32,961 bases of DNA from Opitutus sp. GAS368. Its GTDB lineage: Bacteria > Verrucomicrobiota > Verrucomicrobiia > Opitutales > Opitutaceae. The DNA lies in the NCBI GenBank assembly GCA_945869845.1, contig CAMBRG010000026.1:1-32961 (forward strand), in the 5' to 3' direction. The notes beneath the pieces were generated by a model. That model was not told the origin of the DNA, made no database searches, and saw nothing but the letters and a program-made list of their open reading frames with translations. A program made the translations under genes and the position numbers. Positions within the stretch are counted from its first letter, which is position 1; every line of letters begins with the position of its first letter. This document shows positions 1 through 32,961 of the stretch, piece after piece.

Positions 1-959
1 CGCTCTGGAAAATCCGCGCCACGCGCTCCGCCGCCGCGGTGGCGAAGGCCGTCGCCAAGCTCCGCGTTTACGCGATCTCCGATCAGGACGATTCCGGTCC
101 GTGGCTGCGCAAGGAATTCCCCGACCTCTTCTACATCGTCAGCCCAGGCTTCAACGGCGGCGGCGCCTACCATCACGCGACCTGGAGCGGTATCAGCGGA
201 GACAATTTCCACGCCCGCTGCGACGGCGCCGATTTTTCGCTCGTCACCAACGAGTGGCTTGACCGCAACATCCGCAAGAAAGGCCCGCTCGGCGCCGAAT
301 ATCCCCATTGGGAATTTCTCATGGAAGGCGACACGCCGTCCTTTCTCGGGTTGATCAACAACGGTCTCAACGTGCCGGAGCGCCCCGACTTCGGCGGCTG
401 GGGTGGCCGCTACGAGCTCTACACGCCGCGCCTCATGAAGTGGCACCTTTACGCCGAGACGCGTCCGATCTACACTGACGCCGACGACGAAGTGCTGGGT
501 CACGATAATCGCTGGCACGACGACAACCACGCCACGATCTGGCGCTGGCGCGAGGCCTACCAAAACGATTTCGCCGCGCGCATGGATTGGACGATCAAAG
601 CCTACAAGGAAGCCAACCATCCGCCGGTGCCGCAGCTCGCGCACGCCGCCCGACTCACCGCGAAGCCCGGCCAGCGCATCGACCTCAGCGCCGAAGGTAC
701 GACCGATCCCGACGGCGACGCGGTCAGCTACGAGTGGTTCTACTACAACGAAGCCGGCACCTTTCCGCTCTCGAGCGCGCGCTCAGGCCAGCCGCTCGAA
801 ATCAAAAACTTTGATCAACCGAAAGCGTGGTTCACCGTGCCGACGACGCGCGTGATGGCCCCCGGCACCGGCGAGATGCACATCATCCTCCGCGTTACCG
901 ATCACGGCATTCCGCGCCTCACGCGCTACCAACGCGTGATCGTGAACGTGGTGCCCTGA
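1..959 (+). CDS. DUF1593 / Sde182-type (nucleoside hydrolase-like) protein, 5' end outside window
   Basis: The open frame runs uninterrupted to the left edge (it reads [20 protein letters not shown] from base 3), so a GTG at 39 is not the true start and the gene begins outside the window. About 319 residues are visible. They match the C-terminal half of the DUF1593 family, whose N-terminal part has a nucleoside-hydrolase-like fold and which includes the cellulose-binding protein Sde182. Supporting features are the motifs [15 protein letters not shown] and [13 protein letters not shown] and many aromatic residues. From about residue 205 of the visible part ([18 protein letters not shown], then [14 protein letters not shown]) there is an Ig/PKD-like beta domain typical of this family's C-terminus. 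Members are usually secreted and linked to plant polysaccharide use, but no reaction is firmly known. It lies 214 bp before a sugar catabolic cluster on the same strand, so a shared role in glycan use is plausible but inferred. Confidence 0.85.
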
Positions 960-1173
960 GCCGCTTTCTCCCTGCTCGCGATGCTCCTGTTTTTATCGCT
1001 GGCTGCTTGCCCTCGTTGCCCTGACCTCCTTCCGACCGGTGCCGGCTGAACCTTATTATCCCATCACAAAAGCCTCGTTCGGCGGGAGAATTCCCCGTCT
1101 CATTTTGCTACCATCCATCCCCGCGACGAACTGCTCCTGATTCCCTTTCGTTCCCCGCCTCCATTCTCCTTTT

Positions 1174-2598
1174 ATGTCCACTCCCCGCACCGTCCTCGGT
1201 GTCATTATCGGCAACCGCGATTTCTTCCCCGACAAGCTCGTCGGCGAAGCCCGCGCCGACCTCGTCAAACTGTTCGCCGAACTCGGCGTCGATGCCGTGA
1301 TGCTCGACCCCGCCGAGACCAAACTCGGTGGCGTCGAGACGCACGGCGACGCGCGCAAGTGCTCCGAGCTCTTTAGGAAAAATCGCGATCGCATTTCCGG
1401 CGTGCTCGTGTGTCTGCCGAACTTCGGCGATGAGAAAGGCGTGGCCGACACGCTGAAACTCGCGGGCCTCAACGTCCCCGTTCTCGTGCAGGGTTATCCC
1501 GACGATCTCGACCGCCTCGATGTCATTCGTCGCCGCGACGCCTTCTGCGGCAAAATTTCCGTCTGCAACAATCTCCGCCAAGCCGGGATCGCCTACACGC
1601 TCACGACGAAACACGTCGTGCATCCGCTCGACGCCTCGTTCCGCGCCGACCTGCAAAACTTCATCGCCGTGGCCCGCGTCGTGCAGGGCCTGCGCAAGGT
1701 CCGCATCGGCGCCGTCGGCGCGCGTCCCGGCGCCTTCAACACGGTGCGCTACTCGGAAAAAATCCTCGAGCGCCACGGCATCTCGGTCACCACGGTCGAT
1801 CTCTCCGAAATCCTCGGCGCCGCCGCGAAACTTGGCGAGGCCGACAAGCGCGTCGTCGCCAAAATCGACGAGATCAAAGCCTACGCCAACGCCACCGCCG
1901 TCCCGCCCGCCAAGCTCGTTCAGATGGCGCGTCTCGGTCTCGTGCTCGACGACTTCGTCGCGGCGAACCACCTCGATGCGACCGCGATCCAATGCTGGAC
2001 CTCCGTGCAGGCCAACCACGGCTGCAACGTCTGCACCTCGATGAGCATGATGAGCGAGAATTTCATGCCCAGCGCGTGCGAGGTCGATGTCACCGGCGTA
2101 CTCACAATGTATGCGATGCAGCTCGCGTCCTCGACGCCCAGCGCCCTCGTCGATTGGAACAACAACTACGGCACCGATCCCGACAAGTGCGTGCTCTTCC
2201 ACTGCGGCAATTGGGCGAAGTCTTTTCTGCCCGACATCAAAATCCTCAACGCTCCCATCCTCGGCTCCACGCTCGGCGTCGAGAACACCTGGGGCGCTCT
2301 CGACGGCCGCACGCCCGCCACACCGCTCACCTACGGCCGCATCACGACGGACGACACCGCGGGCAAAATTCGCACCTACGTCGGACAGGGCGAACTGACC
2401 AACGACGAACTTAAAACCTTCGGCAACCGCGCCGTCGCCCGCGTACCGAAGCTCCAGAAACTCATGCACCACGTCTGCCGCGAGGGCTTTGAGCATCACG
2501 TCGTGATGAATTCCTCGCACACCGCCGGGATTCTCGCGGAAGCCTTCGAACGTTACCTCGGCTGGGAAGTTTACCATCACGAAGCCCCGCACGACTAA
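1174..2598 (+). CDS. L-fucose/L-arabinose isomerase family protein (sugar isomerase)
   Basis: The 474-residue cytoplasmic protein belongs to the L-fucose/L-arabinose isomerase superfamily, Mn-dependent aldose-ketose isomerases. The C-terminal catalytic half carries the expected acidic pattern SACEVDVTG (E303, D305) and ALVDWNNNYG (D327), plus a late histidine group EHHVVMNSSH (H441, H442, H449); assigning the metal ligands to E303, D327 and one of these His is inference from the family. The stretch GCNVCTSMSMMSENFMPS before E303 is Cys/Met-rich. The ATG at 1174 has a pyrimidine-rich leader (cctccattctccttttATG) with no Shine-Dalgarno. The stop is one base before the transketolase ATG, so the two are co-transcribed. 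In context it would convert an aldose (possibly D-apiose or another pentose) to the ketose used by the downstream kinase. The exact substrate cannot be read from sequence. Confidence 0.85.
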   Translation: MSTPRTVLGVIIGNRDFFPDKLVGEARADLVKLFAELGVDAVMLDPAETKLGGVETHGDARKCSELFRKNRDRISGVLVCLPNFGDEKGVADTLKLAGLNVPVLVQGYPDDLDRLDVIRRRDAFCGKISVCNNLRQAGIAYTLTTKHVVHPLDASFRADLQNFIAVARVVQGLRKVRIGAVGARPGAFNTVRYSEKILERHGISVTTVDLSEILGAAAKLGEADKRVVAKIDEIKAYANATAVPPAKLVQMARLGLVLDDFVAANHLDATAIQCWTSVQANHGCNVCTSMSMMSENFMPSACEVDVTGVLTMYAMQLASSTPSALVDWNNNYGTDPDKCVLFHCGNWAKSFLPDIKILNAPILGSTLGVENTWGALDGRTPATPLTYGRITTDDTAGKIRTYVGQGELTNDELKTFGNRAVARVPKLQKLMHHVCREGFEHHVVMNSSHTAGILAEAFERYLGWEVYHHEAPHD

Positions 2599-2599
2599 C

Positions 2600-3439
2600 A
2601 TGCCGACCGACCGCGAGCTCGCGCTCAAATCCCTCCACTACCGGCGCAGCGTGCTGCGTTGGATCAAGCATGCCGGGGCCGGCCACACCGGGGGCAGTCT
2701 CTCGTGCGTGGATATTTTAAACGTCCTCTACAACCGCGTCCTCCGGGTCTCGCCGGTGACGTTCACGGACCCGAACCGCGACCGCTACATCCAGAGCAAG
2801 GGACACTCCGTCGAGGCGCTTTTCGTCGTGCTCGCCGACCGGGGGTTTTTCCCCGAGTCGGATCTCGAAACGCTTTGCGGCTATCAATCCGATTACGTCG
2901 GCCACCCGACGCGCCACGTCGCTGGCGTCGAGCAAAACACGGGCGCGCTCGGTCACGGCCTGCCCATCGCCGTCGGCACCGCGCTGGCAAGCAAGCTCGA
3001 CGATGCGGGCTTCCGCGCCTTCACGCTGCTCGGCGACGGTGAACTCGCCGAAGGCTCGAACTGGGAAGGCGCGCTCGCCGGTGCCCATTACAAATTGGAC
3101 AACCTCACCGCCATCATCGATTGCAACACGCTGCAGATCACCGGCCGCACCAAGGACGTGATGAACCACGAACCGCTCGCCGAAAAATGGTCCGCCTTTG
3201 GCTGGGCCGTGCGCACGGTGGACGGTCACGATCTCGCCGCACTCACCGCCGCTTTGGAAAAACCTCTCGAGCCCGGCAAACCGTCCTGCGTCATCGCGCG
3301 CACGATCAAAGGCAAAGGCATCAGTTTTATGGAAGATGTCGGCAAATGGCACCACGGTGTGCCGAGCGACGACGAGTTCACCCGCGCCAACGCCGAGCTC
3401 GACGCTGCGATCGCGAAGCTCTCCGGAGGGGCCGCATGA
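2600..3439 (+). CDS. Transketolase, N-terminal (ThDP-binding) subunit
   Basis: The 279-residue protein is the N-terminal half of a split transketolase (full-length enzymes have about 650 residues). It shows GHTGGSLSCVDIL near residue 28, SKGHSVEAL near 67, GALGHGLPIAVG near 115, and the thiamine diphosphate/Mg motif GDG at 145-147 ending at N176. The ATG follows the isomerase stop after one base and has no clear Shine-Dalgarno, which suggests translational coupling. It overlaps the C-terminal subunit by 4 bp (ATGA). Split transketolases work as alpha2/beta2 complexes moving a two-carbon ketol unit. Next to an isomerase and an FGGY kinase, it resembles subunit A of apulose-4-phosphate transketolase (AptA/AptB), but general pentose-phosphate or sulfosugar transketolases share this architecture. 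Substrate assignment is inference. Confidence 0.9.
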   Translation: MPTDRELALKSLHYRRSVLRWIKHAGAGHTGGSLSCVDILNVLYNRVLRVSPVTFTDPNRDRYIQSKGHSVEALFVVLADRGFFPESDLETLCGYQSDYVGHPTRHVAGVEQNTGALGHGLPIAVGTALASKLDDAGFRAFTLLGDGELAEGSNWEGALAGAHYKLDNLTAIIDCNTLQITGRTKDVMNHEPLAEKWSAFGWAVRTVDGHDLAALTAALEKPLEPGKPSCVIARTIKGKGISFMEDVGKWHHGVPSDDEFTRANAELDAAIAKLSGGAA

Positions 3440-4446
3440 GCGCGCCCGCCCCGTCAATGTATTCTCCGTCGGCGAAAGCGGTCGCGGAAAAACTCGGCCT
3501 GAAAATGGGCCGCGCGAACCTCGAAGAATTTGCCGACACGCTGCTCGCGCTGGCGAAAGCCGACCGCCATATCCTCGCCGTCACCAGCGATTCGCGCGGC
3601 TCCGGCAAGCTCGGGCCGTTCGGCCAGGCGTTGCCCAAGCAGATCGTCGAAGTGGGCATCGCCGAGCAAAACCTCGTCGGCATCGCGGCGGGTCTTGGCT
3701 CCTGCGGAAAAAATGTCTTCGCGGTTTCGCCGGCGTGTTTCCTCACCGCGCGTTCGCTGGAGCAGGTGAAAAACGATATCTGTTACTCCGATCATCCGGT
3801 GACGATTGTCGGCATCAGTTCCGGCGTCAGCTACGGTGCGCTCGGCACGACGCATCATTCGTTGCACGACTTTGCCGTCATGCGCGCGATCAACAATCTC
3901 TCGATTGTCGTCCCCGCGGATAACTTTGAGACCCGCGAGGCCGTAAAAGCCGCCGCCGCGTCGCAGACTCCCGTCTATCTCCGCTTCGGCAAGACCCCGC
4001 TTTATAATCTCCCTGCTGCCGACTCCCGGCCTTTTGCGATGGGCCAAGCGCGGGTGCTGCGCGAGGGATCCGACGTCGCGTTTTTGGCCACGGGTGAAAC
4101 GGTGATCCACGCGTTGCTCGCCGCCGCGCACCTCGAATCGACCGCCGGTTTGAAGTCGCGCGTCGTAAGCCTGCCGACCTTGAAGCCGCTCGACTCCGCC
4201 GCCGTCCTCGCCGCCGCGCGGGAATGCCGGGCCATCATCACGGCGGAAGAGCACATGGTGAACGGCGGTCTCGGTGAAGCCGTGGCGGGCGTCATCGCCC
4301 AAGCCGGTATCGGCACGCGGTTCAAGATCGTCGGGATTCCCGATGAATACACCGCGACGGGCAGTCAGGCGGATATTTTCCGCCACTATGGTCTGACGAT
4401 GGAAGGGCTGGCGGCCACCGCGTTGGAACTGCGGGGACGTACCTGA
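3436..4446 (+). CDS. Transketolase, C-terminal (pyrimidine-binding) subunit
   Basis: The 336-residue partner of the preceding subunit. It contains the pyrimidine-binding domain with the catalytic glutamate in EVGIAEQNLVGIAAGL (E77), a CxS/T-type region and the C-terminal transketolase domain (LPTLKPLDSAAV, EEHMVNGGLGEAVAGV). The start is the ATG at 3436, which shares ATGA with the upstream stop and has a good Shine-Dalgarno (GGAGGGG, 3424-3430), one of the few clear ones in the window. The open frame extends further upstream, but there it reads as an out-of-frame shadow of the N-terminal subunit. A short N-terminal tail (about 25 residues) precedes the conserved fold. The two subunits together make one full transketolase active site. 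The kinase starts 3 bp after the stop. Confidence 0.92.
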   Translation: MSAPAPSMYSPSAKAVAEKLGLKMGRANLEEFADTLLALAKADRHILAVTSDSRGSGKLGPFGQALPKQIVEVGIAEQNLVGIAAGLGSCGKNVFAVSPACFLTARSLEQVKNDICYSDHPVTIVGISSGVSYGALGTTHHSLHDFAVMRAINNLSIVVPADNFETREAVKAAAASQTPVYLRFGKTPLYNLPAADSRPFAMGQARVLREGSDVAFLATGETVIHALLAAAHLESTAGLKSRVVSLPTLKPLDSAAVLAAARECRAIITAEEHMVNGGLGEAVAGVIAQAGIGTRFKIVGIPDEYTATGSQADIFRHYGLTMEGLAATALELRGRT

Positions 4447-4449
4447 GTC

Positions 4450-5931
4450 ATGGCGCTGTTTCTCGCTCTCGATCAAAGCACCTCGGCGACGAAGGCTTTG
4501 CTTTTCGACCTAGAGGGCCGCGCCCTTGACCGCGAGGCGCGGGAGCACCGTCAGCATTATCCGCAGCCGGGTTGGGTCGAACATGACGCGGAGGAAATTT
4601 GGCAAAACTCCCTCGCCGTGCTGGTCGATTTGGTGGGCCGCCACCTCGCCCGGCGCGAGGAGATCGTTTCGCTTAGCCTGAGCAACCAACGCGAAACGAT
4701 CGTCGTTTTTGATCGCGCCACCGGTTGCCCGCTGCATCCGGCACTCGTGTGGCAGGATCGCCGGGGCGATGCACTCTGCGCCGAGCACGCCGCCGCCGGC
4801 CGCGGGCCCTTGGTTCACCGCAAGACCGGACTAAAGATCGACGGCTATTTCTCGGCGTCGAAGTTGCAGTGGCTCGTGCAGCAACGTCCGGATTTGCAGG
4901 CGAAGCTGGCCGACGGTTCCGCGCTCATCGGCACGATCGACACCTACCTTATTTACCGGCTCACCGGCGGAAGTGTTTTTGCGACCGACGCCACCAACGC
5001 CAGCCGCACGTTGCTTTATAACATCACGGATCTGGCCTGGGACGAGGAGCTCTGCGCGTTGTGGGAGGTGCCGCGGTGCGCTTTGGCGGAGGTGCGGGAC
5101 TGCTCCGCGCACTTCGGTGAAACGACGCTGGGCGGCGCGCTCGCGCGGCCGATTGCTCTTTGCGGGGTCATGGGTGACTCGCAGGCCTCTCTCTTCGCCC
5201 AGCGCTGCTTCGCGCCCGGCGCGACCAAAGTGACGTTTGGCACCGGCTCGTCGCTGTTGATGACAATCGGGAGCCAGCCGCGGCTCTCGGACTCGGGCGT
5301 GTTGACGGCGCTGGCGTGGGTCCATGGCGGCGTGCCGACCTACGCGTTTGAAGGGATCATCATTTCATCGGCATCGACGCTCACCTGGTTGCGGGACCAA
5401 ATCGGCCTCGCGCCTGACGTTTCTGCCATCGAGCGGCTCGCGATCGCGGCGGGCGACAACGGCGGGGTTTATCTCGTGCCGGCATTCACCGGTCTCGGTT
5501 TGCCGCATTGGAACTCCGCCGTGCGGGCGGCCATCGTCGGGCTGTCGTCGCACAGCGATCGCCGGCACCTCGCACGCGCGGCCTTCGAGTCGATTGCCTT
5601 TCAGTTGGGCGATGCGCTGGATGCCCTCCGCGCCGAGGCGCGGGTGCAGCACGCCGTGCTCCGGGCCGACGGCGGACCCACGGCCAGCGGGTTTTTGATG
5701 CAGCTGTGCGCCGATATTGCCGGAGTGGAGTTAAGCGTCCCGGATTTGGCGGACTGTTCCCCGTATGGTGCGGTGCTGGCCGGGCAGTTGGGGCAACGCT
5801 GTTACGGTTCGCTGGACGAGATCGTCGCGCTCGGCCGGGCCGAGACTGTTTACCGGCCTGCAATGCCCGCGGAGCACGTCGCGGCGCTCCGGTCCGGGTG
5901 GAATCGCAGCGTGCACCAGATTTCCGGATGA
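4450..5931 (+). CDS. FGGY-family carbohydrate kinase, glycerol-kinase-like
   Basis: The 493-residue kinase is most like glycerol kinase. It has the phosphate-1 motif DQSTSATK (from D8), SNQRETIVVF (R81, E82), GLKIDGYFSASKLQWL, GVMGDSQASLF with the catalytic base D243, and the adenosine motif ADGGPTASGFLMQ. The residues matching E. coli GlpK R83, E84, Y135 and D245 are kept, but the position of F270 (GTGCF) is serine here (GTGSS, S268). That opens the pocket wall and argues for a substrate other than glycerol, such as a ketopentose or branched ketose. The ATG is 3 bp after the transketolase stop, the last gene of the isomerase-transketolase-kinase set. Role: phosphorylates the ketose made by the isomerase so that the transketolase can cleave it. 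Apulose kinase is one candidate; glycerol or another polyol is the alternative. Confidence 0.85.
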   Translation: MALFLALDQSTSATKALLFDLEGRALDREAREHRQHYPQPGWVEHDAEEIWQNSLAVLVDLVGRHLARREEIVSLSLSNQRETIVVFDRATGCPLHPALVWQDRRGDALCAEHAAAGRGPLVHRKTGLKIDGYFSASKLQWLVQQRPDLQAKLADGSALIGTIDTYLIYRLTGGSVFATDATNASRTLLYNITDLAWDEELCALWEVPRCALAEVRDCSAHFGETTLGGALARPIALCGVMGDSQASLFAQRCFAPGATKVTFGTGSSLLMTIGSQPRLSDSGVLTALAWVHGGVPTYAFEGIIISSASTLTWLRDQIGLAPDVSAIERLAIAAGDNGGVYLVPAFTGLGLPHWNSAVRAAIVGLSSHSDRRHLARAAFESIAFQLGDALDALRAEARVQHAVLRADGGPTASGFLMQLCADIAGVELSVPDLADCSPYGAVLAGQLGQRCYGSLDEIVALGRAETVYRPAMPAEHVAALRSGWNRSVHQISG

Positions 5932-6108
5932 ATCGCAACGGCAACGCAACGTTGGGACCGGCGGGCGGGGTGGATAATCTTACGGTCCGGCGCGATTCTT
6001 CTGAAACTTGGGTCTTGCCGCGCGGCGAATCCAGCCGGTGCGGGCCGTCGGTTTGGCTCGGTGGTGGTTTTCGCCTAGCCTTCCTCCGAATTCCTCTCTT
6101 TTTCAGTA

Positions 6109-6126
6109 GAAGGACAGCTGTCCTTC
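6109..6126. promoter_or_regulatory. 18-bp perfect palindrome (operator-like) before the EF-hand TBDR
   Basis: GAAGGACAGCTGTCCTTC is a perfect inverted repeat with no spacer, ending 63 bp before the receptor ATG. A second, 10-bp palindrome CCGAATTCGG lies 8 bp further on (6135-6144). There is no T-run after either, so they do not look like terminators. Perfect 16-20-bp palindromes in this position are typical dimeric repressor sites. The regulator is not identifiable and none is encoded nearby. The rest of 5932-6189 shows no gene and no convincing -35/-10 pair. Confidence 0.5.
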
Positions 6127-6189
6127 ATTATACCCCGAATTCGGTCGAATCCCTGTAGACCTAGGGTCCTGCCAACCTCCCAACCCATC

Positions 6190-9100
6190 ATGAACCTGCC
6201 TCAAACTACAAAACGCCGGCTGCTCCGCTTGATCGGAGTGCCCGTCTGTCTGATCACCCTCCTCGCCCCGTGTGCTCGCGCCCAAGTTGCGCCGGTTGCC
6301 ACCACCGATGCCGGGGTCCTCGCCAAAAATGACGTCAACCGCAACGGCAGACTCGATCCCGAAGAGTTGGCCGCGATGGACGCCGCGCAAAAGTCATCCA
6401 CGCCCGTCCCCGAGCTGGCCCGAAGGCCCGCGGCGGAAGAAACTCTCGTCCTGTCGCCGTTCGAAGTTGTTTCCGAGAACAAGGGTTATTTCTCCGCCAA
6501 CTCGATGTCGGGCACGCGCATGAACTCGAAAATCGAGGACCTCGGCCAGTCGATCACCGTGATGACCAAGGAGCAGATGGTCGACTTCGCGATGCTCGAT
6601 ATCAACGACGTGTTCGATTACATGGCGAGCACCGAGGGTACGGGTTCCTACTCCCAGTTTGATACCGACCGCACGGGTGCCGTCGTCGATCAGGTGAGTC
6701 TGAATCCGAACAACGCCAATCGCGTGCGCGGCATCGGCAACGCCAACATTGCGTTCAACAACATCGCTACGACCGGTCGCGTGCCGGTCGATCCGCTCTG
6801 GATGGACTCCCTCGAGCTGAGCCGCGGGCCAAACGCCAACATCTTCGGCTTGGGCAACGCTTCCGGCACCGTCAACCAAGTGCCGGCGACCGCCAATCTG
6901 ACGCGCGACTTCTCCCGCGTGGAGCTCCGCGGAGACAGCTACGACGGTTGGCGCGTCTCGCTCGATGTGAACCGCAGGATCATGAAGAACAAGCTGTCGG
7001 TGCGGGCGAGCTACGCCAACCAGCACACGGGGTTCATCCGCAAACCCGCGGGCGAAGACGCCCGTCGGCTCAGCTTTCAGGTCAAGTTCCAGCCCTTCAA
7101 AAACACCACGTTGTCGGCTTCCTGGTATGGTTACAAAAACGCGGCGGTGCGGCCAAATTTCACGACTCCCCGCGATCATTTCACGGATTGGCGTAAGGCC
7201 GGCCGGCCGGGTTGGAATCCCGTCACTGGCCTGATCACCCTCGGCAACGGCCAAGTTTACGGCAGCGGCAACGTCCTTGGCTCCACCACGCCTTATACGG
7301 TCGCGCCGACCAACTTCATCACCGGTGGTCCGGAAAATCGCTCGATTTTCCAGATCGGCGCCCCGGGCCAAACGCCTTATTGGGCGATGACGCGTTACAC
7401 CAACGCGACCGCGACCAACGGCACGGCCGTATTTGCGACGACCGATCCGTTTGCGGCCTCCCAAACCGGGATCGGTCTTTTGACCACGGGTGCCTCCGAA
7501 ACCTACACCGCCACGCAGCAGCCCCTTTATAATTCCGTGGCCCGGCCGATCAGCGACCGCTCCATCTACGATTGGAACCGCATCAATCTTGCGGGCAACA
7601 GCAAGGCTTGGGACGACGTTGATACCTATCTCGCCCAGCTCGACCAATTCATCCTCAACACGCCCAAGCATACCTTGGCGGCTCAGGTCACCTTCTTGCG
7701 GGAGGATGCCAAGCGGCTGGAGAATCAACCGATGGGGCCGGCGAGCGTTAACAGCAACGTGGGCCAACTCCAAGTCGACGTGAACCAAGTCAACTTGGAC
7801 GGCTCCCCCAATCCCTACTTTGGCCGGCCCTACCTGAGGAGCAACGAACCCTTCCTCCGCGACCGGCCTTGGTTGTGGGAGACCACCCGCGCCCAGGGCG
7901 TCTATCGGCTCGATTTCTCCCAAGACCGGGGTTGGAGCAGGTGGTTAGGCACGCAGCAGATTCTCGGCTATTACGAGTACAAGGATCAGCAGAATCGCCA
8001 ATACACCTATCGGCATTCTGCGTTGGGCCTCGATAAGGCTTGGCAGCAAAAATACGCCGCCCTCAACACACCCTTGGGCAACCGCACCCAGCAATCCATC
8101 CCTGACCCAAGATATCCGATCGCGCCCGGCAACTATGCCCGGGTGAACGAGCAGTACTACGTCGGCAACACCGTCGGCGGTGGCATTGAATACGCCCCGA
8201 GCTTTTTCCCGGAAGGGGTGAGCGTGCCCTACGTCTGGGGACCTGCCTCGGGCGCGATGATCAGAGACGTGTCGGCCATCGGCTTCACCCCGAGCCCCGA
8301 TGCGGGCGGCGGCGGTGCGAGCGTCCAAACCATCATCAAGACCAAGGGCGGCGTGCTTCAGAGCACTTTCCTCGAGGGCAAACTGGTCGCAACCTTCGGC
8401 CTGCGTGAGGACGCCGTGTTCGACCATAACGCCCCTTTGGCCACGTTGACTCGCGATCTGCGGGCTTATGACTTCGCGGCGTCCGACAAATGGTTGCCCG
8501 GTTGGCGTCAGGCCAAGGGCAAGACGGAGTCTCTCTCGCTCGTGGCCCGTCCGTTCCGGGACCTCGGCTTCCTCAAAACCGCGGTCAATGGCGGCAACGG
8601 GATCAGCCGGTTCATGGCCGAAGCGGTCAGCAGCCTCAGCCTCACCTATAACACCTCGGATAACTTCATCGCGCAGGGTCCGGCCTTCGACCTGTTCCTC
8701 AAGCCGCTGCCCAATCAAACCGGCACGAGCAAGGATATGGGGCTTTGGATGACCATGCTGGATGGGAAACTCTCGGTCCGCTATAATCGGTTTAACACCA
8801 AGCAGCTCAACTTGCGCAATGGCGACATCACCACGATGGCCCAGCGCGTTCTACGGTATGAGGGCTTGGTCGCGACCGATGCCTGGAATCTGCGGACCCA
8901 AACCACCGCGTGGTTGAACGGCCTCGGCACCGGTGGGGTCGCCACCAACGAGCAGATCGCCGCCGCGATCAAGATGCCCGTGGCCCAATATAACGGTTTG
9001 CAGGCCATCGTCGCCAACAACACCTACGCCGCGGTGATGGACGCGGCGTCCAAGGGCGACGAACTCGAGATCAACTTCAACCCCACCAAGAATTGGACCG

Positions 9101-9858
9101 TCAGCGCGTCGGTCACCAAGACCGAGGCGATCAACACGGCGGTGGGCTCCGCGGTCGACGACTACATCGCGGCGCGTCTGCCGATCTGGACCACCCTCGA
9201 GGACCCGCGCTTCACCCGGACCACGCAGACCATCAACGGCGTGACCACGGCGATTACGCCCAACAATTTGCCCGTCGGGCCCACCGGCAATCTGCTCTGG
9301 TGGAATATCCTCGGCACCCCGTTCAGCACGGTGGCCGGTTACAACGCGACCAACTCGGCTGCGACGAACTTCGCGTCGAACGTCGATGCGCCGATGGCCG
9401 TCTTCCGCGCTTTGATCGGACGTCCCCGTCCCCAAGTCCGCAAATACTCCACCAAGTTTAACACCAAACTCAATCTGGCGAGTATCTCGGACCACAGAAT
9501 CCTGAAGTCCATGAGCGTGGGCGGCTCGTTGCGCTGGAGCGACCAGGGGTCCATCGGCTTCTACGGCCTTGGTTATGATCCCGCCAAAGACCTCACCCTC
9601 CCGGCGAACCGGATCCTGCAACTGGATCCAAACCGGCCGATCTACTCGCCGTCCGAAACGTATGTGGACCTCTTCGTCAGCTACCGGACCAAGCTGTTCG
9701 GCGACCGAATCCGGGCGAACTTCCAACTCAACGTGAAGAACGTGCAAGAGAGCGGCGGCAGGTTGCAGGCAACCGGGGCATTTTTTGACGGCAGGGCTTC
9801 GACTTACCGCATCGTCGATCCACGACAGTTCATTCTGTCCGCCTCGTTCGATCTCTAA
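6190..9858 (+). CDS. TonB-dependent receptor with N-terminal EF-hand loop
   Basis: The 1222-residue outer-membrane receptor has a signal peptide (basic RR at 9-10, hydrophobic core, likely cleavage after A31, ARA/QV). Before the receptor proper there is a canonical EF-hand loop DVNRNGRLDPEE (residues 48-59: D at 1, N at 3, N at 5, G at 6, L at 8, E at 12), so one calcium site is placed in the periplasmic N-terminal extension. The TonB box region ETLVLSPFEVV follows, then the plug (GTRMNSKIEDLGQSITVMT; NRVRGIGNAN; MDSLELSRGPNA) and a long barrel ending in FILSASFDL. There is no carboxypeptidase-like domain and no SusD neighbour. The leader (cctcccaacccatcATG) lacks a Shine-Dalgarno. It follows the sugar cluster by 258 bp on the same strand, so it may import the glycan used by that cluster. 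The substrate is unknown. A strong terminator follows. Confidence 0.93.
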   Translation: MNLPQTTKRRLLRLIGVPVCLITLLAPCARAQVAPVATTDAGVLAKNDVNRNGRLDPEELAAMDAAQKSSTPVPELARRPAAEETLVLSPFEVVSENKGYFSANSMSGTRMNSKIEDLGQSITVMTKEQMVDFAMLDINDVFDYMASTEGTGSYSQFDTDRTGAVVDQVSLNPNNANRVRGIGNANIAFNNIATTGRVPVDPLWMDSLELSRGPNANIFGLGNASGTVNQVPATANLTRDFSRVELRGDSYDGWRVSLDVNRRIMKNKLSVRASYANQHTGFIRKPAGEDARRLSFQVKFQPFKNTTLSASWYGYKNAAVRPNFTTPRDHFTDWRKAGRPGWNPVTGLITLGNGQVYGSGNVLGSTTPYTVAPTNFITGGPENRSIFQIGAPGQTPYWAMTRYTNATATNGTAVFATTDPFAASQTGIGLLTTGASETYTATQQPLYNSVARPISDRSIYDWNRINLAGNSKAWDDVDTYLAQLDQFILNTPKHTLAAQVTFLREDAKRLENQPMGPASVNSNVGQLQVDVNQVNLDGSPNPYFGRPYLRSNEPFLRDRPWLWETTRAQGVYRLDFSQDRGWSRWLGTQQILGYYEYKDQQNRQYTYRHSALGLDKAWQQKYAALNTPLGNRTQQSIPDPRYPIAPGNYARVNEQYYVGNTVGGGIEYAPSFFPEGVSVPYVWGPASGAMIRDVSAIGFTPSPDAGGGGASVQTIIKTKGGVLQSTFLEGKLVATFGLREDAVFDHNAPLATLTRDLRAYDFAASDKWLPGWRQAKGKTESLSLVARPFRDLGFLKTAVNGGNGISRFMAEAVSSLSLTYNTSDNFIAQGPAFDLFLKPLPNQTGTSKDMGLWMTMLDGKLSVRYNRFNTKQLNLRNGDITTMAQRVLRYEGLVATDAWNLRTQTTAWLNGLGTGGVATNEQIAAAIKMPVAQYNGLQAIVANNTYAAVMDAASKGDELEINFNPTKNWTVSASVTKTEAINTAVGSAVDDYIAARLPIWTTLEDPRFTRTTQTINGVTTAITPNNLPVGPTGNLLWWNILGTPFSTVAGYNATNSAATNFASNVDAPMAVFRALIGRPRPQVRKYSTKFNTKLNLASISDHRILKSMSVGGSLRWSDQGSIGFYGLGYDPAKDLTLPANRILQLDPNRPIYSPSETYVDLFVSYRTKLFGDRIRANFQLNVKNVQESGGRLQATGAFFDGRASTYRIVDPRQFILSASFDL

Positions 9859-9908
9859 CCGTCGTCCGGCGCCCGGCTCAACCGGCCGTTGCGCATTTGG
9901 CCGGGACT

Positions 9909-9943
9909 TCGCCGTCACTCGCAAGAGCGACGGCGATTTTTTT
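9909..9943 (+). terminator. Rho-independent terminator of the EF-hand TBDR
   Basis: Stem TCGCCGTC/GACGGCGA (9909-9916 with 9929-9936), continued after one mismatch by CTC/GAG around a GCAA tetraloop, and followed at once by seven T. It begins 51 bp after the stop. This is the clearest intrinsic terminator in the window. Confidence 0.9.
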
Positions 9944-10028
9944 GCCCCATGGTATCAAGCCCGTCCGCTCCTGCCGCCCTCGGCCCGCCGCGGGGGCGGC
10001 TGGCTTGGGGTTATACCAGCGCCGTTTA

Positions 10029-10133
10029 GTTTTTAGACTTTCCGTCGTAGGCAGCCTGCTTGCAGGCGCTCGGTGCGTGCGCCAGCGGACGGCCGACAAA
10101 AGTCCAAATCTTATGAGACGTTGGTCTAAAAAC
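10029..10133. repeat. Imperfect palindromic (MITE/REP-like) element
   Basis: The outer 10-bp inverted repeat is perfect: gtttttagac (10029-10038) pairs with gtctaaaaac (10124-10133). Just inside, gactttccgtcg (10036-10047) partly matches the complement of cgacaaaagtc. The centre holds the tight hairpin GCCTGC-TT-GCAGGC. With no coding sense, this looks like a folded, non-autonomous repeat of about 105 bp. Other genomic copies would be needed to define its ends. Confidence 0.55.
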
Positions 10134-10140
10134 GCAGTTG

Positions 10141-10281
10141 AACCACGGATAGACCCGAATGGACCCGGATACCAAACCGCTGGGAGCAGCGAAGGACTCA
10201 TTGTAGGGCCTCACCTTGCGTGAGGCCGTTTCTCCGGCTTTATCCGGATTAATTCGTGTCCATTCGTGTCCATTCGCGGTT
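10141..10281. repeat. Palindromic element with 30-bp inverted arms and central hairpin
   Basis: The left arm (10141-10170, starting aaccacggat) and the right arm (10252-10281, ending cgcggtt) are inverted copies matching at 24 of 30 positions. The right arm itself holds a repeated attcgtgtcc unit. In the middle is a perfect hairpin GGCCTCAC-cttgc-GTGAGGCC (10207-10227). There is no T-run and no coding sense. Such 'ccacgaatggacacgaatt'-type sequences recur in intergenic regions of Verrucomicrobia and Planctomycetes (recalled, not searched). Together with the element before it, this fills the 548-bp gene-free gap 9859-10406. Confidence 0.65.
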
Positions 10282-10406
10282 AAAAACTTGGAGGGTTGGG
10301 CTGCGGCGGATTCAAGGTTGAGGTCGTCTCGGCCGGCGGCTCGCCGGTGGCCAAAATTGCGGTGCAAGAAATTGACGAACCCGGAAAGGGCCGTTTGCTA
10401 CCGGAG

Positions 10407-10982
10407 ATGCCCTCGACCTCTTATCTCAAAGCCGGTGTATCGATCACCTGCGCAGCGGCGTTTTTCGGCGGGATGTGGTCGCTGCGGGCGGAGTCGGTTC
10501 CGGCGGCCCCAGCCCCGGCACCTGCAGCGGAGTTCGCGGTGATCACCCAACCCGAAATGGAGGACGGCTACTTGAAGATCGGTTTCGACCGACTGGCGGG
10601 GTTCAAGTTTGTCCCGCCTGAATTTGATCCGGCGGCCAACCCCAACGTGACCCCGCCGACGGGTAACGAGCAGATCCCGGACATCGTGAAGGGTTGGAAC
10701 GGGAAGAAGGCCGTGGTCACGGGCTTCATGCTGCCGACCAAATTGGAAAAGGGAAAATGCACCGAGTTTTTGCTGATGATCAGCCAGATGGCCTGCTGCT
10801 TCGGTGCGACGCCCAACATCAATGATTGGATCGTGGTGCGGATTCCGCAGGGCGTGCCGGTGATGATGGATGTGCCGGTATCGTTCTACGGTGTGCTCAA
10901 GGTCGGCGCGACGTTTGAGAACGGCTACCTCACCGGCATCTACGAACTCGAAGGCGAGCGGATGGGCGAAGTAAAAGGCTGA
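10407..10982 (+). CDS. DUF3299 family secreted protein
   Basis: The 191-residue protein has a signal-like N-terminus (SYLKAGVSITCAAAFFGGMWSLRAES, likely cleavage near the RAES/VPAAP region), then a Pro/Ala-rich linker and a compact domain of about 140 residues. That domain carries features of the DUF3299 family (GKKAVVTGFMLPTKLEKGKCTEFLL, MACCFGATPNINDWIVV, FYGVLKVGATFENGYLTGIYEL). The MACCFG double cysteine is conserved in appearance and might bind metal or form disulfides. The function of the family is unknown. I chose the ATG at 10407 because it places the signal peptide at the N-terminus; an in-frame TTG at 10296 would add 37 residues unlike any signal and lies beside the repeat. Its stop is only 5 bp from the stop of the convergent ACT-domain gene. 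Confidence 0.8.
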   Translation: MPSTSYLKAGVSITCAAAFFGGMWSLRAESVPAAPAPAPAAEFAVITQPEMEDGYLKIGFDRLAGFKFVPPEFDPAANPNVTPPTGNEQIPDIVKGWNGKKAVVTGFMLPTKLEKGKCTEFLLMISQMACCFGATPNINDWIVVRIPQGVPVMMDVPVSFYGVLKVGATFENGYLTGIYELEGERMGEVKG

Positions 10983-10987
10983 GCGAT

Positions 10988-11443
10988 TCAGCGCGAGATA
11001 TCGCGCTGGGTGAGAATCTTGAAGCCGCGGTTGCCGAGGGCCTGACTGGCGGTGTCGGCGTCTTCGCAGCTGATCGCGAGGGCGGAGCGGCCCTCGGGGC
11101 GTTTGATGAAACTGTAAACGTAGTGAATGTTGATCTCGGCTTCGAGCAGGGCGGATAGCACGCCCTTCAGTTCGGATTCGTCACCGATTTCGACGGCGAG
11201 GATCGCGCACTCGGTGTAAGGAAAATCGTTGTTCACCATCAGTTCGCGGGCCTTCGAAGGATCGTCGACGACCAACCGCACGATCGTGCTGTCGGTAGAA
11301 TCGAGCATGGTGATGGCCATAACGTGGACCTCGTTACCCTTCAGGACGGCGGTGAGTTCGTGCAGGCGACCGACGCGGTTCTCGACGAAGACGGAGAACT
11401 GGTGCACGGGATCGGTGGCGGCGAGGATGCTGGAATCGGCCAT
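10988..11443 (-). CDS. ACT-domain protein (tandem ACT-like regulatory domains)
   Basis: The 151-residue cytoplasmic protein appears to be two ACT folds in tandem. The first begins around residue 14 (HQFSVFVENRVGRLHELTAVL, the usual amino-acid-binding VxNxxGxL pattern) and the second around residue 80 (AILAVEIGDESELKGVLSALLEAEINIHYVYSF). There is no catalytic domain. Stand-alone ACT proteins of this kind sense amino acids or partner with other enzymes; the ligand is not evident. The ATG at 11443 is chosen because it starts just before the first ACT motif; a TTG 51 bp upstream would add 17 unconserved residues. It is divergent from the CDF transporter, with a 96-bp gap. Its last codons include a perfect hairpin CAGCGCGA-gata-TCGCGCTG (10989-11008) at the junction with the convergent DUF3299 gene. 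Confidence 0.8.
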   Translation of the reverse strand: MADSSILAATDPVHQFSVFVENRVGRLHELTAVLKGNEVHVMAITMLDSTDSTIVRLVVDDPSKARELMVNNDFPYTECAILAVEIGDESELKGVLSALLEAEINIHYVYSFIKRPEGRSALAISCEDADTASQALGNRGFKILTQRDISR

Positions 11444-11539
11444 GGTGACGGTGGGAAAACGCCGGAAATTGAGGCCGGTCTGGGGAGTGGTCAACTCGCG
11501 CGTTGAGATCGCGGGCTGCTCTGCAATCGTGCTGGGGCG

Positions 11540-12448
11540 ATGTCCTCAGTTTTACCCCCGCACCATGCCGTCACCCAGCGCCGCGCCCGCGCGAGCGCGG
11601 CGTTGGTGCTGCGCGGGATCGCGCTGAATGCGACGCTCGCGGCGGTGAAGTTTGCCGGCGGGGTTTTTGGCCACACCTATGCGTTGATCGCGGACGGTGC
11701 CGAGTCGTTGATCGACATCCTTTCGTCGCTGTTGGTGTGGGCGGGGTTTCGCGTGGCGGCGCGGCCGCCGGATGCGAATCACCCGTTTGGCCACGGCAAA
11801 GCCGAACCCTTGGCGGCGCTCGCGGTGGCGGTGTTCATTTTTGCGATCGCGGGCTGGATCGGTTGGAGCGCGATCCGGGAAATTTTGACGCCGCACCAAG
11901 GGCCGCATTGGGCGACCTTGCCCTTGCTGGCAGGCGTGGTGGCGGTGAAGCTTTGGTTCTCGCGCAGGCTGGCCCGGGCGAGTGAGGAGGCGGGCAGCAC
12001 GGGACTCCAAGTCGAGGCGCTCCATCATTATTCGGATGCGGTTACCTCGGCGGCGGCGTTTGTCGGGATCGGGATCGCCGTGTGGGGCGGGCCGGGTTAT
12101 GAGACGGCGGATGATTGGGCGGCGCTGTTGGCGTGCGCGGTGATTTTGTTCAACGGCGTCCTGATGTTTAACCGGGCGCTGGCGGATGTGATGGACACGG
12201 CGGTGTCGCCGGCGTTCGAGAGCGAGGTGCGGACCGTGGCTCTCGCGGTGCCGGGCGTCGCTGCGCTCGATAAATGCCGGGTGCGCAAAAGCGGGCTGAG
12301 CCATCTCGTCGATATCCAGGTACGGGTGGACGGTGAACTCTCGGTGCGGGCCGGACACGACATCGCCCACGCGGTAAAAGATGCGCTGCTCGCCTCGGCG
12401 CCGCACGCGATCAGCGATGTGTCCGTCCACATCGAGCCCGTTAAGTGA
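11540..12448 (+). CDS. Cation diffusion facilitator (CDF) family metal transporter
   Basis: The 302-residue inner-membrane protein has about six hydrophobic segments and a cytoplasmic C-terminal domain (from about residue 215). It has the CDF signature ALIADGAESLIDILSSL (D52; E55 and D59 at the transport site on helix 2), HPFGHGKAEPLAAL at the loop after helix 2, and EALHHYSDAVTSAA (H162, D166) on helix 5. CDF proteins export divalent cations (Zn, Fe, Mn, Co, Ni, Cd) using proton antiport. The helix-2 residue is E instead of the D or H of FieF or ZitB, which is common in one CDF branch, so the metal is not predicted. It is a single gene, divergent from the ACT-domain protein. Confidence 0.92.
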   Translation: MSSVLPPHHAVTQRRARASAALVLRGIALNATLAAVKFAGGVFGHTYALIADGAESLIDILSSLLVWAGFRVAARPPDANHPFGHGKAEPLAALAVAVFIFAIAGWIGWSAIREILTPHQGPHWATLPLLAGVVAVKLWFSRRLARASEEAGSTGLQVEALHHYSDAVTSAAAFVGIGIAVWGGPGYETADDWAALLACAVILFNGVLMFNRALADVMDTAVSPAFESEVRTVALAVPGVAALDKCRVRKSGLSHLVDIQVRVDGELSVRAGHDIAHAVKDALLASAPHAISDVSVHIEPVK

Positions 12449-12552
12449 ACGGCGGGAAACGGTCGCGGGACGGTTTAAATCAGGGGTGGAAATTTCTAAG
12501 AGCCGGCCCTTTACTCGCCCGCTTCGCCGGTTGTTTTCTTCCTCTTTCCCCG

Positions 12553-12666
12553 ATGAACCCGTTATTTTCTTGGCCCCCGATCGCCGACGAATCTCGCGGC
12601 AAGCAGGGCGGCACGGTGAGCGCCAAGGGCCGCAGCTTCCAACTGGAGATTTCGAAGAAGCTCTAG
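12553..12666 (+). CDS. Possible 37-residue small protein
   Basis: A short frame MNPLFSWPPIADESRGKQGG... ending EISKKL lies alone in the 314-bp gap between the CDF gene and the second TBDR. Its leader (cttcctctttccccgATGAAC) has the same pyrimidine-rich, Shine-Dalgarno-free form and ATGAAC start as several larger genes here, and its second half is Lys-rich and reads like real protein. No family is recognised, and it could also be a remnant. The rest of the gap shows nothing else firm. Confidence 0.35.
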   Translation: MNPLFSWPPIADESRGKQGGTVSAKGRSFQLEISKKL

Positions 12667-12762
12667 CCGGTCCGCAATCGCGGCGCTCGCCCCCGGTTGC
12701 CTTTCTTCGATTTAATCCCTTATTTTTTCAAACCTGACCTGCCAACAACCCGAACGACCCCT

Positions 12763-15700
12763 ATGAACCCACTGCCTGAACTGCGCCGCTGCGTCGCGCT
12801 CACCCTCGCGCTTGCGATCTCCGCCTATGCCCAAGTTGCCCCTGCGCCGGCCCCAACCGAGGAGAAAGTGACCCTAGAGGCCTTCACTGTCACCGGCTCC
12901 AATATCAAGCGATTGGACGTTGAGAAAGTCCTCCCGGTCACCGTCCTCGCGGCGGCCGACCTCGAAATCCGCGACGCGTCGCAGCCCTCCGAGTTGCTCA
13001 CGGCGTTGCCTCAAGTCACCGGCCTTCCGGGCAACGAGACCGCCACGCTCGGTGCCACCGCGCGCGGCGACAACGCCAGCGTCTCGCTCCGCGGCATCGC
13101 CTCGGGCAACACCCTGCTCCTGCTCAATGGTCGCCGCCTCGTGCCGCACCCGATCAGCCAAAACGAGGCCAGCGTCCCCACGCTCTCGACCAATGTGAAC
13201 ACTCTGCCGAACCGCGGCCTCGAGCGCGTGGAAATCCTCCGCGACGGCGCGTCGTCCATCTACGGCACCGATGCCGTCGCGGGCGTCGTGAACTACGTCA
13301 CCGCAAAAAATTTCCGCGGCACCGAGCTCTCGCTCCGCTACGGCGAGACGCGCTACGGCGACGGCGGCGAATACCGCGCCACGCTCACCCACGGTCTCAA
13401 CTTCGCCAAAGGAAAGGGCCGCGCGATGATCACCGCCGACTTCTACAGCCGCGAGGCGATGTATGCCCGCGACCGCGCATTCTCCGCCGAATCCGATCTC
13501 AGTTATCGCGCGCCGGCACCGTGGAACGTCTCGACCAACACGACTTTTAATCTTCGCTCCGCCACGACCCAGTTCGGTAACTACCTGCTCGGTAGCGTGA
13601 CGGGCACCGATGCGTTTGGCCAAGTCTCGACCTTTGCCGGCGCGCGTCCGGCCGGTGTGCCCGCGACGCTCGCGGCGGCCAGCGGGGCGTTTTTCCTCGT
13701 GCCCAACGGTTCCGGCGGAGCCGCCTTCGCCACCGCCACCCCGAGCCGCGCCGGGGTCACGCAAACCTACTATTGGAACAATAATGAATATCGCGTGATT
13801 CAGCCTGAGTCCAACCGCACCAATGTTTTCGCAAGCGGTGAATTCGACATTAACGACCGCATCACCGCCTTTGCCGATGCCAGCCTCTATCAGGCGCAAT
13901 CCGTCACTTACCGGGAGTCCGATGGCATCACGCAGAGCACGGACGGTTTCATCATCGTGCCCGCAACGAATCCCTACAATCCGTTCGGCACCCGCTTCTG
14001 GTCTCTGACCGGAGCCCCCAATGCCGACGGCTCCGCCCGCCTCACGGGCACGCCCTCGGCGGTTTCGATCACGAACAAACGTCTCTCCGATCTCGCGACC
14101 CGCACCGACTTCGTTGATACCTCCGTTTACCGGGGGCTCGCCGGTCTGCGCGGCAAGCTCAGCGGCTCTTGGTCTTGGGAAGCCGCGCTCCTCTACTCGG
14201 TCGGCCGGGTGATCGAGAATGAAGCCGGACCGAGCCGGAAGACGAAGTTGATCCAGGCCATCAACCAGACTGATCCGGCCCGCGCCTTCAATCCCTTCAC
14301 CCGCACCTTTGCGGTGCAGAACGGCACGCTGGTGGCCACCGGTGATTTCAAAAATCCCGACAGTGTGACCTCCACCTTCCGCTCGGAATTCATCCGCAAC
14401 GGCATCACCAAGCTCGGCAGCGGCGATGTGCGCGCCTCGGGCGACGTGCTCTCGATTTGGGGCGGAAACACGATCGGCGCGGCCGTCGGCGGTGAGTTCC
14501 GCTACGAGGCTTATAGCGATTATCGTCCTCCCTTCGCCGGTTTGAATCCGGCCTACTCCGGCCTCAATCCGCTCAGCAACGATTTCTTGGGCTTCTCGCC
14601 CAATTCCGATACCCACGGCAAACGTAATGTCGCCGCCGCCTACGTTGAGACCGTGGTCCCGCTCGTCGGCAATAAATTCACCCTCCCGCTCGTGCAGTCG
14701 CTCGAGCTGACGGCGTCCGCCCGTTACGAGAGTTACACCGACTTCGGCGACACCACGAAGCCGAAATATGGCGTCAACTGGCGTCCCACTTCGTGGATCA
14801 TGGCCCGTGCTTCTTACAACGAGGGCTTCCGCGCGCCGAATCTCGCGCAGCTCTTTACCGGCACCCTCATCCGCACCGTTACCGGCAGCTCCGATGCTTA
14901 CCGCAGCGCGGTGACGGCACTCCCGACCGATGGGCCGTCAAATCGCCGCAGCATTTCATCCGGCAATCTTTCGCTCAGTCCCGAAACCGCCAAGGGCAAG
15001 TCCGGTGGCGTGGTCGTCGACGTTCCGTTCATCAAAGGCCTCTCCGTTTCGGTGGATTACTGGGAGATCGCCCAACAGAGCGTGATTGCCGCTCCGACGG
15101 CGGCCGAGTCCGTGGCAGACGATCTGGCTGCCTTACAGTTCGCGACGCAGACCGCGCTCGCGGCGGGTCAAGCGATCGGCGCGATTGATTTGGGTTCTGG
15201 CACGGCCAACTATCGCGGTGTTCCGTCGGTGGTCCGGTTGCCCGTCACGCAAGCCGACCGCGATTTCTTTGCGGCTTACAACGCCCGCCAAGTCCCCGGC
15301 AACCAACGTGCCGCGGTCGGTGCGATCGATGTGTTGCGCGCCACCTATTTCAACCGCGCCCAACAGTTCGTGAACGGCTTCGATTTCGATGTGAACTATC
15401 GCCTGCCCAAAATGGCGATCGGTAACTTCACCTTCAACACCACCTGGACCAAGCTGAACGCATTCTACTCCTACGCGGCGGCCGGCGCGCGTCGCACGGA
15501 GCTAAAAAATTCGAACGCAGCATCGGTGGGCGGCGGCACGCCCGAGTGGCGCGGCGTCGCGACGCTCAGTTGGCGCCTCAAGCAGTGGGGCGCAGGCATC
15601 GGCTACTACTACACCGGCAGCTACACCGATGCCGGCGCCACGACCACCCAAGCGACCTACGAGGCGCTCGGCGCGCCCGGCTACATCACGCCGATTTTCA

Positions 15701-15942
15701 ATAACGGCGCGGTGTCCTACCGCTACACGGTGCATGATTCGAAGTCCTACAATGTTTTCGCCACCTACCGGGTGTCGGCCGCGAACCGCTACTTGAACAA
15801 TACGAGCATTCGTCTCGGCGTGAACAACGTCTTCGACGCGATCCCGCCGCTGTCCAGCGATTCGCGCGGCTACGATCCGTCGATCTACAACACGATGGCC
15901 CGCGGTCTCACGTGGTCGCTGCAGCTCACGAAGAAATTCTGA
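12763..15942 (+). CDS. TonB-dependent receptor (FecA/CirA-like plug, no N-terminal extension)
   Basis: The 1059-residue outer-membrane receptor has a signal peptide with likely cleavage after A23 (AYA/QV), a short Pro/Ala linker, the TonB-box region VTLEAFTVTGSN (36-47), and a plug domain with LPVTVLAAADLEIRDASQPSELL, VSLRGIASGNTLLLLNGRRL and RVEILRDGASSIYGTDAVAGVVNYV. A long 22-strand-type barrel follows, with the usual receptor motif RASYNEGFRAPNLAQLF and a C-terminal aromatic end (LQLTKKF). The plug is the common form that opens on iron-complex, cobalamin and sugar receptors, so the substrate is open. The ATG at 12763 is chosen because it directly starts the signal peptide; the frame is open 66 bp further upstream from a TTG. 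The leader (aacgacccctATGAAC) has no Shine-Dalgarno. It stands alone, and a palindromic repeat begins 20 bp after the stop. Confidence 0.93.
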   Translation: MNPLPELRRCVALTLALAISAYAQVAPAPAPTEEKVTLEAFTVTGSNIKRLDVEKVLPVTVLAAADLEIRDASQPSELLTALPQVTGLPGNETATLGATARGDNASVSLRGIASGNTLLLLNGRRLVPHPISQNEASVPTLSTNVNTLPNRGLERVEILRDGASSIYGTDAVAGVVNYVTAKNFRGTELSLRYGETRYGDGGEYRATLTHGLNFAKGKGRAMITADFYSREAMYARDRAFSAESDLSYRAPAPWNVSTNTTFNLRSATTQFGNYLLGSVTGTDAFGQVSTFAGARPAGVPATLAAASGAFFLVPNGSGGAAFATATPSRAGVTQTYYWNNNEYRVIQPESNRTNVFASGEFDINDRITAFADASLYQAQSVTYRESDGITQSTDGFIIVPATNPYNPFGTRFWSLTGAPNADGSARLTGTPSAVSITNKRLSDLATRTDFVDTSVYRGLAGLRGKLSGSWSWEAALLYSVGRVIENEAGPSRKTKLIQAINQTDPARAFNPFTRTFAVQNGTLVATGDFKNPDSVTSTFRSEFIRNGITKLGSGDVRASGDVLSIWGGNTIGAAVGGEFRYEAYSDYRPPFAGLNPAYSGLNPLSNDFLGFSPNSDTHGKRNVAAAYVETVVPLVGNKFTLPLVQSLELTASARYESYTDFGDTTKPKYGVNWRPTSWIMARASYNEGFRAPNLAQLFTGTLIRTVTGSSDAYRSAVTALPTDGPSNRRSISSGNLSLSPETAKGKSGGVVVDVPFIKGLSVSVDYWEIAQQSVIAAPTAAESVADDLAALQFATQTALAAGQAIGAIDLGSGTANYRGVPSVVRLPVTQADRDFFAAYNARQVPGNQRAAVGAIDVLRATYFNRAQQFVNGFDFDVNYRLPKMAIGNFTFNTTWTKLNAFYSYAAAGARRTELKNSNAASVGGGTPEWRGVATLSWRLKQWGAGIGYYYTGSYTDAGATTTQATYEALGAPGYITPIFNNGAVSYRYTVHDSKSYNVFATYRVSAANRYLNNTSIRLGVNNVFDAIPPLSSDSRGYDPSIYNTMARGLTWSLQLTKKF

Positions 15943-15961
15943 GTACGAGAGTTTTGGGATT

Positions 15962-16047
15962 TGTCATTGCGAGTTGCCGCGCGGAGCGCGGCAACGCGGC
16001 AATCCAGCTGGATCGCCACGGCGCGCTTCGCGCTCCTCGCGATGACA
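15962..16047. repeat. 86-bp palindromic repeat with TGTCATTGCGAG ends, copy 1
   Basis: The ends are inverted repeats: TGTCATTGCGAG (15962-15973) against CTCGCGATGACA (16036-16047), 11 of 12 matching. Inside are three hairpins: TTGCCGCGC-GGA-GCGCGGCAA (perfect 9-bp stem), the near-palindrome GGCAATCCAGCTGGATCGCC, and GCGCG-CTT-CGCGC. The cattgcgag / atccagctggat design belongs to a broadly seen family of intergenic repeats. A related copy is at 27566 and a decayed one at 29056. It has no coding sense. Confidence 0.85.
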
Positions 16048-16163
16048 ATCGGGTTCGGGCTCGGCCCCACCGGCTTATACCGCCGGCAATCCATCTTCTG
16101 CCCGCGGCAGCGGCCGGGCTTTCCCGTTTACTCTGCTTGAGGGCGTGGACAGTTTGAAGGCTT

Positions 16164-17990
16164 ATGAACAAGCGTAATCCCGCCACGCCGCTCAGCACCA
16201 ACAAGCATTTGCTCCGTTGGGTCGAAAAAATGGTCGAGCTCTGCAAGCCCGATGCGGTCCACTGGATCGACGGCTCCAAGGCCGAATACGATGCGCTCTG
16301 TTCCGAGATGGTCGCCGGTGGCACGTTCATCAAACTCAACCAGAAGAAGTGGCCCGGCTGTTATCTTGCGCGCTCTGATGCCGGCGACGTCGCCCGCGTC
16401 GAGGACCGCACTTACATCTGCGCCCTTTCCAAGGAGGCCGCGGGCCCGACCAACAACTGGGTCAACCCCTTCGAGATGCGGAAAACGCTCAAGGGCCTGT
16501 TCAACGGCTGCATGAAGGGGCGCACGATGTATGTGCTGCCGTTCAGTATGGGTCCGCTCGGCTCGCCCATGTCGCAGATCGGCGTCCAGCTCACCGACTC
16601 GGCCTACGCCGTCGTCAATATGCGCATCATGGCGCGCATCGGCAAAAAAGTCTTCGAGCTCATTGATCGCGATTTCAAACGGGTGGTGCCTTGCCTCCAC
16701 TCGGTCGGGGCGCCCTTGGCCAAGGGGCAAAAGGACGTGGCCTGGCCCTCGAGCAAAGAAAAATACATCGTGCACTTCCCCGAAACCCGCGAGATCTGGA
16801 GCTATGGTTCGGGCTACGGTGGCAACGCGCTGCTCGGCAAGAAATGCTTCGCGCTCCGCATCGCTTCGGCGATGGCCCGCGACGAGGGCTGGATGGCCGA
16901 ACACATGCTCATCCTCGGCGTCGAAAATCCGCAGGGTAAAAAAACCTACGTGGCGGCCGCGTTCCCGAGCGCGTGCGGCAAGACGAACTTCGCGATGCTC
17001 ATCCCGCCCCCGCATTTTCAGAAGCAGGGCTGGAAAATTTCCACCGTCGGCGACGACATCGCGTGGATCAAACCCGATGAAAACGGCCGCCTGCGTGCGA
17101 TCAACCCCGAGGCAGGCTTTTTTGGCGTGGCGCCCGGCACGAGCAACGTCACCAACCCCAACGCGATGGCGGCACTCGCGAAGAACACGATCTTCACCAA
17201 TGTCGCGCTCACGCCCGACGGCGGGGTGTGGTGGGAGGGCATGACCGATGCTCCGCCCGCGATGTGCACCGATTGGCAGGGGAAGATCTGGACGCCCGAG
17301 ATCGCCAAAGCGACCGGGGCCAAGGCCGCGCACCCGAACTCGCGTTTCACCGCGCCCGCCAGCCAGTGTCCGACGATCGATCCGGACTGGGAGAATCCCG
17401 CCGGCGTGCCGATCAGCGCTTTTGTTTTCGGCGGCCGGCGGGCGACGACGATGCCGCTGGTTTATCAGGCGTTCAACTGGTCGAGCGGCGTGTACGTGGG
17501 GGCCACGATGGGCTCCGAAATGACCGCAGCTGCCGCCGGCACGATCGGCAAAGTCCGCCGCGATCCGATGGCGATGCTGCCCTTCTGCGGCTACAACATG
17601 GGCGACTACTTCCGCCACTGGATGAACATGCAGCGCAATCTCACGGAGACGCCGCGGATCTTCCACGTGAACTGGTTCCGCAAAGACGCCGAAGGGAAGT
17701 TCATCTGGCCGGGCTTCTCTGAAAATATGCGGGTCCTGAAATGGATCTGCGACCGCGTGCGCGCCGGCGGCCGGGCCAAGGAAACGCCGATCGGTTGGGT
17801 GCCGCGCTACAAGGATATCGATTGGACCGGTCTCGATTTCTCGGAAGAAAAATTCAACCAGCTGCAGGCCTTTGACCGCCCGGCGTGGCGCAACGAGGTA
17901 CTCGGGCACGAGGAGCTCTTCATCGACCTGCATTCCCACCTGCCAAAAGAGATGATTTACGAGCGGGAATTGCTGATTTGCCGGATGTAA
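16164..17990 (+). CDS. pckG: Phosphoenolpyruvate carboxykinase (GTP)
   Basis: The 608-residue cytosolic enzyme makes PEP and CO2 from oxaloacetate with GTP, the first committed step of gluconeogenesis. The length is normal for the GTP-dependent family (about 600-620). The nucleotide-binding P-loop is FPSACGKTN (267-275, including the family-specific hyper-reactive cysteine C271), followed by the metal-binding GDDIAWI. Other hallmarks are [55 protein letters not shown] and [14 protein letters not shown]. The ATG at 16164 has a GAAGG six bases upstream, a usable Shine-Dalgarno. No operon partner is visible: a repeat lies before it and an unrelated secreted protein follows after 55 bp. It suggests that the cell can grow on gluconeogenic carbon or runs a PEP/oxaloacetate node with GTP. 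Confidence 0.97.
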
Positions 17991-18045
17991 GGCCGGCGCA
18001 CAGCCGACTTGCCGAAACATTTTCCCGGCGCATGGTCTCACGATC

Positions 18046-18822
18046 ATGCGCCTTTTTGTTGTCCTGATGATCGCCTTTGGAGCGGCCCTGCCGGTCCGTG
18101 CGGCCGTGCCGCCGTTGCTCGCGGATGCGATTCAGAAAGTTTTGGCCGATGCGAACCGGTGGGCCTTTACCCAGACGATCGTCGAGGAGAACGGGAAGGG
18201 CGAAGAGACCAAGCGCACCGTGGTGCGCTACGATCCATCGAAGACCTACGCGGACCAATATGTCGTCCTCTCGGTCGACGGCAAACCGCCGAGCGAGAGC
18301 GACCGCAGCAAGTATCGCCGCCGCGGCGAGCGTCGGGGCGAACGGATGGAAAAAGCCGAAAGCGAAGGTCGCACGGACACCGTCGGCTCCCGCCAGTCGC
18401 TGGGCGAATTGATGGATCTGGATGGTGCAACCCAAGCGGCCGAAGACCGGACGAGTGTGATGTTCGAAGTGCCGTTGCGGAAGGAAGGCAACAAGCGGTT
18501 GCCGCCGGAAAAGTTTCTCGTGCTGGCGCGGGTGAACAAGACCACGCGGGCGTTCGAGCGCGTCGAAGTGAAGCTGCGCGAGCCGTTGCGGGCGGCGTTG
18601 GTGGTGAATATCAAATCGGGCGAAGGCTTGATTGAGTTCAAGAGCGTGGACCCGAAGTTCGCGCCCACGATTTCGCGTTTGGAAGGTACCGGAGCTTATT
18701 CGATTTTGTTCATACCCGGCGGCCGGAGCTATGAAGTGCGGCATACTGACTTCAAGCGGGTGAAGCCCTACGCCGAGCGTTTCGGGGTCCAGATCGGGAC
18801 GATGCAGGCGATTGATTTCTAA
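18046..18822 (+). CDS. Hypothetical secreted/periplasmic protein
   Basis: The 258-residue protein has a clear signal peptide (MRLFVVLMIAFGAALPVRA/AV) and no other membrane segment. I do not recognise a named family. It starts with a helical part (LLADAIQKVLADANRWAFTQTI), has a highly charged middle (SDRSKYRRRGERRGERMEKAESEGR, residues about 84-108) and ends in beta-rich sequence (TSRLEGTGAYSILFIPGG region, then YEVRHTDFKRVKPYAERFG). The shape recalls LolA/outer-membrane lipoprotein-sorting-like folds that handle hydrophobic ligands, but this is only an impression. It begins 55 bp after pckG and ends at a terminator, so it may be read through from pckG or have its own promoter. Confidence 0.7.
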   Translation: MRLFVVLMIAFGAALPVRAAVPPLLADAIQKVLADANRWAFTQTIVEENGKGEETKRTVVRYDPSKTYADQYVVLSVDGKPPSESDRSKYRRRGERRGERMEKAESEGRTDTVGSRQSLGELMDLDGATQAAEDRTSVMFEVPLRKEGNKRLPPEKFLVLARVNKTTRAFERVEVKLREPLRAALVVNIKSGEGLIEFKSVDPKFAPTISRLEGTGAYSILFIPGGRSYEVRHTDFKRVKPYAERFGVQIGTMQAIDF

Positions 18823-18851
18823 GCGGCGACGGGGCCGGCTGAAAGGGGGGA

Positions 18852-18877
18852 GTCCGTTGTCCGCAACGGGCTTTTTT
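18852..18877 (+). terminator. Rho-independent terminator after the secreted hypothetical
   Basis: Stem CCGTTG-tccg-CAACGG (18854-18869), extended by a T-G pair and followed by gc and six T (18872-18877). It begins 32 bp after the stop codon and separates this gene from the tRNA. Confidence 0.8.
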
Positions 18878-19006
18878 GCGTCGGGATTCGGTGGGCCGGC
18901 GGCTCGAGAGGATGATGCGGGTCGCTCCGCGATATTTACCGGGGCCAAGGAGCGGGCTCGACGCCGCGATCGATGTGGTTCTAGTTTCTGCCCGCGTGCG
19001 CATCGT

Positions 19007-19083
19007 GGACCCGTAGCTCAGCTGGATAGAGCGCTTGGCTTCGAACCAAGAGGTCGGGGGTTCGAATCCCTCCGGGTCTACCA
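19007..19083 (+). tRNA. tRNA-Arg (anticodon TCG)
   Basis: A complete cloverleaf: acceptor GGACCCG/CGGGTCT, D arm GCTC-agctggata-GAGC, anticodon arm CTTGG-cttcgaa-CCAAG with anticodon TCG (reads CGA), five-base variable loop, T arm GGGGG-ttcgaat-CCCTC, discriminator A and encoded CCA (19081-19083). The first acceptor pair is G1-U72, a wobble, and the T stem has one G-U. The gene is isolated; no obvious promoter or T-run terminator is seen. Confidence 0.95.
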
Positions 19084-19169
19084 CGCCGTCGTTTGGCTCC
19101 GCAGGTGGGCGAGTCAGCGAGGCCGCCTCGGCGAGTTCCGGATGGCAAACGATCGGGCGGTAAGAGCCT

Positions 19170-20474
19170 TTACTTGGACTCAGGCCAGGGGTCGCGGGCG
19201 AGGATTTGGGCGGCGAGGCGGTGGGCGCTGTGCAGGCCGTCTTCGTGGAAGCCATGGCGCTGCCAAGCGCCGGCGTAAAACGTCTCGGTGGTGCCGAGCG
19301 CGGCTTGGTTGAGCGCGGGGAGTTCGGCTTGGGCGGCGGTCGCGGCGAGGCTGAAGAGCGGGTGGTCGTAGGCGATGCGCTGCAGGACCTTTGCGGGGTT
19401 GATCGATTCAGGGCGGTTGATGGTAACGAAGTAGTTTTCACGGTCACTCACGCCTTGGAGTTTGTTCATCCAGTAGTGCGTGGCGGTGGAGACGGCACCG
19501 GCCGAGTCGCGGGCGATCTCGTAATTCCAGGCGGACCAGGCGAGGCGGGTGCGGGGCATGACCGATGCATCGGTGTGCAGCGTGGCGGTGTTGGGCTGGT
19601 AGTGGAACGCGGAGAGGAGGCGGTGTTCGGCGTCGGTGGGGTTTTGGAGGAGCCGGAGCGCTTGGTCGCCGTGGCAGGCGAGGATCACTTTTTCAAACGG
19701 GTGGGCGGTGCCGGAGTTCGTCGTGACCGTGACGCCGCGGGGCGTGCGGATGACCCCGCGGGCGGCGGAGTTGAGGCGGATTTTATCGGCGAAAGGTGCG
19801 GTGAGCGGGGCGATGTAGCTCTTGGCGCCGCCCTCGACGGTCCACCATTGGTGCTGGGTGCTGAGGCCGAGGAAGCCGTGGTTGTGGAAAAAGCGGAGGA
19901 GGGCGGCGGCAGGGAAGGCCAACATCTTTTCCGGCGGCGTGCTCCACACGGCGGAGCTCATCGGCACGAGGTAGAGGTCGAAGAAATCGGTGCCGTAGCC
20001 GCGGCGTTTCACATAGTCACCGAGCGTTTCGGTGAAAACGGGCGAGGCCGGATCGGCGAGGGCGACGACGGCCTCTTGGTTAAAGCGGTTGATCGCAAAC
20101 AGCATCCGGTAAAAGCGCGGCCGGAAGAGGTTTTTGCGCTGGGCAAACAGGTGGTTGAGCGAGGAGCCGCAGAATTCGAGTCCGCTATCGCCGTGGCGCA
20201 CGCTGAACGACATGTCGGTCTTCTTCGTGGCGACGCCGAGCTCGCGGAAGAGTCGGGTGAGGAGCGGATAAGTCGCGTGGTTAAACACCATGAACCCGGT
20301 GTCGATGGGCACCGTGCGCCCGGTGCCGGGCTCCCGGGCGGTGACGGTGTTGGTGTGGCCACCAATGTAGTCGGCAGCCTCAAACAGCGTGAGGTCGAAG
20401 TCGCGTTGCAAAAAGTGAGCGCAGCCAAGACCGGCGATGCCGGTGCCGATGATGGCGAGACGAGGTTGGGGCAT
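19170..20474 (-). CDS. NAD(P)/FAD-dependent oxidoreductase (amine-oxidase-like flavoprotein)
   Basis: The 434-residue flavoprotein starts with a Rossmann FAD fold: AIIGTGIAGLG (G10, G12, G15), then E32 (TLFEAADYIGGHTNT) that binds the adenosine ribose, and a second GG motif. It belongs to the amine oxidase/protoporphyrinogen oxidase-like COG2907 group, with MSFSVRHGDSGLEFCG and VPMSSAVWSTPPEKML as group-type motifs. Relatives often sit beside a DUF1365 protein and a cyclopropane-fatty-acid synthase and are thought to act on lipids. Here those partners are absent, but the next gene upstream is an acyl desaturase, so a lipid-related role is plausible (inference). The ATG at 20474 directly precedes the Rossmann strand. 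A terminator separates it from the desaturase, so it probably has its own promoter. Confidence 0.85.
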   Translation of the reverse strand: MPQPRLAIIGTGIAGLGCAHFLQRDFDLTLFEAADYIGGHTNTVTAREPGTGRTVPIDTGFMVFNHATYPLLTRLFRELGVATKKTDMSFSVRHGDSGLEFCGSSLNHLFAQRKNLFRPRFYRMLFAINRFNQEAVVALADPASPVFTETLGDYVKRRGYGTDFFDLYLVPMSSAVWSTPPEKMLAFPAAALLRFFHNHGFLGLSTQHQWWTVEGGAKSYIAPLTAPFADKIRLNSAARGVIRTPRGVTVTTNSGTAHPFEKVILACHGDQALRLLQNPTDAEHRLLSAFHYQPNTATLHTDASVMPRTRLAWSAWNYEIARDSAGAVSTATHYWMNKLQGVSDRENYFVTINRPESINPAKVLQRIAYDHPLFSLAATAAQAELPALNQAALGTTETFYAGAWQRHGFHEDGLHSAHRLAAQILARDPWPESK

Positions 20475-20554
20475 GGTAACGAGCGAGTGGAGCGAACGTA
20501 AGCGTAGGGTTGATACGAACGACTCCGGTGGTTGGATGGGTGGCGGTGGCAGGA

Positions 20555-20593
20555 AGACAAAAAGCAAAACCCGAAGCGGTGAAGCTTCGGGTT
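20555..20593 (-). terminator. Rho-independent terminator of the desaturase gene
   Basis: A perfect 10-bp stem AACCCGAAGC/GCTTCGGGTT (20568-20577 with 20584-20593) with a six-base loop. Read on the minus strand it is followed by a T-rich tail (ttttgctttttg). It lies 25 bp after the desaturase stop. Confidence 0.85.
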
Positions 20594-20617
20594 GGAAGAG
20601 AACGTAGCCGGTCGGGC

Positions 20618-21838
20618 TTAGGCCGAAGGGGGCTGATGGCCGGGCGGCGGGGTCGGCTGCGCGGCGTTCAGGCCGTGGGCCTCTTCGCTGAGATCCTTCC
20701 GAATGGCGGGGCCTTCGGCCTTTTTCGGGACGACGACATTGGACGCGGTGGCGGTGGCAACAGCCATCGCGGTCGCGACGGGCACGATGCGACGGAGGGA
20801 AGAGTAATCGTTGGCCCCGGCTTGGTTGGCGGCGCGTTCGGCGCTGGCGGCTGCGACGGAAGCGTGGTGATCGGCGTGGGCGCCCTCGTCGAGAATCGAC
20901 TGGGGCACGGGCTTGAGACCCCAGATGAGGCCCGTCCACGACATCAATTTCAGGCCGTAGTAGGTGGGATCAATTTCCCACCAATAGAATCCGTTGCGGG
21001 TGCAGCTCTGGAAACGATGGTGGTTGTTGTGCCAGCCCTCGCCGAGAGTGATGAGGGTGAGGATGAAACTGTTGCGGGAATCGTCGTCAGTCTTGAAGCG
21101 ACGTTTGCCCATGAGGTGGGCCATCGAGTTGATGCAAGCGGTGCCGTGGAAGAGGACGGTGGTGCTGATGAAGAAACCCCAGACGAGCAGTTGCGGGCCG
21201 TTGGTTCCGAGGCCGGGAGCATAGGCCTCGAGGGCGATGCCGGTGAGCAAGATGGCGGTGGCGAAGAGAATCGGGACGAGAAGGTCGAAGCGGTTGAGCC
21301 AGACGAGCTCGGGGAATTTCGCGAGGTCCTTGATCTTGGAGTAGTCGGTGGGGAAATTCCGGCGGCTAGTAATCCAGCCGATGTGCGACCAAACGAAGCC
21401 GTGGACGTGGGGCGAGTGGGCATCCTCGGGATCGTCCGAATGCTGGTGGTGATGGCGGTGATGGTAGGCCCACCAGAGTGAGCCGCGTTGCACGGTGGTG
21501 CCGGCCCAGAGGGCGAGAAAGAACTGACCGGCGCGCGAGGTGCTGTAGGTCTTGTGCGAAAAGTAGCGGTGGTGGATGCCGGTGACGGCGAACATGCGGA
21601 TGAAGTAAAGCGCGACGGCGGTCCACACGGCGAAGGGGCTCCAGCCGACCCAGATCACTGCAAAACAGGCGAGGTGCAGGACGACGAACGGCATGACGCG
21701 GACCAAGTCGACGCGATCCGGTTCGGTGCGCATTTTCTCGGCTCCGTCCGGGCAGTGGTCGGAATCGATCCACTGCGTGAGGGCGGTGGTGATTCGGCGG
21801 AGCAGGCTAGGGCGTGGTGCGGAGATGGACTCTGGCAT
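20618..21838 (-). CDS. Acyl-CoA/fatty acid desaturase (delta-9 type), membrane
   Basis: The 406-residue integral membrane di-iron enzyme introduces a cis double bond into saturated fatty acyl chains. All three histidine boxes are present: HHRYFSH (89-95), HHRHHHQHSDDPEDAHSP (from 126) and GEGWHNNHHRF (266-276), with further His at 231 and 241. Hydrophobic segments flank them (about 48-88, 105-115, 184-205, 217-232). After about residue 320 there is a roughly 85-residue Ala/Pro-rich tail (SVAAASAERAANQAGAN, ending PPPGHQPPSA) not usual for the family. The ATG at 21838 has an A/T-rich leader and no Shine-Dalgarno. It has its own terminator. Desaturases of this type adjust membrane fluidity, often at low temperature. 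Confidence 0.92.
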   Translation of the reverse strand: MPESISAPRPSLLRRITTALTQWIDSDHCPDGAEKMRTEPDRVDLVRVMPFVVLHLACFAVIWVGWSPFAVWTAVALYFIRMFAVTGIHHRYFSHKTYSTSRAGQFFLALWAGTTVQRGSLWWAYHHRHHHQHSDDPEDAHSPHVHGFVWSHIGWITSRRNFPTDYSKIKDLAKFPELVWLNRFDLLVPILFATAILLTGIALEAYAPGLGTNGPQLLVWGFFISTTVLFHGTACINSMAHLMGKRRFKTDDDSRNSFILTLITLGEGWHNNHHRFQSCTRNGFYWWEIDPTYYGLKLMSWTGLIWGLKPVPQSILDEGAHADHHASVAAASAERAANQAGANDYSSLRRIVPVATAMAVATATASNVVVPKKAEGPAIRKDLSEEAHGLNAAQPTPPPGHQPPSA

Positions 21839-21974
21839 AAAAAATTTGTTCTTAACCAACGAAGCGAAGGCGGGAGTCGCAAGCCGCGTTTCCAAAAATA
21901 CGGCAAAATTATTCCGAATTGAAATTTGAACGGAGGGGCCCGTGAAAATCCCGCGATGGGCACGGGCGCGGTCG

Positions 21975-24170
21975 TTACACGGGCAGACGGGCCGCGACGG
22001 AGCTGCCGGAGCGACTGAAGCGGTGGTTGACGGCGCGACTTTGATCGGGCGTGAGCATCGGCAGCGGCGGGAGCGTATCGGTTTTGGCGGTGGCGAGTTG
22101 CGTCCGGCAGAGGGCGCGAAAGGTGTCCCAACGCTCGGCCAGGAAGAGCTCGGCTTGGGCGCGGCGGTCGGGCCGCGTGGCGATGTCGGGGGCGAGCGTG
22201 ATGGGCGCGGAGCGGGCCGTCTGGCGGAGCAGGCTGCGCCACTCGGTGAGGAGCCGATCCACATCACCGCGGCCGGCGAATTCTTGGGCATCGACGACGA
22301 GGCGCGGGGACTCATGGGCTGCGATGATGGCGGAGACGACCTCGCTGCCGCCAAAGCCATAGCCCGGCGGGAGGCCCTCGTGCAGGTAGCCCTCGATGGT
22401 CGCGCGGCGATAGGTGCGCTCGCAGATGGCGGCGAGGCGACCGAGGCGGCGCGGGTTGGTGCCGGCAAAGCGGTCCGCGGAGAAGAGATTGGCGCAGTCG
22501 AACAGCAGGGCATCGAGCGGGTAGCGCCGGTCCTCGAGCGCGGCGGCGAGGGCGAGACCCTCGGGCCCGAGGTAGCACGCCACGATGGCGCCGCGGGCGG
22601 TGAGTTGGAGTTCGCGGTCGAGGATGCCGGTGCGTTGCCAGTGCCAGAGCGGGGTGGGTTGGATGGAGAACGAAAGACACTCGGCGCGATGCAGACAGGT
22701 GAGGCAGCCAGGAAACGGATCGCGTTCGCGGCGGACGAGGCGGGCGCGGCCGGTATCGGTGCGGTGGTGACACGGCAGCTCGGTGCCGGACGGAAGCGCG
22801 GAGGTTTTTTCGGCACCGAAGACGACGGGGGTGTCGGTGAAGAAACGTTGTGCGCTGGCCGCGGCCAGCGCCGCGGTGGGTGCGCCGGGAAAAAGCTGGC
22901 GGAGAAAAAATGCCCACGGGAGAGGCGCGGCGCGTTTGAGGCGGAGCGGGGCCGCGCGGCGGAGTCGGGGCGTCGAGCTGCTCGCGAGCACGTAGCCGAA
23001 TTCATCGAGCCCGCGGCGACCGGCGCGTCCGACCATCTGGAGCAGATCGTGGGGCGGGATCTCGTGCTCGATCGGTCCGAGATTAAAATGCGAGGCGGTG
23101 ATGAGGACGGAGCGAAGCGAGAAATTGATCCCGGCGCTGAGGCCGAGGGTAGCGAAGACGGCGCGGAGCTGCCCCGCCTTCGCCAGCGGCTCGATCAGGC
23201 CGGCGCGTTGAGCGTAGGCGAGGCCGCTGTGATGAAATGCGACGCGTTGGCGGAGAAGTTTGGTGAGGGCAGGGCCGGCGAGTTGCTCCTGCTCGGGGGT
23301 GAGCGCGAGGGGTGCGGCGAGCGGAACCTCCCGGGCGAACTGGCGCGCGAGTCGTTCGGCGTCGTGGCGATGCGGGGCGAAAATGAGGACGGGGCCCAAG
23401 CCCTCGCGCAGCGCGCCTGCGATGCGGCGCGACCAAAAGCCCTCGATCGTGCGGGGAAGACCCGCGACCAAGTCGTCCACTTCGACTTCTTCGAGCGGCA
23501 CGGGGCGTTCTTTGTGGGAGACGACCTCGACGGTGCGGCCCAAGCGGCGGAGCCAAGTGGCGACATCGGCGGGATTGGCGACGGCACCGGAGAGCAGGAG
23601 CAGTTGGAGCCCGGGGGGCGCAGCGAGCAGGGCGCCCTCGTAGTGGTTGCCGCGGGCGGAGTCGGCGAGCCAGTGGTATTCGTCAACGACGAGTAGTTGA
23701 AACGGCGGCAAATCGTCGGCCCGGGATGTGAGCGGGTTGGGGGCGGCGATTTGGCTTTGGACGGCTTCGAGGGTCGCGACGATCAAGGGGGCGGTCGGAT
23801 CGATGGTGACGTCGCCCGTAATAATACCCACGCGCCAACCGCGGGCGCGCCATTCGGCGTATTTGTCGTTGGCGAGAGCGCGGGTGGGAACGGTAAAAAG
23901 GGCGCGGCGGGCAAAGTTGGTCTGCTCGATCCAGCGCTCGAAAACGTAGGTTTTTCCGGCCCCAGTGGGTGCGTCGATCACGACATCGCGGCCGGCATCA
24001 AGGGCGCGGATGGCATCAGCCTGCCAGCGGTCCGGCAGGACAAGTTTTTGAAGTCCGGCGAAGGCGTCGGTCAGCACAGTGCACGACGGTGTTCGGCGCG
24101 GGCCGGCGGTCAAATCCCGGACGCGCTTCGCGGTTTTGCGGCTGATTTGAAACGGGCAGTGAGGGAACAT
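21975..24170 (-). CDS. SKI2-like DEAD/DEAH-box helicase with a four-cysteine cluster
   Basis: The 731-residue superfamily 2 helicase has Walker A APTGAGKT (67-74), the DExH motif DEYH (163-166), motif III SGA (194-196), FHHSGL (312-317), motif V region TLGLSAGIN and motif VI QMVGRAGRRG (378-387), the pattern of the Ski2/Hel308 group. The C-terminal part is unusual: it has four cysteines C467, C489-x2-C492-x5-C498, spaced like a metal (Fe-S or Zn) site, which standard Ski2 proteins lack. I start at ATG 24170, which has AGGGGA just upstream; a TTG at 24260 would add 30 residues. DNA or RNA unwinding is likely, with the target unknown. It is divergent from the third TBDR. A gene-poor region of 573 bp lies between the two. 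Confidence 0.88.
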   Translation of the reverse strand: MFPHCPFQISRKTAKRVRDLTAGPRRTPSCTVLTDAFAGLQKLVLPDRWQADAIRALDAGRDVVIDAPTGAGKTYVFERWIEQTNFARRALFTVPTRALANDKYAEWRARGWRVGIITGDVTIDPTAPLIVATLEAVQSQIAAPNPLTSRADDLPPFQLLVVDEYHWLADSARGNHYEGALLAAPPGLQLLLLSGAVANPADVATWLRRLGRTVEVVSHKERPVPLEEVEVDDLVAGLPRTIEGFWSRRIAGALREGLGPVLIFAPHRHDAERLARQFAREVPLAAPLALTPEQEQLAGPALTKLLRQRVAFHHSGLAYAQRAGLIEPLAKAGQLRAVFATLGLSAGINFSLRSVLITASHFNLGPIEHEIPPHDLLQMVGRAGRRGLDEFGYVLASSSTPRLRRAAPLRLKRAAPLPWAFFLRQLFPGAPTAALAAASAQRFFTDTPVVFGAEKTSALPSGTELPCHHRTDTGRARLVRRERDPFPGCLTCLHRAECLSFSIQPTPLWHWQRTGILDRELQLTARGAIVACYLGPEGLALAAALEDRRYPLDALLFDCANLFSADRFAGTNPRRLGRLAAICERTYRRATIEGYLHEGLPPGYGFGGSEVVSAIIAAHESPRLVVDAQEFAGRGDVDRLLTEWRSLLRQTARSAPITLAPDIATRPDRRAQAELFLAERWDTFRALCRTQLATAKTDTLPPLPMLTPDQSRAVNHRFSRSGSSVAARLPV

Positions 24171-24312
24171 TTCCCCTTGGATTGGCTCCGATTGGTAACG
24201 TGGCGGACCGCCGGCAATTTGTAACTTTTTGGCGAGCCCGGGGGGTTTCTCTCTAGCCAATTCAATTTTCAGGTCTCATGTTCTTCCGTTCGCCAGATAC
24301 CAAACCAAACCA

Positions 24313-24432
24313 ATGATAGCTGCCTTGATCGTGATTACGCTCTTAACTGCCCTCGTGGCCACCGAGCCCGACACGCCCGCACCGGGCCGGGCTCCGGAGC
24401 CGGACCCCTCGTGTCCGCCGGGAAAAAAATAG
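24313..24432 (+). CDS. Possible 39-residue membrane peptide
   Basis: The short frame starts MIAALIVITLLTALVA, one membrane helix, and continues with a Pro-rich polar tail ending in PPGKK. The leader aaccaaaccaATG has no Shine-Dalgarno, like many genes here. No family is recognised. The surrounding gap 24171-24743 otherwise shows only the 11-mer array near its right end; 24433-24654 shows no gene. Confidence 0.35.
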   Translation: MIAALIVITLLTALVATEPDTPAPGRAPEPDPSCPPGKK

Positions 24433-24654
24433 ACGGAGAGCGGGCGGAGAAGTTTAATCTACCGGGGGCGCCGGGCGATTTGAAATGATGCGGGCCGGTC
24501 GCCTGATCGGGCGTGCCGTGTGCTTTCAGGTACGGCCATGGCGGCGGCTCGACCTGATTTCTTTCGGGCGCTCGGTGGGCTCAATCACCGCGGCTAGTTT
24601 GCGGGATTTGCCGAGGCTCGCGCGCCGGGCCGGCAGGCGTGGGTGGCCCAATTG

Positions 24655-24698
24655 TGACGAAAAAATGACGGAACGGTGACGTTTAGGTGACGGAAGGG
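24655..24698. promoter_or_regulatory. Four direct TGACG repeats at 11-bp steps (PhoB/OmpR-like binding array)
   Basis: TGACG begins at 24655, 24666, 24677 and 24688, exactly 11 bp apart. Read on the minus strand the units are CCGTCAC-CTAA, ACGTCAC-CGTT, CCGTCAT-TTTT and TCGTCAC-AATT: a 7-bp site plus 4 mostly A/T-rich bases. This is the layout of the enterobacterial Pho box (CTGTCAT plus 4), with one base changed (CTGTCA to CCGTCA). The array ends 45 bp before the TBDR ATG. The Pho-box consensus therefore reads on the strand opposite to the TBDR. Another OmpR/PhoB-family regulator is possible. Confidence 0.65.
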
Positions 24699-24743
24699 CT
24701 GGGGGCTTGACGGTGAATTTTGACTGTGGACACGGTCGTCACT

Positions 24744-27536
24744 ATGACCTTGTTCCGCACCTTGATCCTACTCGCGCTGACCAGCGTGTTTGCCCAATTA
24801 ACCTTCGCCCAATCCGTCGCCACGGGCACGCTCGTCGGCCGCGTGACCGATGACTCCTCCCGGCTCGCTCTTGGCGGCGCACGGGTGACCGTCGCCGGGA
24901 CAGCGCTCGAAACGTTCGCCGACCAGAGCGGTGACTACACGCTCCTTAATGTGCCGGCAGGCGCACAGACGTTGGAGTTCTCCTACGTAGGTTATCCCGA
25001 TGCCTCGCAATCGGTCTCCGTCGCCCCCACCGGGGCCACGGCGGTCAACTATGCGTTCGGCTCGAAAACGGTTAAGCTCGATGCTTTCGTCATTTCGGGC
25101 AGCGCGGTGGGCTCCGCTCGCGCGATCAACCAGCAGCGTGCCGCTGAAACCCTCACCAGTATCGTCGCATCCGACGACATCGGCCGCTTTCCCGATCAAA
25201 ATGCCGCGGAATCGATCCAACGCATTCCCGGTGTTGCGCTGTATCGCGATCAAGGCGAAGGCCGCTTCATCGTCGTCCGCGGCATCCGCCCGGATCTAAA
25301 CACCGTCCAACTCAATGGCGTGAGCATTGCCACACCGGACCGGGGCAACCGCACGCTTCCGCTCGACGTGATCCCTTCCGATGCACTTGGGGCGATCGAG
25401 GTGGCGAAAGTCGCCACGCCGGACAAAGAGATGGACGGTCTCGGCGGCCGCGTTGATCTCAAGACCCGCAGCGCCTTCGACCTGAAAGAGCGTCAACTTC
25501 AGTTCTCCGCGCAGGGCCAATACAACGACCTCCGCGACCGCCTCAGCAGTAAGTTCAACGGCACCTACGCCGACGTGCTAAACGACGGCAAGATCGGCAT
25601 CATCTTTTCGCCGACCTGGCAGGACCGCCGCATGGGCTCGGATAATTTCGAGGTCGGCGGACCTTGGTCGCTGCGCCCTGTGCCCGGCACCACGACGGGC
25701 CAGACCGCGTTTTTCAACAACGACATGAACTACCGCGCCTACGATCTCACCCGCCTGCGCTATGGAGCCAACGGTGCGATCGAGTTCAAGCCCGACCGCG
25801 AATCGCTCTTCTACGTGCGTGGCCTCTACTCGAAATTCAAAGACAGCGAAATCCGCCAGATCACGGTGGTCCCGTTCTCCGAGGGCACGCTGACGGCGCT
25901 GACGCCGGTGAGCGCCACCGTCACCGGCGTGCGCCGCGAGGCCAAACAGCTTCGCGTCCGCGCCAAAGAGCAGGATGTTTACAGCTTCAGCGCCGGCGGC
26001 GAAGTGACGCGCGGCAACTGGAAATACGACGGCCGCGCCGCTTACAGCGAGGGCAAGGAACTCCGCCCCGAGGCCGCCACCATCTTCCGCAAATCTGCCC
26101 GCGGCACGGATTGGACCTACTCCTTCGCGAAGGGGATTTATGAACCGGTGATCACTCAGACCGGCGGCACCTCGATCAGCGATCCCGCTTCGTTCAACGA
26201 ATTCAATCGCCTCCGCACCGCCCCCGCGAGTGGTTCGGAGACGGAATATAACGTCGGTGGTAACGCCCGCCTCGACTTCACCTTGGCCGGCGCTCGGCCC
26301 GCCTTCGTGAAATTTGGTGCCCAATTCCGGACCAAGGAGAAAATTCAGGAGGTCGAGCAGTTTAATTTCGCCCAGCTTCCAAGCTACACCTTTGCCTCGC
26401 TGGCCGAGCCCCAGACGGCGGACGATTACTCGTATCTCACCGGCCCACGCCTCAGTGCGGCGAAGTTCACGTCGGCGTTCATCGACAACCAAAGCGCCTT
26501 CACCCGCACCCGCGACGTCGTCTCGAGCTCGCAGGCTGACTGGACCACCAACGAAAACGTTCTCGCGCTTTACGGCATGGGTGGGGTCACCGTTGACCGC
26601 ATGAATTTTTCTCTCGGCGTCCGCTATGAGCGCACGGAGTTCGAGACGCGCGGCAACCAGATCAAGACCACCGGCAGCGCCATCGCGGTCACGCCGGCCA
26701 GCGTCAGCCGGTCTTACGATAACTTCCTGCCGGGTCTCTATCTCACCTACAATCTTTCCAAAAAGACCGTCGCGCGCGCCGCTTGGAGCAACACGTTTGG
26801 CCGGCCCACGTATTCGCAGACCTCGCTTTCGCGCAATGTGAGCGACGACAGCCGTCTCGTCACCGAGTCCAACCCCGGTTTGAAGCCGCTCACCTCGATG
26901 AACTACGATGCGTCGATCGAACACTACTTCTCGTCTCTCGGCTCGATTTCCGCCGCCGTGTTTCACAAGGACATCAAGAATTTCACCTATCAGCAGACCA
27001 CCCCCGGAGCCGACCCCGCGACTGGCTACGGTCTCAGCACCTTTGTGAACGGTCCCAAGGGAGAGATCACCGGTCTCGAACTCGCCTACCAGCAGCAGTT
27101 CAACCGGCTGCCCGCGCCCTTCGATGGCCTCGGCTTCCTCGCCAATTACACTGCGACCTCCTCTTCGGGGACGTTCCCCAATCGGCCGGGCGAAAAACTG
27201 CCGTTCATCGGCCAATCGAAGCGCATCGGCAACCTCGCGCTCACCTACGAGAGAAAGGGTCTGTTCCTCCGTGCCGCCGTCAACTTCCGTACCCCGCGGC
27301 TTCGCGAAGACGAGCCTCTCGGTTCGAACGCCTTTGAGGACCGCTACGTCGACACCTTCACGCAGCTCGACCTCACCGGTAGCTACAAGCTTAGCCGTCA
27401 GTGGGAGGTCTTCGGTGAAATTCTCAATGTGACTAATGAGCCCTTCCGCGTGCGCTTTGGCGAGAACGCCAGCCGCTTCGTTCAGCTCGAGGAATACGGC
27501 GCCACGGCCAACTTCGGCCTGCGCTGGAAGCTCTAA
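24744..27536 (+). CDS. TonB-dependent receptor, Xanth-Caul type, candidate phytate/organophosphate uptake
   Basis: The 930-residue outer-membrane receptor has a signal peptide ending at TFA/QS (after A22), then a carboxypeptidase-like regulatory beta domain (about 24-105: GTLVGRVTDDSSRLALGGARV, then YTLLNVPAGAQTLEFSYVGY), and a TonB box KTVKLDAFVISG. The plug is of the Xanthomonas/Caulobacter type (ASDDIGRFPDQNAAESIQRIPGV, GEGRFIVVRGIRPDLNTVQLNG). The barrel ends in NFGLRWKL. I start at ATG 24744; an in-frame TTG at 24720 would add 8 residues before the signal peptide. An 11-bp-step TGACG array lies 45 bp upstream and a phytase remnant follows 0.1-0.7 kb downstream. Phytase-TBDR neighbours are known in other bacteria, so phytate or its breakdown products are the best guess for substrate (inference). 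The stop is followed by a hairpin and a palindromic repeat. Confidence 0.92.
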   Translation: MTLFRTLILLALTSVFAQLTFAQSVATGTLVGRVTDDSSRLALGGARVTVAGTALETFADQSGDYTLLNVPAGAQTLEFSYVGYPDASQSVSVAPTGATAVNYAFGSKTVKLDAFVISGSAVGSARAINQQRAAETLTSIVASDDIGRFPDQNAAESIQRIPGVALYRDQGEGRFIVVRGIRPDLNTVQLNGVSIATPDRGNRTLPLDVIPSDALGAIEVAKVATPDKEMDGLGGRVDLKTRSAFDLKERQLQFSAQGQYNDLRDRLSSKFNGTYADVLNDGKIGIIFSPTWQDRRMGSDNFEVGGPWSLRPVPGTTTGQTAFFNNDMNYRAYDLTRLRYGANGAIEFKPDRESLFYVRGLYSKFKDSEIRQITVVPFSEGTLTALTPVSATVTGVRREAKQLRVRAKEQDVYSFSAGGEVTRGNWKYDGRAAYSEGKELRPEAATIFRKSARGTDWTYSFAKGIYEPVITQTGGTSISDPASFNEFNRLRTAPASGSETEYNVGGNARLDFTLAGARPAFVKFGAQFRTKEKIQEVEQFNFAQLPSYTFASLAEPQTADDYSYLTGPRLSAAKFTSAFIDNQSAFTRTRDVVSSSQADWTTNENVLALYGMGGVTVDRMNFSLGVRYERTEFETRGNQIKTTGSAIAVTPASVSRSYDNFLPGLYLTYNLSKKTVARAAWSNTFGRPTYSQTSLSRNVSDDSRLVTESNPGLKPLTSMNYDASIEHYFSSLGSISAAVFHKDIKNFTYQQTTPGADPATGYGLSTFVNGPKGEITGLELAYQQQFNRLPAPFDGLGFLANYTATSSSGTFPNRPGEKLPFIGQSKRIGNLALTYERKGLFLRAAVNFRTPRLREDEPLGSNAFEDRYVDTFTQLDLTGSYKLSRQWEVFGEILNVTNEPFRVRFGENASRFVQLEEYGATANFGLRWKL

Positions 27537-27569
27537 GACCAACGTCCGTTAATTTCCAGACGTTTGGTC
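27537..27569 (+). terminator. Hairpin immediately after the third TBDR stop (weak terminator)
   Basis: GACCAACGTC (27537-27546) pairs with GACGTTTGGTC (27559-27569) apart from one extra T. No T-run follows, so it may be a 3'-end stabilising hairpin or a Rho-type end rather than a true intrinsic terminator. Its right arm overlaps the start of the downstream repeat. Confidence 0.4.
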
Positions 27570-27637
27570 ATTGCGAGGCGCGCAAAGCGCGCCGTGGCAA
27601 TCCAGCTGGATTGCCACGGCGCTGCGCCGCTCGCGTC
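27566..27637. repeat. Palindromic repeat copy 2, right end lost
   Basis: It matches the repeat at 15962: GGTCATTGCGAG, then GGCGCGC-aaa-GCGCGCC (perfect hairpin), then the perfect 20-bp palindrome GGCAATCCAGCTGGATTGCC (27596-27615) and GGCGCTGCGCC. Where copy 1 ends CTCGCGATGACA, this copy reads CTCGCG and then goes straight into phytase coding sequence, so its right terminal repeat is missing and it marks a deletion or recombination junction. Confidence 0.8.
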
Positions 27638-28290
27638 GTCTTCGACGGTGACCGCACCCGCGGTCCGATGGGCGTAGCGCTCTATCGTCGCCCCGGCGAC
27701 GGCGCAGTGTTCGCCATCGTCGGAGGGAAAAGCGGTCCAGCCGACGGCGATTTGTGGCAATCCGGCTCTGAGCCGACGGCACCGGTAAAGCGAAGATGAC
27801 CAAGGTCCGCGCCTTCGGTCGTTACAGCGCGAAGAAAGAAATCGAAGCCATCGGGGTCGATGCCGAGCTGGGTTTTGTCGATTGTAGCGACGAACAATTT
27901 GGCGTGCGCAAATACCGCGCCGATCCAGCGGCGCCCGATGCAGCGCTGGAATTGGCGTTGGAATTGGCGCTCTTCGAAATGATCGGATTCGCGAGCGACC
28001 ATGAAGATATTTCGATCTACCCGCAGGCGGGCGGGCAGGGCTATATTCTCGTTTCGAATCAACGGGCCGACTCCTTCCGAATTTTCCCGAGGGCGGGGAC
28101 GTCGGGGAAGCCGCACGACCATCCGCTCTTGGCGAGCGTGCGGGTGAGCAGCCGGGAGAGCGACGGCAGCGAAGTCACGGTTGAGGCGCTCCCCGGATTT
28201 CCGGGCGGACTCTTCGTGGCGATGAGCACGGATCGCACGTTTCGCTCCTACGCGTGGGCCGACCTCGCCGCCGCCGCGAAGTTGAAGTGA
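27636..28290 (+). pseudogene. Beta-propeller phytase (3-phytase) remnant, C-terminal half, frameshifted
   Basis: Frame 1 (27636 to about 27772) reads TRGPMGVALYRRPGDGAVFA and GGKSGPADGDLWQ. Frame 2 (about 27775-28290) reads DGTGKAKMTKVRAFGRYSAK, KKEIEAIGVDAELGFVDCSD, EQFGVRKYRADP, DHPLLASVRVSS, ESDGSEV and FPGGLFVAMSTDRTF. Together these are the ordered landmarks of a beta-propeller phytase C-terminal half, an enzyme that releases phosphate from phytate with calcium. The switch of frame between 27770 and 27775 is explained by loss of one base (GAG-CC for GAGGCC), after which frame 1 ends at a TGA. The N-terminal half, with the usual DAADDPAIW and NNVDLRY motifs, is absent and the sequence meets a palindromic repeat instead. 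A 12-bp tandem duplication (27949-27972) puts LELALELAL in the protein, and DHEGISIY has become DHEDISIY. A fragment starting at ATG 27796 could still be translated (164 residues) but should be inactive. Confidence 0.85.
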
Positions 28291-28510
28291 GGGCTTTCGT
28301 CGAACGGTACCTTTAGGCGGGATCGCGTTCAGCGCCCAACGCCGAGTCTGCAGGCCGGAAGGCGCGGGCGCTCACGCCCGAGGCCCCATCGCCGCGCCGG
28401 GTCTTTGACTAGCGGCGGATTTCAACGGGTTTGTAACCGGTCAACAACCGTTTCCATTTGCACGCCTGCGCGGCGGGGCCTAACTCCGGTCCATATTCGA
28501 TTCCGCCGCT

Positions 28511-28771
28511 ATGAACTTTGCCACCCTCCTCAAGACCCTCGTCATCCTCGCCGTGCTTTTTGTCATGCTCTACGTGGGCATGAACAACACGCACGAGATC
28601 AACTTCTTCTTCCCCATCGCCGGCACCACGGCGAAAAAGCCGATCTACGAATCGGCCGCGCTCATCTTTTTTGGCATCTTTGCCATCGGCGTGCTCGCCG
28701 GCACCATGATGCATGGTGGCGGCAAGGGCGGTGCCGCCAAGAAGAGTAGCAGCGACCGGAAGGATAAGTAA
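28511..28771 (+). CDS. LapA-domain-like small membrane protein
   Basis: The 86-residue inner-membrane protein has two hydrophobic helices (about residues 6-24 and 49-67) around a short polar segment with NNTHEINFFFPIAG. This resembles the N(T)xxxVxxxF pattern between the two helices of the LapA/DUF1049 family, whose E. coli member acts in envelope LPS assembly. The tail is Lys/Ser-rich (GGKGGAAKKSSSDRKDK). The ATGAAC start has no Shine-Dalgarno. It is a single gene. The 220-bp gap before it holds one REP-like hairpin, CGGGCG-ctca-CGCCCG (about 28365-28380), and no gene. Confidence 0.65.
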   Translation: MNFATLLKTLVILAVLFVMLYVGMNNTHEINFFFPIAGTTAKKPIYESAALIFFGIFAIGVLAGTMMHGGGKGGAAKKSSSDRKDK

Positions 28772-28859
28772 GCCGGGCGCGCGGCGCCGACGACGGAGGT
28801 GCTCGCGGCGGCTGCCTGCTTCGTTGGGTGGAGCGAGGGGCCGTCGATCCAGCGGCGTT

Positions 28860-28961
28860 TTACGCTTTCTTCTGCGTGGCCATGGGTTTTTTCGGTTCGT
28901 CCTGCAGCGCCAGCGAGAGCGTGGCCGGAGAAACTCCGGGGGAAGCGGCGATGCGACGGAC
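28860..28961 (-). pseudogene. LacI-type helix-turn-helix remnant
   Basis: Read on the minus strand, 28961 to 28860 gives VRRIAASPGVSPATLSLALQ followed by DEPKKPMATQKKA and a TAA stop. The core RRIAASPGVSPATLSLALQDEP matches the LacI-family DNA-binding signature (LRDIAxxAGVSxATVSxALxxxP). There is no start codon in register just before it and no effector domain after it. It lies within the 401-bp gene-free gap 28772-29172, so it appears to be a leftover of a lost regulator. A chance match is possible, as this is only about 30 residues. Confidence 0.4.
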
Positions 28962-29055
28962 CCTTATACGGGTGCCGCGAAATCCCGCGCGCGGCCGTGG
29001 GCGCAAGCCCCAAGGCGCGAAAACCAGACCCGTTGAACGTTCACCAAAACGTGGG

Positions 29056-29090
29056 TTGTCATCTCGACGTTGCCGCGCCGTATCCAGCTC
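29056..29090. repeat. Decayed copy 3 of the cattgcgag-type repeat
   Basis: TTGTCATCTCGACGTTGCCG then CGCC and ATCCAGCT keeps the order of the copy-1 blocks (TTGTCATTGCGAG, TTGCCGCGC, ATCCAGCT), with the first hairpin's right arm deleted. The similarity is partial, so this is a tentative call. Confidence 0.4.
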
Positions 29091-29172
29091 AACCGTCCGG
29101 TTTCTTGCGGCTCCGATATGCCTTGATTGCGGGCGCGCCGGGTCGCGGGATTACCGTCTCCTCACTTCTCTC

Positions 29173-32100
29173 ATGCACGCCTCCGTTACCGTCTCCGCCT
29201 TTCGTTTCACGCTTCGGTCAATCTGCCTCGGCTGGTTGTTAGCCACGGTCGGTCTCCTCCCGGCCGTCTTCGCGCAGCCGGCTACGGCGGGCCGGGTGGT
29301 CGGCCGGATTTTTAATCCCGGCACCGGTGAATACGTGCGCAACGCCGAGATCCGGGTGCAGGGCACGCAGAACACCGTCTACTCCGAAGAGGGCGGCGTT
29401 TACCAGCTCGACAACGTGCCGGCGGGCAGCGCCACGCTCGAGGTGGCGTTCTCCGGCTACCAGACGGCCCGTGCGGCCGTCACGGTGACGGCCGGCGCGG
29501 CGGTCACGCGCGATTTCGAATTGGTGAGTACGCTCCCCAAGCCCGCGGGCAAGGATGAGGTCGTGCTGATCAGCAAGTTCGTCGTCACCACCGAGCGCGA
29601 GGGCAACGCCAAGGCCATCATGGAGCAGCGGCGCAACATGAACATCTCGACCTCCGTTGCGGCCGACAGCTTCGGCGACGGCAGCGAGGGTAACGTCGGT
29701 GAATTCCTCAAATTCCTCCCCGGCGTCGATGTAGAATACGTCGATGGCGTCAGCCGTGGTCCGCGCATCGGCGGTCTCGATCAGTCTTACGTGGGCGTCA
29801 CCATGGATGGCGCGAGTATTGCCAGTGCCGACGCGTTTGTGTCCTACGGCGCCACGCTCAACGGCTCCACCGGCGGCCAATCGCGCTCGGTGGGCTTCGA
29901 GCAGATGTCCATCACCGCGATCGAATCCGTCGAGATCAGCCGCACCTCCAGCGCCGACATGGACGCGAGTTCGCCCGCCGGCACCATTAACATGAAGACG
30001 CGCCGCGCCTTCGACCGCAAAGGTCGCCGGCTCGACTGGCAGGTCAGCATGAGCGCCAACTCCGGGGCCATGACCACGCGGAAGGGCTACGGTCTCGACG
30101 ACGTGCCGCGCTACGTTATCCGGCCCAACTACCAGCTCGATTATTCCGATGTCTTCCTGAACCAGCGCCTCGGTATCCGGCTCGGCGTGAGCAAATCCAG
30201 CGTGTTGGCCCAGCAGCAATACGTGACGCATACTTATAACCGCACCCCGACGACCGCCGATCCGCGGCCCGTCGTGCTCACGGGCATCACGTTTGCCGAT
30301 GGTCCCAAGCTCACCGACCGCTCGTCCGTTACGCTCACGAGCGATTTCAAAGCCACCCCGCGCCTCGTGCTCTCGCTCACCGGGATGTTCAACGCCTTCG
30401 AGAATTCGGGTCATACCTACAATCTTGCCTGGACGGCCTCCGCCAACGGGGGCGCCGCCGCCACCGGTCGTCAGAACGTCGTGGGCAATGGCCTGACGGA
30501 AATTCGCACCAACGGCCTCGCGACCAATACGTCTCGCGGCCTCACGCTCGGCGGTGGCAGCGCGATCAAGCTGACCAACACGACCACGATCACGCCGAAG
30601 TTCGAGTTCAAGCTCAACGCCCTCACGGTGGACGGGGTCTTCAATTTCTCGCGTTCGAAAAACGACTACGAGACCTCCAGCCGCGGCACGATCCGCGTCG
30701 AGACGGCCAACATCAATAACGCCGATTTCCGCGCCACGCGCTCCGATCCGCTCTCCGCCGAGTGGACGCTGGTGCAGACCGGTGGCGCCGATTGGTCCAA
30801 CCTCGCGAGCTTCACCAATCCCCGCACCACCGAGGAAGGCCGCTTTGTCGTCACCGAAATCTACACCGGCGAGACCAACGCGAAATACGTGCTCCCGTGG
30901 CGGTTTCCGACCTCGATTAAGGTTGGCGGCAAGTGGGCCGAGGAGCGTCGCATCTCCGACAACGCGGTGCCTTACCTCGTCTACAGCTATAACGGTCCTG
31001 GCGGCGGCCCCACGGGCAGCTTTGCCAACTACGCCTCGCCGCGGAAATTCAATCCCGACTTCGGCCGGATCACTTCGCTCAACGTCGCCAACGTGCCCAC
31101 GCTGGTGGACCGCAGCGCGCTCTCCGTGGTCTTCCGCGAGCACCCCGAGTATTTCGTGAACTCCGCCTCGGTTGAGAATTACTACACCGCCACCATCGCG
31201 AACCACCGTGATTTTCTCCAAACCGTATCGGCCGCCTACGGCATGGCCGACACCAAGATCGGCAAGCTCCAGTTGCGGGGCGGTGTGCGCTGGGAGCGCA
31301 CCGAGACGAGTTCGAAGGAGGTCGATCCGTTTACCGCCGCCGAAGTGCAGGCCGCCGGTTTCCCCATCTCCGCCACTACGCGTCGCGCGACGACCATCGC
31401 CGGAATGAACTACCAGTTCCTCTCCCGCCCGCGCATCACCCGCGACGGCGACTACGATAATTTTTTCCCGAGCGCCTCGCTCAAGTATTCCTTCCTGCCG
31501 AACCTGCAGGCCCAGTTCGGCTACGCGCACGCCATCTCCCGTCCGCCGATCGACGCGCTGGCCGGCGTGTGGAACATCAACGACGTCACCCTCCTCATCA
31601 CCGCGCCCAACCCCAAGCTGAAGCCCGAGCGCTCCGACAACTACGTCGCCCGCCTCGCCTATTATTTTGAACCCGTCGGCAGTTTCACGGTGCTCGTGCA
31701 GCAGACGGAGATCACCGACCAGCGTATCACGGTGCGCGGCAAGGCGGCGGACTTCGGCTTCGAGAACGATCCCGAATACGCCGCCTACGATTTCCAATCC
31801 CTGGACAACAACGACTCGCTCTACCGCTACCGCAGTCTCGAACTGAGCTACAACCAGCAGCTCAGCTTCCTGCCTGGGCTCCTGCGCACCACGAATCTCA
31901 ACCTCAGCTACACGCGCAACTACGCGAACCAATATTTCCCCGGCGTGACCCCGCACAAAGTCGCGGGTTCACTCGGCTGGAGCATCGGGCGCCTGAGCTT
32001 CCGTAGCGGTGTGGTGTGGCAGGACGACACGCCCTTCACGTCGGTTTTTGGCCGCTTCCAACGCCACAACCTCAAGGTCGATTTCGGCGGTTCCTACCGC

Positions 32101-32259
32101 CTGTCGGACCGCCTGAGCTTTTTCTTCCAGGGTCGCAATGTGCTCAACAATCCCAACCTCCTCTACGAAGGCGATCCCCTGCGCGGTCAGCCCGCAGTGC
32201 TGTATCGCTATGGCAACTTCGGCGTGAGCTGGGTCGCGGGCGTGAAGGGCAATTTCTGA
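29173..32259 (+). CDS. TonB-dependent receptor, Xanth-Caul type
   Basis: The 1028-residue outer-membrane receptor has a signal peptide cleaved near A34 (VFA/QP), a carboxypeptidase-like regulatory domain (about 36-120: GRVVGRIFNPGTGEYVRNAEI, then YQLDNVPAGSATLEVAFSGY), the TonB-box region VVLISKFVVTTE, a plug with NVGEFLKFLPGVDVEYVDGV and VGVTMDGASIAS, and a barrel ending in FGVSWVAGVKGNF. ATG 29173 is chosen because it begins the signal peptide; an upstream open frame from 28828 has no protein character before that point. The leader (ctcacttctctcATG) lacks a Shine-Dalgarno. It is not flanked by a degrading enzyme or SusD. The plug family is the same as that of the third TBDR, but the two differ throughout. 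The substrate is unknown; carbohydrates are usual for the group. Confidence 0.92.
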   Translation: MHASVTVSAFRFTLRSICLGWLLATVGLLPAVFAQPATAGRVVGRIFNPGTGEYVRNAEIRVQGTQNTVYSEEGGVYQLDNVPAGSATLEVAFSGYQTARAAVTVTAGAAVTRDFELVSTLPKPAGKDEVVLISKFVVTTEREGNAKAIMEQRRNMNISTSVAADSFGDGSEGNVGEFLKFLPGVDVEYVDGVSRGPRIGGLDQSYVGVTMDGASIASADAFVSYGATLNGSTGGQSRSVGFEQMSITAIESVEISRTSSADMDASSPAGTINMKTRRAFDRKGRRLDWQVSMSANSGAMTTRKGYGLDDVPRYVIRPNYQLDYSDVFLNQRLGIRLGVSKSSVLAQQQYVTHTYNRTPTTADPRPVVLTGITFADGPKLTDRSSVTLTSDFKATPRLVLSLTGMFNAFENSGHTYNLAWTASANGGAAATGRQNVVGNGLTEIRTNGLATNTSRGLTLGGGSAIKLTNTTTITPKFEFKLNALTVDGVFNFSRSKNDYETSSRGTIRVETANINNADFRATRSDPLSAEWTLVQTGGADWSNLASFTNPRTTEEGRFVVTEIYTGETNAKYVLPWRFPTSIKVGGKWAEERRISDNAVPYLVYSYNGPGGGPTGSFANYASPRKFNPDFGRITSLNVANVPTLVDRSALSVVFREHPEYFVNSASVENYYTATIANHRDFLQTVSAAYGMADTKIGKLQLRGGVRWERTETSSKEVDPFTAAEVQAAGFPISATTRRATTIAGMNYQFLSRPRITRDGDYDNFFPSASLKYSFLPNLQAQFGYAHAISRPPIDALAGVWNINDVTLLITAPNPKLKPERSDNYVARLAYYFEPVGSFTVLVQQTEITDQRITVRGKAADFGFENDPEYAAYDFQSLDNNDSLYRYRSLELSYNQQLSFLPGLLRTTNLNLSYTRNYANQYFPGVTPHKVAGSLGWSIGRLSFRSGVVWQDDTPFTSVFGRFQRHNLKVDFGGSYRLSDRLSFFFQGRNVLNNPNLLYEGDPLRGQPAVLYRYGNFGVSWVAGVKGNF

Positions 32260-32391
32260 GCTGGAACGAAGCGGTCGGGCGCTGAGCGTTGAGCGCTGGG
32301 CGACCGATCCTTGGAGCGCGGCGGGCACCGGCTCCGTCCGGGCATCGATAGCGTTTACGGTTGGGTGGTGGATCGGCATCCCCAAATCGGA

Positions 32392-32470
32392 TCGCGAGGA
32401 GGAACGAGCTGGCTCGCGAGGTTCGCGGTGGAGTCGCGAGCAAACTCGCCCCGACAGGTTGCGGCTCCAC
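32392..32470. repeat. REP-like double hairpin after the fourth TBDR
   Basis: The first hairpin pairs TCGCGAG (32392-32398) with CTCGCGA (32413-32419). The second is nested: the outer stem GTGGAG (32428-32433) pairs with CTCCAC (32465-32470) and the inner stem GCGAG-CAAA-CTCGC spans 32436-32449. The inner part resembles the gcgagcaa-ctcgc REP core known from other bacteria. With the terminator after it, it is the only structure seen in the 339-bp gap 32260-32598. Confidence 0.6.
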
Positions 32471-32487
32471 TTCCCGGCTTAACGCAT

Positions 32488-32513
32488 GGCAGGTCTTTGG
32501 CCTGCCCCTTTTT
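32488..32513 (+). terminator. Rho-independent terminator downstream of the fourth TBDR
   Basis: Stem GGCAGG/CCTGCC (32488-32493 with 32501-32506) with a seven-base loop, followed by CC and five T. It lies 228 bp after the TBDR stop, with the repeat in between. It points toward the convergent ParA-family gene. Confidence 0.65.
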
Positions 32514-32598
32514 GACGCTGCGGGCGCTGGAGGGCGGGTCAGAGACCACGCCCTCCTTCACCGAGAGGCATTGCCGAATAGACGTCAGCTCAGAGCGC

Positions 32599-32961
32599 TC
32601 AGAGCCGCTCGATCACTTCCTTGGCGAGTTCGCGGAAGGCCTCGGCTCCGGTGGCGCTGCCGTCGTAGAGCGCGATCGGTTTCGCACTCATCGGCGCCTC
32701 GCTGATCGCGATGTTTTCCGGGATGACCGTCTTGAAAAATTTCAGTTTCTTAAAGGCCTTTTCCTCGGGGAGCCGTTCCATCGTCTCTTGGTGAAATGCG
32801 ACGTGGCGGCGCACGCGCGTAAAGACCACGCCGAGGCACTTGATCTTAAATTCCAGCTCCGACTTCAGATAATCCAGCCGGTCGAGCAACAGGCCGAGAC
32901 CCACGGACGAGAGGTAGTCGGGCTGCATCGGCACGAGGAAATAGTCGCTCGCGTAGAGGGC
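32599..32961 (-). CDS. ParA/Soj-family ATPase, C-terminal end (gene runs off the window)
   Basis: The last 120 residues of a minus-strand gene whose start lies beyond base 32961; the frame is open to the edge. The visible sequence (ALYASDYFLVPMQPDYLSSV, LGVVFTRVRRH, FKTVIPENIAISEAPMSAKP, AEAFRELAKEVI) fits the C-terminal half of ParA/Soj (MinD-like) ATPases, which position chromosomes, plasmids or protein cargo. In complete members the Walker A (KGGVGKT) is near the N-terminus, which is outside this window. The partner ParB is not visible. It may be a chromosomal Soj or a dedicated cargo-positioning ParA. Confidence 0.88.
   Translation of the reverse strand, partial: ALYASDYFLVPMQPDYLSSVGLGLLLDRLDYLKSELEFKIKCLGVVFTRVRRHVAFHQETMERLPEEKAFKKLKFFKTVIPENIAISEAPMSAKPIALYDGSATGAEAFRELAKEVIERL

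Follow-up and report, generated by a model that had tools for sequence, protein, structure and literature searches.

Four direct repeats in an exact 11-bp register lie just upstream of a gene for a TonB-dependent receptor (TBDR) in a 32,961-bp stretch of Opitutus sp. GAS368 DNA, referred to here as the window. Judged from sequence, the repeats very likely form a PhoB-type operator. It is highly probable, in our estimate, that this operator brings the TBDR, as part of a locus that scavenges organic phosphate (phytate), into the phosphate-starvation regulon. Phosphate control of the receptor gene is likely, with induction at low phosphate as the presumed direction. The evidence comes from the array itself, its conservation in a same-genus genome, and its recurrence at phosphate genes in the source genome and in the family.

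The window array and its receptor gene

The pentamer TGACG starts at positions 24655, 24666, 24677, and 24688 of the plus strand. An earlier reading of the letters, made without database searches (the sequence-only reading), had pointed out this 11-bp step, and the positions, shuffled sequences, and a first-order model all bear it out. On the minus strand, the core units are CGTCAC three times and CGTCAT once (Table 1). The four-unit pattern has one exact match in the window, and the first-order model of the window predicts 2e-7 exact four-unit arrays per window and 2e-5 per 3.62-Mb genome. When up to three mismatches were allowed, two matches were found, the second being the array shifted by one unit, whereas 100 dinucleotide shuffles gave 0.01 on average. 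The window shows no excess of the two-unit pattern at up to one mismatch (3 occurrences, each of them inside the array, versus 3.36 expected), so the signal of the array is the run of four. The sequence-only reading had also described the unit as a 7-bp NCGTCA(C/T) followed by four mostly A/T-rich bases. The 11-bp step of this description stands, but the unit is better given as the hexamer GTGACG, and the linkers (AAAAA, GAACG, and TTTAG) are A/T-rich only in part.

Table 1. Coordinates of the array and neighboring features in the window, and arrays found upstream of dnaA.
Feature	Location	Strand	Description
Half-site 1	24654..24659	-	GTGACG on the plus strand, CGTCAC in Pho-box sense on the minus strand; identical in G062
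Half-site 2	24665..24670	-	ATGACG on the plus strand, CGTCAT on the minus strand; the A variant also in G062
Half-site 3	24676..24681	-	GTGACG/CGTCAC; identical in G062
Half-site 4	24687..24692	-	GTGACG/CGTCAC; identical in G062
Possible core promoter of the TBDR gene	24707..24736	+	Putative; TTGACG 24707-24712, 18-bp spacer, CACGGT 24731-24736 (weak -10)
TonB-dependent receptor (TBDR)	24744..27536	+	TIGR01782, PF00593 (E 6e-39), Plug, CarboxypepD_reg
PF02333 phytase remnant	27635..28251	+	Two pieces matching residues 138-339 of the 351-aa G062 gene
GTGACG/GTTACG 11-bp-step arrays, roughly 390-570 bp upstream of dnaA	L211, L214, L221, L223, L225, L227, L229		
GTGACG/GTTACG 11-bp-step arrays upstream of dnaA, continued	L252, L277, L278, L283, L284, L289, L293		Partial dnaA-like gene in L278

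The TBDR gene most likely starts at ATG 24744, with in-frame TTG and GTG codons further upstream. It lies directly downstream of the array, as the sequence-only reading had it, but the distance from the last half-site to this ATG is 51 bases and not the 45 bp given there. Between the two is a possible core promoter, whose blocks GGGGGCTTGACGGTGAATTTTGACTG and CACGGTCG are conserved in an alignment with G062, a genome of the same genus. The conserved TTGACG starts 14 bp past the end of the array. For a leftward promoter toward the helicase gene, no -10 element was seen by eye 10 bp past the first unit.

G062 retains the locus: all four units, a homologous TBDR, and then a full-length 351-aa PF02333 phytase. 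Within the array footprint, the window and G062 agree at all 24 core bases and at 7 of the 15 in the linkers (counted by eye on the alignment; Fisher p 1e-4). The phytase remnant that the sequence-only reading recognized behind the TBDR is confirmed by its PF02333 match. An in-frame stop lies between or beside its two pieces, and residues 1-137 of the G062 phytase were not found in the window. The two genomes are 98% identical in the helicase gene and 85-98% in neighboring genes, whereas the TBDRs are only about 49-50% identical. A receptor about 49% identical amid neighbors 85-98% identical suggests that the receptor was replaced or diverged fast. Despite this low identity, the promoter region and signal peptide of the window TBDR resemble those of its G062 counterpart (L377 5877-8681).

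A search of the 12 other genomes of the genus for proteins homologous to the window TBDR (E 1e-100) gave matches in two, at full length in G062 and as a contig-edge fragment with 96% identity in G080. The G080 contig begins inside the TBDR gene, and a tblastn search of its first 6,000 bases (L379 1-6000) found no phytase. Three states of the phytase are therefore seen in one genus: full length in G062 (L377 8775-9830), truncated with a stop in the window, and not found in G080. Because the TBDR and its array are kept in the window without a working adjacent phytase, the receptor probably serves more than the enzyme next door.

A related arrangement is known from Flavobacterium johnsoniae, where portions of PMC8115612 describe a phytase and its adjacent TonB-dependent transporter (Fjoh_1367/1368), as well as a transporter of the PhoBR operon, as responding to phosphate depletion. 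There, too, a PF02333 phytase stands beside a TonB-dependent transporter. The window differs in that it comes from what is presumably another phylum, its phytase has decayed (the G062 gene is full length), and the operator is visible. The PhoB regulon of Caulobacter likewise includes TBDRs and a phytase, according to an excerpt of PMC11208175.

Recurrence of the array at phosphate genes

The PhoB/OmpR-type operator proposed by the sequence-only reading is supported by the recurrence of the array at phosphate genes, both in the source genome (G000) and in its relatives. Exact three-unit arrays occur at three places in the source genome, which fall into two loci (the window and contig C63), compared to none for the reversed control. 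With up to two mismatches, there are 14 places versus 2 for the reversed pattern. On C63, the array has a PF13449 phytase-like gene on one side and a divergent AAA ATPase gene on the other. An array with one mismatch lies in front of a TBDR gene on contig C65, which carries the porin-pst-phoU-phoB genes. The genes after the TBDR on this contig share its strand for the most part. They encode a 598-aa protein and, past one opposite-strand gene, a Porin_5 porin, two PstS proteins, PstC, PstA, PstB, PhoU, and an OmpR-family regulator. The sequence-only reading had named the absence of the motif from other phosphate genes of this genome as evidence against itself; a check of part of these genes instead found arrays before the TBDR of the pst contig C65 and at the C63 phytase-like gene. 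The 598-aa protein behind the pst-linked TBDR (L145 10503-12299) had been clustered as phytase-like, an assignment that was dropped: it has no Pfam match, and its similarity to the C63 phytase-like protein is limited to 116 aa at the C terminus.

The two-unit pattern GTGACG-N5-GTGACG has eight exact places at seven loci in the source genome, and 35 places versus 5 reversed when one mismatch is allowed. Four of the seven exact loci lie before TBDRs (on C13, C26, C27, and C65, with C26 being the window) and one lies at the phytase-like gene. Of the remaining two, the C30 site is flanked by a pseudouridine-synthase gene and by a gene that matches a hydrolase weakly, and the C14 site is inside a called gene. 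The box in the porin-pst promoter of the source genome is degenerate: just two units are clear, at a distance of 22 bp, and TATCGT follows exactly 10 bp beyond.

Across 80 genomes of the family, the three-unit pattern with up to two mismatches matched 109 places (47 genomes with a match), compared to 13 for the reversed pattern. A 10-bp step gave 13 places, and its reversed pattern a number of the same order. A 12-bp step gave 709 places, far above the 11-bp count. It was unusable as a spacing control because the matches listed look like in-frame Val-Thr codon repeats (by look, uncounted), and the 10-bp step was taken instead. Outside the source genome, 90 distinct sites were retrieved; they fill 91 rows, with the L209 locus split by binning and L207 dropped as a duplicate of L206. 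Genes were called with a simple codon-usage caller, and the names of neighbors come from clustering and from Pfam scans of representatives that covered part of the singletons. Only 7 of the 90 sites fall within called genes, although 86% of the retrieved sequence was called coding.

Sites of phosphate type lie at genes for porins (11), PstS (3), GT4 glycosyltransferases (7), and phytase-like proteins (4, each PF13449), with single sites at VTC, PhoD, DUF3419, and metallophosphoesterase genes. We take the DUF3419 protein to be BtaA and the metallophosphoesterase to be PlcP-like; the names OlsB-like and ispG are likewise presumptive. TBDR genes account for 11 sites, two of which are shared with divergent phytase-like genes. 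Other sites lie upstream of dnaA (14), at single-domain response regulators (5), and at OmpR regulators (2). A further 24 of the 90 lie near genes without a clear phosphate role, such as gyrB, exosortase, PEP-CTERM, and pseudouridine-synthase genes, and a CHAD-domain gene and two GNAT genes among these 24 could be phosphate-related. The arrays at single-domain response regulator genes (L230, L275, L282, L269, and L285) stand 23-72 bp before the gene, which in the first three is divergent from a ParA-like gene. In L257, the array is flanked by a gyrB gene (52 bp) and by a gene for a 532-aa protein without a Pfam match (37 bp). Beyond the GT4 gene, G062 encodes an MGDG-synthase-like glycosyltransferase, a diacylglycerol kinase, and a metallophosphoesterase. 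These genes resemble the PlcP/Agt lipid-remodeling genes of marine bacteria, for which putative Pho boxes are described in part of PMC4796936.

The clade consensus of the unit is CGTCAC-N5. Base frequencies at 28 sites of phosphate genes (P-gene sites), which were selected by the pattern itself, are C.85, G.98, T.86, C.80, A.99, and C.96. At porin sites, the distal unit is often TGTCAC and the proximal unit often CGTAAC. The PHO box is characterized, in the portion of PMC4415409 drawn on here, as 11-bp direct repeats of 7 conserved and 4 less conserved bases with a species-specific core. The boxes of this family are like those of PhoB (E. coli CTGTCAT) and PhoP (Streptomyces GTTCACC) in their 11-bp direct repeats, in their location at pst, phosphatase, phytase-like, and probable lipid-remodeling genes, and, for canonical sites, in a last unit 10 bp before a -10-like element. 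They are unlike them in the core CGTCAC, in the four units of the window, and in the reversal of most TBDR sites. A literature search for a Pho box in Verrucomicrobia or PhoB in Opitutus returned little.

Which protein would bind these sites? The candidate is the OmpR-family regulator of the pst contig (C65:589-1275). Its best NCBIfam model is PhoB (TIGR02154) with 237.8 bits, under the curated cut-off of 296.2, followed by MtrA with 214.1 bits, and its best-scoring solved relative is also MtrA. In this 83% complete genome, PF00486 is found at four places, namely C65, a near-copy on C117, C150, and C49. C117 is a short contig (L141) on which a second, slightly different partial PhoB gene copy stands beside a PhoR-like histidine kinase (read by eye). 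From its sequence, this copy may be either a paralog or the result of strain mixture in the assembly. The genome contains both a PhoB-like gene, on C65, and a PhoR-like gene, the kinase just mentioned.

Polarity of the boxes and rival explanations

The sequence-only reading cautioned that the window consensus runs opposite to the usual orientation relative to the TBDR. This caution was well placed. At most P-gene sites, CGTCAC points toward the gene, whereas it points away from the gene in the window and at 11 of the 15 TBDR sites in all. The ratio of reversed to canonical sites is 11:4 for TBDRs and 1:28 for other strict P-gene sites (Fisher p 2e-6, for events that are not independent). These polarity statistics count orthologs separately (window/G062, C65/G062, and C13/L248), and two TBDR sites are counted also for divergent phytase-like genes.

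Canonical sites have a fixed promoter geometry. A -10-like nAnnnT lies exactly 10 bp past the gene-proximal unit at 16 of 28 canonical-polarity P-gene sites, and the next best offset has 5. Without the 11 porins and L206, the count is 7 of 16, with a maximum of 4 at eight other offsets recounted. In E. coli, the spacing from the pho box to the -10 element is also 10 bp. For E. coli PhoB, part of PMC10294691 reports that the pho box and the core promoter are strictly spaced. Reversed TBDR arrays show no clear peak for a -10 at a fixed distance (the largest count is 5 of 15 rows, with several sites in two registers), and the window array has neither the gene-ward polarity nor the -10 at 10 bp that mark the activating class. 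In front of the C65 TBDR gene and its G062 ortholog, 18 bp separate the third unit from a downstream TATAGC, which puts the unit at the -35 position. Because the window array is reversed and without the fixed -10 geometry, it is, by its letters, a Pho-box-type array whose mode of action would be non-canonical or invisible from sequence.

How might such an array act? At low phosphate, a PhoR-like kinase would phosphorylate PhoB, the winged-helix domains of which would bind head to tail on the 11-bp repeats, with two dimers on the four units. Bound PhoB would then raise transcription of the TBDR gene. Given its reversed polarity and its end 14 bp ahead of the TTGACG, the window array would act from upstream of the -35 element and not as a substitute for it. 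A different outcome of the same binding is conceivable, in which PhoB on the reversed array would cover the TGAC that serves as the -35 and so repress the TBDR gene, or no more than tune its expression. Such a role would fit the reversal of 11 of 15 TBDR sites versus 1 of 29 other strict P-gene sites, as well as the third unit at the -35 position in C65 and its G062 ortholog, and sections of PMC10294691 present PhoB as a dual regulator depending on site position. However, the C65 TBDR sits on the pst-phoB contig, comparable TBDRs elsewhere are induced by low phosphate (PMC11208175 and PMC8115612, each in part), and the polarity test counts orthologs separately and lacks independent events. Repression or tuning is an unlikely role.

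The identity of the regulator also has to be weighed, since a different OmpR-family protein, similar to MtrA, could own the GTGACG repeats and have the phosphate genes as a subset of its targets. PF00486 is found at four places in the source genome, MtrA is the second-best NCBIfam model of the C65 regulator, the dnaA-upstream sites have the same consensus, and MtrA boxes are GTCAC direct repeats that are present at oriC (PMC4285127, in part). Apart from dnaA, however, most targets that can be recognized are TBDR genes or genes for phosphate and P-free lipids, and it is the C65 regulator whose gene adjoins phoU and pst. An MtrA-like owner is quite improbable. That the array is a chance run or a neutral minisatellite is barely credible. 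Many perfect tandem repeats in unrelated genomes are among the four-unit matches listed, but in the array considered here the linkers vary from unit to unit and between species while the cores are fixed, and only 2e-5 exact four-unit arrays are expected in the genome. The tandem-repeat matches come from a collection-wide scan with the exact four-unit pattern, which hit at least 119 stretches, included low-complexity DNA as well among the matches listed, and was uninformative for the window array. Four contigs of that scan (L087, L108, L116, and L120) carry arrays of a similar GTGACGGAG type, with a GTCAAACTGGCAGAATTA-like tail behind them, that look like a dispersed repeat family. The preferred reading remains that of a PhoB-type operator that would activate the TBDR gene.

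Arrays upstream of dnaA

A more surprising lead than the window operator is a like array upstream of dnaA. A DnaA_N match was present in 79 of 80 genomes, from which 76 upstream regions were assembled, 72 of them long enough; three further regions (5, 3, and 6 mismatches) stand outside the 72 counted. When up to 3 of the 18 core positions may mismatch, a three-unit GTGACG array is present in 24 of the 72 regions; in G017 and G052 it stands well away from its usual place. None came up in these regions with the reversed pattern or with steps of 8, 9, 10, 12, 13, and 14 bp. With the relaxed unit GTKACR at 420-580 bp upstream of dnaA, a unit and range picked after the first result was known, the array is found in 32 of 72 regions at up to 2 mismatches and in 37 at up to 3, compared to 0 and at most 1, respectively, for other steps treated alike.

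Both orientations are present among these arrays, and in most cases the array is at or just past the end of an upstream ispG-like gene (12 regions; gene read by eye). The DnaA-box-like word TTATNCACA occurs in 60 of the 72 regions. In the source genome, all that is present is a weak array of GTTAC type, at 507 bp. No -10 peak was found at 14 dnaA-upstream sites in the canonical sense (no offset with 3 or more), and the largest count in the other sense was 4 of 14.

The array upstream of dnaA is possibly a response-regulator site at the replication origin. One tentative proposal, which we regard as somewhat doubtful, is that PhoB or a close OmpR-family relative occupies this array and would couple the phosphate-starvation signal directly to replication initiation. 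Such coupling would parallel the action of CtrA, ArcA-P, and MtrA at origins elsewhere. CtrA, ArcA, and MtrA are among the response regulators known at origins, as described in part of PMC4285127. The MtrA boxes of the mycobacterial oriC in that account are alike in being OmpR-family direct repeats with a GTCAC core in the origin region. They differ in that four dispersed two-unit boxes are found there, whereas this family mostly has a single array, at 420-580 bp before dnaA, whose consensus is that of the phosphate genes. In Caulobacter, phosphate starvation blocks replication initiation via limited DnaA, according to an excerpt of PMC10723716. A search of the literature on PhoB with oriC or the origin of replication, with subscription papers mostly outside its scope, returned no title or abstract opening on PhoB boxes at an origin.

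With a Pho box defined from sequence for this group, the phosphate regulon of unannotated genomes of the family could be read from DNA. Such a box predicts that some TBDRs of the family take up organic phosphate. It also exposes two oddities, the reversed boxes at TBDR genes and the like array upstream of dnaA.
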